A stretch of 43,187 bases of DNA from a virus, in IMG/VR virus record IMGVR_UViG_3300025759_000186, positions 1 through 43,187 of that record; one strand, written 5' to 3'. The translations under genes and the position numbers were made by a program. Numbering within the stretch: position 1 is the stretch's first letter; each line of letters starts with the position of its first letter. Shown one piece after another: positions 1-43,187 of this stretch. Under the pieces are notes generated by a model that saw only the letters and a program-made list of their open reading frames with translations, searched no databases and was not told where the DNA came from.

Positions 1-1
1 C

Positions 2-391
2 GTCGTTCTCTCCGGTCTACCGGAGGGTCAAATCAAGATGCTGGGCGCGGCGATCGCCGTCACGTTCTCCGGCTCTGGTGCTGATGCCAACCTCGCCGAC
101 ACTTTCGACGGTGACTTCGGTGTCGGAACGACCCCGGCTGGCGACGCGACCATCACCGGGACCGACGTCAACGTGATCGCATCGACCGCTCTTGGCGCTG
201 CTACGGCTGAAGTGTCTCCGCTGAAAAACGTCATCAACGGGACGGACGCTGTCTTCGACAACACAGCCGCCGATCTGGAACTGAACCTGAACGTCCTGAT
301 CGACGCCGCCAACATCACCGACGACACGTCGGTCGATCTTCAGGCGCAAGGCGTGATCGAGTTCACGTTCATCACCCTTCTGGATGACTAA
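2..391 (+). CDS. Phage structural protein, C-terminal part (head region)
   Basis: Open reading frame entering from the left edge; the true start lies outside the window, and an internal ATG at 38 is not needed. The visible part is a beta-rich, Ala/Thr/Asp-rich, cysteine-free sequence (GDATITGTDVNVIASTALG, then NLNVLIDAANITDD). This resembles the small structural proteins that follow the major capsid gene in many siphophages, often called decoration or head proteins. Its position directly before the connector genes supports a virion role. The exact role (decoration or other head protein) cannot be decided from the C-terminus. Confidence 0.6.
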   Translation, partial: VVLSGLPEGQIKMLGAAIAVTFSGSGADANLADTFDGDFGVGTTPAGDATITGTDVNVIASTALGAATAEVSPLKNVINGTDAVFDNTAADLELNLNVLIDAANITDDTSVDLQAQGVIEFTFITLLDD

Positions 392-417
392 CGTCGACCA
401 GACTTGAACTAGACGAG

Positions 418-439
418 CGCCCGGGCTATGCTCCGGGCG
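418..439 (+). terminator. Terminator-like hairpin after the first structural gene
   Basis: Perfect 7-bp stem CGCCCGG/CCGGGCG around an 8-base loop, lying in the short gap between the head gene and the next start. It is followed by TTCG rather than a U-tract, so it may attenuate transcription or stabilise the upstream mRNA rather than terminate fully. Confidence 0.4.
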
Positions 440-473
440 TTCGCATATGAAACAGAACCGCATGGAGAACAAA

Positions 474-1178
474 ATGAACATGCCACTTGCCGCCGCTCTG
501 GCGCAACTCGACCCCTCGAACGACGACCACTGGACAGGCGACGGACTTCCAGTTCTCGCTGTTCTGTCAGAATGGACGGGGAACAAGGTCACACGGAAGG
601 ACGTTCCTTCCGACATCAAACGATCAGACGCTCCGGAGCCGACGAGTTTCGTGGCGGACAAGACAATCGAGGAAGAGTTCGAAGATCAGGAAATCCTCGC
701 CAAAGCATCAGATGCTCAAAGTGTCAAAGAAGACGAAGAAGTGAACTTGGACGAATTCGACGACGAAGAAATCCTTGCTGCTGAACCTTCCGATCTCGGG
801 AACGACATCGACGCTCTGGAGCGCTGGATCGCCGCCGCCGATCGGAAGCTGAACGGCCTCCAGAAAGCCCACAACAAACTGACGAACGAGATCAACCTGT
901 GGGCGCGACGTTCGGACATCATCGTCCGGGTCCGCGATCGGGTTCGCAAGTCTCGACCCGAAACGGACAAAACCTCGATCAAGACGTTCCTTGAACGGCA
1001 AGCCGCCGCTCGTGCCGAAAAGGCGGAGCGCGCCCGGGCCTTCATCGCCGCCGGAACCACGGCGCAAGACGTGGTGAAGGAGCTGGGGATCAAGGCACCG
1101 ATCGACCAAGCAATGGGACAGCGTAAAGCCTCCCTTGGATCAACCCGACCCGCAATGGGTCTCCCTGTCAGGAAGTAA
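474..1178 (+). CDS. Hypothetical phage protein in the head module
   Basis: 234 aa. ATG 474 is preferred over the in-frame ATG 447 because GGAGA (464-468) lies five bases before it. The N-terminus contains NDDHWTGDGLPVLAVLSEWTG followed by VTRKDV, a short pattern that recurs in phage proteins of unknown role. A very acidic middle (about residues 65-110) precedes a predicted coiled coil (about 115-200) rich in Ala, Arg and Glu, with a basic C-terminus. Acidic plus coiled-coil composition recalls scaffold-like or head-assembly proteins, but its place after the head gene argues against the usual scaffold position. Function not known. Confidence 0.7.
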   Translation: MNMPLAAALAQLDPSNDDHWTGDGLPVLAVLSEWTGNKVTRKDVPSDIKRSDAPEPTSFVADKTIEEEFEDQEILAKASDAQSVKEDEEVNLDEFDDEEILAAEPSDLGNDIDALERWIAAADRKLNGLQKAHNKLTNEINLWARRSDIIVRVRDRVRKSRPETDKTSIKTFLERQAAARAEKAERARAFIAAGTTAQDVVKELGIKAPIDQAMGQRKASLGSTRPAMGLPVRK

Positions 1179-1181
1179 CAG

Positions 1182-1604
1182 ATGGCGGAGCTTCAATCGT
1201 TTAAGGAACTGACCGAAGCCGAACAGGCGGCGCTATTTCACGCCCGCGAACGGAGAAGCTCCGCCCAAGACCACCAGAGCTTCGACACCGACATCGCGTC
1301 CCCTGCCAATATGGGGACGGTCGCGGCGACGAACCCTCTGACGACGGCCTACGATGTCCCGAAGGACGCCCAGCTGGGCGTCTCTTTCTCTGTGGGCGTT
1401 TCAGCTGGTCAGCTGACAGTCGCCACGAACGACAGCCGGACGATCGGGACGCCCGCTCTGGCGGCGAACCAAGTCCACCGGCTGGGCAACATCCGACGCG
1501 CTCTGGAACTCACTCCGACCTGTGCGATCGCCGGGACGGTGACGATCCACGTCTTCGATGACTGGTTCCGTCCGACCGCGATCGCGACTGGGGTCTTCAC
1601 ATGA
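1182..1604 (+). CDS. Hypothetical structural-module protein
   Basis: 140 aa, starting four bases after the previous stop. The N-terminus (about residues 1-35, FKELTEAEQAALFHARERR) is helical; the rest is beta-rich and ends in IAGTVTIHVFDDWFRP. No recognised domain. Its location between head and connector genes and its cotranscription suggest a virion or assembly protein. I have no specific assignment. Confidence 0.65.
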   Translation: MAELQSFKELTEAEQAALFHARERRSSAQDHQSFDTDIASPANMGTVAATNPLTTAYDVPKDAQLGVSFSVGVSAGQLTVATNDSRTIGTPALAANQVHRLGNIRRALELTPTCAIAGTVTIHVFDDWFRPTAIATGVFT

Positions 1605-1645
1605 TCCACTTCTACCGATAAACAAGAAGGGATTGGAGGCTCGAC

Positions 1646-2527
1646 ATGACACTCATTCTTGAAACCGGCGCTGGTGTTCAGAACGCGAACGCCTACGTCA
1701 CGACTGCCTACATCGACAACTATCTCTCGAACCGGAACCGCTCGACGGAGAACAGCTGGGACACAGCCACCTCCGCCCAGAAGGAAGCCGCCGCGATCAA
1801 CGCGACCCAGTATCTCGACAACCGCTTCGGAAGTCGCTTTCTCGGAGTGAAGGCTGTCGCCTTCAACGGTCGGTCCGCTGAAGGGATCGTCGAGTTCGCT
1901 GGTCTCCCTGTCGCCGACGAGACGATCGTCATCGGCGCGACCACTTACACATTCAAGTCGTCTCTCTCGACCCTGACCTCCGTCAACGAGGTCCTGATCG
2001 GAGCCGACGCCGCCGCCATGGCGACGAACCTTGTCGCCGCGATCGGCGCGACCGACACGACACTCCACTCGTCCAACGTCCAAGCGAACCAAGACATCAC
2101 CGCCGCGATCAACGCCACAACGGTCGATCTGACAGCCGCCCAAGAGGGCGAGAGCGGGAACGACATCACCCTGTCGACAGCGGCGACGAACGTCACCGTC
2201 ACCGGCATGATCAACGGCGTCGACTACGGCTCCCAGAACCTCCAGTGGCCTCGGACCGGCGTCAAGGACAGCCGTGGGCTGACCGTCGTGGGCCTCCCCC
2301 GGAACCTGAAGTGGGCGGTCTGCGAATACGCGATCCGGGCGCACAACGCCCAGCTGTTCCAAGACCCGACGACCGACGCCTCCGGTCGGACTGTCACGTT
2401 CGAGAAGATCGGTCCGATCGAGACCCGGTTCACGGAAGGCTCCACGATCGAGAACCTGATCCGACCATATCCGGCGGCTGACTACCTCCTGAAGTCTTAC
2501 CTGAAGCCAGCGGGGTCCTATCGGTGA
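1646..2527 (+). CDS. DnaT-like head-tail connector with an inserted beta domain
   Basis: 293 aa with a good RBS (GGAGG, 1635-1639). Residues 1-75 (AYVTTAYIDNYLSNR, then AAINATQYLDNRF) and about 194-293 (NLQWPRTGVKD, LKWAVCEYAIRA) match the phage family annotated as putative DnaT-like ssDNA-binding protein, which by position behaves as a head-tail connector. Between them lies a segment of about 115 residues with the pattern IVEFAGLPVADETIVIGATT and GNDITLSTAATNVTVTG, typical of a small beta domain found in many phage structural proteins. The connector therefore seems to carry a domain insertion. It overlaps the next gene by four bases (GTGA). Confidence 0.7.
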   Translation: MTLILETGAGVQNANAYVTTAYIDNYLSNRNRSTENSWDTATSAQKEAAAINATQYLDNRFGSRFLGVKAVAFNGRSAEGIVEFAGLPVADETIVIGATTYTFKSSLSTLTSVNEVLIGADAAAMATNLVAAIGATDTTLHSSNVQANQDITAAINATTVDLTAAQEGESGNDITLSTAATNVTVTGMINGVDYGSQNLQWPRTGVKDSRGLTVVGLPRNLKWAVCEYAIRAHNAQLFQDPTTDASGRTVTFEKIGPIETRFTEGSTIENLIRPYPAADYLLKSYLKPAGSYR

Positions 2528-2922
2528 CGATCGCCCAAGCTAATAAAGCGAACACGCTGGTCGCCGCCAAGGGGCGGACCGTGACGTTCATCAAGCTCTC
2601 CAGAGCGACCGATGACGCGGCGAAGCCGTGGCGCGGCGCGGCTGACCCACGGACGACACCAGAGGCTTCAGCCTCCGTCCCTGTCGTCGTGGTCCCTCCG
2701 ACCGGCGTGACAGCGCTTGGCTTCGGCATGGAGCCGAACGAGCTGGTCAAGCGAGCCGAACAGATCATGATCGCGGCTCCCGGCGGATCGTCGAGCGACA
2801 AGCTCGAAGAGTTCGACGAGGTCATCGACACCGACTTGACGACATGGAAGATCGGTCCAGTTCAGGCGCTCCGCTACGACGACGGACCGACGATCCTCTA
2901 CTATGTGGGAGTGAGGCGCTAA
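2524..2922 (+). CDS. Head-closure / neck-like protein
   Basis: 132 aa with a GTG start overlapping the upstream TGA, so translation is probably coupled. Beta-rich sequence with a flexible Pro/Val segment near residues 50-62 and a C-terminal strand pair (WKIGPVQALRYDDGPTILYYVGVRR). The order connector, this gene, tail-terminator-like gene, tail tube is standard in siphophages and points to a head-tail joining role. No family motif is strong enough to name it. Confidence 0.6.
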   Translation: MTIAQANKANTLVAAKGRTVTFIKLSRATDDAAKPWRGAADPRTTPEASASVPVVVVPPTGVTALGFGMEPNELVKRAEQIMIAAPGGSSSDKLEEFDEVIDTDLTTWKIGPVQALRYDDGPTILYYVGVRR

Positions 2923-2923
2923 T

Positions 2924-3340
2924 ATGAGCTTGACAATCGCAGAAGCAAGAGACGAAATTCTGACCCTGTTCCGGACCGGATGGGTCGCCGCCTATCCGAC
3001 GGCTCCGATCCTGTGGGCTGATCGGACATCTGACGACGATCTCCCGACCGACCCCATATGGTGTCGGGCGACAGTCCTTCACACGGCGGGGTTCAACGAC
3101 GCGATCGGGAACAAGATTTTCGGTCGTTCCGGAACGGTGACAATCCAGATATTTACACGATATGGTTCTGGTTTGACGAACAACGATGTCGCTGCTAAGG
3201 TGGCATTGGATACGTTTCAAGGACAGGCAACCCCCGGTGGAGTTTGGTTCCGGGACGTAACATTGAACGAGGTCGGACAGGACGGAGACTGGTTCCAGTC
3301 GAATGTTCTGGCAACCTTCGAATATACGGAGAGGCTCTGA
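2924..3340 (+). CDS. Tail terminator-like protein
   Basis: 138 aa. It begins with a helix (TIAEARDEILTLFRTGW), then short strands including GTVTIQIFTRYGSG, a helix (NNDVAAKVALDTF) and a closing strand NVLATFEYTERL. This alpha/beta order, the length and the position immediately before the tail tube gene fit tail terminator (lambda gpU-like) proteins, which cap the finished tail. The assignment rests on context and fold pattern, not on a diagnostic motif. Confidence 0.6.
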   Translation: MSLTIAEARDEILTLFRTGWVAAYPTAPILWADRTSDDDLPTDPIWCRATVLHTAGFNDAIGNKIFGRSGTVTIQIFTRYGSGLTNNDVAAKVALDTFQGQATPGGVWFRDVTLNEVGQDGDWFQSNVLATFEYTERL

Positions 3341-3341
3341 T

Positions 3342-4964
3342 ATGGCTGAAGAAGTCAAAATTGACAGTAATTCCACCGGTCTTAAAATGGCCGAAGAGAC
3401 CACGCTGGGCGTCCTTCCGGGATCGCCGACGTGGTATGAGATGGAGCCGAACTCCTACGCGGACTTCGGCGCACAGCTCGCTCTGGTGGCACGAAACCCG
3501 ATCAATGCTGGTCGTCAACGCAAGAAGGGCGTGATCACTGATCTGGACGCAACGGGTGGCTTCAATCAGGACGTGACCTTCACGAACCTCGCCCACCTAT
3601 GGCCCAGCCTATTCATGTCCACGAAGGAAGCGAAGCTGTCCTATCTTGGCGCGACCGCTTCTGTCGACGACGTCGGCGGGACCGCGACGACCATGACGGC
3701 GACCGGCGTGGACATCACAGGCGAGCTTCTCGACGGGATGATCTTCTTCGTCTCCGGCATGACGAACAGCTCGAACAACGGCCTCCACATTCTCACAGGT
3801 TCGGGGTTCACCACGGACACGACCCTGACCTTCGCCGGTTCCACGTTCGTCGCAGAGACGCCGGGAGCCGACTTCAAGATGGTCCTTGTGGGCTACCAGT
3901 TCCCAGCGGACGACGCCAACGTCGTCGCCGGTGGCGGCAACCTTCCCACGATCACCTCCGACGCGACGACGAACCTGACTAACCTCGGTCTCCAGATCGG
4001 CGAGTTCATCTACATCGGCGGCGACACCACCGCGACCAAGTTCACGACGGCCTCGAACCTTGGCTTCTGTCGTGTCAGCTCTGTCGCGAACATCGCGACC
4101 GGCGTGATCCAGCTCGACAAGACCGGCGGCGGCGCTGATGGGGAGACAGAGATGTCTTCCGAAAGCCTCTCCGGTGGCGAGACGGTTCAAATCTTCTTCG
4201 GCGGCGTGACACGCAACGTCGGGACGAACGACCCTCTCTTCGACCGCCACACTTGGGCGATCGAGCGCCAACTGGGCATACCGAACCCCGGCTCGACGAA
4301 CGACTATCAGGCGGAAGTCCTCGAAGGCTCTGTCCTGAACGAGTTCTCCCTGAACATCGCCCAAGCGGACAAGCTGATGGCGGACTTCACGTTCATCGGC
4401 ACGGACAAGACCAACTATGCCGACACCGACACGAAGCCCACGGAGAGCGGGACGGACGCGACGATCGAGAGCGCGACCGCCTACAACACCAGCTCCGACT
4501 TCAGCCGGATCAGGATGGCCCAAGTTCGACCAAGCAACCAAGGCGCTCCGACGCCTCTGTTCGCCTACGTCACGGAGACGACCCTGAACGTGAACAACAA
4601 CGCCTCGCCGAACAAAGCGGTCGGCGTTCTGGGAGCGTTCGATGTCAGCCTCGGGAACTTCGAGGTCTCCGGCTCCGTCACCGCCTACTTCGCCGACGTG
4701 GCGAGCGTGGACGCTGTTCGGAATAACGCCGACGTCACCCTCGACATCGCTCTGGTCAAGGACTTCGGGACCGGCACAGAAGCCCGGAAGACCGGCCTCG
4801 TCTGGGACGTCCCACTGATCGCTCTGGGCGATGGTCGGGCGAACGTCGCACAGGACGAAGCAATCACACTTCCCCTCGATGTCCAAGCGGCTGAATACGA
4901 GAACTTCGGTCACACGCTGATGCTCTGCGAGTTCGACTATCTTCCGGACGTCGCCGACACCTAA
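3342..4964 (+). CDS. Major tail tube protein
   Basis: 540 aa. ATG 3342 is chosen because GGAGAGG (3328-3334) lies seven bases upstream; an in-frame ATG at 3303 lies inside the previous gene. The N-terminus (STGLKMAEETTLGVLPGSPTW, and later QRKKGVITDLDATGGFNQDV) follows the pattern of phage tail tube proteins of the Phage_tube_2 type. The middle has inserted beta segments (about 110-195), so the protein is longer than a basic tube subunit of roughly 150-250 aa. It is the last gene before a strong terminator, suiting a high-copy structural protein. Confidence 0.75.
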   Translation: MAEEVKIDSNSTGLKMAEETTLGVLPGSPTWYEMEPNSYADFGAQLALVARNPINAGRQRKKGVITDLDATGGFNQDVTFTNLAHLWPSLFMSTKEAKLSYLGATASVDDVGGTATTMTATGVDITGELLDGMIFFVSGMTNSSNNGLHILTGSGFTTDTTLTFAGSTFVAETPGADFKMVLVGYQFPADDANVVAGGGNLPTITSDATTNLTNLGLQIGEFIYIGGDTTATKFTTASNLGFCRVSSVANIATGVIQLDKTGGGADGETEMSSESLSGGETVQIFFGGVTRNVGTNDPLFDRHTWAIERQLGIPNPGSTNDYQAEVLEGSVLNEFSLNIAQADKLMADFTFIGTDKTNYADTDTKPTESGTDATIESATAYNTSSDFSRIRMAQVRPSNQGAPTPLFAYVTETTLNVNNNASPNKAVGVLGAFDVSLGNFEVSGSVTAYFADVASVDAVRNNADVTLDIALVKDFGTGTEARKTGLVWDVPLIALGDGRANVAQDEAITLPLDVQAAEYENFGHTLMLCEFDYLPDVADT

Positions 4965-4990
4965 ATTCACACTGTCCCTCGTGAACAACT

Positions 4991-5019
4991 GGGGCGGCTT
5001 CGGTCGCCCCTTTCTTTTT
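4991..5019 (+). terminator. Intrinsic terminator after tail tube gene
   Basis: Perfect 6-bp stem GGGGCG/CGCCCC around GCTTCGGT, followed directly by TTTCTTTTT: a complete rho-independent terminator. It closes the head/tail-tube operon and lies just before the first copy of the repeated promoter cassette. The 18-base core GGGGCGGCTTCGGTCGCC recurs at 24937-24954. Confidence 0.9.
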
Positions 5020-5020
5020 G

Positions 5021-5102
5021 GAAACAGACTGTTTCGAAATAAGGGGTTTACTTCCGCCGAAAAGCCGTCTAGTTTTCTGATATCAGAAACGGAGACAGAC
5101 AC
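5021..5102 (+). promoter_or_regulatory. Repeated promoter cassette, copy 1
   Basis: Dyad GAAACAGACTGTTTC (5021-5035, perfect 5-bp arms), 11 bases, -35 TTTACT (5047-5052), 17-base spacer, -10 TAGTTT (5070-5075), then leader ATCAGAAACGGAGACAGAC and ATG 5103. It shares order, spacing and leader with seven other cassettes in the window. This is the most distant copy, isolated within the structural genes. Confidence 0.85.
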
Positions 5103-5474
5103 ATGACACAATTCATCGCAAAGCGCACAGCCAAGGACGTCCCGATCTGGGACCTGTTAGACGGTGACAAGGACATCGGCGTCCTGACCGTCTTCCCGGG
5201 CGAAGGTCCGATGGCAACCGTCCACGACGAAGCCACAGGTCGCAAGACGACCATCCACAACGCCGCGAGCATCCACGAAGCTCTGGTTCGCGCGAAGGAA
5301 GCCTACTTGGATTTCTTCAATCCGATCTTTCTGGCTTGGGAAGCTGAACAGATGGAGAAGTATCAAGACGAAGATCAGATCGAAGACGAGGACGGCGAGA
5401 TCGCCCGGATGCGTCATCTGGAGAACAAGGCGGCGGCGTTCTACGACTACCACTACGGCGACGAGCCACACTGA
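5103..5474 (+). CDS. Moron-like hypothetical protein with own promoter and terminator
   Basis: 123 aa, acidic. The N-terminal half looks globular (IGVLTVFPGEGPMATVHDEA), and the C-terminal half is a Glu/Asp-rich helix (EAEQMEKYQDEDQIEDED). No recognised family. The gene sits between the tail tube and the tail chaperones, a junction where siphophages do not need an extra gene. It is bracketed by a terminator upstream, a cassette promoter and a terminator downstream. It is therefore an autonomous unit, probably expressed with the small genes at the right end rather than with the tail genes. Confidence 0.8.
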   Translation: MTQFIAKRTAKDVPIWDLLDGDKDIGVLTVFPGEGPMATVHDEATGRKTTIHNAASIHEALVRAKEAYLDFFNPIFLAWEAEQMEKYQDEDQIEDEDGEIARMRHLENKAAAFYDYHYGDEPH

Positions 5475-5499
5475 CCCATTCCCTCCCCTCCCCAACTAA

Positions 5500-5536
5500 A
5501 GGGCGGTTGACCTGATCGGTCTTCCGCCCTATTTTT
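5500..5536 (+). terminator. Intrinsic terminator closing the moron-like unit
   Basis: Outer stem AGGGCGG (5500-5506) pairs with CCGCCCT (5524-5530). Inside it, GACC/GGTC extends the hairpin across a small U-U internal loop. ATTTTTG follows directly. Good rho-independent terminator form. Confidence 0.85.
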
Positions 5537-5578
5537 GTTCACACCTAGAAAACGAACTGTTCAGAAAGCGAAAACAAC

Positions 5579-5995
5579 ATGAACCTCAACATCTCCAAGG
5601 CGATGTCGACCTTCGACATGGCGGACACCATCACCCTCGATTGCGGACTGTTCGATCTCCGGATCAGACAGGCGGCGCTTCACAACGAAGAATTCAAGGC
5701 GGCGGTCACGAAGCGCTCGCTCGCTGCGAAGAAGAAGTCCGCCGTCCCGGACCAGAACACGATGACCGGCTCCTACGAGGAAGACGTCAAGCTGTTCGTC
5801 GAGAACATCATCGAAGGCTGGGGCAAGAAGCCGCTCGTCGATGACGACGGGAAAGAGGTCAAGGCGACCCCGGAGAACCTCGTCGCTCTGTTCACCACGA
5901 CCGGGAAGAACGGCGTCTATCTCTTCAGCAAGCTCCAGATGGCGGCGGTCGACGACGGCCTGTTCGCTCTGAGCGAGGAAGACATGGGAAACTGA
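5579..5995 (+). CDS. Tail assembly chaperone, short form (G-like)
   Basis: 138 aa, located between tail tube and tape measure as for lambda gpG. The sequence is mostly helical and mildly acidic (NEEFKAAVTKRSLAAKKK, YEEDVKLFVENIIEGWG). Its last sense codons are ATG GGA AAC followed by TGA, and they contain the slippery heptamer GGGAAAC at 5986-5992. The gene can thus give both this short form and a -1 frameshifted long form. The upstream RBS is weak and no clear promoter follows the terminator at 5536, so readthrough may feed the tail operon. Confidence 0.8.
   Translation: MNLNISKAMSTFDMADTITLDCGLFDLRIRQAALHNEEFKAAVTKRSLAAKKKSAVPDQNTMTGSYEEDVKLFVENIIEGWGKKPLVDDDGKEVKATPENLVALFTTTGKNGVYLFSKLQMAAVDDGLFALSEEDMGN
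5986..5992 (+). promoter_or_regulatory. -1 ribosomal frameshift slippery site
   Basis: G_GGA_AAC in the zero frame, an X_XXY_YYZ heptamer differing from the lambda G/T site (GGGAAAG) only in the last base. The zero-frame stop TGA (5993-5995) follows immediately, while the -1 frame stays open to 6336. Placement just before the stop between tube and tape-measure genes is the classical tail-chaperone arrangement. Confidence 0.85.
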
Positions 5996-6336
5996 TCGAG
6001 GTCCTCGACTTCTGGACGAAGAACGGGGACAGCGCTAAAGCGGTAATGAAGGCGGCGCGGAACGCTGGGCGACCTCCGCCGCCTAAGTTCTTCGAGATCG
6101 AAGAGAAGACAAAGCCGTGGATGGCGTTCTTCATCTCCGCTTTCTATGAGCTGTCGACGGAGCGTCCGGCCTCCTTTGGGCCGGGGCCGATTCCATGGTC
6201 GAAGATCATCGACTTCGGGAGACATTATGGCTATTCTGGGGTCAATCTGGAAGTGTTCAAGGACGTCATCCGAAAGATGGACGCCCACTATCTGAAACAG
6301 GCAGCGGAGAAGACGAAGGAGCCGATTAAAAAATGA
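5992..6336 (+). CDS. Tail assembly chaperone, frameshift extension (T-like)
   Basis: This -1 frame reads GGG AAA CTG after slippage and continues LIEVLDFWTKNGDSAKAVMK to the stop at 6336, adding 114 residues. Base 5992 is read twice, and the fused protein would be about 252 aa. The extension contains a Pro-rich turn (GRPPPPKFF) and two helical segments. An internal ATG (6049) exists but lacks a convincing RBS, so expression by frameshifting is more likely. Known role of the family: the long form recruits tail tube subunits to the tape measure. Confidence 0.8.
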   Translation: MIEVLDFWTKNGDSAKAVMKAARNAGRPPPPKFFEIEEKTKPWMAFFISAFYELSTERPASFGPGPIPWSKIIDFGRHYGYSGVNLEVFKDVIRKMDAHYLKQAAEKTKEPIKK

Positions 6337-6776
6337 GCCTTTCCACGTTCAATAAGCGAATGAATGAACTGGGACGCCGACTGGATCGGAACGTCCCTAA
6401 GTTCATGCGCAAGCTGGCGCTGGTTGTGGACCAGACGGTGGTCGTGGCGACACCTGTCGACACCGGTCGCGCTCGATCGAACTGGCGGGTCTCCGTGAAC
6501 GCTCCACTCCGGGACACGACGAACGCCTACGTCCTCGGGGAAAAGGGTTCAACGACTGGGCAGAATACCGGGGCGGCGATCGCCCAAGCGAAGGAAGCTG
6601 TCTCCCGGGTGGACAGTTCGCGCGATGTCATCTACATTTCAAATAACCTCCCCTATATAGGGAGGCTGAACGACGGATACTCTGCACAAGCTCCAGCTGG
6701 ATACGTTGAAAGCGCAATAGGGGCAGCAACGAACGTCACGAGGGTCGCGAAACTACTAGAACGGAGCTTCCGCTAA
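6333..6776 (+). CDS. HK97 gp10-like tail completion protein
   Basis: 147 aa, ATGA overlap with the chaperone extension. The central motif VVVATPVDTGRARSNWRVS is characteristic of HK97 gp10-like (tail completion/minor tail) proteins. A helical N-terminus precedes it and a variable C-terminal half follows (SNNLPYIGRLNDGYS, then a helix). It normally helps finish or join tails. Its position between the chaperones and the tape measure rather than among the connectors is a little unusual. Confidence 0.7.
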   Translation: MSLSTFNKRMNELGRRLDRNVPKFMRKLALVVDQTVVVATPVDTGRARSNWRVSVNAPLRDTTNAYVLGEKGSTTGQNTGAAIAQAKEAVSRVDSSRDVIYISNNLPYIGRLNDGYSAQAPAGYVESAIGAATNVTRVAKLLERSFR

Positions 6777-9160
6777 TGGCTCGTGAAGACATCGTGATCT
6801 CGATCCGGACTGTGGGAGCCGGAAAAGCCCGAAAGGACATCGTCGGCGTCGGAACTTCCGCGACAGCCGCCGCGAAAGGTGTCCGGCTTATGAACGCCGC
6901 GATCGGCATCTTCGCAGGGGCGCAAGTCCTTCGTGGGATCGTCTCCATGGCGGACGCCTTCACCACCATCCAGAACAGGATCAGGGTCCTCGTCGACACA
7001 GAGATCGAGCTTGTGGGCGTGACGAAAGAGCTGTTCGACATATCACAGTCGACCCGAACCAGTTTTGAGGGGACGGCTGACGTCTACGCCCGGACCGCGC
7101 TGGCGGCGAAGGAGCTGGGCGTCTCCCAAAGGCAAGTCCTCGACTTCACGAAGAGCCTGAACCAAGCGGTCGTCATCGGCGGCTCGACGGCGGCTGAAGC
7201 GACGAACGCCATGATCCAGCTGTCTCAGGGTCTCGCCTCTGGGGCGCTCCGTGGCGACGAACTCCGCTCCGTCCTCGAACAGCTCCCGGTCGTCGCCGAT
7301 GTCATCGCGAAGGAACTGAACGTCACTCGCGGAGAACTCCGCGAGATGGGCTTCCAAGGCAAGATCACCTCTGACATCATCCTCAAAGCCTTCGCGAACG
7401 CCCGGGAAGAGCTGGAAGAGCGGTTCGGGAAGACTATCCCGACGATCGCCCAAGGCTTCCAAGTTCTCCGGAACGCGACGACGCTGGCGATCGGCGAGTT
7501 CGCGACAGGCTCCGGCGTGGCTGAAGCCTTCGCCCGGACGCTGATCTTCCTCGGAGAGAACATGGACACCATCCTCCGGACAATCTCGTCTCTGGTCATC
7601 GCTCTGACCCTTCTCTCTGGGCCAGCCGTGATCGGTCGCGTGATCATCGGGATCAAGACACTGACGGCGCTGATGATCGCCAACCCCTTCGGCGCGTTCA
7701 TCGCCGCGATCTCCGCCGCGATCGGAATTCTGGTCTCCTTCGGGGACAAGATCAACATCTTCGGCTCCGGCGTCGTCACCGTCGCGGATGTGATCCGTGC
7801 GACCTTCGTCGAGGTCGGGATGATCTTCGCCCAGCTGGCAGCGATCGCCGGTGAAGCCTTCAGCTCTATTCTCGGAAGTTCCGACCAAGCTGTCGAAGGC
7901 ATGGTCAAAGGCTTCGGTGGTCTTCTCCGTATCATCGCCACGATCTGGGACGGCTTCGTCGGGATCATCGCTGGCGGTATCCTCGCGGCGGCTGTCGCAT
8001 GGGACAACTTCACGACCGGGGTCGCCAACGTCTGGGAGAAGCTGATCTCGTTCCTCGCGAACAAGTGGCGCGACTTCCTGAACCTATTCATCAAAGGCTA
8101 CAACGCCGTCGCGTCCGTCTTCGGAGGCGATAGCATCGAGCTTTTCGACGAACGGGTCGCAGAAACCCAAGGGACCAAGTTCGGCGCGACGGTCGGCGAA
8201 GGCTTCAACGCTGGCTTCAGCGCTGCGACCCAAGCGAACGACCTCCTTGATCGGATCGAGACCCGGAGCGGGGAGATCGCCGCGAAACGTGTCGAGCAAG
8301 CCGCCGCGTCGGCGGAGCAAGCCGCGAAGCTGGAGGAACTCCTGAACCGGATCGGCGAGAAGGCTCCGACCGGAGCTGGTGGTGGTTCTGGCAGCGCGAG
8401 CGAAACTGTCAACCGACTGAAGGCGCTCTACACTGAAGTCACCGGCGACCTCGATGGGCTTATCCAAAAACAGGCGGACCTGAACACCCTCTTCGAGAGT
8501 GGCGCGATCAGCGCTGAACAATTCGCCGCCGCCATGCGGAACATCAACGTCGAAGTGTCAGCTCTCGACAACACCTTCTCCGGTGGGATCGCCAACGGGA
8601 TCGACCAGATCATCGCCCGGGCGAACGACCTCGGGTCCACGATGTCAGACTTCGTCGTCGGAGCGTTCGACAAAGCCTCCGACGCTATTGTCGAGTTCGC
8701 CAAGACCGGCAAGTTCAACGTCCGGGAATTCTTCTCGGACCTCTTCGCCCAACTCCTGAAGCTCGCCACGGATCAGCTCTTCGCGTCACTCCTTGGAGGT
8801 CTCTTCCCCGGCGGTGGCGCTGGTGGTCTCTTCGGTGGCGGCGGCGGTGGTATCGGAGGTCTTTTAGGCTTCGCGACCGGCGGCACCGCCATGGTCGGCG
8901 GTAACGGTGGCACGGACAGCCAGCTCGTCGCCTTCAAGGCAACCCCCGGCGAGCGGGTCAACGTGGAGACACCAGCCCAACAACGAGCGAACGGCGGCGG
9001 CTCCCAGCCTATTATCGTCCAGCAAGCTCCCCCGAACGTCGTCGTCAACGTCGGCGGACAGGAGATCGCGGACGCTCTGTCTGGAGCGGAGGGCGACGTG
9101 TTCTTCACCTCCGCCGCTGAACGCAACAAGAAAGCGGTCAAGGGAATTCTTGGATCATGA
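6776..9160 (+). CDS. Tape measure protein
   Basis: 794 aa. Residues about 55-230 carry the tape-measure N-terminal domain pattern (ADAFTTIQNRIRVL, ELGVSQRQVLDFTKSLNQA, GALRGDELRSVLEQLP). Hydrophobic helices follow at about 260-430, then a helical region (about 470-640). The Gly-rich C-terminus (LFGGGGGGIGGLLGFATGG, then LVAFKATPGERV) resembles the end of lambda gpH. The protein sets tail length; at about 1.5 angstrom per residue, 794 aa predicts a tail near 120 nm, a rule-of-thumb inference. It starts on the upstream stop (TAATG) and overlaps the next gene by four bases. Confidence 0.9.
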   Translation: MAREDIVISIRTVGAGKARKDIVGVGTSATAAAKGVRLMNAAIGIFAGAQVLRGIVSMADAFTTIQNRIRVLVDTEIELVGVTKELFDISQSTRTSFEGTADVYARTALAAKELGVSQRQVLDFTKSLNQAVVIGGSTAAEATNAMIQLSQGLASGALRGDELRSVLEQLPVVADVIAKELNVTRGELREMGFQGKITSDIILKAFANAREELEERFGKTIPTIAQGFQVLRNATTLAIGEFATGSGVAEAFARTLIFLGENMDTILRTISSLVIALTLLSGPAVIGRVIIGIKTLTALMIANPFGAFIAAISAAIGILVSFGDKINIFGSGVVTVADVIRATFVEVGMIFAQLAAIAGEAFSSILGSSDQAVEGMVKGFGGLLRIIATIWDGFVGIIAGGILAAAVAWDNFTTGVANVWEKLISFLANKWRDFLNLFIKGYNAVASVFGGDSIELFDERVAETQGTKFGATVGEGFNAGFSAATQANDLLDRIETRSGEIAAKRVEQAAASAEQAAKLEELLNRIGEKAPTGAGGGSGSASETVNRLKALYTEVTGDLDGLIQKQADLNTLFESGAISAEQFAAAMRNINVEVSALDNTFSGGIANGIDQIIARANDLGSTMSDFVVGAFDKASDAIVEFAKTGKFNVREFFSDLFAQLLKLATDQLFASLLGGLFPGGGAGGLFGGGGGGIGGLLGFATGGTAMVGGNGGTDSQLVAFKATPGERVNVETPAQQRANGGGSQPIIVQQAPPNVVVNVGGQEIADALSGAEGDVFFTSAAERNKKAVKGILGS

Positions 9161-10290
9161 GCATCGGCATAATCCCGGACCTCGGACTGGTCGAAGTCTG
9201 GCTCTTTCAGACTGATGTCATATCCACTTGGAACGGAACGGAGAGCCGGATGTCTCTCCGACCCAAGCCGCGCGTTCAACAGAGGGGTAAGTTCGCCGCT
9301 CTGGAGCAAGACGAGCGCCGGGACATCTTGGCGCTTCTGGCGACTGATCTGGTGAACCCGAACACCGTCCCCCTGTGGGCTTGGAGTTCCAAGCTGACAG
9401 CCGATCAGACCGCAGGGAACACGGCGATCTCCGCCGACACGACGCTGATGTCGCTGGCGAACGGCGACTACGTCGTCCTCGTGAACCCAGCAACAAGGGC
9501 AACAGAGACGAACACCGTCTCGAACGTGACAGACACCGGCTTCGATCTCGACACCGTCCTGACCCAGAACGTCACGACCGGCTGGTTCGCGATCAAGGCG
9601 ATGGTGGGTCTCTGGGAGAACAAGCGGACGCTGGGATGGTCGACCGTCACCGGCGACTATGAATTCCAGCTCGACAGCTGGGTCGATCCGATCGTCCAGC
9701 GGACCGGCACAGCCGCCGCCCTGAACACCCTGAACAGCCTCCCGATCCTCGAACGGACCGTTCTGGCTGGAGCTGGGGAGGAACCGGAGTTCCCTCGGGA
9801 CGTCATCGACTACGGCGGCGCGAGGGTCATCGCGACCAGATACAGCAACATCAGACGAGGATCGCGAGCCGCCTTCCTTGTCGATCGGGCTGACAGCGAC
9901 GACATCGACTACTGGAGGCTCTTCCTTGACACCGTCAAGGGGAACTGGAAGGCGTTTCTCCTGTCGACCCAGCTGGAGGACCTGACCGTCTCCGGGAGCC
10001 TGACCCAAGGCTCGTCGACCTTCATAGTCAACGAGGCTCCTCTGGACTTCGCGACCTACCACTACATCGAGATCGTCTACAGCGACGGGACGTCGTCGAA
10101 CCACCAGATCACGAACATCGCGGGAGGGACGTTGACTGTCTCCCCGGCGATCCCCTCCGATCCCAAGGTTGCGAATGTGGACCGGATAAGCTACCTCTTG
10201 AAGCGAAGAATGGCTGACCGATGCGAGTGGAAGCACAACGGGACCAAGTCGATCCTGTCGTTCACGGTGATGACGACGAACGACGGATAG
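9157..10290 (+). CDS. Minor tail protein (distal-tail position)
   Basis: 377 aa, ATGA overlap with the tape measure gene. Beta-rich, with an N-terminal strand pattern (IPDLGLVEVWLFQTDVISTW) and two similarly organised halves (SSKLTADQTAGNTAISADTT versus STQLEDLTVSGSLTQGSSTF), suggesting an internal duplication. Following the tape measure and preceding a DUF2163-type protein, it takes the place of the distal tail protein in gene-transfer-agent-like and alphaproteobacterial siphophage tails. The family name cannot be fixed by eye. Confidence 0.65.
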   Translation: MSIGIIPDLGLVEVWLFQTDVISTWNGTESRMSLRPKPRVQQRGKFAALEQDERRDILALLATDLVNPNTVPLWAWSSKLTADQTAGNTAISADTTLMSLANGDYVVLVNPATRATETNTVSNVTDTGFDLDTVLTQNVTTGWFAIKAMVGLWENKRTLGWSTVTGDYEFQLDSWVDPIVQRTGTAAALNTLNSLPILERTVLAGAGEEPEFPRDVIDYGGARVIATRYSNIRRGSRAAFLVDRADSDDIDYWRLFLDTVKGNWKAFLLSTQLEDLTVSGSLTQGSSTFIVNEAPLDFATYHYIEIVYSDGTSSNHQITNIAGGTLTVSPAIPSDPKVANVDRISYLLKRRMADRCEWKHNGTKSILSFTVMTTNDG

Positions 10291-10305
10291 AAAGGAGGCG
10301 AACCG

Positions 10306-11124
10306 ATGGCGGTTCTGACGACAGAACAATCAACACAGGACGGCGCTCCGATCGAGCTGTTCCGGTTCGTGGGGACTTATACGACATACTACCGGACGAG
10401 CGCTCCCGAAAGCATCACGAACACGGAGGCGACATGGGTCGCCAATGCGATCAAGCGGTCCGAGTTCGAAGAGGGAACCCAAGAGGACGACGATCTGACG
10501 ATCGACATCGAGATGCCAGCGTCGGACCAGATGGTCACGGACTATTGCATCAACGTCCCTCCGCCGGGTCTGGCTCTCCAGATACTCCGGGTTCACCGCA
10601 ACGACATGAACGACGCCCTGACCCTGTGGGACGGGGAGGTCGTGTCGTGGACGATCAAGGGCCGGACCGCGAAGTGTCGCGTCCCGTCGCTCTTCTCCTA
10701 CATCTTCAATAAGCCGCTCCCTCGGATCAAGTATCAGGGACCTTGCAATCATGTCCTCGGGGATAGGTTTTGCAAGGTTGACATGACGACGGTCGACAAC
10801 AATCAGGACACGACGATCTCCACGATCGTCGACAACGTGGTCACGATCGCCGACACCTCTGTCTTCGCCGATGACGAGTGTGTGGGCGGAAGCATGATCG
10901 CCGCAAGCGAACAGCGGATGATCGTTTCGAACACCGGGACCTCCTTCACCCTTGCGTCCCCGTTCTCACCCAACGTCGCGGCGCTGGACGCCGTCTCCGT
11001 CCGTCGTGGATGCAACCACCAGCTGACAAACGGCGGGCATTGCATCGACCGCTATTCAAACGGGAGCAACTACGGCGGCTTCCCATACGTCCCGACCAGA
11101 AACCCATTCCAAACGAGGCTCTAA
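10306..11124 (+). CDS. DUF2163 / BR0599-type minor tail protein
   Basis: 272 aa, excellent RBS (AAAGGAGG before ATG 10306). The first part (PIELFRFVGTYTTYYRTSAP, ITNTEATWVANAIKRSEF, LTIDIEMPASDQMV) matches the DUF2163 pattern of gene-transfer-agent and siphophage tail-tip proteins. The second has spaced cysteines (GPCNHVLGDRFC, then RRGCNHQLTNGGHCIDRYSN) typical of the phage BR0599 segment, perhaps metal- or cluster-binding as in lambda gpL. It ends on a PTRNPFQTRL tail one base before the next start. Confidence 0.75.
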   Translation: MAVLTTEQSTQDGAPIELFRFVGTYTTYYRTSAPESITNTEATWVANAIKRSEFEEGTQEDDDLTIDIEMPASDQMVTDYCINVPPPGLALQILRVHRNDMNDALTLWDGEVVSWTIKGRTAKCRVPSLFSYIFNKPLPRIKYQGPCNHVLGDRFCKVDMTTVDNNQDTTISTIVDNVVTIADTSVFADDECVGGSMIAASEQRMIVSNTGTSFTLASPFSPNVAALDAVSVRRGCNHQLTNGGHCIDRYSNGSNYGGFPYVPTRNPFQTRL

Positions 11125-14100
11125 ATGATCTGGACGCAACTAGCTCTATTCGCAGTCTCCTTCATCCTGACCGCTCTTCTGGCTCCGAAGCCGGAGTTCG
11201 AGAACGCACGTCCGGACGAGCTGGACCCGGAGAACTTTCCCCGGGCGACGGAAGACGCGCCTGTCCCGTTACTATTCGGTTGCGCACGGATCAAGGGACC
11301 GAACACCCTGTGGTATGGGGATTATGTCGCCGACCCGATCACGAAGAAACAGAAGACGGGTCTGTTCTCGTCGACGAACGTCATCATCGGGCATAAATAC
11401 TATCTAACCCTCGATATGGGCTTGTGTCTCGGACCGGCGTTCATCAAGCAAATCTACATCGACAGCGAGCCGGTCGCTCCCGGGATCACGTCGGTCGTCG
11501 ACGAAGACATTGAACTCTATGGTGACCCCGTCACGGGAGGCATAAACTCGACGCAGACGCCACCGGAGACAGGGCCGGGGACCTATCCTTGGATCACGAG
11601 CTTCGACGCCGTGTCAGATAGTAGTCCGGAATATTACAACCTCGTCACGGACCTCGGTTTCGCAGCTGAAGCGATCGACAATGGACTTTATGGGGCATAC
11701 GCCGCGCAACAGCCAGCCCACGGGACAGGAAGCGGCCTGTTTCTCCCTACGACCGGGACGTTCTGGTTCCAGATGCGTTTCTATGCTGGAGACAACGGAA
11801 CAGGGGGAGAATTCGTCTCTGAACGTCTTCAGCTGAATTCGTATGAAATCCTCGTCACTTCCTCCGGATCGTTCGTGGACGGAGCGCTTCAAGAGCTGAC
11901 GAAGACGCAAATCCCAGCCGGGACGCGGTCCATCGGCATCATCAGCTTCACAAACATGCAATACCCTGTGACCGACGAGCAACTGATCAAGAACCACGTT
12001 TTCCGTGTCACCGGAAAAGCTATTCAATACGATGAACAGTATTTTGACATAAACGAGCCGGAGCTGTTCGGCGGGAACGAGAGCGGCGGCGGCTGGATCG
12101 GGGACGTGTCGTTCTATGCTGGCATCGAGACCCAGCCTGTCGATCCGGACGTCGAAGCGAGCATCGGAGCCGGTCTGGTCCCAGCCTACAACGGGGTCTC
12201 CCACGTCGTGTTCCCCAACAACTACATCGGAGAGACGCCAAGTCTCCGAAAGACTGAATTCCTGATGGGGTCCTATACCGATTATTTGACCAACGGGAAC
12301 GCCGGACAGTGTTCCGCGTTGAACGAGGAAGACGCCTCCGCAGCGGAGACGCTCTATCGGGCGATCGTCGACGACTGGACAGGGATGGACATCGACCCGA
12401 CGAAGCTGAACTTGACGACCTTCACCGACGCGGACATAACGCTCCAAAGTGAGAACCATGGCGTCTCCGGGGTCGTCTCTTCCCCACAGGAAGGCAAGAA
12501 GACGCTTCGGGAAATCCTCCGCCAGATCGACGGGGTCCTCGCAGAGAACGCAAGCGGAGAGATCGAGCTTCGCTTGATCCGTGACGACTATGTCGCCGCC
12601 TCCCTTCCGGTCTACGACGAGGACGACATCGAAGAGATCGTGAGCTATCAGCGGACCTCTTGGGCGGATGTGATCTCAGAGGTCAAGGTCTCCTACAGCC
12701 AGCGCGATCAGGAAAGCTCGAAGGTTGCGGTCGAACAGAACCCGGCGACCCTTTCCATGGTGGGCCGGAAGACGGTGGAGCTGTCGTTCCCATTCTGCTA
12801 TCGCTCCGAAACAGCCCAAGAGCTGGCGGCGCGTGAATTGTCCCGCCTGTCGGTCCCTCTGATCCGGATGTCGGTCAAGATGAACCGCAACGCCTACGGA
12901 ATTCTCGTCGGAGACGTGATCAAGATCACCTTCCCAGAGATGGGGATCACGGAGCTGATCATGCGGGTCCAGAAGACAAGCCTCGGATTGCTGGACAACA
13001 ACATCATCACGCTGGAACTCGTTCAGGACATCTATGCGGTGAACACGGCGGTCTTCTCGACACCGGTCGACACCGGCTGGGTCGACAGTCGTCCGACACC
13101 GGTCACGATCCCGAACCAAGAGGTCGTCGAGATGCCCTACTTCTTCAGCTCGACGCTGGAGGAACCGGTCTCCGACGGCTACGCCGTCGCGATCCCGTTC
13201 GCGGAGAAGCCGCAGACGGCCTCCGGGTCCTACACGTTCGTCCACGACGCGACGGTCCCTGTCGTCGACGCCTCGGAGCTTGGCTTCGTGGACCCTGTCG
13301 ACATCGTCTATCCACTCCAAGGCGACATCGTCACAGCCTACAGCGATGAGGAAGGCTACTCGACCGGGACGGACACCACGACCGGGATCGTCATCCAGAA
13401 CGTGATCGGTCAGGCAGACGACATCCCTGTCGCAGCAACAGCGGCGGAGATCGCTACCGGCGGAGCCGGTCTGATCTACGCGAACGGCGAGTGGATGGGC
13501 TACGAGACAGTCACCGACAACCTCGACGGGACCTACACCATCGGGAACATCCACAGGGGCCTTCTCGGGACCCAGCCTGTCGCCCACACGGTCGACAGTT
13601 CGCTCTGGTTCCTGAACCCTGACCTCTTGGGCGCTGGAGCTTCGGCTGACGCTATCTTGGACAGCGGCTCGATCTGGTCGGTCATGCTCGACCGGACCGG
13701 CGCTGTCCGTCGATCCCCGGAGGCGGAGACAGCGGCGGAGACGACCTTGAACGAGCTGGCGGATCGCCCGCTTCGACCTCGCGATCTCCAGCTGGACAGC
13801 GTCCGGACATTGGACCACGACTTCGCCTCCGATCCGTCGGTGTCGGTCAGCTGGGTCAGCTCAAATCGGGCGGCGACATCCATCCCAGACGAGGACGACG
13901 CGACGGAGACGCCTGACCAGACGGAGACCTACGACATCGAGGTCTGGATCGACGGAGTGGACGAGAGTGTGACATATGGTGTCACAGGCGCTTCGTCTCC
14001 ACAGGTCGTCGATGTGACCGGCGTGACTGGCTCGACCGTCGAGATCAGGGTCTACAGCCGGAGAACTGTTGGCAACTTGGCGACTTCGGCCTATTATGCG

Positions 14101-14235
14101 TTTGCGCGAGGAAAACTTGACACTCTCGAACTCGTGTCCGGCGACATGGTCGACACGGCTGGCGACTACCTTCTAACCTCCGGCGACGAACAGTCCGGGA
14201 CCGACGGCATCAAAATGAGCGGAGACGAGGCTTAA
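11125..14235 (+). CDS. Tail tip / host-specificity protein (J-like)
   Basis: 1036 aa, the largest gene here. An N-terminal hydrophobic segment (LALFAVSFILTALLAPKP) is followed by PVPLLFGCARIKGPNTLWYGDY, a pattern found at the start of many phage tail-hub proteins. The middle (about 450-640: QIDGVLAENASGEIELRLIR, TSWADVISEVKVSYSQRD, QELAARELSRL) follows the hub fold of J-like proteins, and the C-terminal third (about 640-1036) is beta-rich with fibronectin-like segments. It should form the central tip that contacts the cell envelope. It is followed by fibre-like genes. Confidence 0.8.
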   Translation: MIWTQLALFAVSFILTALLAPKPEFENARPDELDPENFPRATEDAPVPLLFGCARIKGPNTLWYGDYVADPITKKQKTGLFSSTNVIIGHKYYLTLDMGLCLGPAFIKQIYIDSEPVAPGITSVVDEDIELYGDPVTGGINSTQTPPETGPGTYPWITSFDAVSDSSPEYYNLVTDLGFAAEAIDNGLYGAYAAQQPAHGTGSGLFLPTTGTFWFQMRFYAGDNGTGGEFVSERLQLNSYEILVTSSGSFVDGALQELTKTQIPAGTRSIGIISFTNMQYPVTDEQLIKNHVFRVTGKAIQYDEQYFDINEPELFGGNESGGGWIGDVSFYAGIETQPVDPDVEASIGAGLVPAYNGVSHVVFPNNYIGETPSLRKTEFLMGSYTDYLTNGNAGQCSALNEEDASAAETLYRAIVDDWTGMDIDPTKLNLTTFTDADITLQSENHGVSGVVSSPQEGKKTLREILRQIDGVLAENASGEIELRLIRDDYVAASLPVYDEDDIEEIVSYQRTSWADVISEVKVSYSQRDQESSKVAVEQNPATLSMVGRKTVELSFPFCYRSETAQELAARELSRLSVPLIRMSVKMNRNAYGILVGDVIKITFPEMGITELIMRVQKTSLGLLDNNIITLELVQDIYAVNTAVFSTPVDTGWVDSRPTPVTIPNQEVVEMPYFFSSTLEEPVSDGYAVAIPFAEKPQTASGSYTFVHDATVPVVDASELGFVDPVDIVYPLQGDIVTAYSDEEGYSTGTDTTTGIVIQNVIGQADDIPVAATAAEIATGGAGLIYANGEWMGYETVTDNLDGTYTIGNIHRGLLGTQPVAHTVDSSLWFLNPDLLGAGASADAILDSGSIWSVMLDRTGAVRRSPEAETAAETTLNELADRPLRPRDLQLDSVRTLDHDFASDPSVSVSWVSSNRAATSIPDEDDATETPDQTETYDIEVWIDGVDESVTYGVTGASSPQVVDVTGVTGSTVEIRVYSRRTVGNLATSAYYAFARGKLDTLELVSGDMVDTAGDYLLTSGDEQSGTDGIKMSGDEA

Positions 14236-14236
14236 C

Positions 14237-15745
14237 ATGGCAAACAAACAAATCAGCGACCTCACGACGGCGACCTTGCCGCTCGATGGGACAGAGCAAG
14301 CCCACTTTAAACAGGGCGCGAACAGCCGCGAGATCAACCTGTCGGAGATCAGAGACTTCATCGGGAAGGGTCCACTGGCCCAAGGTCTGGGCCATGCCAA
14401 GTTCACCCAGCCGGGGAACGTCTTCACAGCCTACAACAGCGGGACGCCAGTCTCGAACGCCTTCGACGCGGCGACGGGACACTGGCTGATCGAACACCTC
14501 CCGGACGACGAGATGTCCGCCGCTCTGGCGACAGTCGCGGCTGGCGACTTCGACAAGGTCTTCGCCGTCTCTGCGAAGACGTTCCAAGATGACACGGCAT
14601 CGGCGAAGAACACGATCGGCGTGATGGTCTCGGATGGTGTCGACAGCATCACGTGGGAACTGACAGACGTGATCGCTCCCACTTGGGAGGAAAACTATCG
14701 CGGGACCGATCGGTTCACATTCGGCTCGAACAACGCGAACGTGACGATGGACGGCTCCGGTCCGTTGCCTTTCGACACCCTGATCTGGTTCCGTGTGACG
14801 AGGGTCACGTCGGCGATCACGTTCTACGTCTCCCACAACGGCTTCGACTGGGACACGATCTTCACCAGCACAGACACAGCGAACAGCATGTCCTCCGTTT
14901 TGGAGGTCGGTGTCTTCATGAACACAGACAACGGCACGGACACGAACCCACAGTTCCTTCGCGTCGTCGGATATGACGACGGTCCACAAGCCGAAGCCAA
15001 GACCGGCGGCGGGGCGCTCCCTGTCGCGTTCAAGGGCGTTCGCGCCGGATTGACAGGAAACGTCGTCTCTGGCAGTGGCGTGTCGAACAGCATCTTGACC
15101 TTTAATGATGTATCGAGCTTTAACGCCTTCGATCCCGACAGCGTTATCAATGGATCAGGTCAGATCGTGGTTCCGTCATCATGGGACGGGAAATATGCGG
15201 TTTTCGATCTTCAGCTCGCGTTCAGTGGGACAGTCGAAGATGGTAAGGCGATGATCGCGGTCGATGGATCGCTCGCGGCGGAAACTTGGTACGATGACAG
15301 CTTCACATGGCATTGCACGACCGGACCAATCCTGTTGACCGCTGGCATGGTCATTCGCGCTCAGTACGATTGCACGACCGCCCACACACTTCAAGACAGC
15401 CGGATAACGTGGTTCTCCGGATACGTCATCGAAACCTCCGAAGACGCCTTCGACTATGTCGAGGACACAGGCACGAGCCGGACCCTGACCGGGGCAGACT
15501 TCAAGGGCAACCGGACGGTGGAGCTGAACAACGCCTCCGCGATCACCGTGACACTGAACACCGGTCTCGATGCTCCCGGTCCGTTGACGATCATTCAAGG
15601 CGGCGCTGGGGTCATCACGATCTCCGGGACAGCCACGATCGAGAGCAACGGATCGCTGGTCTCGTCTGGTGGGCAGAACACCGCGATGACCCTGATCCCG
15701 TCGAACACGACTGACACTTACAAGCTGATCGGGACACTGGCCTAA
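14237..15745 (+). CDS. Tail fibre-like protein with lectin- and C1q-like domains
   Basis: 502 aa. Residues 1-40 (QISDLTTATLPLDGTEQAHF) are typical of a phage fibre attachment segment. Residues about 45-255 resemble a laminin-G/concanavalin-like beta sandwich (ITFYVSHNGFDWDTIF), and about 265-405 a C1q/TNF-type jelly roll (SWDGKYAVFDLQLAFSG). The last about 90 residues form a short beta repeat (FKGNRTVELNNASAITVTL). This modular plan suggests receptor or glycan binding at the tail tip. Domain names are from strand pattern only. The stop overlaps the next ATG. Confidence 0.65.
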   Translation: MANKQISDLTTATLPLDGTEQAHFKQGANSREINLSEIRDFIGKGPLAQGLGHAKFTQPGNVFTAYNSGTPVSNAFDAATGHWLIEHLPDDEMSAALATVAAGDFDKVFAVSAKTFQDDTASAKNTIGVMVSDGVDSITWELTDVIAPTWEENYRGTDRFTFGSNNANVTMDGSGPLPFDTLIWFRVTRVTSAITFYVSHNGFDWDTIFTSTDTANSMSSVLEVGVFMNTDNGTDTNPQFLRVVGYDDGPQAEAKTGGGALPVAFKGVRAGLTGNVVSGSGVSNSILTFNDVSSFNAFDPDSVINGSGQIVVPSSWDGKYAVFDLQLAFSGTVEDGKAMIAVDGSLAAETWYDDSFTWHCTTGPILLTAGMVIRAQYDCTTAHTLQDSRITWFSGYVIETSEDAFDYVEDTGTSRTLTGADFKGNRTVELNNASAITVTLNTGLDAPGPLTIIQGGAGVITISGTATIESNGSLVSSGGQNTAMTLIPSNTTDTYKLIGTLA

Positions 15746-16209
15746 TGCACAGAGCAATCGCCCCCGCCGTCATGATGCCTTCGGTCCACAAGGCGACGCC
15801 CGTGATCGAGTTTCTTGGAGGCTTCACAGTCATGAGGAACTCGGACTGGTCTTACACGACGGCTTCCGGGAACACGACGATCTCATGGAACGAGATCGTC
15901 TGGGACAGCGGCTTCAGCCTGTCGACACCCGTCACGACAGTCACCGCTCCGTCCGGGGCGCTCTACTGTCTCGCGACGGTGTCAGCTCGGAGAGACACTA
16001 TAGGGGCAGACTTCTATGAAGGTGGGTTTTGGCTGAACGGCTCAACTATCAAGGTTCGAAACACAAACGATAATGGGGACTATAACAAGTTCCACACCAC
16101 CCACCTGTTCCCGATCACCGACACCGACACGGTCGCGGCATGGTTCAATGCGAACGCGGACACCGCTCTTTCGTCCGGATCGTGGTTCTCAGCGAGGTTT
16201 TATAAGTAA
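15745..16209 (+). CDS. C1q-like jelly-roll structural protein
   Basis: 154 aa, starting on the stop of the preceding fibre gene. After a short linker the sequence follows a jelly-roll pattern (ITWNE-like strand NTTISWNEIVWDSGFS, then SGALYCLATVSARRD, and the final SGSWFSARFYK), like the C1q-type segment of its upstream neighbour. Probably a small trimeric tail-tip or fibre-tip protein. Bases 15990-16100 are somewhat AT-richer than their surroundings, as often seen in swapped receptor-binding genes. Confidence 0.6.
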   Translation: MHRAIAPAVMMPSVHKATPVIEFLGGFTVMRNSDWSYTTASGNTTISWNEIVWDSGFSLSTPVTTVTAPSGALYCLATVSARRDTIGADFYEGGFWLNGSTIKVRNTNDNGDYNKFHTTHLFPITDTDTVAAWFNANADTALSSGSWFSARFYK

Positions 16210-17051
16210 TGCCTACAGCTTCCATCCTGACAAAAACAAGCGACCAGACGGTCAGCTCTGGTTCAACCACCACCGTCGACGTGACTTGGCAGACAGAGAC
16301 GAAATATCTCGACGCCGACTTCGACTTCTTCGATGCTGGAACCTCGACCCGGAACCTGAACATCCCGACCTCGATGGATGGGATACTCTACGAGGTCTTC
16401 CTGTGGGTCGAAGACGACGTGAACGACTGGGGCGCTGGCAGCGGTGGATATTTTGGTCTTTTGTCTAGTGGTCTTGCGTCGACGACCTTCGACGACTGGG
16501 GCATCATGCAAGACATCGGGAGACCGGCGTTTGGAACAAGGTCTGGAATTGTCCCGGCGGACGCTTCCGGAGCTGACTGGTACACCCAAGCCAGAGAATT
16601 CCAAGCCGACACCATGAGCTTCAAATCCTCGAAGTGTCGCTTCGGTGTCCTCGCCGGGAACCCGGTCCCGCGCGCCATGGCGAGCGGTCGAACTGTCGGA
16701 TATTCGACCCCGACAAGCCTGACCGCGATGGCCTTGACTGAAGATGTCGACTTCGGCGACATCTACAACCCAGCGACAGGGGTCTACACAGCACCGGCGA
16801 GCGCCACATTGGCGATCGTGAATTGTAGCGGATATGTTACGTCCGGGACGTCAACGAGCGATGTTCAATATGTCCTCGAAATCGAAGGCGTCGAAAAGGC
16901 TCGCTTCAGACATGACGGATCGCTCCGTGGGTTCGGGCCGGGGACGTTCGGGATGATCGCAGTCTCGGGCGGAGACGAGGTCGTCGTGAAGATGATCGAC
17001 GCCGGTGGCGTCCGAACTGGCAACTTTGCCCACAGCGTGGAGTTTTACTAA
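16209..17051 (+). CDS. Putative receptor-binding protein, tandem beta domains
   Basis: 280 aa, overlapping start and stop with both neighbours by one base. The N-terminal about 150 residues (TKYLDADFDFFDAGTSTRNL onwards) and the C-terminal about 110 (GVYTAPASATLAIVNCSGYV to GNFAHSVEFY) each resemble a jelly roll. The second has the PASATLAI pattern common in C1q-like phage proteins. As the last gene before lysis it takes the usual place of a host-range protein. Function inferred from position. Confidence 0.6.
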   Translation: MPTASILTKTSDQTVSSGSTTTVDVTWQTETKYLDADFDFFDAGTSTRNLNIPTSMDGILYEVFLWVEDDVNDWGAGSGGYFGLLSSGLASTTFDDWGIMQDIGRPAFGTRSGIVPADASGADWYTQAREFQADTMSFKSSKCRFGVLAGNPVPRAMASGRTVGYSTPTSLTAMALTEDVDFGDIYNPATGVYTAPASATLAIVNCSGYVTSGTSTSDVQYVLEIEGVEKARFRHDGSLRGFGPGTFGMIAVSGGDEVVVKMIDAGGVRTGNFAHSVEFY

Positions 17052-17785
17052 TGCAATATAAAACTATCGACATCCAGAGAGCCTTGAACCGGCACGAACC
17101 CAGCTTCGCGATCGCGGAGGACGGGATCATGGGGCCAGAGACAGAGGCGGCGATCTCCGTCTTCAAGGGGAAGCGTGGTCTCCAGCGGCGTCCGCTGATC
17201 GGTCCGATCACCCTCTCGCTCCTGTTCCCGGGAGAAGCCGATCCAGATGATCCGAAGATCAGCCTGACAGACGGCGTCCCGTGGGTCAACGAGCTGGCGC
17301 GTCATATGCATTGGCACGAGGAACGGGACAACGCCAAGCTCAGGGAGTGGCTCAAGAGCGACGGAGCAACGCTGGGAGACCCGGCGGTCTATCCGTGGTG
17401 TGGTGACGCAATGCAGACCGCAATCCGCCTCACGCTCCCGGACGAGCCGTTCCCCGGCGATCTGGGAAGGAACCCATACTGGGCGAGGAACTGGGCGCTC
17501 TTCGGAGAAGAAAGTCCGCTCGCCTACGGCGCGATGATCACGCTGGTTCGCGGCAAGGGTGGACACATAGGAACCGCCGTCGGCTTCGACAAGAAGGCGA
17601 AGAGGATCAGGCTACGGGGTGGGAACCAGTCGAACTCGATCAACGACACATGGATCGACGGTCGGTCGGTCTCATCTGGTGGGCGCGTCCTTGCAATCAG
17701 GAAGCCCAAGACCTACACGAAACCCCTCCCGCCAATCCCGCTGATGAACAGTCACGGAGAAGTGATCTCAACGAACGAGGCATGA
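17051..17785 (+). CDS. Endolysin: peptidoglycan-binding plus TIGR02594-like Cys peptidase domain
   Basis: 244 aa. Residues 5-58 form a peptidoglycan-binding domain (IQRALNRHE, DGIMGPETEAAISVFKGKRG, IGPITLSLL). Residues about 75-230 match the TIGR02594 family: PWVNELARHM, PWCGDAMQ with candidate nucleophile Cys117, GGHIGTAVG with candidate His172, and LRGGNQSNSI near residue 190. The enzyme should cleave the host cell wall at the end of infection. It has no signal peptide or anchor, so release depends on the holin-like protein encoded next. It opens the lysis cassette. Confidence 0.85.
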   Translation: MQYKTIDIQRALNRHEPSFAIAEDGIMGPETEAAISVFKGKRGLQRRPLIGPITLSLLFPGEADPDDPKISLTDGVPWVNELARHMHWHEERDNAKLREWLKSDGATLGDPAVYPWCGDAMQTAIRLTLPDEPFPGDLGRNPYWARNWALFGEESPLAYGAMITLVRGKGGHIGTAVGFDKKAKRIRLRGGNQSNSINDTWIDGRSVSSGGRVLAIRKPKTYTKPLPPIPLMNSHGEVISTNEA

Positions 17786-17786
17786 C

Positions 17787-18026
17787 ATGGAACAGACCAC
17801 CGAAGAGAAGGTCGAGAGAGGCAAGCGTCGATCGGCGCTTCGCTTTGAAATATTCGCGACCCTGATCGCGGCGATCATCATCGACCGGATGATCCGTGGA
17901 GACATGGACAGCGCGACGATGTCCGCCTTGACTGGATTCGGATCGACGATCTTCCTCGTCTGTCTGGGCTACGCCGCCGCGCTCCGTGGGATCGACAGCT
18001 ACGCGAACGAAGTGGTGAAGCGATGA
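17787..18026 (+). CDS. Holin-like membrane protein
   Basis: 79 aa. A charged N-terminus (EEKVERGKRRSALRFE) precedes two hydrophobic segments, about 23-35 (FATLIAAIIIDRM) and 45-65 (LTGFGSTIFLVCLGYAAAL), and a short charged tail. Size, topology and position between endolysin and spanins support a holin or related permeabilising protein. The C-terminus overlaps the i-spanin start (ATGA). Confidence 0.65.
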   Translation: MEQTTEEKVERGKRRSALRFEIFATLIAAIIIDRMIRGDMDSATMSALTGFGSTIFLVCLGYAAALRGIDSYANEVVKR

Positions 18027-18433
18027 TCTGGCACTGGAAGAAGATCATGTGGGCGATCGTCGCTCTGGCCATTGTCAGCCTCGGGGTCACGATCGTCGCG
18101 GCTGTTCGGGACTACGCCTCGACCAAGGAGAGGCTTGGGGTCATGGAGACCGCCGTGGAGGTTCAGAACGCCACGATCACAGCACAGCGCCAAGCTCTGG
18201 ACGAGTGGCGAGAATGGCGAGAAGCCCAAGAGGCGCGACTGGAGGAATTGTCGGATGTATCACGCGAAGCGAGACAAAATGTCGCAGAAACGCGACGGGA
18301 GCTGTCAGGGATCGACTACGAAACGATCGACGACGAGACTTTGGGTCGTGTTGTCAATGGTATCGATGCTCGCGCCCGTTGCTTGCTCGAAGCCGCAAGC
18401 GGTGGAGATCGCAACTGTCCCGGAGAGGATTGA
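18023..18433 (+). CDS. Inner-membrane spanin (Rz-like)
   Basis: 136 aa. One N-terminal membrane segment (about 9-27, MWAIVALAIVSLGVTIVAAV) is followed by a long charged coiled coil (about 30-105, with ALDEWREWREAQEARLEEL) and a short C-terminal part with two cysteines. This is the standard i-spanin plan: anchored in the inner membrane, the helix spans the periplasm to meet the o-spanin. The o-spanin gene begins inside it in another frame. Confidence 0.75.
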   Translation: MIWHWKKIMWAIVALAIVSLGVTIVAAVRDYASTKERLGVMETAVEVQNATITAQRQALDEWREWREAQEARLEELSDVSREARQNVAETRRELSGIDYETIDDETLGRVVNGIDARARCLLEAASGGDRNCPGED

Positions 18434-18635
18434 ACGACCCACAGCTTCAAAACTGCCGAAACCGGACCAGATTGTCCCGGCGGATGTCCAGTGGGCGGTT
18501 GTCATGACGGAGAATGGACGCTATCTTGCTCTCAGCCCGGAGGACTTCGAGAGGTTTCAGCTGAACCAAGCTGACGTCGTTCGCTACATCCGAGAGGCGA
18601 ACGCACAGATCGAATACTACCGGGAGCAACTCTGA
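18255..18635 (+). CDS. Outer-membrane lipoprotein spanin (Rz1-like), overlapping frame
   Basis: 126 aa from ATG 18255, chosen for GGAGGA (18241-18246) at ideal spacing; ATG 18279 is a second possibility. It overlaps the i-spanin by about 180 bases in the +1 frame. A basic region (KRDKMSQKR, TKRSTTR) is followed by the hydrophobic stretch LWVVLSMVSMLAPVACSKP, a lipoprotein signal with Cys as the expected lipidated residue. The lipobox is imperfect (Pro at -3). A Pro-containing segment and an acidic helix (SPEDFERFQLNQADVVRYI) follow. Together with the i-spanin it should fuse the two membranes during lysis. Confidence 0.7.
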   Translation: MYHAKRDKMSQKRDGSCQGSTTKRSTTRLWVVLSMVSMLAPVACSKPQAVEIATVPERIERPTASKLPKPDQIVPADVQWAVVMTENGRYLALSPEDFERFQLNQADVVRYIREANAQIEYYREQL

Positions 18636-18917
18636 ATGGATCAAATAGTTCTTAGCTGGGGCAATGTTATAGCCATGATCGGCGTCATGATCTCCGGGAT
18701 CGGTCTCGTGTCTGGTCTATTTGTCGCGCTCTATAAGCAAATCCGCCAGAACAAGACAGAGCTGGATGAATTCAAGCTACACGTCGCCCGGGACTTCGTG
18801 TCAAACACCCACCTGAACGGAATGAAAGAGGATTTGATCCGGTCCGAAGAAAGAACCCTCGCGGCGATTAACAATCTCGCGGACAGGTTCGACCGCTTTC
18901 TTGCGAAGCAACAGTAA
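18636..18917 (+). CDS. Single-pass membrane protein with cytoplasmic or periplasmic coiled coil
   Basis: 93 aa starting right after the o-spanin stop. A hydrophobic segment at about 10-32 (VIAMIGVMISGIGLVSGLFV) is followed by a charged helical tail (KQIRQNKTELDEFKLHVARD, SEERTLAAINNLADRFDRF). This resembles small phage membrane proteins found next to lysis genes, which may act as accessory holins or regulators. It is the last gene of the late operon; a new promoter follows at once. Confidence 0.65.
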   Translation: MDQIVLSWGNVIAMIGVMISGIGLVSGLFVALYKQIRQNKTELDEFKLHVARDFVSNTHLNGMKEDLIRSEERTLAAINNLADRFDRFLAKQQ

Positions 18918-18921
18918 ATCC

Positions 18922-18949
18922 TTCACATTACACAATAAGCCTCTATACT
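18922..18949 (+). promoter_or_regulatory. Sigma70-like promoter for the A1-like gene
   Basis: TTCACA (18922-18927), 16-base spacer, TATACT (18944-18949), in the 63-base gap after the lysis cassette. GCCGGAGAAAAAG lies before ATG 18981 as RBS. It lacks the dyad and leader of the repeated cassettes, so it probably belongs to a different expression class. Confidence 0.6.
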
Positions 18950-18980
18950 TCGGCCACCTGATACAGCCGGAGAAAAAGTC

Positions 18981-20606
18981 ATGGCATTGACCGAAGCACA
19001 ACGGGACGATATGGTTCGTCTCTTCGATAAATACGGATCGAAGGCTCAAGTGGCCCACGAGATGGGCGTCTCCCGAACCACCGTCAAGAAATACCTTCAC
19101 CAGCTCGGCTTCAAGGGAAGCCTCGTCCAAGGACGGAAGACGGACATCGCTCCTGTCACCCTCCAGCTCCCCGAAGAGGGGGACATCAAGCGCTACATCA
19201 TCACGAGCGCCCAGAACAACACGAAGCTCCACACACGGCTCTGGGACAACCTCACAGCCTACGCGGACTTCCTCGACGCGGAGATCATGGTCTCCCGGTT
19301 CACCTACGACAAAGCGAGCTATGGCAAGCGCGCCGTGAAGCCCGGACGGGAAGCCACAGCCGCCGACAAGGACGAGGCGTGGTGGGTCCCGGAGGTCATG
19401 CCTTACGCGGCGGACACGGACCCAGACAGGAGCCGCTATCAGATCGCTCCGGGTCTCCAGCTCTGCGCGGAGATGAACATCATCCCGACAGCCGTGAAGC
19501 CTCTGACCGGTCTGGAGAACTACACAGGACGGGAGAGCGCGATCTTCCCCCACGTCCAGTTCGCTCTCCAGTCTATCGCAAGCGCTCCAAAGGAGCCGAC
19601 GAAGTTCAACTACACGACCGGGACAGTCACCGTCCGGAACTACATCGCCAAGAAGGAAGGACAGCGAGCCAGCTCGCGCCACGGATACGGCGCTTTGATC
19701 GTCGAGGTCGACAGCTCCGGGAGCTGGTGGGTCCGGCAACTGGAGGCGGAAGAGGACGGCACGTTCTACGACGTCCCGGACGCCTTCGATCTGGCGAACA
19801 TCAACATCCACAAGGTCTCCGGCGGGCAGATCACCGAAGGGGTGGTCGAGGCGATCAACTGGGGCGACATCCACAGCTCCGAGATCGACGATGACATCCG
19901 ACGGGTCAACTGGGGCGCTGATGGCATCATCGACGCTCTCCGGCCTCGTCATCAGCTGATGCACGATGTCCAGAGCTTCCGATCGAGATCACACCACGAG
20001 ATGAAGAAGTTCGGGAGGATGTATCAGAAGTTCCTCGATGGGATCGACAGCGTCGAAGACGAGGTCCGGGAGACGGCGGGTCTGATCATGGAAGCCCGAC
20101 GGGACGAGACGGAGATGATCATCGTCAGCTCGAACCACGATCGCCACCTCGATCGCTGGCTAGACGAGGCGGACTTCAAGAAGGACCTATTGAACGCGGA
20201 GTTCTATCTGGAAGCCCAGCTCGCCCGGGTCAAGGCGATGAAGGCTGGAGACGACTGGGATGGGAACGAGTGGTCGCTTCTCCGGGCCGGGGTCGGATCG
20301 GAAGTCCTCTTCCTGAAGCAAGATGACAGCTATGTGATCGCCGGGATTGAAATGGCGATGCACGGCGACGAGGGTCCAAACGGGGCGCGGGGATCAACCG
20401 CGAACCTGACCAAGCTGGGTCGGAAGGTCAACAAGGGCCACGATCACACGGCGACGATCATGGGGGACGTCTGGTCAGCTGGAGCCTGTCAGCTCCGTTT
20501 CTGCTACATGACGGGACCGTCTTCCCATAGCGTCTCGCACGTTGTAACATTCCCCGGAGGGACCAGAACCATGATCACAGTTTGGGAAGGGAAATGGAGA
20601 GCGTAG
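18981..20606 (+). CDS. T5 A1-like metallophosphoesterase with N-terminal HTH
   Basis: 541 aa. Residues 1-45 form a helix-turn-helix (YGSKAQVAHEMGVSRTTVKK). The rest carries calcineurin-type metallophosphoesterase motifs in order: GDIHSSEIDD (295-304), SSNHDRH (383-389), HGDEGPNGARG (461-471) and GHDHT (486-490). The length and motifs resemble the T5 A1 pre-early protein, which is needed for host DNA degradation. If active, it would be a metal-dependent nuclease or phosphodiesterase acting early. It has its own promoter and stands between the lysis genes and the replication module. The T5 A1 link is from memory of the family, not a search. Confidence 0.65.
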   Translation: MALTEAQRDDMVRLFDKYGSKAQVAHEMGVSRTTVKKYLHQLGFKGSLVQGRKTDIAPVTLQLPEEGDIKRYIITSAQNNTKLHTRLWDNLTAYADFLDAEIMVSRFTYDKASYGKRAVKPGREATAADKDEAWWVPEVMPYAADTDPDRSRYQIAPGLQLCAEMNIIPTAVKPLTGLENYTGRESAIFPHVQFALQSIASAPKEPTKFNYTTGTVTVRNYIAKKEGQRASSRHGYGALIVEVDSSGSWWVRQLEAEEDGTFYDVPDAFDLANINIHKVSGGQITEGVVEAINWGDIHSSEIDDDIRRVNWGADGIIDALRPRHQLMHDVQSFRSRSHHEMKKFGRMYQKFLDGIDSVEDEVRETAGLIMEARRDETEMIIVSSNHDRHLDRWLDEADFKKDLLNAEFYLEAQLARVKAMKAGDDWDGNEWSLLRAGVGSEVLFLKQDDSYVIAGIEMAMHGDEGPNGARGSTANLTKLGRKVNKGHDHTATIMGDVWSAGACQLRFCYMTGPSSHSVSHVVTFPGGTRTMITVWEGKWRA

Positions 20607-20794
20607 GGCGATATTTTCACCGCGTGGGATCGGCTCTGTCGGTCCTGATAAACGTGATCCTCGGAGGGCGCAGGGAAAGTCTCTGCGCCCGTTTTCATAG
20701 GACCGACCATCTGATCGGTCGTCTGATCAATTCCATCCTCCCCAACCACACCGACACCTCGAACGCCTTCTGGTCGCGGCTCCGGGACGATTGA
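20594..20794 (+). CDS. Small conserved phage protein, unknown function
   Basis: 66 aa from ATG 20594, which has GGGAAGGG just upstream and overlaps the A1-like gene by 13 bases; an in-frame ATG at 20582 lies deeper in that gene. The pattern ALSVLINVILGGRRESLCAR followed by a His-Leu-Ile-Gly-Arg segment recurs in small phage proteins whose function I do not know. Basic overall, with a hydrophobic N-terminal helix. Confidence 0.6.
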   Translation: MESVGRYFHRVGSALSVLINVILGGRRESLCARFHRTDHLIGRLINSILPNHTDTSNAFWSRLRDD

Positions 20795-21019
20795 TCCCAA
20801 AACAGCCCAACCTCGGACAACCTTCAAACAGAGGTCGGCAGCTGTAAGCCTTTGATTTTTAATACTGAAGACAACCTCCCCAACCTCCCCAACCTTTCAA
20901 GAAGTAATAGAAATATATAAGAATTCCCAGCAATTTTAGGGATGGGAAGGTCGGGAGGTTGTCCAAGGTCGTCCCGGTTGCTTTCTCGTTTGGGCGCTTG
21001 TAAGGTATCCGGAGAACAC
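20795..21019 (+). other. AT-rich non-coding region with inverted repeats; candidate replication origin
   Basis: No gene fits here. Arms GACAACCTCCC (20870-20880) and GGGAGGTTGTC (20953-20963) are perfect inverted repeats; the similarity extends outward imperfectly to about 21 bases per arm. CAACCT units recur at 20808, 20816, 20872, 20881 and 20889. The interval between arms is markedly AT-rich (TTTCAAGAAGTAATAGAAAT, then ATATATAAGAATT). Iteron-like repeats beside an AT-rich tract, immediately before the replication genes, suggest an origin; a regulatory stem is the alternative. Confidence 0.45.
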
Positions 21020-21032
21020 GGAGAGCCTGACA
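21020..21032 (+). promoter_or_regulatory. Start-associated sequence, copy 1 (GGAGAGCCTGACA)
   Basis: Directly abuts ATG 21033. GGAG gives the Shine-Dalgarno part; CCTGAC is not explained by 16S rRNA pairing but recurs before seven other starts. Confidence 0.65.
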
Positions 21033-22571
21033 ATGAACTACCCTCACACGATGCCACCGTTCGACCATCAAGACGTCGAACAGAAAGACCACTGGAACAC
21101 ACCGAACCGCGCGATCTTCTGGGAGCAAGGCTTGGGAAAAATGAAGGCTGGCTACGACTGGGCCTTGACCCTCTGGCAAGCCGGGAAGATTGACACGCTC
21201 GTCGTCGTCTCCCCGAACGGCGTCCATCTCGAATGGATCAAGGAGGCGATCAAGGAGCCGTCCAAGACGAATCCCTACGACCAGCCGCTCGTCCCTCCGA
21301 TGTGGCATGACCAGATCGACTTCGTGGCCTACGACACGAAGAAGGCGGGGACCAAGTGGCACCAGCAAAAGATGAAGGAGGCGTTCTACTCGAAGAAGTT
21401 CGTCGTCCTGTCGATGTCCTATGACGCGGTGAAGACGGAGAAGTCGAAGACCTCCGGCTGGATCGGCGGGAAGCTGTTCTGTGCCAAGATGGTCCGCGAT
21501 CGGCGGACCGCCTTCCTGATCGACGAGGCGGCTGAAATCCAGACGCCCGGGACGAAGATCACGAAGACCCTTGTGGGCCATGGTGGGCGTGGCGGGATCA
21601 GTCGGTTCGCTCTCTATCGCCGGATCATGGAGGGAACGCCGGTCGACGAGGGTCCCTTCAATGTCTATCCACAGATGCAATTCCTCGACCCGGACTTCTG
21701 GCGCGATCGCGGCTTCGCGTCGTTCCAGAGCTTCAAGACCTACTTCGGCATCTGGAAGGATGTCGAGCGGAACGACGGTCGCCACTTCCCGATGTTGCTC
21801 CGCTACCAGAACCTCGAAGAGCTTCACGACATCCTGAAGCCGCACAGCTCCCGGCTACTGAAGCGGGACTGTCTCGATCTCCCGGAGAAGCAATACACCC
21901 AGCACCGCTTCGACATGTCGAAGGAGCAATGGGACGCCTATGAGAAGATCAGGGACGATCTTATGATCGAAACCCAAGCGGACGGAGCTGACATCGAGAG
22001 CCTGATCACAGCGGAGCTTCCGATCGTCAACATCCTGAAGCTCTACCAGATCACAGCCGGATATCTCCCGTTCATGGAGGACGAGAACGGGGAGGCTGTC
22101 CAGAAGGTGGTGACGTTCAAGGAGAACCCACGCCTCGAAACAGCGCTCGCCCAGCTGAACAAACAGACCCACCCGGTCCTGATCTGGTGTCGCTTCACCC
22201 GGGACCTCGAACTCCTTCAGGACGCTCTGGGCGATCGACTGGTCCGCTACGACGGGAAGACCGATCAGGATGTCCGGGAAGAAAACAAGCGGCGCTGGCT
22301 CGCCCAGACCGGTCCACAATTCCTTGCGGCTCAGACGCAAGCGATGTATCGTGGACACACTTTGAACATCGCCCCTTATGTCCTTTACTACACGAACGAC
22401 AGCCGCCTCCGCCTCCGGAGGCAATCTGAAGACAGAACGCACAGAGGCAAAATGGACTTTTCGGTTCTCTACGGCGACATGATGGCGACCGACACGGTCG
22501 ACGAGAAGCGCGTCCGCAAGCTCCGGGAGAAGCTCCAAGTCGCTGAAACTATCATGGGAGACAACAGATGA
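21033..22571 (+). CDS. SNF2/superfamily 2 DNA helicase
   Basis: 512 aa. Motif I is GLGKM at residues 33-37 (Met in place of the usual Thr/Ser), motif II IDEAAE at 163-168, a motif III-like GTP in EGTPVDEGP, and a C-terminal motif VI-like SRLRLRRQSEDRTHR. These identify an SNF2-type ATPase that moves along or remodels DNA. Phages use such enzymes in replication, recombination or restart. It is the first gene of the replication operon, next to the candidate origin. Confidence 0.85.
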   Translation: MNYPHTMPPFDHQDVEQKDHWNTPNRAIFWEQGLGKMKAGYDWALTLWQAGKIDTLVVVSPNGVHLEWIKEAIKEPSKTNPYDQPLVPPMWHDQIDFVAYDTKKAGTKWHQQKMKEAFYSKKFVVLSMSYDAVKTEKSKTSGWIGGKLFCAKMVRDRRTAFLIDEAAEIQTPGTKITKTLVGHGGRGGISRFALYRRIMEGTPVDEGPFNVYPQMQFLDPDFWRDRGFASFQSFKTYFGIWKDVERNDGRHFPMLLRYQNLEELHDILKPHSSRLLKRDCLDLPEKQYTQHRFDMSKEQWDAYEKIRDDLMIETQADGADIESLITAELPIVNILKLYQITAGYLPFMEDENGEAVQKVVTFKENPRLETALAQLNKQTHPVLIWCRFTRDLELLQDALGDRLVRYDGKTDQDVREENKRRWLAQTGPQFLAAQTQAMYRGHTLNIAPYVLYYTNDSRLRLRRQSEDRTHRGKMDFSVLYGDMMATDTVDEKRVRKLREKLQVAETIMGDNR

Positions 22572-22765
22572 AGATCGTCATCGGAGAGACCGCCGAAACC
22601 CTCCAGATTTTTGACAACGAAGGAAGGGACATCTCGGAGACCCTTTCGATCAAGTCCGTGGCGATGCAGACCGCGCCGGGGATGCCAACCGTCGTCCGCT
22701 TGGACGTCTACGCCCACGAGATCGAGATCGAGACCTCCGAACCGATGATCGTGAAGGTCGAATGA
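22568..22765 (+). CDS. Hypothetical small protein
   Basis: 65 aa, ATGA overlap with the helicase gene and another four-base overlap with the next, so all three are probably coupled. Beta-rich (VVRLDVYAHEIEIETSEP), acidic. No recognised family. Confidence 0.65.
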   Translation: MKIVIGETAETLQIFDNEGRDISETLSIKSVAMQTAPGMPTVVRLDVYAHEIEIETSEPMIVKVE

Positions 22766-23106
22766 CAGTCTTCGTCGTCCAGCGAGCAACCTACCGCGAG
22801 GGAGGTGTCCTGAAGGACAAATACGATCTCTCCCCGGCTGAAGAGTTTGGGGAGCTGGTCGAGCTTCTGGACGCCGACACGAGACCCTTCAACCTCGAAC
22901 CCGTGATCGATGCTCTCTACAGTCGCCTCGAAGACTTCGGGGACGACGACTACATGATTTGCATCGGGAACCCGATCCTCCTGTCGCTGGCTGTCTCGAT
23001 CGCTCTGGACATCAACGACGGACGGGTCCAGCTCCTTCAGTGGAACGGACGCCGGGGAACATATGTTCCAGTTTCCGCAGATTTGGGCTTTACAGACGCG
23101 GACTGA
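22762..23106 (+). CDS. Conserved phage hypothetical protein
   Basis: 114 aa. The pattern TVFVVQ, YDLSPAEEFGELVELLD, DDYMICIGNPILLSLAVSIA, GRVQLLQWNGRRGTYV is one I associate with conserved phage proteins in replication regions, but the function is unknown to me. Coupled to the upstream gene by ATGA overlap. Confidence 0.65.
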   Translation: MTVFVVQRATYREGGVLKDKYDLSPAEEFGELVELLDADTRPFNLEPVIDALYSRLEDFGDDDYMICIGNPILLSLAVSIALDINDGRVQLLQWNGRRGTYVPVSADLGFTDAD

Positions 23107-23132
23107 CCCGCTAGACATTTGCCTACACGAAC

Positions 23133-23144
23133 GAAAGCCTGACC
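23133..23144 (+). promoter_or_regulatory. Start-associated sequence, copy 2 (GAAAGCCTGACC)
   Basis: Abuts ATG 23145 in a 38-base gap. The GGAG part is degenerate here, so the conserved AGCCTGACC is the main signal. Confidence 0.6.
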
Positions 23145-23423
23145 ATGAACTACACATTCAACACCGAACTGGAAGACATGGAATTCGCGTTCAATGTGGA
23201 CGTCGTCCTCGTTTGCACGGAGAGAGGTGAACCGGCGGCGATGCCTTCGATGAACTTCCCCGGCGAGCCGGGATGGGGTCCAGAGTTCGATGTCGACAGT
23301 GTCCTCGTCAACGGGATCGCGCTGGACAAGAAGTCCTTCGTCGCGATCTTCAGTGAAGAGGCATGGGACGGCGTCGTCAACAACGCAAGGACAGCCGCCG
23401 AAGAGACCGGCGAGTTCGGATAA
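23145..23423 (+). CDS. Hypothetical acidic protein
   Basis: 92 aa, acidic, beta-rich N-terminus (YTFNTELEDMEFAFNVDVVL), Pro/Gly-rich middle and a C-terminal helix (KKSFVAIFSEEAWDGVVNNA). No family recognised. It starts at a start-associated element and is followed at 11 bases by another gene with the same element. Confidence 0.6.
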   Translation: MNYTFNTELEDMEFAFNVDVVLVCTERGEPAAMPSMNFPGEPGWGPEFDVDSVLVNGIALDKKSFVAIFSEEAWDGVVNNARTAAEETGEFG

Positions 23424-23434
23424 AGGAGCCTGAC
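23422..23434 (+). promoter_or_regulatory. Start-associated sequence, copy 3 (AAAGGAGCCTGAC)
   Basis: Abuts ATG 23435 and begins in the stop codon of the previous gene. A best-match copy with full AAAGGAG. Confidence 0.65.
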
Positions 23435-24007
23435 ATGACAGATCAATCAACCCAAGACTGGGAAGCCTACGCGGACGAACAGGAAGCAACCCCTCCCAAG
23501 ATGGGGAACAACACGAAGGCGGTCCTCGAAGATCAAATTCGACAGCTGAAGCTGGAGGACGAAGAGATCGACCGCCTCGAAGCTGAACTGAAGACCGCCA
23601 AGGAGCGCCGGACGAAGCTCGTGGAGCTGACGATCCCGGCAACCTTCGAGGACATGGGCCTCGATGACGACAGCGTCATCAAGGTCGACGGGAAGGCTGT
23701 GACGATCATCACGTCCACCTTCGCCTCCCCGAAAGCCGCCGATCGCGAAAAGGTTTATGACTGGCTTGAAGAGCATGGTCACGGCGGACTGATCAAGCGG
23801 ACCGGCATCTTCCAGACCGGTCGGGACAACGAGAAGAAGTTCAAGAGCTGGATCGACAGCATCAAGACATATCCCGGGACGTTCAGTCGCAAGGTTGAAC
23901 CCACCACCCTGAAGGCGTTCGTCAACGAACAGCTGAAGGCGGGAACCGAAATTCCGATGGACCTGTTCGGCGCTTACACTAAGCGCGTCGCGAAGGTCAC
24001 GGGATAA
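23435..24007 (+). CDS. Coiled-coil protein next to SSB-like gene
   Basis: 190 aa from ATG 23435 (in-frame upstream ATG 23363 lies inside the previous gene and lacks an RBS). Residues about 30-72 form a coiled coil (LEDQIRQLKLEDEEIDRLEA) and about 85-190 a basic alpha/beta domain (EHGHGGLIKRTGIFQTGRD). The arrangement of coiled-coil protein followed by an SSB-like protein occurs in phage recombination regions. Role unknown; perhaps a partner of the next gene product. Confidence 0.6.
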   Translation: MTDQSTQDWEAYADEQEATPPKMGNNTKAVLEDQIRQLKLEDEEIDRLEAELKTAKERRTKLVELTIPATFEDMGLDDDSVIKVDGKAVTIITSTFASPKAADREKVYDWLEEHGHGGLIKRTGIFQTGRDNEKKFKSWIDSIKTYPGTFSRKVEPTTLKAFVNEQLKAGTEIPMDLFGAYTKRVAKVTG

Positions 24008-24010
24008 ACA

Positions 24011-24030
24011 GGGAGGCAATGGAGCCTCCC
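24011..24030 (+). terminator. Intergenic hairpin
   Basis: Perfect stem GGGAGGC/GCCTCCC with a six-base loop in the 57-base gap before the SSB-like gene. No U-tract; likely RNA stabilising or partially terminating. Confidence 0.45.
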
Positions 24031-24064
24031 GAACCGAAAAGCCAACTTGTGAAAGGAACAACAC

Positions 24065-24904
24065 ATGGCAAACGCAGTCACCAAGAAGCAAGCCACAGAT
24101 GTCGCCGAATGGGGCGACTATGCTGGGGCCACAGGCTTCGAGAACGTCGATCGCTCTGAACTTGCGATCCCGTTCGTCAACGTCCTCCAGTCCAACTCGG
24201 AGCTGGTGGAAGATGGAAAGGCGAAACAGGGCCAATTCTACAACAACGTCATGGAAACGGTGATGGACGACTTCCGCTTCATCCCCTGTTATCGTCAGCG
24301 CGTTTTCGTGGAATGGGTTCCGGTGGACAGCGGCGGCGGCTTCGTCGGCGTTCATGATCCGGACAGCCAGTTCGTTCAGGACGCGATCCGCAAGAACGGG
24401 AACTCCCCGATCAAGCTCCAGTGTCACGACGCGGAGACCGGCGAGGTTCATGACCTTGTCGAGACGATCTATCTCTACGGCCTCGTCCTCGACGACGATG
24501 GGGACTATGAACGGGTCGTCCTTGGCTTCTCGTCGATGAAGCTGAAGAAGTATCGCCAATTCATCACGAAGGCGACAGCTCAGACGCTCGTCGTCGGCGA
24601 TCGCCGGATCAAGCTCCCCTTGTGGGCGCATGTCTGGCGCGTGACCACCGAACAGGAGATCGCCAAGTCGAACGGGAAGAAGTTCCAGAACATCTCGCTG
24701 TCCTTTGACGGAGGCAGCGCGAAGGACTGTCGCTTGGCACCCAACGACGATCTGTTCCAAGCTGGTCTCGCTTTCCATGACATGGTCTCGGAAGGCGCTG
24801 CAAAGGCTGACCTTGGGACCGCCGACCGGACCGATCAGGCTGGCGGCGAAGAGAACGGAGGCGGCAACCCCACGCCGGACCTCGACGACGACATCCCGAT
24901 CTGA
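24065..24904 (+). CDS. SSB-like ssDNA-binding protein with acidic C-terminal tip
   Basis: 279 aa. A globular domain (residues about 25-245) is followed by a disordered Gly/Asn linker and the tip TPDLDDDIPI. This tip closely resembles the SSB C-terminal motif (DFDDDIPF in E. coli) that docks DNA repair and replication proteins. The domain itself is not an obvious OB fold by eye; similar proteins in phages are encoded with recombination or replication genes. RBS GAAAGGAAC precedes ATG 24065. A role in coating ssDNA during replication is likely but inferred. Confidence 0.6.
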   Translation: MANAVTKKQATDVAEWGDYAGATGFENVDRSELAIPFVNVLQSNSELVEDGKAKQGQFYNNVMETVMDDFRFIPCYRQRVFVEWVPVDSGGGFVGVHDPDSQFVQDAIRKNGNSPIKLQCHDAETGEVHDLVETIYLYGLVLDDDGDYERVVLGFSSMKLKKYRQFITKATAQTLVVGDRRIKLPLWAHVWRVTTEQEIAKSNGKKFQNISLSFDGGSAKDCRLAPNDDLFQAGLAFHDMVSEGAAKADLGTADRTDQAGGEENGGGNPTPDLDDDIPI

Positions 24905-24933
24905 GAAGTCAGGCGCTTAGATCGCGGAGAGAA

Positions 24934-24959
24934 CCCGGGGCGGCTTCGGTCGCCTCGGG
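24934..24959 (+). terminator. Intergenic hairpin sharing the 5-kb terminator core
   Basis: CCCGGGGCG pairs with CGCCTCGGG (one G-U) around GCTTCGGT. Core GGGGCGGCTTCGGTCGCC is identical to that of the terminator at 4991-5008, but here GGGGACAAC follows instead of a U-tract. Probably a weak terminator or mRNA-stabilising hairpin. Confidence 0.5.
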
Positions 24960-24983
24960 GGACAACAGCCTGACACAACAACA

Positions 24984-24997
24984 GAAAGACCTGACAC
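24984..24997 (+). promoter_or_regulatory. Start-associated sequence, copy 4 (GAAAGACCTGACAC)
   Basis: Abuts ATG 24998; a diverged copy. A further CAGCCTGACAC lies 15-20 bases upstream (24966-24976), suggesting local duplication. Confidence 0.5.
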
Positions 24998-25405
24998 ATG
25001 AAATTCGGAAATTTTCTTACGGGACTGTTCGTCGATGACCTGACAAAAGTCCCGAACCTCGTCTTCGGCAAGAAGCGCACGAAGGACGAACAGATGGTGT
25101 TCATGATGGACGCCTCGACGGTGAACCCGAAGGGCTTCAGCACGAACTGGGGCGACCGGTTCCTCGACCCGGAGGATCGGAAGAAGACGCGGTCCGCCCG
25201 TGGGCGTCGGAAGAACAACTCCAGCAAGCTCCACCAGAAGAACGTCGCCGCCCAGCAAGCCGCCGGGATGGAGAGCGCGAGCTTCCGCAAGCGTCGGCGT
25301 CTGGGCGTCCTCGACATGGACGAGCTGCAACGGCTCGACGAGCTGGAGATCGCCACGCCCAAGGAAGCCGCGATGTTCTACAAGATGAAGGAGATCGCAA
25401 CATGA
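24998..25405 (+). CDS. Hypothetical basic protein
   Basis: 135 aa. A strongly basic stretch (about 60-105: KKTRSARGRRKNNSSK, FRKRRRLG) in the middle, with an acidic helical end (MDELQRLDELEIATPKEAAM). The charge pattern suggests nucleic-acid binding, but no domain is recognised. ATGA overlap with the next gene. Confidence 0.6.
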   Translation: MKFGNFLTGLFVDDLTKVPNLVFGKKRTKDEQMVFMMDASTVNPKGFSTNWGDRFLDPEDRKKTRSARGRRKNNSSKLHQKNVAAQQAAGMESASFRKRRRLGVLDMDELQRLDELEIATPKEAAMFYKMKEIAT

Positions 25406-25617
25406 CCAAGAACGACAGCTTCACCCCGATCACTCTGGAGGTCCATCACGAGACCGCGAAGGCGTATCTCGTCACCGGTCCCGGTGGGTCCAAGGACGAC
25501 GCCGACTGGCTCCCGAAGTCCCAGCTCCGCAACGTCGAGCGCAACGGGAACCTTCTGAACGCCGACGCCGCCGACTGGATACTGGAGGCGAAGGGCCTCG
25601 ACGGTCTGGTCGAATGA
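25402..25617 (+). CDS. Hypothetical small protein
   Basis: 71 aa. A strand pair (ITLEVHHETAKAYLV) precedes DADWLPKSQLRNVERNGNLL and a helix, a pattern seen in small phage proteins of unknown function with a conserved W-[IL]-P-K-S. Four-base overlaps with both neighbours. Confidence 0.6.
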   Translation: MTKNDSFTPITLEVHHETAKAYLVTGPGGSKDDADWLPKSQLRNVERNGNLLNADAADWILEAKGLDGLVE

Positions 25618-25934
25618 TCGTCGTCAAGGTCGAACTTCACTCCGCGATCACTGGCAGCGTCACCACCCTTGGCGAGCTGGTGATCGCGAACGACGGGACA
25701 GGGACCAACCGGAAGGGCAACTACCGGGCGGTCGCTGTCAAGAAAGGTCGGAGACGCCCGCTGGCGGTGTCCGTCTCCCACGGCTCTCCCGACGTGATCA
25801 GGAAGACAGAGATCAAGGACTACAGTCGCCTCTCTCGTCCGATCTGGGACCTCGTGGCGCTCGCTCTGAAGGGGATGAAATATGGAAAAGACACACAAGG
25901 GTCTGGAGATCACGAGCGCGAGCCTGACGAATAG
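25614..25934 (+). CDS. Conserved phage hypothetical protein
   Basis: 106 aa. IVVKVELHSAITGSVTTLGE, ANDGTGTNRKGNYRA and RPIWDLVALALKGM recur in a small phage family without a known role. Starts in the upstream TGA (ATGA). Its 3' end overlaps a possible 30-codon frame. Confidence 0.6.
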   Translation: MIVVKVELHSAITGSVTTLGELVIANDGTGTNRKGNYRAVAVKKGRRRPLAVSVSHGSPDVIRKTEIKDYSRLSRPIWDLVALALKGMKYGKDTQGSGDHEREPDE

Positions 25935-25974
25935 TGTTGTCAATAGCAAAGATGAATTGAACGGAGACGCCTGA
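25882..25974 (+). CDS. Possible 30-codon ORF upstream of nrdJ
   Basis: ATG 25882 to TGA 25972-25974 encodes MEKTHKGLEITSASLTNSVV plus ten residues. GGGG lies upstream and its stop overlaps the start-associated element of the reductase gene. It could be a coupling leader peptide or chance. Confidence 0.3.
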   Translation: MEKTHKGLEITSASLTNSVVNSKDELNGDA

Positions 25975-25975
25975 C
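25963..25975 (+). promoter_or_regulatory. Start-associated sequence, copy 5 (GGAGACGCCTGAC)
   Basis: Abuts ATG 25976 of the ribonucleotide reductase gene; it supports that start over the in-frame ATG at 26021. Confidence 0.65.
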
Positions 25976-27772
25976 ATGTATGATCGAAGGTCTGCGACAA
26001 TCAAAACCAAGAGGAAAACGATGGACCATATCGGACCAATAAACCCAGCCTGTGACGAAATTCACCGAACGAAACACCGCCAGATCGGGGAGAGCTACAA
26101 GGAAGCGATGACCCGGATCGCGGCTGGCCTGACAGACAACTCGAACCAGTTCCACACCTTCCGGGACATCCTTCTCCAGATGAAGTTCCTCCCGGCTGGG
26201 CGCATCCAAGCTGCGATCGGCTCGACCAAGTCCGTCACCCCATACAACTGTTTCGTGTCAGGCACGATCGAGGACAGCTTCGTCGATGGACATGGCTCGA
26301 TCATGGCTCGCGCAACGGAAGCCGCCCAGACGATGCGGATGGGAGGCGGGATCGGATACGACTTCAGCACCCTCCGCCCACGCGGCGACATGATACGCAA
26401 GCTCCAGAGCCAGACCGGCGGTCCTGTGGGCTTCCTGAAGATTTTCGACGCCGTCTGTGCGAACACAGCCAGCTCCGGGAACCGCCGGGGCGCTCAGATG
26501 GGCGTCCTCCGCGTCGATCATCCGGACATCGAGGAATTCGTCCGGGCGAAGCACAACCACGACCAGCTGACAGGGTTCAATCTGTCGATCGCGATCACGG
26601 ACCACTTCATGGAATGTCTCTCCCTTGGGCGACCGTTCCCTCTTCAGTTCGAGGGCCGAACCTACCGGGAAGTCGACCCGGCGGCGCTCTGGGAGCTGAT
26701 CATGCGATCGACGTGGGACTGGGCCGAACCCGGCGTCCTGTTCATCGACCAGATCAACCGGATGAATAACCTCTCCTATATCGAGACGATCGCCGCGACG
26801 AACCCATGCGGGGAACAGCCGCTCCCACCATATGGCGCTTGTCTCCTTGGGTCGGTCAACCTCCCGAAGTATGTCTCCCGCCGCGTGGTCTCCACCGTCG
26901 GCGAGATCGAGTGGAGCTTCAACTGGAGCGAGTTCGAGGAAGACATAGCGCCGATCGTGTGGGCGATGGACATGGTCCCGGACGTCGCGATCTTCCCTCT
27001 CTATGAACAGGAGAAGGAAGCCAAGTCGAAGCGCCGGATGGGGATCGGGATCACCGGTCTCGCGAACGCCGCCGAAGCCTGTGGCTTCCCCTACGGGACC
27101 CAAGAGTTCCTCGAATTCGAGGCTCGAATTCTGAAGACGCTGAACGTGAAAGCCTACGAGGCGAGCGTCGAGGCGGCGATGATGAAGGGAGCCTTCCCAC
27201 TCTACGACGAACGGTTCCTCAACAGCGCCTTCTTGAACGGTCCAGCGCTCGCTGGGACAGGCGTCAAGGAGATGATCGCGAAGCACGGCATCAGGAACGG
27301 TCTCCTGACCTCGATCGCGCCCACGGGGTCGATCAGCTTCGGGGCGGACAACGTCAGCTCCGGGATCGAGCCTGTCTTCTCCTACAGCCAAGAGCGCAAG
27401 GTGAAGACCATCGAGGGTGACGAGAAGGTGATCCTCCGGGACTATGGCGTGGAATACTTCGGCGTCAAGGGACGCCGCGCGAACGACCTGACAGCCCGGG
27501 AACACGTCGACGTCCTGACCACCGCCGCCCGCTACATCGACAGCTCCGTCTCGAAGACTTGCAACGTCTCCCCGGACATCGAATGGGAGGACTTCAAGAG
27601 CCTATACATCCAAGCATGGGAAGGCGGCGCGAAGGGATGCACAACCTACACTCCGAAGCCGGAAGGCGAGGGAAGGGGAAGTGTGATCGAGAGCCTCGAC
27701 GAAGAGGCTGAAGCATGGGACCCGACGAAGTGCGTCTGGGACCCCGCAACCGGCAAAAAGGACTGTTCATAA
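25976..27772 (+). CDS. nrdJ: Class II (adenosylcobalamin-dependent) ribonucleotide reductase
   Basis: 598 aa. The start-associated element supports ATG 25976. Key features: Cys92 in YNCFVSG, the dinucleotide-site-like GGGIGYDFSTLRPRGD (123-138), NPCGEQ with Asn276, Cys278 and Glu280 as radical-site residues, Cys289 in YGACLLGS, and APTGSISF near residue 450. Two cysteines at the very end (KCVWDPATGKKDCS) could act as the reducing pair. NPCGEQ context and absence of a small-subunit gene support class II, which needs cobalamin but not oxygen. It converts ribonucleotides to deoxyribonucleotides for phage replication. Compact, as usual for phage NrdJ. Confidence 0.88.
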   Translation: MYDRRSATIKTKRKTMDHIGPINPACDEIHRTKHRQIGESYKEAMTRIAAGLTDNSNQFHTFRDILLQMKFLPAGRIQAAIGSTKSVTPYNCFVSGTIEDSFVDGHGSIMARATEAAQTMRMGGGIGYDFSTLRPRGDMIRKLQSQTGGPVGFLKIFDAVCANTASSGNRRGAQMGVLRVDHPDIEEFVRAKHNHDQLTGFNLSIAITDHFMECLSLGRPFPLQFEGRTYREVDPAALWELIMRSTWDWAEPGVLFIDQINRMNNLSYIETIAATNPCGEQPLPPYGACLLGSVNLPKYVSRRVVSTVGEIEWSFNWSEFEEDIAPIVWAMDMVPDVAIFPLYEQEKEAKSKRRMGIGITGLANAAEACGFPYGTQEFLEFEARILKTLNVKAYEASVEAAMMKGAFPLYDERFLNSAFLNGPALAGTGVKEMIAKHGIRNGLLTSIAPTGSISFGADNVSSGIEPVFSYSQERKVKTIEGDEKVILRDYGVEYFGVKGRRANDLTAREHVDVLTTAARYIDSSVSKTCNVSPDIEWEDFKSLYIQAWEGGAKGCTTYTPKPEGEGRGSVIESLDEEAEAWDPTKCVWDPATGKKDCS

Positions 27773-27960
27773 TGTGGAAGAAAATCATCACCGACATCCG
27801 ACTTCGGATGGCAATCGCCGCACAGATCGACAAGATCATCTTCGGAGCGGCTGTTTTGTTCCTTGTCTTGGACCTCGCCACCCTGAACCTGATCGGAGCC
27901 GCGATCGACGTCGCTCTGATGGCCTACGTCTATTGGAACGTCGGAGCGAAGGATGTCTGA
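27772..27960 (+). CDS. Small membrane protein
   Basis: 62 aa from ATG 27772, which uses the last base of the nrdJ stop (TAATG). A basic amphipathic N-terminus (WKKIITDIRLRM) is followed by two hydrophobic helices (about 21-33 and 37-56). No family recognised. It overlaps the kinase start by eight bases. Confidence 0.6.
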   Translation: MWKKIITDIRLRMAIAAQIDKIIFGAAVLFLVLDLATLNLIGAAIDVALMAYVYWNVGAKDV

Positions 27961-28450
27961 CCGCCCGAAGCTCCTGATCTTGGGCTACGCCCGACACGGG
28001 AAGGACACGGTCGGCGAGATACTTCGCGACGAGTTCGGCTTCCGGTTCACCAGCTCTTCGGAGTTTGTGGCCCGGGAGGTCATGTGGGACAACTGGGGAT
28101 GCGCGGTCTACGACAGCTTCGAGGACATGTTCGCGGACCGAGTGAACCACCGCGTCCTCTGGATGCAGATGATCAGCGCCTACAACACGCCAGACAAGGC
28201 GAAGACAGCCCGGACGATGCTGGAGCGTGGGTTCGACATGTATGTCGGAATGAGGCGACAGGACGAGCTGGACGTGGCCCGGGAGCTGTTCGATCGGGTC
28301 ATCTGGGTCGACGCCTCCTTACGTCATCCGCCGGAGACCGGGTCGATGGACATCACCGAAGAGAGCGCGAACCCGGACTGGATCGTCTTCAACAACGGAT
28401 CGCTGGACACGCTCCGGGACAACGTCCGGAAACTCGTTTCCATTCTCTGA
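27953..28450 (+). CDS. Deoxynucleoside monophosphate kinase
   Basis: 165 aa. P-loop GYARHGKDTVGE (residues 11-22) near the N-terminus, as in phage dNMP kinases and adenylate-kinase-like proteins, followed by DEFGFRFTSSS and a lid-like basic segment (MRRQDELDVARELFDRVIWV). It would phosphorylate dNMPs, feeding the polymerase. Fits between the ribonucleotide reductase and thymidylate-synthase-like genes. Confidence 0.75.
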   Translation: MSDRPKLLILGYARHGKDTVGEILRDEFGFRFTSSSEFVAREVMWDNWGCAVYDSFEDMFADRVNHRVLWMQMISAYNTPDKAKTARTMLERGFDMYVGMRRQDELDVARELFDRVIWVDASLRHPPETGSMDITEESANPDWIVFNNGSLDTLRDNVRKLVSIL

Positions 28451-28529
28451 ACAAATTATTTCCCGGCGGGGGGTTTACATCTGCCGGGAGATAGACTATC
28501 TCTGGATCATCAGAAACGGAGATAGACCA
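28448..28529 (+). promoter_or_regulatory. Repeated promoter cassette, copy 2
   Basis: Dyad TGAACAAATTATTTC (28448-28462), 11 bases, TTTACA (28474-28479), 17-base spacer, TATCTC (28497-28502), leader ATCAGAAACGGAGATAGAC, ATG 28530. CCCGGC and GCCGGG flank the -35 as a 6-bp inverted repeat. The dyad begins in the kinase stop codon. Confidence 0.85.
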
Positions 28530-28838
28530 ATGACCACTATGACATTCAACCCCGAAAACTGGATCAACGACGAGCTGGAGCTGGTCGCCACCGACGACAC
28601 CGTGACCGTGAATGGCGAGACCCTGACCCTCGACGTCCAGCCGGTCCAGTATGACGAAGAAGGCAACACAAAGTGGGACTTCTACCTGATCGTCCTCCGC
28701 AACAGCGACGGAACCAAGATCGGTTCGATGTCGAAGTTCGGCGGCGACAAGGTCTGGGAGCTTCTGGGCTGTGGCATCTCCCGTCAACACGCCGACGCCC
28801 GGGTCCTCGCCGGGATGGTCATCGCGAACCTTTTCTAA
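28530..28838 (+). CDS. Hypothetical protein of the cassette-promoter family
   Basis: 102 aa, acidic, beta-rich N-terminal half (LVATDDTVTVNGETLTLDVQ) and helical C-terminus. No family recognised. Expressed from promoter cassette 2, separately from the upstream replication genes. Confidence 0.7.
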   Translation: MTTMTFNPENWINDELELVATDDTVTVNGETLTLDVQPVQYDEEGNTKWDFYLIVLRNSDGTKIGSMSKFGGDKVWELLGCGISRQHADARVLAGMVIANLF

Positions 28839-28852
28839 TGGGAGAACCGCTG

Positions 28853-29239
28853 ATGGAAAGGAACAAAAAGAGAGCCGACTTCGATCGGCTCTTCCCACCC
28901 CGGGGCGAAAAGGTCCTCGATGCGATCCGCGTGGCTTCGCATTGCCTGAAGAGCCACATGGACCCGGACCCGGCGAAGCTCCGGGACTTCCGGGATGGCG
29001 TCAAGGAGGCGATGGAGCCGTTCAACGCGCCCAAGTGGACCGGAGTGATCCAAGAGCCGCCGATGCGCGACACCGGCTTCGCGGAGGTCGATCGCCGGAT
29101 GCTGGCGAAGGTGGCTGAAGGCGGCGCGACCCTCGAGAGCGAGATCAGATGGGCGATCGACGCGATCCGCAGGGGAGACAATAAGCTGGCGATCAGTCGT
29201 CTCCAACGCTGTCTCGGATTTACACCCGCCGATAAATGA
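28853..29239 (+). CDS. Hypothetical protein
   Basis: 128 aa from ATG 28853, for which GGGAGAA (28840-28846) is well placed; ATG 28838, on the previous stop, is in frame and possible. Basic helical N-terminus (MERNKKRADFDRLFPPRGEK), a variable middle and a C-terminal helix pair (ESEIRWAIDAIRRGDNKLAI). Function unknown. Confidence 0.6.
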   Translation: MERNKKRADFDRLFPPRGEKVLDAIRVASHCLKSHMDPDPAKLRDFRDGVKEAMEPFNAPKWTGVIQEPPMRDTGFAEVDRRMLAKVAEGGATLESEIRWAIDAIRRGDNKLAISRLQRCLGFTPADK

Positions 29240-29241
29240 TA

Positions 29242-29270
29242 TTTACACTCGCCCCAGTCCTGTGATAAGG
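29242..29270 (+). promoter_or_regulatory. Candidate promoter before the TTG-started gene
   Basis: TTTACA (29242-29247) then GATAAG/ATAAGG at 16-17 bases. A second TTTACACCCGCC lies at 29219-29230, a direct repeat of TTTACACTCGCC at 29242. Resembles the cassette -35 (TTTACATCTGCC) but lacks the dyad and leader. Confidence 0.5.
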
Positions 29271-29280
29271 ATCGAGGAGA

Positions 29281-29294
29281 AAGGAGCCTGACCG
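29281..29294 (+). promoter_or_regulatory. Start-associated sequence, copy 6 (AAGGAGCCTGACCG)
   Basis: Abuts TTG 29295; this element is the main reason to accept the TTG start. Confidence 0.6.
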
Positions 29295-29771
29295 TTGCCT
29301 GTCTGGAAATTCGGAACACACTTCAAGAACGTCTGGTGGCCTTCAGACTTCGTCTATCCTCACAACGGGGAGCCGATCAGCTACGAGGACATCGTCCCCG
29401 TTTACAAGCAACAGCTGGCGGACGAAGCGGAGGACCCCGTCCCGGAAGATCGGGACGAGCTGATCGAGGCGATCCTGTCGTCCGTCCGGGAGGACGGCTA
29501 TCGCGGCATGGGTCGACCGGACACTGGACGGATCAGACATAAAGCCTACCACCCGCCGGACACTCCGATCCGGGTCATATGCAAGGGGAACCCGTTCCTC
29601 CCGGGGAGCCGCTGGTTCGACGTCTGGGAGATCGTGGAGCCTAAGACCGGGGACACGCTCGCGAAGCTGAAGGAGCGCGGGATGTCTCGCGGGATGATTT
29701 ATCGGATGATGTATAAACGCGACGACATCATCGAACACGCCTACGACCTCAAATTCAAGGATACACCGTGA
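29295..29771 (+). CDS. Hypothetical protein, TTG start
   Basis: 158 aa if the TTG at 29295 is used, as the start-associated element indicates. Aromatic N-terminus (VWKFGTHFKNVWWPSDFVYP), acidic middle and a C-terminus with paired helices (KLKERGMSRGMIYRMMYKRD). No family recognised. Its stop overlaps the GTG start of the next gene. Confidence 0.6.
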   Translation: MPVWKFGTHFKNVWWPSDFVYPHNGEPISYEDIVPVYKQQLADEAEDPVPEDRDELIEAILSSVREDGYRGMGRPDTGRIRHKAYHPPDTPIRVICKGNPFLPGSRWFDVWEIVEPKTGDTLAKLKERGMSRGMIYRMMYKRDDIIEHAYDLKFKDTP

Positions 29772-30517
29772 TCAACATCAACTGTGAGAACATCAATCAA
29801 GCATATCCATGGCTCTGCAATGCGGCGCTCGATCACACCAGAATGATCCCCACGGTGGGAGAGGCTCCCGCCCGGTGGGCGTTCACGTCTCCCGTCTGTC
29901 TGACGATCCGCAACCCGACCCAGCTGGTCGAGTTCCACCCCCGGGTCTTCGGGAACCCGTTCAAGAAGTTCAAGGCGCTCTTCCGGGAGAACCACTGGGA
30001 GTTCGAGCAATGGGAGGGCGACGACGTCTCGCACGGACTGACCACGCTGAACGAGAACAAGTCGGTCGAGGAATTCTTCCTCGATGGGATGATCGTCGAG
30101 GCTTGCTTTATGTGGCTTCGGCTCTGTCACCATCTCGGAAAACGTCCCGGACCCCTCCGCCTTATCCTGACCCAGCCGTTCTTCTTCCTCGATCCCATCC
30201 CGGAGCCTGACAACCCCGACCTCGCGACGATCTACACGCAACTCCATACGAGACACCAGTTCTCGACCACGCCGAAGATATGGGATCAGGACGCCTCGAT
30301 CTACCGGGAGAACCCGATGACCGTGGGCTTCCGCGAGAGCTGGTTCCGGAAGATCGCGACCCCGATGGCGGCGGCTGGGATGTCCGTCGAGGATCGGAAC
30401 TTTGACACCGCTCTGGAGATACTCCACCAGATGCCCAAGGGCGATGACTGGAGAGCCGCCGCTGAACACTTCGTCAACATGGAAAGAGAGAAAAATGACC
30501 GAACCGACAAAAGCTGA
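29768..30517 (+). CDS. Thymidylate-synthase-like protein
   Basis: 249 aa, GTG start overlapping the upstream TGA. The N-terminus ININCENINQAYP, then SPVCLTIRNP, VEFHPRV and NPFKKFKALF follows the pattern of thymidylate synthase/nucleotide hydroxymethylase family proteins in phages. LCHHL (residues 119-123) could correspond to the catalytic Cys-His pair; the usual QRSxD is not preserved (TQPFFFLD). ThyX is encoded separately at 38.5 kb, so this protein may modify a different nucleotide, or be a degenerate or regulatory homologue. Confidence in the superfamily is moderate, in activity low. Confidence 0.45.
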   Translation: MININCENINQAYPWLCNAALDHTRMIPTVGEAPARWAFTSPVCLTIRNPTQLVEFHPRVFGNPFKKFKALFRENHWEFEQWEGDDVSHGLTTLNENKSVEEFFLDGMIVEACFMWLRLCHHLGKRPGPLRLILTQPFFFLDPIPEPDNPDLATIYTQLHTRHQFSTTPKIWDQDASIYRENPMTVGFRESWFRKIATPMAAAGMSVEDRNFDTALEILHQMPKGDDWRAAAEHFVNMEREKNDRTDKS

Positions 30518-31055
30518 ACGGATCGTGACCCTCCGAGAAGGAGGGTTTGTCAAGCGCTGGCATGCCGACCGGATAATCCAAGAGGACCTCGTGGGGCAAC
30601 ACTCCCACCAGATGCTCGTCCTCGGCTACACGATCCTCGAAGACCGCATGACGCCCGCTCTGGCTAAGGCTGTGACGTTCCACGACGCCGGACACGAGGG
30701 TCTCGTGGGCGACTGGCCTTGGGGCGCGAAGAAGCCGCTCTCGAACAACCGGGCGCGCGATCTGGAACACGAGCTGGCGGAGATGGTCCGCGAGAAGCTC
30801 CGGATCGTGGTCGAGCTGACCGATCAGGAAGCCTCCGATCTGGCGTTCCTTGATCTCTTGGAGCCGACGTTCTACGCTCTGGACGAAGTCAAGATGGGGA
30901 ACAGGTTCATGGAGGTGAAGGCGGAGAACTGTGTTCGCGTTCTGATGACCTTCCCACAGATGCAAGAAACGGGGATACGAGCTGACGTTCTGGACGTCTT
31001 GTCGACGACTATCAGCGACAGCCACCCATGGAAGAAGGAACTTTTCGCAATATGA
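30495..31055 (+). CDS. HD-domain phosphohydrolase, YfbR-like 5'-nucleotidase
   Basis: 186 aa from ATG 30495, overlapping the previous gene by 23 bases. RWH (21-23), QHSHQ (35-39) and FHDAGHEGLVGDWP (62-75) match YfbR-like HD nucleotidases, with His36/His38 region, His63-Asp64 and Asp73 as probable metal or phosphate ligands. Such enzymes dephosphorylate deoxynucleoside monophosphates. Its neighbours are the thymidylate-synthase-like and polymerase genes, fitting nucleotide-pool control. Confidence 0.75.
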   Translation: MTEPTKAERIVTLREGGFVKRWHADRIIQEDLVGQHSHQMLVLGYTILEDRMTPALAKAVTFHDAGHEGLVGDWPWGAKKPLSNNRARDLEHELAEMVREKLRIVVELTDQEASDLAFLDLLEPTFYALDEVKMGNRFMEVKAENCVRVLMTFPQMQETGIRADVLDVLSTTISDSHPWKKELFAI

Positions 31056-33010
31056 GACAGCTCCCTCTCTTTGCTCCGCCGTGTGACTGGACGCTCCCCT
31101 CGCTGTCTGACCTTCCATCGTGGAAGGGCCTGAAGCGCGTCTGTCTCGACGTCGAGACCTTCGATCCCTTCCTGTTCGAGACCGGACCCTCCGTCCGGAC
31201 CGGCGGACATCTGGCGGGGATCGCTGTGGGCCTCGATTATGGCGAGGGCAAGGAGAAGGGGTTCTATCTCCCGTTCCAGCATCAGGAAGGCGACAATCTC
31301 CCGAAGGAGAATGTCATGCGCTACATCAAGGACCAGTGCAACTTCTTCGACGGGGAGATCGTCGGCGCGAACCTGTCCTACGACCTCGACTGGCTCTGGG
31401 AAGAGGACGTCCTGATGCCAAACGTCGCGCGGTTCCGGGACGTTCTGGTCGCGGAGCCTCTGATCGACGAGAATAAGTTCGCCTACGGCCTCGACAGCGT
31501 CGGAGCGGCTTGGGTCGGCCACCGCAAGGACAAGACAATGATGGAGGAAGCCGCTCGATCCTACGGCTGGAACGGCAAAAAGCGATCGCTTGGCGAGTGG
31601 ATACACATCCTTCCGGCTCGCTTCGTGGGCGTCTATGGGGAGGTCGACGCGACCCTCCCGCTGAAAGTCCTCCGAAAGCAAGAGGCGGAGATCGATCGAC
31701 AGGACATCCGCAATGTCTGGGACCTCGAAAGCGATCTTCTCCCGGCGCTGGTCCGGATGAAGAGACGCGGCGTCCGGGTCAACGAAGAGAAGCTCCGGGA
31801 CATCGAGAACCTCTGTTTCCAGCGTCGGGTCGAGGCGGCGAAGATCATGACCGAAGCCTCCGGAGTTCGGGTAGGACCGGAAGACGCTCTCCAGAAGGAG
31901 GTCCTCGCCAAGTGTTTCCGGGCGACCGGGATCGACATCGACGTCGAGGACAGCATGGACAAGGTCTTCATCGCGAACAACATCGAGAACCCGGCTGTCG
32001 CGGCGCTGTCTGATCTCCGGAAGTGGGACACCCTCCGGAAGCTCTCGATCGACCCTGTCAAGGAGCATCTGGTCAACGGTCGAATTCATTGCAATTTCAA
32101 CCAGCTCGCTATGGAGAAGGAAGGCGGCAACGGGAAGACCAAGGGCGCTCGCTACGGTCGCCTCTCTTGCGAGCATGTGAACATGCAACAGCAACCGGCA
32201 CGGGACGAAGAGATCGGTCCCCTCTGGCGGTCGATCTACGAGCCGGAAGAAGGCGCTCTGTGGGCGGCTTGTGACTACTCGCAACAGGAGCCACGGCTTC
32301 TCGTCCACTGGGCGGAGGTGATGCAACAGCTGCACAAGAACGGGGTCGCCGGTCTGGGCGAATATCCAATGAACGGCGCGGACACCATGGCGGAGAAGTA
32401 TCGCACCGACCCGGACGCGGACAACCATCAGATGATGGCTGAACTCGCCGGTGTCAGCCGGAAGGAGGCGAAGACGCTCTTCCTCGGGCTGACCTACGGG
32501 ATGGGACAGGAGAAGCTCTGCAACGATCTCGGACTGGACACGAAGATCATCACGATCAGGCGTGGCCCAAACAAGGGAGCGAAGCGCGTCGTCGCTGGAT
32601 ATGAGGCGGAACAAATCCTCTCCCGGTTCTACCGGAAGCTCCCGTTCCTCCGGGACATGGAGAACCTCCTGAAAGAGCGCGCGAACCAGAACGGCTTCAT
32701 CCGGACGCTCTCTGGGCGGAAGTGTCGCTTCCCTCGTCAGCTGGGGTCGCCGAACTACGACTGGACCCAGAAGGCGCTGAACAGGCTGATCCAAGGCTCC
32801 GCCGCCGATCAGACGAAGATGGCGGTCGTCGCCGCCGATCGGGAGAACATCCAGCTCCAGCTTCAGGTCCATGACGAGATCGACCTGTCGGTCGCTTCTC
32901 CATCCGACGCCCACATCCTCGCGGACATCATGTCGAACTGTGTCCAGCTCCGTGTCCCCTCGAAGGTCGACGTGGAGATCGGGAAGAACTGGGGAGATAG
33001 TATGGGATGA
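31052..33010 (+). CDS. polA: DNA polymerase I (family A) with 3'-5' exonuclease
   Basis: 652 aa from ATG 31052 (ATGA overlap; in-frame ATG 31028 lies in the previous gene). Exonuclease motifs: DVET (33-36), NLSYD (107-111) and YGEVD (195-199). Polymerase motif A is CDYSQQEPR with Asp408; motif B RKEAKTLFLGLTYG (470-483) with Arg470, Lys474 and Tyr482; motif C HDE (607-609). There is no 5' nuclease domain. Leu478 stands where E. coli has Phe762 and T7 Tyr526, the Leu762 class of viral polymerases. It is the replicative polymerase of the phage. Confidence 0.93.
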   Translation: MRQLPLFAPPCDWTLPSLSDLPSWKGLKRVCLDVETFDPFLFETGPSVRTGGHLAGIAVGLDYGEGKEKGFYLPFQHQEGDNLPKENVMRYIKDQCNFFDGEIVGANLSYDLDWLWEEDVLMPNVARFRDVLVAEPLIDENKFAYGLDSVGAAWVGHRKDKTMMEEAARSYGWNGKKRSLGEWIHILPARFVGVYGEVDATLPLKVLRKQEAEIDRQDIRNVWDLESDLLPALVRMKRRGVRVNEEKLRDIENLCFQRRVEAAKIMTEASGVRVGPEDALQKEVLAKCFRATGIDIDVEDSMDKVFIANNIENPAVAALSDLRKWDTLRKLSIDPVKEHLVNGRIHCNFNQLAMEKEGGNGKTKGARYGRLSCEHVNMQQQPARDEEIGPLWRSIYEPEEGALWAACDYSQQEPRLLVHWAEVMQQLHKNGVAGLGEYPMNGADTMAEKYRTDPDADNHQMMAELAGVSRKEAKTLFLGLTYGMGQEKLCNDLGLDTKIITIRRGPNKGAKRVVAGYEAEQILSRFYRKLPFLRDMENLLKERANQNGFIRTLSGRKCRFPRQLGSPNYDWTQKALNRLIQGSAADQTKMAVVAADRENIQLQLQVHDEIDLSVASPSDAHILADIMSNCVQLRVPSKVDVEIGKNWGDSMG

Positions 33011-33013
33011 ACG

Positions 33014-33427
33014 ATGGGAACTAGAGAGGGCCAATACTGGCGGACGGTGAAACCAGCCTTCTCGGGCTGGGACCCGCAACGGATCGAGACCCCGGACGCC
33101 GATGGTGTCCCTGACGTGAATTGCACGGTCTGCGACGTCGAACTGAAATATGTGCGGGAGTGGCCCAAGCGTCCGGACACCCCGCTCCGGCTCGATCACT
33201 ACAGCCCACAGCAAAGGGTGTGGCACAAGCGCAGATGTAAGGCTGGCGGATTGTGTTTCGTCCTGATAGGTGTCGGGAAGGAACATCTCCTGATCTGGGG
33301 AGACACCGCCGCCGATCATCTGGGGCGAGTGACAAGAATGGAGCTGATCATGCTGGCGGACGGCCACTGGGAGAGCTTCAAGGATATGAAAGGAGAGCTT
33401 CGCGATGCGATACTTGCTCGAAATTAA
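33014..33427 (+). CDS. VRR-NUC-like nuclease
   Basis: 137 aa. The core GVPDVN with Asp34 followed by DVELK with Glu43 and Lys45 is a PD-(D/E)xK site; Glu6-Tyr8 (REGQYWRTVK) and RIET with Glu25 fit the VRR-NUC-like N-terminus. The C-terminal GGLCFVLIGVGKEHLLIW completes the fold. Such nucleases may cut branched DNA during phage replication or packaging. Located between polymerase and regulator genes. Confidence 0.7.
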   Translation: MGTREGQYWRTVKPAFSGWDPQRIETPDADGVPDVNCTVCDVELKYVREWPKRPDTPLRLDHYSPQQRVWHKRRCKAGGLCFVLIGVGKEHLLIWGDTAADHLGRVTRMELIMLADGHWESFKDMKGELRDAILARN

Positions 33428-33722
33428 TCAAGGTGAATGGCTGGCGGTCAAGCGTCACAGGGACGGTCTCGATCAGGTCGAGATGGCTGATCGGCTGGGT
33501 CTGACCCGCCACCAGTATCAAGCGAAAGAAGGCAACCAGAACGGCAAGCTGAAGCGGCGTCTGTCGGACTTCGAGGCTTGCGTGATCATGCGCAACCGAT
33601 CGAAGATGTCACAGGGAGCGCTCGCGAAGGAGCTGGGTTTGTCCCGCCTCTGGGTCAACCGGATGGAAAAAGGACACGAGGATTGTCAACACCTCATTGA
33701 CTTCTGGAAGCTCCAGAAGTAA
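33405..33722 (+). CDS. Small regulator with two HTH-like segments
   Basis: 105 aa, RBS AAAGGAG at 33391-33397, overlapping the nuclease by 23 bases. Residues about 20-45 (GLDQVEMADRLGLTRHQYQA) and about 67-92 (KMSQGALAKELGLSRLWVNR) are both helix-turn-helix-like, the second a clear Cro/C1-type. Tandem HTHs in one small protein suggest a DNA-binding regulator. Its last codons form a perfect palindrome (33701-33719) inside a candidate promoter for the primase gene, consistent with autoregulation or control of the next gene. Confidence 0.7.
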   Translation: MRYLLEINQGEWLAVKRHRDGLDQVEMADRLGLTRHQYQAKEGNQNGKLKRRLSDFEACVIMRNRSKMSQGALAKELGLSRLWVNRMEKGHEDCQHLIDFWKLQK

Positions 33723-33725
33723 GCT
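33697..33725 (+). promoter_or_regulatory. Candidate primase promoter containing an operator-like palindrome
   Basis: TTGACT (33697-33702), 17-base spacer, TAAGCT (33720-33725). The spacer region is filled by a perfect palindrome, CTTCTGGA-AGC-TCCAGAAG (33701-33719, 8-bp arms). It also ends the HTH gene's coding sequence. A repressor bound there would block the promoter. Confidence 0.55.
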
Positions 33726-33760
33726 CCCCTTTACATCCGCCTGACCAAGAAAGCCGCCTT

Positions 33761-36046
33761 ATGAACAGCATTGAATTCTTGCAAAAATTCCGCCCCGGTG
33801 GGCCATGGACCTTGACGTTCATCGTCCCGGACGGTCGTGTCACGACGACGACCTTCTTCGAGGATCGGATCGACCAGATGGAGACCGCGATCTCCCAGCG
33901 ATCAGGTCACGAGAACATCTATTTTCAGGTCAACAGCTCCGGCGACAAGAACCTGACCAAGAAGGCGAAGAAGGAGGACATCGTCGAGGCGGAGTGGCTT
34001 CACGTCGACGTCGACCCACAGACCACGGACCCGAACCTCGTCCCGGCGGAGCGCGCGAACATCCTGAAGACGCTGAAGGAGGCGAACCCAACGCCGACCC
34101 TGATCATCGACAGCGGCGGAGGCTATCAAGCGTTCTGGCATCTCGACAAGCCGTCGACCCCAGACAGCGGAGACTGGACGGATCACGAGAGCTTCAACCG
34201 CTGGCTGGAGCTGGAATACAAGGGCGACCATTGCCACAACATCGACCGGATCATGAGGCTCCCCGGGACGATCAACATCCCGAACGCCAAGAAGCGATCG
34301 AAGGGTCGGGCCGAAGCTCCGACGGATGTCGTCCACTTTGATCACAAGCTCCGCTATGACCTCTCGAACTTCCAGAAGGCTCCCAAGATCGACGGCGGAA
34401 CAAAGGCTGACGGAGGTCGCGTCACCGTGTCTCTGTCAGGCAACCTCCCTCGGCTCGACGACGTGGGGCCGGAGCTGGAGGCTGTCGCCACGGAAGGAGA
34501 GTTCCACCCCTCCGTCCCCATGCTGATCGTCAACGGCTCCGACGTCGAGGACGGCAACCGCTGGAACGGAGACCGATCGAGAGCGACCTTCTATGTCGTT
34601 TGTGAGCTGGTCAGAGCTGGCGTCCCGGACGACTACATCGCCGCCGTGTTGCTCGACAGCACCTTGGGCATATCGGGCCACACCCTCGACCAAGGGAACC
34701 CGGAAGGCTACGTCGTCCGGCAAATCCAGAGAGCCAAGGAGACAGCGGTCCACGAGGACCTCCCAGATATGAACGATCAATACTTCGTGACGCTGGTCGG
34801 CGGGAAGCTCCGGGTCGTCGAAGAGGAACCCAACGGGGAGCTGTCCTTCATGGATCAAGGGGCGTTCGTGAACTACTTCTCGAACATCCAAGTCCACGTC
34901 GGCGACGATCAAAACGGGATGCCTATCTATAAGTCGAGGGGTAAGTGGTGGTTCAGCCACCCACAGAGGCGGTCCTACAAGAAGGTCGTCTTCGCTCCGG
35001 GAGGCGAGGTCCCGAACGATCATTACAACCTCTGGCGCGGCTTCTCCGTCGCTCCGAAGGCTGGGACAGATCACCAGCTGATCCTCGATCACATCCGGGA
35101 TGTCATCTGTTCAGGCAACGAGGAACATTTCGACTATGTCGTCAAATGGTGCGCTCGTCTGGTCCAGCACCCGGCGACCCAGTCGGAAGTCGCGCTCGTC
35201 CTCCGTGGGCGAGAGGGGACCGGGAAGAACACCTTCGTCGAGGCGATCGGCTCTCTGATGAAGCACCACTATTTTGAGACAGCCGCCTCCGAACAGGTCG
35301 TCGGGAAGTTCAACGGACACCTCCGGGACAAGGTCTTCGTCCACGCGAACGAGGCGTTCTTCGCCGGGGACAAGAAACACGAAGCGGACCTGAAGGCGCT
35401 GATCACCGACGCGAACCGGGCGTTCGAAGCGAAGGGCGTCGACATCGTCCAAGGCTCGAACTATGTCCACCTCGTGATGTCCTCGAACTCGGACTGGGTC
35501 GTCCCGGCTGGGGCGGACGCTCGCCGCTACTTCGTCCTCGACGTCTCCGACGAACGGAAACAGGACGAGAGCTACTTCGCCCGGATCAAGGACAGGTTCT
35601 ACAAGGGCGAGGGGAAAGCGAACCTTCTCCACTTCCTCCTGTCGGTCGACCTGAAGGGATGGCACGTCCGGAACGCGCCCAAGACAGAGGCGCTTCAGGA
35701 TCAGAAGAAGCGGACGTTCGACAGCCTCCGGGAGTGGCTCTTCATCAGCCTCGATCGAGCTGGCTTCGTCGAGGGCGATGACTGGCCCGGATACATCACG
35801 ACGCAACAGCTGACGAACTCCTACGTCCACTTCGCCGATCAAGCGAAGGTCAGCCGCCGTCAGACGGAGATGGGCATCGCCGAAGAGATGAAGAAGATGG
35901 GAGCGATCGGGATCAAGCGGGATGGTCGGCGAGGCTGGCAGATGCCAAAAGTCGAGACTTGTCGATCGACCTTCGATGATCTCTATGGCGGACCGTTCGA
36001 CTGGGACGACGCGGAGAACGACCCTCAACAAGAAATTCCGATTTAG
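33761..36046 (+). CDS. PrimPol-like primase-helicase
   Basis: 761 aa. The N-terminal half resembles an AEP/RepB-type primase: HVDVD (81-85) as the acidic motif, SGGGYQAFWHL (118-128) and NIDRIMRLPGTIN (160-172). The C-terminal half has a superfamily 3/D5-like ATPase with Walker A GREGTGKN (483-490), Walker B-like VFVHANEAFF (525-534) and SSNSDWVVP as sensor region. The order is as in phage primase-helicases related to NrS-1 polymerase. It should prime and unwind DNA at the fork. The second AEP motif lacks the usual His, as in several phage relatives. RBS is weak. Confidence 0.8.
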   Translation: MNSIEFLQKFRPGGPWTLTFIVPDGRVTTTTFFEDRIDQMETAISQRSGHENIYFQVNSSGDKNLTKKAKKEDIVEAEWLHVDVDPQTTDPNLVPAERANILKTLKEANPTPTLIIDSGGGYQAFWHLDKPSTPDSGDWTDHESFNRWLELEYKGDHCHNIDRIMRLPGTINIPNAKKRSKGRAEAPTDVVHFDHKLRYDLSNFQKAPKIDGGTKADGGRVTVSLSGNLPRLDDVGPELEAVATEGEFHPSVPMLIVNGSDVEDGNRWNGDRSRATFYVVCELVRAGVPDDYIAAVLLDSTLGISGHTLDQGNPEGYVVRQIQRAKETAVHEDLPDMNDQYFVTLVGGKLRVVEEEPNGELSFMDQGAFVNYFSNIQVHVGDDQNGMPIYKSRGKWWFSHPQRRSYKKVVFAPGGEVPNDHYNLWRGFSVAPKAGTDHQLILDHIRDVICSGNEEHFDYVVKWCARLVQHPATQSEVALVLRGREGTGKNTFVEAIGSLMKHHYFETAASEQVVGKFNGHLRDKVFVHANEAFFAGDKKHEADLKALITDANRAFEAKGVDIVQGSNYVHLVMSSNSDWVVPAGADARRYFVLDVSDERKQDESYFARIKDRFYKGEGKANLLHFLLSVDLKGWHVRNAPKTEALQDQKKRTFDSLREWLFISLDRAGFVEGDDWPGYITTQQLTNSYVHFADQAKVSRRQTEMGIAEEMKKMGAIGIKRDGRRGWQMPKVETCRSTFDDLYGGPFDWDDAENDPQQEIPI

Positions 36047-36130
36047 AAACGGATTATTTCCATTTTTGGGGTTTACATATGCCGCCGATGCTGTAGATTG
36101 AGGTCATCAGAAACGGAAAGGAACCAAGAC
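36046..36130 (+). promoter_or_regulatory. Repeated promoter cassette, copy 3
   Basis: Dyad GAAACGGATTATTTC (36046-36060) beginning in the primase stop codon, 11 bases, TTTACA (36072-36077), 16-base spacer, TAGATT (36094-36099), leader ATCAGAAACGGAAAGGAACC, ATG 36131. Confidence 0.85.
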
Positions 36131-36373
36131 ATGAACTTCAACAAGTGGCTCGACACCCTGATCGAAGAGAAGAACATCAACACCGACCAGATCATCGAGG
36201 TCGACGGCGACTTCGGCGTCAACATGATCCCGGTCGCGATCGTTCTCAACGCGATCAAAGCCGCTCCGCAACAGGAACGCGCCCAGATCAAGACGATCCT
36301 CGTGAAGATCGACTTCGCGAACGGCGACGTCCTCCACTTCATCCGCCACCTCGCGAAAGCGCTGGCGATCTAA
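36131..36373 (+). CDS. Hypothetical protein of the cassette-promoter family
   Basis: 80 aa, helical, mixed charge: NFNKWLDTLIEEKNINTDQI, then ATLK-free hydrophobic core NMIPVAIVLNAIKAAP and a C-terminal helix. No family recognised. Own promoter; followed by a perfect G/C hairpin and then a gene with a start-associated sequence. Confidence 0.7.
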   Translation: MNFNKWLDTLIEEKNINTDQIIEVDGDFGVNMIPVAIVLNAIKAAPQQERAQIKTILVKIDFANGDVLHFIRHLAKALAI

Positions 36374-36379
36374 TCAACC

Positions 36380-36401
36380 CGGGGAGGGGCGACCCTCCCC
36401 G
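36380..36401 (+). terminator. Intergenic hairpin (cassette type)
   Basis: Perfect 9-bp stem CGGGGAGGG/CCCTCCCCG with loop GCGA. No U-tract. The leading TAATCAACCCGGGGAG reappears identically at the window's end after another cassette gene. Confidence 0.55.
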
Positions 36402-36406
36402 CACAC

Positions 36407-36420
36407 AAGGAAGCCTGACC
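36407..36420 (+). promoter_or_regulatory. Start-associated sequence, copy 7 (AAGGAAGCCTGACC)
   Basis: Abuts ATG 36421, six bases after the hairpin. Confidence 0.65.
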
Positions 36421-36672
36421 ATGTCCCTCGACCTACTCCGCACGGTGGAACACACCCACAGCAACGGCGAACAGTCGGTTCTGGAGATCATGAAGATCAC
36501 ATTCGACAACGAGATCGACGGCTCCCGGGTCGCGATGATCTTCGCCGACAACCATGACAACTCCGTCATGGTCCACAGCTCCGACCAGCTCGATCGACTG
36601 ATCGTGACCCTTCGAGACGTCCAGCGTCGACACTTCGACGGCGTCGACAACGGCTGGAAGGAGATTGACTGA
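36421..36672 (+). CDS. Hypothetical protein
   Basis: 83 aa, acidic alpha/beta sequence (MKITFDNEIDGSRVAMIFAD, then a helix QLDRLIVTLRDVQRRHF). Start fixed by the start-associated element. No family recognised. The stop overlaps the next ATG. Confidence 0.65.
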   Translation: MSLDLLRTVEHTHSNGEQSVLEIMKITFDNEIDGSRVAMIFADNHDNSVMVHSSDQLDRLIVTLRDVQRRHFDGVDNGWKEID

Positions 36673-36806
36673 TGGCGGCGTTCGTCCAATTCATGCTCCG
36701 GCGCAACTATCCCGCGTCGGAGTTCACCGACCCACCCGTCGAGGACTGGGTCTCCTACTTGCGCCGGACTGGGCGCATTGATCAAAAAGGGAAACGGATC
36801 AAATGA
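36672..36806 (+). CDS. Small hypothetical protein, 44 aa
   Basis: ATG 36672 overlaps the previous stop (TGATG), and its stop overlaps the lipoprotein start (ATGA), so it completes a tightly coupled chain. Sequence MAAFVQFMLRRNYPASEFTD then a basic tail. Codon use fits the phage. Easily missed because of length. Confidence 0.55.
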   Translation: MAAFVQFMLRRNYPASEFTDPPVEDWVSYLRRTGRIDQKGKRIK

Positions 36807-37312
36807 AGAACTTCCTGAAACTGACGACCGCGATCGGCGGTCTGGCATTGCTGGCGGCTTGCGCTGGCTCTCCGCCTCCACTGTGCGATCGAAGCGCTCC
36901 CGTGACCATCGGGAAGGGCGGCAAGGTCGAACTGGCTCCAGCTTGCTCTCCGCGCCCCGTGGCGCGTCCTGTGGCATGGGAACCGGACGGCGGTCCGGGC
37001 GGTCCGGGCGATCCGGGCGATCCCGGCGATCCCGGCGATCCCGGCGATCCCGGCGATCCGGGCGATCCCGGCGATCCCGGTGGACCTGGTGATGATGGAC
37101 CCGGCGATGATGGACCCGGCGATGATGGACCCGGCGATGATGGACCCGGTGATGATGGACCCGGCAACGGGAACGGGAACGGGAACAACGGACACGGGAA
37201 CGATCCCGACGGTCACGACAGCTCGAACCCCGGGCGCGGTGGTGGCGGTCCGAACGGCAACCCCGACGGAACCGACGCTGATGGTCCCGCTGGCAAAGGG
37301 AAGGGCCTCTGA
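36803..37312 (+). CDS. Lipoprotein with collagen-like repeats
   Basis: 169 aa. Signal peptide KNFLKLTTAIGGLALLAAC with lipobox LAAC and Cys20. After a short linker with two Cys come Gly-X-Y triplets (two GGP, eight GDP, one GGP, residues about 64-95), then five GDDGP pentapeptides (about 96-120), then a Gly/Asn/Asp-rich low-complexity tail ending GKGKGL. A secreted, lipid-anchored, extended acidic protein fits a phage-made surface lipoprotein, for example one blocking receptor use (superinfection exclusion), but that is inference. DNA-level 9- and 15-bp repeats suggest length variation. Confidence 0.75.
   Translation: MKNFLKLTTAIGGLALLAACAGSPPPLCDRSAPVTIGKGGKVELAPACSPRPVARPVAWEPDGGPGGPGDPGDPGDPGDPGDPGDPGDPGDPGGPGDDGPGDDGPGDDGPGDDGPGDDGPGNGNGNGNNGHGNDPDGHDSSNPGRGGGGPNGNPDGTDADGPAGKGKGL
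37007..37078 (+). repeat. Eight tandem 9-bp repeats (Gly-Asp-Pro)
   Basis: GGCGATCCS repeated eight times in frame inside the lipoprotein gene, with S being C or G. Near-identity at the DNA level shows recent expansion. Confidence 0.9.
37088..37162 (+). repeat. Five tandem 15-bp repeats (Gly-Asp-Asp-Gly-Pro)
   Basis: GGYGATGATGGACCC repeated five times, differing only in the third base of the Gly codon. Follows the Gly-Asp-Pro repeats after one spacer codon triplet. Confidence 0.9.
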
Positions 37313-37476
37313 TGCTGACGTTCCTTCTCTGGGCGCTGATCGTCTGGAACGCGATCAAGATCGTCGTGAACTTCGCCTACTTCAAAGAGGGCGGAAGCGA
37401 AGGTCGGATCGCGGTCGCCCAAGCGATCGAGAGCGCCGTCTTGATCTCGATCCTTCTCTATCTCTGGAGCATATGA
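37312..37476 (+). CDS. Small two-helix membrane protein, 54 aa
   Basis: ATG 37312 overlaps the lipoprotein stop (TGATG). MLTFLLWALIVWNAIKIVVN is the first hydrophobic segment, followed by a short polar loop, then ESAVLISILLYLWSI. Position next to the lipoprotein suggests a functional pair in the envelope, unproven. Stop overlaps the next start. Confidence 0.6.
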   Translation: MLTFLLWALIVWNAIKIVVNFAYFKEGGSEGRIAVAQAIESAVLISILLYLWSI

Positions 37477-37754
37477 TGGACCCGATAGAGTGGGAGAGGG
37501 AGTGGCACACAGAAGAGGGGGACCTTCCCCCTCTGGGCGCTCTGATCCAGCTGAAGATTGCCCACATCGCGACGGTGGAGACCCGCGTCTGTCAAGGCAT
37601 CGTCTCGGAGGTCAACGATCTGGGCCAGATCGAGCTGATCCCCTCGTTCGAGGAAGACGCCGCCGAGTGGGGCTGGGCCATGTGGCGCGGTCGCGTCGTC
37701 CCTCTTGGCAACATCGAAGAGGTCTTCCGGGAGAGGGAGCTGGGGGATGTCTGA
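37473..37754 (+). CDS. Hypothetical acidic protein
   Basis: 93 aa from ATG 37473 (ATGATG; either ATG possible). Trp- and Glu-rich N-terminus (DPIEWEREWHTEEGDLPPLG), a beta segment (ETRVCQGIVSEVNDLGQIEL) and GWAMWRGRVVP near the end. No family recognised. Overlaps the next gene by eight bases. Confidence 0.6.
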   Translation: MMDPIEWEREWHTEEGDLPPLGALIQLKIAHIATVETRVCQGIVSEVNDLGQIELIPSFEEDAAEWGWAMWRGRVVPLGNIEEVFRERELGDV

Positions 37755-38040
37755 CGGCTTCCTGATCGGCGGTCGGTTCGTCTCCTACATGGACGTCCTC
37801 GAACAGCGCCACCACTTCGCAAGCTACGTCTACGAGCTGGGCGACCCTCCGACCATTTGTGGCGTCCCGCTCCGCGAGTGGGTCGATCGGCTACAGAGCG
37901 ACCCGAAGAACGTCGACGTCTACCTCGACGTCACAAACAACAAATTTTTCACCTTGAAAGAAGGAAAGACAAGATGCCCGACAATACCGAAGACACACCC
38001 GGAAGACTGGCGTCTGGGGCCACTCTCCCGGAAGACGTGA
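37747..38040 (+). CDS. Hypothetical protein
   Basis: 97 aa, ATG 37747 with GGGGG upstream. N-terminal part (FLIGGRFVSYMDVLEQRHHF) and a hydrophilic C-terminus, overlapping the following gene by 67 bases. The real end might be functionally unimportant, since the last 22 codons are shared with another frame. Function unknown. Confidence 0.5.
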   Translation: MSDGFLIGGRFVSYMDVLEQRHHFASYVYELGDPPTICGVPLREWVDRLQSDPKNVDVYLDVTNNKFFTLKEGKTRCPTIPKTHPEDWRLGPLSRKT

Positions 38041-38312
38041 AGGCGAACGCGATGAAGATCATCAACGCGAATTCGATGGGCATCGTCCAGCTTAACGCTC
38101 CGGAGGCTGAATGGATCATGAACGCCGTCGGGATGACGCTCGCCCAGATGCAAACCGCTGACAAATCCGGGAAGGTCCTTCTCGCACAGAAGGCGCAATT
38201 CGACGCCCAGTTCCGGGGACTTGCTGTCCTCCATGAGAAGGCGAAGCGAGCGCTCCACGAGCTTCTCCCGGCCTACAATCAAGCCGTGGCAGAGGCGGAG
38301 GCGAAGCCGTGA
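37974..38312 (+). CDS. Hypothetical helical protein
   Basis: 112 aa, RBS GAAGGAAAG before ATG 37974. After a flexible N-terminus the sequence is mostly alpha-helical (PEAEWIMNAVGMTLAQMQTA, VLHEKAKRALHELLPAYNQA). The next gene starts in its stop (GTGA). No family recognised. Confidence 0.6.
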   Translation: MPDNTEDTPGRLASGATLPEDVKANAMKIINANSMGIVQLNAPEAEWIMNAVGMTLAQMQTADKSGKVLLAQKAQFDAQFRGLAVLHEKAKRALHELLPAYNQAVAEAEAKP

Positions 38313-38491
38313 TCGAGAAGATGGGAGAACACTGCAAGTTCCGGGTCTCGCTCGATGACTTGCATGGACACATTGAACAGCAACGCCGCGACGGGTTCGA
38401 GATGATCGCGATCTATCCGACCTCCGAATCCGAAGACTTCATCTCGGAGTGGGTTCGAAACACCGACGGAAAAGCGAACAGGATGAACTGA
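38309..38491 (+). CDS. Hypothetical small protein, GTG start
   Basis: 60 aa, GTG 38309 overlapping the upstream TGA. Contains HCKFRVSLDDLHGHIEQQRR and a beta-turn rich end. Its stop overlaps the ThyX start (TGATG). Confidence 0.55.
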   Translation: MIEKMGEHCKFRVSLDDLHGHIEQQRRDGFEMIAIYPTSESEDFISEWVRNTDGKANRMN

Positions 38492-39324
38492 TGACAAAAG
38501 CAACCTACACCGAACAGCCTGTCGGCTCTCACGGGTTCGTCCGTCTGGTCGACAGCATGGGGGACGACGCCGCGATCTGTCAGGCGGCGAGGGTCTCCTA
38601 TGGCGAGGGGACGAAGAGCGTGAACGAGGATCGCGGTCTGATCCGCTACCTGATGCGCCACTATCATACGACACCCTTCGAGATGGTCGAATTCAAGTTC
38701 CACCTGAAGATGCCGATCTTCGTGGCTCGCCAATGGATCAGGCATCGGACGGCCTCGATCAACGAGTATTCCGGGCGCTACTCGATCATGAAGGACGAGT
38801 TCCACTTCCCAGAGCTTCGCCACCAGAGCCAGCTGAACAAGCAAGGCTCCGGCGAGGACCTCGACCCGGATGTCGCGCGAGCTTGGATGGCTGATCTCGA
38901 TCAGCACTACAGCGGGACCTCGGACCTCTACAACGCGATGATCCGATCGGGCGTCTCGAAGGAACAGTCCCGGATCGTCCTCCCGCTCGCCACCTATACG
39001 GAGTTCTATTGGAAGATCGACCTCCACAACCTTCTTCACTTCCTCCGGCTCCGGATGGACAGCCACGCCCAGAAGGAGATCAGAGACTTCACCCAGCCGA
39101 TCGCCGACGTGGTGCAAGAGCTGTGTCCGTGGGCGTGGGAGGCGTTCGAGGACTACCGCCTGAACGCGGTCCAGCTGTCGGCGATGGAGTGGGAGCGGAT
39201 CGTGGCTTTCGTCCACGGGATGGCGGAGGAGTACAGCCGTTCGACCTACGACATCCTCCCGGCGGACATGACTGGCAAGATGACGGAGCGCGAGCTTCGC
39301 GAATTCGAGGAGAAGTTTAAATGA
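38491..39324 (+). CDS. thyX: Flavin-dependent thymidylate synthase
   Basis: 277 aa from ATG 38491. Contains the ThyX signature as RHRTASINEYSGRY (84-97), matching RHRxxSxNExSxRY. Preceding HTTPFEMVEFKF binds flavin and nucleotide; QSRIVLP and FLRLRMDSHAQKEIR follow in the expected order. It makes dTMP from dUMP with FAD and folate. Complements the reductase and kinase encoded 10 kb upstream; with no ThyA required, it agrees with the idea that the 29.8-kb homologue does something else. Confidence 0.93.
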   Translation: MTKATYTEQPVGSHGFVRLVDSMGDDAAICQAARVSYGEGTKSVNEDRGLIRYLMRHYHTTPFEMVEFKFHLKMPIFVARQWIRHRTASINEYSGRYSIMKDEFHFPELRHQSQLNKQGSGEDLDPDVARAWMADLDQHYSGTSDLYNAMIRSGVSKEQSRIVLPLATYTEFYWKIDLHNLLHFLRLRMDSHAQKEIRDFTQPIADVVQELCPWAWEAFEDYRLNAVQLSAMEWERIVAFVHGMAEEYSRSTYDILPADMTGKMTERELREFEEKFK

Positions 39325-39857
39325 ACCATGTGATGATTGATCTGGAGACGTTCGGTCTCGGGATGGACGCGCCGATCGTGGCGATCGGAGCCTGTTCGTT
39401 CTACTGGAACCACCGGACGAAAGACGGGGCGATCGAGGACACCTTCCGGGCGACGATCCCGCTGAAGGAGGCGGTCGTCGACGGAGCTGTGATCGACCCG
39501 GACACGGTCGAGTTCTGGCTTCAACAGGAGGACGAGGCGAGAGCCTCGCTTCCGGAAGGCTTATGGACGCTCCACGAGAGCCTCGACCAGTTCGCCGGGT
39601 TCTTGGAGAACGCCGGACCTCTGGATGGCGTCTGGGGCAACGGAGCGGCGTTCGACAACGCTCTCCTTGCCCAGACCTACCGCCGCGCCGGGAAGTCGAT
39701 CCCGTGGAGCTACAAGCTCGACCGATGCTTCCGGACGATCCGGGCCATGGGTCCCGGCACCGGCTTCGAACGCCGACCGGACCTGATCGAACACGACGCG
39801 GTTCACGACGCGGTCGCCCAGACCGAAGAGCTGTTCGAGATTTGGAGGATGAGATGA
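39321..39857 (+). CDS. DEDDh 3'-5' exonuclease
   Basis: 178 aa, ATGA overlap with thyX. ExoI DLET (7-10), ExoII with Asp112 in WGNGAAFDN, and ExoIII HDAVHD with His158 and Asp163 (HxxxxD). This is an RNase T/DnaQ-like fold seen in phage exonucleases. May trim nucleic acid during replication or recycle RNA. The polymerase has its own proofreading domain, so this is an extra activity. Confidence 0.8.
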   Translation: MNHVMIDLETFGLGMDAPIVAIGACSFYWNHRTKDGAIEDTFRATIPLKEAVVDGAVIDPDTVEFWLQQEDEARASLPEGLWTLHESLDQFAGFLENAGPLDGVWGNGAAFDNALLAQTYRRAGKSIPWSYKLDRCFRTIRAMGPGTGFERRPDLIEHDAVHDAVAQTEELFEIWRMR

Positions 39858-40060
39858 AGGTCAAGGACATGATGGAGGCGCTCCAGAAAGCCGCCGACAA
39901 GGGCAACGGTGACGCGGAGGTCGTTTGGATCAACGGACAGGGGAAAGCGGTCCCCGTGGTCGGCTGGCAGCTTGTGACGAGCGCCCAGTGGGATCACGGA
40001 CATGACCCCGCCTCCGGGCTTGGGCAACAGCTCCGCCTCTACAGCGGGAGCCGGTTCTGA
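39854..40060 (+). CDS. Hypothetical small protein
   Basis: 68 aa, ATGA overlap with the exonuclease. KVKDMMEALQKAADKGNGDA then a beta segment (EVVWINGQGKAVPVVGWQLV). A phage-typical small alpha/beta sequence, unknown function. Stop overlaps the next ATG by one base. Confidence 0.6.
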   Translation: MKVKDMMEALQKAADKGNGDAEVVWINGQGKAVPVVGWQLVTSAQWDHGHDPASGLGQQLRLYSGSRF

Positions 40061-40299
40061 TGACTAAGGAAGAACGGATCGAGAAGCTGATCGAGAGCCT
40101 CCGGGGAACGTGTGACAGCATGACAACCAAAGCGGAGGACCTCGATCTGGATGACTTGGACGAGGCGGTCACAGGAGCGGTCGACGAGGCGATCTTCTGT
40201 TGCGCATCGTGCGGCTGGTGGTGCGAACAGGACGAAGAAGCGTCGGAGGAATACGACCTCGACGAGTGGACCTGTCGCGATTGCGCGAGCTTGGAATGA
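40060..40299 (+). CDS. Small zinc-ribbon-like protein
   Basis: 79 aa. Acidic helix N-terminus and a C-terminal Cys cluster: CCASCGWWC and TCRDC, i.e. two CxxC pairs about 25 residues apart, likely binding one zinc ion. Could be a regulator or nucleic-acid-binding adaptor. End of the operon that began at cassette 3. Confidence 0.65.
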   Translation: MTKEERIEKLIESLRGTCDSMTTKAEDLDLDDLDEAVTGAVDEAIFCCASCGWWCEQDEEASEEYDLDEWTCRDCASLE

Positions 40300-40313
40300 T
40301 TGTCTCGAAAACG

Positions 40314-40399
40314 GAAACGGAGAATTTCGTCGAATAGGGGTTTACATCTGCGGGGATGGTTGATAAGTTCTAATTATCAGAAACGAAAGGAACCAAGAC
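40314..40399 (+). promoter_or_regulatory. Repeated promoter cassette, copy 4
   Basis: Dyad GAAACGGAGAATTTC (40314-40328), 12 bases, TTTACA (40341-40346), 17-base spacer, TAAGTT (40364-40369), leader ATCAGAAACGAAAGGAACC, ATG 40400. Confidence 0.83.
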
Positions 40400-40750
40400 A
40401 TGAACATCCTCGCAGACTACCCAGCCTTCATGGTCACAAGCCTCCCCGAAGGTCACGACATTCCCCTGACCGAAGACAAGGGCTACTGCCGGACCTCTCC
40501 GATCGTCCTTCGGATCGCTGGCTTCAAGAACGAGAAGTCCGGTCACGAATACCTCTCCGGCTTCGCGATCGGCGCGGACGACAAGAGCGGCGTCTGGGCA
40601 TATGGTCGCGGCTCGATGCTGACCGCCGAACGCCGCGCCAAGGAGTACCACTTCGGAGCCTCGATCGGCGACACTATCCGGATCGAGGGCGTGGACTACA
40701 TCATCCGCGAAGCCGCGAACAAGAACATCAAATTCGAGGAGGTGGCGTGA
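40400..40750 (+). CDS. Hypothetical protein of the cassette-promoter family
   Basis: 116 aa, no cysteine-rich or membrane features. Contains SGFAIGADDKSGVWAYGRG and a C-terminal beta segment IGDTIRIEGVDYIIREAANK. No family recognised. Expressed from cassette 4. A 14-codon frame (GTG 40747, ending RYQCEACR) overlaps its stop and ends at the next gene's start. Confidence 0.7.
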   Translation: MNILADYPAFMVTSLPEGHDIPLTEDKGYCRTSPIVLRIAGFKNEKSGHEYLSGFAIGADDKSGVWAYGRGSMLTAERRAKEYHFGASIGDTIRIEGVDYIIREAANKNIKFEEVA

Positions 40751-40790
40751 GCCACCCCTCCCACCGATATCAATGTGAGGCTTGCCGCTA

Positions 40791-40916
40791 ATGCTGACTT
40801 TATTGCTTCTGTTGCTGGTGCTGTTCTTGCTCCCGAGGTTCATTATTTTACTGTGCAAAGCGACATTCTCACTAATGAGAATAAGCGTCGCAGTCCTTCG
40901 GCGCTTGAAGCCATAA
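40791..40916 (+). CDS. Small hydrophobic protein, 41 aa, atypical codon use
   Basis: ATG 40791 to TAA 40914-40916: MLTLLLLLLVLFLLPRFIIL followed by a basic amphipathic end. One membrane helix. Codons TTA, TTG and CTT, ATT and TTC/TTT pattern and the local AT-richness differ from the phage norm, suggesting recent acquisition. The coding trend continues after the stop in the +1 frame (to 41010), so this may be the front half of a frameshifted gene. Confidence 0.45.
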   Translation: MLTLLLLLLVLFLLPRFIILLCKATFSLMRISVAVLRRLKP

Positions 40917-41010
40917 CCAAACCCGGGTCTGGCGCGAGAGCTGGATCATCCGGGAGCTGGACGCCCTGATCGACTGGGCTGAAGGAGAGAACACCGCGCG
41001 CCGTTTCTGA
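40909..41010 (+). pseudogene. Possible frameshifted C-terminal remnant
   Basis: Open in the +1 frame relative to the hydrophobic ORF, reading NQTRVWRESWIIRELDALID then WAEGENTARRF before TGA 41008-41010. It has phage-like codons but no start codon of its own, so it looks like the end of the 40791 gene displaced by an indel or by programmed frameshifting. Confidence 0.35.
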
Positions 41011-41028
41011 TAATCTCGAAGCGCGGTT

Positions 41029-41065
41029 GTCCACGGGGTCGAAACGTATTGTTTCCCCCGTGGAC
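41029..41065 (+). promoter_or_regulatory. Long hairpin enclosing the cassette dyad
   Basis: GTCCACGGGG (41029-41038) and CCCCGTGGAC (41056-41065) are perfect 10-bp arms, and between them lies the dyad GAAACGTATTGTTTC. A small TC bulge is the only break. It ends two bases before the -35 region of cassette 5. Could act as operator, terminator or both. Confidence 0.65.
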
Positions 41066-41123
41066 ACTTTACATCTGCCGGGAGATGGTCTATATGTAGA
41101 TCATCAGAAACGGAGATAGACAA
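41041..41123 (+). promoter_or_regulatory. Repeated promoter cassette, copy 5
   Basis: Dyad GAAACGTATTGTTTC (41041-41055), 12 bases, TTTACA (41068-41073), 17-base spacer, TATATG (41091-41096), leader ATCAGAAACGGAGATAGAC, ATG 41124. Confidence 0.87.
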
Positions 41124-41624
41124 ATGAACGCCTATACAATCCACTTCAAATTCGCCCACGAACACGTCGAAGCCACCGACACGGACATGGCTGTCATGAA
41201 AGCGGCGGAGATCATCGCCCAAGACATGACCGAAGAAGATCGCGGCGAGCTGGTGGCGATCGAGCTTCACGGCAAGAACGGGATGTCGAACTTCTTCTAC
41301 ACCGGAGCCGACCTGACCTCGGACAAGGTCGAAGAGATCGTGACCCGCAAGGAAGCCCGCCCCGCCCCGAAGAAGCTCCCAAGCCGCCGCCAGCGTGGCC
41401 TATGCCTCTCCTACTCCCACGGCGACCTGTTCGTCTCCCGCTTGGGCTACAGCTCCAGCCTGTCCTGTGCCTACCACGAAGAGGTCCTCCACCACGATCG
41501 CGGCTACCGCGACGACGTGGAGCTGGGACGCGCCGACATGAAGGTCATCGAAGAGTGGATGAACCACGAGGCGGACTACTACGAGACCAACGGCTGGGCG
41601 ACGTGGAGCGAGGTCAACGAATAA
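41124..41624 (+). CDS. Hypothetical protein of the cassette-promoter family
   Basis: 166 aa. N-terminal alpha/beta part (YTIHFKFAHEHVEATDTDMA), a Pro/Lys/Arg linker near residues 75-93 and a C-terminal His/Tyr-rich part (CAYHEEVLHHDRGYRDDVEL) with scattered aromatic residues. Two-domain look, no family recognised. Single-gene unit from cassette 5. Confidence 0.7.
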   Translation: MNAYTIHFKFAHEHVEATDTDMAVMKAAEIIAQDMTEEDRGELVAIELHGKNGMSNFFYTGADLTSDKVEEIVTRKEARPAPKKLPSRRQRGLCLSYSHGDLFVSRLGYSSSLSCAYHEEVLHHDRGYRDDVELGRADMKVIEEWMNHEADYYETNGWATWSEVNE

Positions 41625-41706
41625 GGAACAAATTGTTTCCCGGCTGGGGGTTTACATCTGCCGGGAGATGGTCTATCTATAGATCATCAGAAACGGAGAC
41701 GAGATC
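41625..41706 (+). promoter_or_regulatory. Repeated promoter cassette, copy 6
   Basis: Dyad GGAACAAATTGTTTC (41625-41639) right after the TAA, 11 bases, TTTACA (41651-41656), 17-base spacer, TATCTA (41674-41679) within palindrome ATCTATAGAT, leader ATCAGAAACGGAGAC, ATG 41707. CCCGGC/GCCGGG flank the -35. Confidence 0.88.
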
Positions 41707-42090
41707 ATGAGACACATAAAGACCATGCGCCAGCAACAACGCGAGACCAGCAACAACGCCGAAGACCCGAACAAGAACATCTGCGCCCTGAAGGTCGCTC
41801 AAGCTCTGGGCGTGGATCATACCCAGCGTTACTTCCACACGATCGAGGACGTCAAGCGCGCCGCTGGTCGTCGGTTCTCGGTCCGCTCCGTGAAGAGCTA
41901 CGTCAAAAGCAACACCGCCGGAGGCGCTCGCAAGGCGATGCCGTCGATCGGCGCTGTGGCCTTCATCGTCTGGGTCCCGGGCCACGTCCTCCTGATGTCC
42001 GCCGACGGGAAGACCATCGTCGACACCGCTCCCCGCAAGGCGGACCGCCGGAAGCTCTTGGGCGTCTGGGGATTGTATCCGAAGGGATGA
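41707..42090 (+). CDS. Papain-like cysteine protease candidate
   Basis: 127 aa. A basic N-terminal 25 residues, then KNICALKVAQALG (Cys26 at a helix start), a basic middle (RRFSVRSVKSYVKSN), and VPGHVLLMSADGKTIVDTAP with His93 and Asp106. The order Cys-helix, His in a strand, Asp/Asn in the next strand is that of papain-like peptidases and related amidases. If active, a small early protease or deamidase aimed at a host protein is possible. The call is pattern-based and could be wrong. Single-gene unit from cassette 6. Confidence 0.45.
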   Translation: MRHIKTMRQQQRETSNNAEDPNKNICALKVAQALGVDHTQRYFHTIEDVKRAAGRRFSVRSVKSYVKSNTAGGARKAMPSIGAVAFIVWVPGHVLLMSADGKTIVDTAPRKADRRKLLGVWGLYPKG

Positions 42091-42171
42091 CAAATTGTTT
42101 CCCGGTGGAGGGTTTACATCTGCCGGGAGATGGTCTATCTATAGATCATCAGAAACGGAAAGGAACACGAC
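42087..42171 (+). promoter_or_regulatory. Repeated promoter cassette, copy 7
   Basis: Dyad ATGACAAATTGTTTC (42087-42101), 11 bases, TTTACA (42113-42118), 17-base spacer, TATCTA (42136-42141) within ATCTATAGAT, leader ATCAGAAACGGAAAGGAAC, ATG 42172. Confidence 0.88.
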
Positions 42172-42309
42172 ATGAAACTCTGGCAGATCGAAACACTCAA
42201 AGGCGCGAAGCTCCGGGTCCGGGGCGATGACTACTCCCAAGCCAAAGCCCGCGCGGAGTGGATCATGGCTCCGAACGATCGCCCGATCAACATCGTCCTG
42301 ATCGACTAA
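42172..42309 (+). CDS. Small protein of the cassette-promoter family, 45 aa
   Basis: Encodes KLWQIETLKGAKLRVRGDDY then SQAKARAEWIMAPND and IVLID. The pattern of a strand, a turn, a helix and a strand suggests a compact fold. A full promoter cassette and RBS precede this short frame, which makes it convincing. Followed by a perfect hairpin. Confidence 0.7.
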   Translation: MKLWQIETLKGAKLRVRGDDYSQAKARAEWIMAPNDRPINIVLID

Positions 42310-42318
42310 CAGAAACAA

Positions 42319-42339
42319 GGGAGGGGATGGTCCCCTCCC
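42319..42339 (+). terminator. Intergenic hairpin (cassette type)
   Basis: Perfect 9-bp stem GGGAGGGGA/TCCCCTCCC around TGG, between a cassette gene and a gene with a start-associated sequence. No U-tract. Same placement as the hairpin at 36380-36401. Confidence 0.55.
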
Positions 42340-42346
42340 ACCTCCC

Positions 42347-42360
42347 GAAAGGAGCCTCCC
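42347..42360 (+). promoter_or_regulatory. Start-associated sequence, copy 8 (GAAAGGAGCCTCCC)
   Basis: Abuts ATG 42361; CCTCCC replaces CCTGACC, a diverged copy. Confidence 0.5.
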
Positions 42361-42621
42361 ATGGCCCACTCTCTTCCCCTCTCTGGTTCCGCTCTCCGCG
42401 AGACCTTCGACGTCCGTGACCTCGTCGCCATGACGACAGGCGAGAAGCCGTGGATGACGATCTCTGACGCTCGTGTGGCGGCTCGTGAGACGTTCGCCAA
42501 TGTCAAGGGGATCATCCGGGTCTGGTCGATCGTCCTCCGTGCCGATGACGAGGTCCAGCTGGTCTCGATCGGTCCTCGTGGCGGCGTCATCGTGGAGTGG
42601 GTCTTCGGACCCGCTCGCTGA
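42361..42621 (+). CDS. Hypothetical protein
   Basis: 86 aa. N-terminal polar segment (LPLSGSALRETFDVRDLVAM), a helix (ISDARVAARETFANVKGI) and a final beta hairpin (VQLVSIGPRGGVIVEWVFG). No family recognised. Linked to the cassette-7 gene through the hairpin and start-associated sequence. Confidence 0.65.
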   Translation: MAHSLPLSGSALRETFDVRDLVAMTTGEKPWMTISDARVAARETFANVKGIIRVWSIVLRADDEVQLVSIGPRGGVIVEWVFGPAR

Positions 42622-42625
42622 TCCC

Positions 42626-42838
42626 ATGGGCGTCCACGACAAGACCTGTCGGGAGTGTGGCGCGGACATCCGCGACCTCTTCCCACAAGCCGCCTTATGC
42701 GAACCCTGCTACCAGAAGCGCCAAGACTGGAGAGCGGAACAGGAGGTCCTCGATCGACATGAGCGGAAGGAGGCGTTCATGGCTCTCCCGGACGAGGACA
42801 GGTGGGAGATGGTCTGGAACCGATTGTTCTCGGGTTGA
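42626..42838 (+). CDS. Small zinc-finger-like protein
   Basis: 70 aa from ATG 42626, five bases after the previous stop; no clear RBS, so translation is probably coupled. CRECGAD and CEPCYQ form two CxxC pairs 14 residues apart, followed by a charged helix (WRAEQEVLDRHERKEAFMAL). Probably one zinc site; DNA- or protein-binding role possible. The second such protein in this region. Confidence 0.55.
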   Translation: MGVHDKTCRECGADIRDLFPQAALCEPCYQKRQDWRAEQEVLDRHERKEAFMALPDEDRWEMVWNRLFSG

Positions 42839-42922
42839 GAACCTATTATTTCGAATATAGGGGTTTACATCTGCCGGGAGATGATCTATCTATAGGTCAT
42901 CAGAAACGGAAAGGAACACAAC
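42838..42922 (+). promoter_or_regulatory. Repeated promoter cassette, copy 8
   Basis: Dyad AGAACCTATTATTTC (42838-42852) starting in the TGA, 11 bases, TTTACA (42864-42869), 17-base spacer, TATCTA (42887-42892), leader ATCAGAAACGGAAAGGAAC, ATG 42923. Confidence 0.87.
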
Positions 42923-43174
42923 ATGGACCGCCTCTTCAAGAACAAGAACTGGACCGAACGCCGCTACGACGTCACGAACGTCGTCTACCAGATGATCCCA
43001 GCTGGCAAGAACCCGATCGACTGGGGAACCGGCGCGGAGAGCGACAACTGGGTCGAGGTCGAGATCGACGCCGACGAGCTGGAGCTTCATGAACTGATGG
43101 GGACCTCGATCGTCCCGGCTGGCTTCAGCGAAATCGGACGGATCGACGGTCGCCAGTTCTACGGACACCTCTAA
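42923..43174 (+). CDS. Hypothetical protein of the cassette-promoter family
   Basis: 83 aa, acidic. Basic first 14 residues (DRLFKNKNWTERR), then YDVTNVVYQMIPAGKNP and an acidic strand (NWVEVEIDADELELHELMG). No family recognised. Followed by TAATCAACCCGGGGAG, the left part of the same hairpin seen at 36371-36386, so the cassette pattern probably goes on beyond the window. Confidence 0.7.
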   Translation: MDRLFKNKNWTERRYDVTNVVYQMIPAGKNPIDWGTGAESDNWVEVEIDADELELHELMGTSIVPAGFSEIGRIDGRQFYGHL

Positions 43175-43187
43175 TCAACCCGGGGAG

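Follow-up and report, generated by a model that had tools for sequence, protein, structure and literature searches.

In phage T4, middle promoters depend on MotA/AsiA sigma appropriation and combine a -10 element with a phage-specific box near -30, according to the part of the account cited here (PMC6755090). Another system is described in Cluster K mycobacteriophages, where many non-structural genes have a short conserved start-associated sequence (SAS) with a Shine-Dalgarno core just before their start codon; about half of these sequences come with an additional upstream inverted repeat (ESAS), as summarized in the cited portion of PMC3203893. A further description is a database annotation: in the record of Pseudomonas phage YuA (NC_010116), the label 'putative sigma70 promoter requiring phage-encoded cofactor' is attached to five repeats of the form CTTTACTTCTTCGG..CACTATA.

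Here we analyze a window of 43,187 nucleotides of viral DNA, which covers about 77% of the ~56.2 kb genome of a YuA-like siphovirus (near-identical longer record, G001). A sequence-only reading had found eight promoter cassettes in it, in a form that it did not recognize; however, the YuA record already marks such repeats, and related boxes exist in relatives. Judged by sequence comparison, the cassettes are a diverged, fused form of the YuA promoter family, and they are probably switched on with the help of a phage-made protein.

Results

The window carries eight cassettes and the genome at least eleven

Each cassette consists of a box (TTTACATCTGCCG), 9-10 nt, a -10 element, exactly 6 nt, the leader ATCAGAAACGG and a small gene of 45-166 aa, which lies directly downstream in sense orientation in all eight cases (Table 1). 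The eight cassettes first proposed were all recovered: a composite pattern, TTTACN and ATCAGAAACGG (each with at most one mismatch) separated by 26-30 nt, matched eight times on the forward strand and never on the reverse, against a mean of 0.01 and a maximum of 1 in 100 dinucleotide shuffles. A long core, allowing three mismatches, gave five matches and none in shuffles. Three more cassettes lie beyond the window in G001, at 17859(-), 9259(-) and 9299(+), bringing the set to at least 11, and the 6-nt gap between -10 and leader is kept in all 11 copies. Five cassettes do crowd into the last 3 kb. Their density of nearly one per gene holds for only part of those 3 kb, since three predicted gene starts lie between the cassettes at 42087 and 42838, and 29 between those at 5021 and 28448. 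When viral contigs were searched, the exact 20-nt core and the composite box-plus-leader pattern were both found in this phage only. A DNA similarity search with one cassette against named phages returned four weak records (E 0.5-6), and an Rfam scan gave nothing at the gathering threshold.

Table 1 Cassettes, neighboring genes and annotated YuA repeats
Feature	Position	Strand	Dyad	Box from	-10	Leader from	Downstream gene	Remark
Cassette 1	5021..5102	+	5021-5035	5047	5070-5075	5082	5103-5474 (123 aa)	leader start is inferred +1
Cassette 2	28448..28529	+		28474	28497-28502	28509	28530-28838 (102 aa)	
Cassette 3	36046..36130	+	36046-36060	36072	36094-36099	36106	36131-36373 (80 aa, phrog_6004)	16-nt spacer; adjoins primase gene 3' end
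Cassette 4	40314..40399	+	40314-40328	40341	40364-40369	40376 (ATCAGAAACGA)	40400-40750 (116 aa)	
Cassette 5	41041..41123	+	41041-41055	41068	41091-41096	41103	41124-41624 (166 aa)	dyad within strong hairpin
Cassette 6	41625..41706	+		41651	41674-41679	41686	41707-42090 (127 aa)	
Cassette 7	42087..42171	+		42113	42136-42141	42148	42172-42309 (45 aa)	
Cassette 8	42838..42922	+		42864	42887-42892	42899	42923-43174 (83 aa)	
Tandem helix-turn-helix (XRE-type) protein, 105 aa	33405..33722	+						directly upstream of primase
DNA primase	33761..36046	+						anchor gene for promoter box
YuA annotated repeats	7722, 10500, 22639, 29058, 31098							NC_010116

Box and leader are conserved beyond recent copying

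In the alignment of the eight, the -35 element is TTTACA in seven and TTTACT in one, and the spacer to the -10 is 17 nt in seven and 16 nt in one, as originally described. The leader is ATCAGAAACGG in seven and ATCAGAAACGA in one. The -10, reported as near TATCTA, has exactly this sequence in three copies; the others read TAGTTT, TATCTC, TAGATT, TAAGTT and TATATG. Near-identity fits part of the set (41041, 41625, 42087, 42838 and G001 9299), and these are consequently regarded as recent copies; it fails for the set as a whole, where any two copies agree at between 27 and 47 of the 47 aligned columns. G001 9259 looks like a mosaic.

Column conservation was calculated from five diverged copies plus 41041 as the representative of the near-identical group, and reached 90% in the box, 97% in the leader, 64% in the -10, 33% in the discriminator and 25% in the rest of the spacer, with the diverged copies being partly non-independent because 36046 and G001 9259 match at 41 of the 47 columns. 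As box and leader are kept while the spacer is random, selection has acted besides recent copying, and the two explanations initially offered, spread as units and common constraint, both hold. TCTGCCG, which makes up the second half of the box at about -29 to -23, is likewise retained next to random spacer in the diverged copies. Conservation thus extends past the -35 hexamer, which suggests that a cofactor of the phage probably reads this half-box. In this phage and in 7 of 9 relative sets, the best 8-nt AT window lies upstream, starting 17-23 nt ahead of the hexamer. This patch, rich in A and T and spanning about -55 to -47, probably acts as an UP element; in Sonora and L038 it does not have the UP position.

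The cassettes belong to a putative promoter family anchored behind the primase

Phages of Bordetella, Sphaerotilus and Stenotrophomonas carry related boxes, as does L038, which by its primase is the closest relative and has TTTACTTYTG in six copies. In other lineages, related letters (TTTACTTCTTCGG, TTTACTTTTCCGG, TTGTCATTTGCC) fill the half-box position. A box scan of 52 primase loci, whose consensus was partly drawn from these same phages, gave 71 forward sites (8 of them in the second record of this phage, and several loci being close kin) against 9.0 expected and 14 in reverse. The YuA-type family is characterized by several copies per genome, on the strand of the genes, of a TTTAC[AT]T[CT]T[GT]C[CG]G-like box followed at about N10 by a TA...T -10. 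G001 has 11 copies, and the family pattern TTTACWTCTKCSGG matches 9 of them with at most one mismatch.

As in YuA, a repeated box starting with TTTAC stands 17 nt from its -10, in sense orientation before early genes. Copies follow the ribonucleotide reductase, primase and exonuclease genes in both phages, in positions compared by eye; for ribonucleotide reductase and exonuclease, two small genes intervene in this phage. The two phages differ in the box (TTTACTTCTTCGG in YuA, TTTACATCTGCCG here), in the -10, which is mostly better in YuA (TATACT), and in copy number (6 in YuA; 11 here, some near-identical). Moreover, YuA has no fixed leader, and AGAAANGGA, where present, is found there 44-67 nt from the start of the box, as opposed to 37-38 nt here. 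A repeat-family search in eleven motif-lacking relatives found some repeats in Ab18, PaMx11, ZQG1 and Donnerlittchen, by a method insensitive enough to miss the six boxes of G003/L038.

The primase serves as the anchor gene. A primase search of genome contigs gave 7 loci with 37-41% identity. A box lies within 450 nt of the primase stop in 19 of 29 box-bearing loci, compared with 1.96 expected, and in 16 of the 17 TTTAC-type loci, the early-region position of the family. Between this phage and YuA-like loci, the promoter site behind the primase is retained but the gene that follows it is a different one; thus, the cassettes may guide to short host-takeover genes. No description of this promoter class or of its leader element was found in the parts of the literature searched, including PMC9437464, PMC7472734, PMC4482731 and PMC13288487, and the original YuA paper may discuss them.

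The leader is a start-associated element joined to the proposed promoter

The leader corresponds to a separate, family-wide start element, AGAAANGGAG, which occurs both in relatives that have this promoter and in relatives that lack it, and is here joined to the promoter. Across 12 relatives, 99 of 108 forward AGAAANGGA sites have, no more than 18 nt downstream, a start codon with 30 open codons after it, compared with 2099 of 5866 GGA control sites. The comparison with mycobacteriophage start-associated sequences therefore stands in part: the leader is indeed a translation-start element across the family, and like the SAS it is short, conserved, situated just 5' of start codons and equipped with a Shine-Dalgarno core. 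In contrast, the 13-nt SAS consensus GGGATAGGAGCCC does not match the leader (ATCAGAAACGG/A here), the phages are unrelated, the element is GGGATAGGAGCCC there and AGAAANGGAG here, and only here is it joined to a -35/-10 promoter, as far as the cited portion of PMC3203893 describes the SAS.

Upstream dyads and hairpins are not shared by the family

The dyad had been presented as a defining shared part of the cassette. Its exact form, GAAAC-N5-RTTTC, is present in four of the eight window cassettes and imperfect in the other four. It could be an operator, GAAAC-N5-GTTTC, at which a repressor or activator made by the phage binds and which defines the regulon. Such a role would be compatible with the promoter class proposed here. 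In its favor, five of the 11 copies reach a dyad score of 5 or more out of 6 pairs (0.45; shuffles, 0.05), and the divergent pair G001 9259/9299 has one dyad in common. A similar layout (dyad, 11 nt, TTTAC, 17 nt, -10, ATG) also occurs in two unrelated AT-rich contigs, L030 and L033 (27% GC, one sample), which at E 1e-3 have no protein in common with this phage except thymidylate synthase in L030. However, L033 carries three copies of the unit, two of which have TTGACA and no exact dyad. The YuA-like relatives are mostly at shuffle level, with a mean above it in CN1 and slightly in L038, a score of at least 5 only in CN1 (1 of 7 sites), and an AT-rich patch in common instead of the dyad. We thus consider the operator reading unlikely. 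In viral contigs, the dyad-plus-TTTAC pattern had 8 loci outside this phage, six of which proved on inspection to have no cassette; the match in L009 was due to chance.

It is far less probable still that the cassettes are terminator-promoter boundaries, in which a hairpin just 5' of the -35 stops upstream transcription. Strong hairpins do adjoin the box at 5047, 41068, CN1 29171 and L038 15501, and phage LKO4 is annotated with 'terminator' and 'promoter' at one spot. Nevertheless, z is -3 or lower at only 5 of 61 sites, with a mean of -0.56 against -0.33 at random window positions, and the hairpin was rejected as a common upstream feature.

A tandem-HTH protein is the best candidate cofactor

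The protein encoded directly upstream of the primase is the positional counterpart of YuA gp25, a 'putative repressor', and is the best candidate for the putative promoter cofactor. Its recognition helix agrees with the box type in 19 of 21 cases (L039 and L058 are discordant), in a comparison that counts 21 of 43 tree rows (the rest having no readable second HTH or too few boxes), holds one or two independent contrasts and uses classes set after the data were seen; coevolution of HTH and box is suggestive, not significant. The tandem-HTH gene is likewise carried by PaMx11 and Ab18, both without a promoter box. Fold comparison, with a best Z of 6.1 over 53 residues, gave general XRE/HTH matches only, and these may reflect no more than a common arrangement. 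LKO4 has a DksA-like zinc finger (phrog_54) adjoining a box, but 40060-40299 in the window does not match it, and such a finger was rejected as cofactor.

Like T4 middle promoters, as presented in the cited part of PMC6755090, the cassettes form a promoter class of the phage that joins a -10 to a phage-specific box near -30. Unlike in T4, the box starts with a -35-like TTTAC and the candidate reader is a tandem HTH of the XRE type. Of the 86 predicted genes, 40 were compared with Pfam and/or PHROGs, and none of these matched MotA or AsiA. CtrA-type promoters of alphaproteobacterial phages were also not found, the window holding no TTAA-N7-TTAA site at up to one mismatch.

Discussion

With moderate confidence, we propose that the cassettes form one YuA-like promoter class that uses the host sigma factor and a phage cofactor, carries a start-associated leader and has been copied as a unit. 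The elements, their spacing and selective conservation, the relatives, the synteny and the near-identical copies are all visible in the DNA, and from them we infer promoter activity. The -10, 16-17 nt downstream of the TTTACA of TTTACATCTGCCG, would recruit the RNA polymerase of the host together with the main sigma factor, while the second half of the box would be read by the cofactor. The tandem-HTH protein would turn on the whole set together after entry. Transcription would start at the A of ATCAGAAACGG, so that the transcript would begin with the family-wide start-associated AGAAANGGA(G), and the leader would help translation of the small accessory gene. The promoter and its leader would, in this lineage, have been fused to a fixed unit that was copied and recombined among intergenic sites.

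The main competitor dispenses with a cofactor. TTTACA is close to TTGACA, host sigma alone might suffice, and the cassettes could be constitutive early promoters with a strong -35 context, an UP element and a history of recent copying. Good -10 spacing, the AT patch at the UP position and the near-identical copies are all in keeping with this, yet it leaves unexplained the half-box kept beside random spacer and its replacement by related letters elsewhere, and the YuA annotators state a cofactor, albeit putative, as required. We therefore regard it as rather unlikely. If the cassettes were mobile or selfish repeats with no part in regulation, this would account for copies that spread and seem to recombine; but the placement of all eight window copies immediately 5' of a gene that runs in the same direction, and the retention of mainly promoter and leader columns in diverged copies make this reading extremely improbable.

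With this analysis, the overlooked YuA database note becomes a promoter class that can be followed through several phage lineages. The analysis also yields a testable candidate regulator and distinguishes two elements, one of the promoter and one of translation start, that relatives use separately. More tentatively, and with less than even expectation of being right, we suggest that YuA-like siphoviruses have a common phage-controlled promoter regulon, with a conserved tandem-HTH reader acting like a sigma-appropriation factor, box variants tracking its recognition helix, and the family-wide AGAAANGGAG. In this phage, promoter and start element would be fused into a portable cassette, to which host-takeover genes could dock interchangeably.

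Layout of the cassettes and genome setting

All eight cassettes proposed in the sequence-only reading were found where it had placed them: a composite pattern matched eight times on the forward strand and never on the reverse, with 0.01 matches expected from dinucleotide shuffles. Every copy is intergenic, in a gap of 79-138 nt in seven cases and 373 nt in one, and a gene of 45-166 aa lies directly downstream (8/8). The TTTACA hexamer and the -10 element are 16-17 nt apart, and the latter is followed, at an invariable distance of exactly 6 nt, by ATCAGAAACGG/A. Promoter geometry would place the transcript start at the A of this motif.

The window, a single siphovirus contig, matches record IMGVR_UViG_3300006916_000005 (56,278 nt) at 99.995-100%. 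The ends of that record overlap by ~120 nt; therefore, the genome measures ~56.2 kb and the window covers ~77% of it. The 13 kb outside the window encode terminase, portal and scaffold and carry three further cassettes, of which those at G001 9259 and 9299 form a divergent pair with one dyad common to both. Terminase identity was 50-53% with 16 of the 18 relatives compared, and the early block is of YuA type (helicase, Pam3-like proteins, ribonucleotide reductase, DNA polymerase A, HTH protein, primase).

Positions of the cassettes, the candidate reader and other repeats or genes
Feature	Sequence	Position	Strand	Remark
Cassettes	window	5021, 28448, 36046, 40314, 41041, 41625, 42087, 42838	+	
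Extra cassette	G001 (longer near-identical record)	17859	-	outside window
Extra cassette	G001	9259	-	outside window
Extra cassette	G001	9299	+	outside window
Tandem helix-turn-helix (HTH) protein, 105 aa	window	33405-33722		directly upstream of primase
Promoter-like cassettes	L033	1901, 4127, 4643		reverse complement coordinates
Promoter-like cassette	L030	2332		reverse complement coordinates
158-column repeat	window	20829-20985		
158-column repeat	L016	16226-16373	-	
Paired-CxxC protein genes	window	42626-42838, 40060-40299		ahead of two cassettes
DksA-like zinc-finger gene	LKO4 (L185)	1293-1484		immediately ahead of promoter box
Different cassettes with a TTGCGTTCTGTC-like box	L072	2671, 4734, 12780, 15582, 16562		
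CCGTTCGTC paired direct repeats	Sonora (L093)	36338, 36841, 38925, 44835		upstream of promoter boxes

Copying and constraint both shape the cassettes

The earlier alternatives, spread as units or a common constraint, both apply. Six copies (28448, 41041, 41625, 42087, 42838 and G001 9299) agree among themselves at 41-47 of 47 positions and are thus probably recent. To five diverged copies (5021, 36046, 40314, G001 17859 and G001 9259) we added 41041 for this near-identical group; mean pairwise identity in this sample was 90% for the 13-nt box, 97% for the 11-nt leader and 64% for the -10, against 25% for the remaining spacer and 33% for the stretch that separates the -10 from the leader. Elements kept beside a near-random spacer argue for selection on separate elements with fixed spacing. 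G001 9259 looks like a mosaic: its upstream 30 nt are identical to 5021, its -10 region is that of 36046, and it is like the latter at 41 of 47 positions.

The predicted promoter box belongs to a known type

The form had gone unrecognised in the sequence-only reading, but Pseudomonas phage YuA offers the closest known counterpart: in its GenBank record, five repeats are already labelled 'putative sigma70 promoter requiring phage-encoded cofactor'. Their layout is CTTTACTTCTTCGG, about 9 nt, CACTATA; a sixth copy, at 2878, is unmarked. Allowing ≤1 mismatch, TTTACWTCTKCSGG gave 51 matches in 12 of the 33 records scanned (reversed pattern, 5). Promoter-like copies occur in nine: this phage, the contig of L038, YuA, Bordetella phage CN1 and its duplicate record, Sphaerotilus phage SN1, Stenotrophomonas phage Sonora and two metagenomic phages. 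The remaining three hold one match each, of no promoter form. The scan found none in the other 21 records, including Pam3, RcSimone-Hastad and RDJL3, and a single chance match each in PaMx11 and Ab18. L038, the nearest relative by primase (53-54%), has six copies of TTTACTTYTG, intermediate between the YuA form and that of the window.

Across 52 primase loci, a relaxed pattern gave 71 forward and 14 reverse sites against 9.0 expected per strand, counts that are not independent, given the close kinship of many loci. Among the variants are TTTACTTTTCCGG and TTGTCATTTGCC. Of 29 box-bearing loci, 19 have a box ≤450 nt past the primase stop (1.96 expected), as do 16/17 of TTTAC type. The phrog_6004 gene after this phage's primase site gave no alignment with its counterpart in locus L041, and the gene behind that site in YuA-like loci matches other families. 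Sequence and synteny support membership of these promoters in the YuA family.

The leader is a translation-start element

Counts of the motif AGAAANGGA are 10 in YuA, 12 in CN1, 12 in Sonora, 15 in PaMx11, 10 in Ab18, 10 in Pam3 and 10 in SN1 (within 40.0 of 61.9 kb). A start codon with 30 open codons follows within 18 nt at 78 of these 79 sites and, in all 12 relatives, at 99/108 sites against 2099/5866 control GGA sites; opposite-strand and reversed-pattern matches there sum to 11. Because such sites precede start codons far above controls, we consider the leader a translation-start element. The comparison made earlier with mycobacteriophage start-associated sequences holds for the leader, which resembles these elements in kind (PMC3203893).

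Pairing of AGAAANGGA with the box is partial in relatives (YuA 4/10, CN1 4/12, Sonora 5/12, PaMx11 0/15). All eight window sites belong to cassettes, seven as leaders and the eighth at a cassette's dyad; for the six that the scan paired with a box, the distance to it is 37-38 nt. The composite of box and leader matched no viral contig beyond this phage, and the fusion appears to be peculiar to this lineage.

Upstream elements and other repeats

The most AT-rich 8-nt window begins 17-23 nt ahead of the -35 hexamer, where a distal UP element would lie, both in this phage and in 7/9 relative sets; in Sonora and L038 it lies elsewhere. Hairpins adjoin the box in a few copies and are not a general feature. 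A clear dyad excess was seen in this phage only, among the sets compared. Since the unrelated L030 and L033 share this arrangement of dyad and TTTAC, the dyad may serve some separate function. Both are AT-rich viral contigs of sample 3300007960 with a repeated promoter-like cassette; GAAAC-N5-RTTTC precedes TTTACTT in the L030 cassette and in one of those of L033, as in the window.

Other repeats were also observed. A 158-column segment, 74% identical between its two copies and containing GACAACCTCCCCAACC and an inverted counterpart, occurs in both long intergenic regions, one ahead of the helicase and one ahead of the terminase genes; in YuA, a pair of repeats lies close to the two annotated medium-activity promoters that precede its own helicase and terminase genes. 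The product of 40060-40299, a small paired-CxxC protein, gave no match to the LKO4 zinc-finger protein. Most of the five L072 cassettes, which are of a different kind, carry the leader AGAAAAGGAT. The six-copy family around CATTATAAGGGG in the ZQG1 record (L169-L171) looks like another lineage-specific promoter set, and the Sonora repeats are perhaps activator sites.

A candidate reader of the box

The tandem-HTH protein is a candidate reader of the promoter box. Of the 52 primase loci, not all of which are long enough to include this position, 40 have a homologue in the same pre-primase place, and the YuA version is annotated 'putative repressor'. E11, Y38, R63, R65 and E88 are invariant among 29 aligned sequences. 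In the AlphaFold model (mean pLDDT 93), the second half has a fold similar to XRE-type HTH domains, for example that of Aca2 (Z 6.1, 1.9 A, 53 residues). The second recognition helix agrees with the box in 19/21 loci, Leu/Met with TTTAC and another, mostly aromatic, residue with TTG-type boxes, a match that amounts to one or two independent contrasts on the primase tree, with classes set after the data were seen. L039 and L058 are discordant, and PaMx11 and Ab18 encode the protein yet have no promoter box.

Our model suggests that the promoters would act as one phage-directed set, transcribed by host RNA polymerase together with a putative phage cofactor. This logic is like that of T4 middle promoters, where a MotA box near -30 takes the place of the -35 element (PMC6755090); no MotA or AsiA match was found among the 40 of 86 predicted genes scanned.
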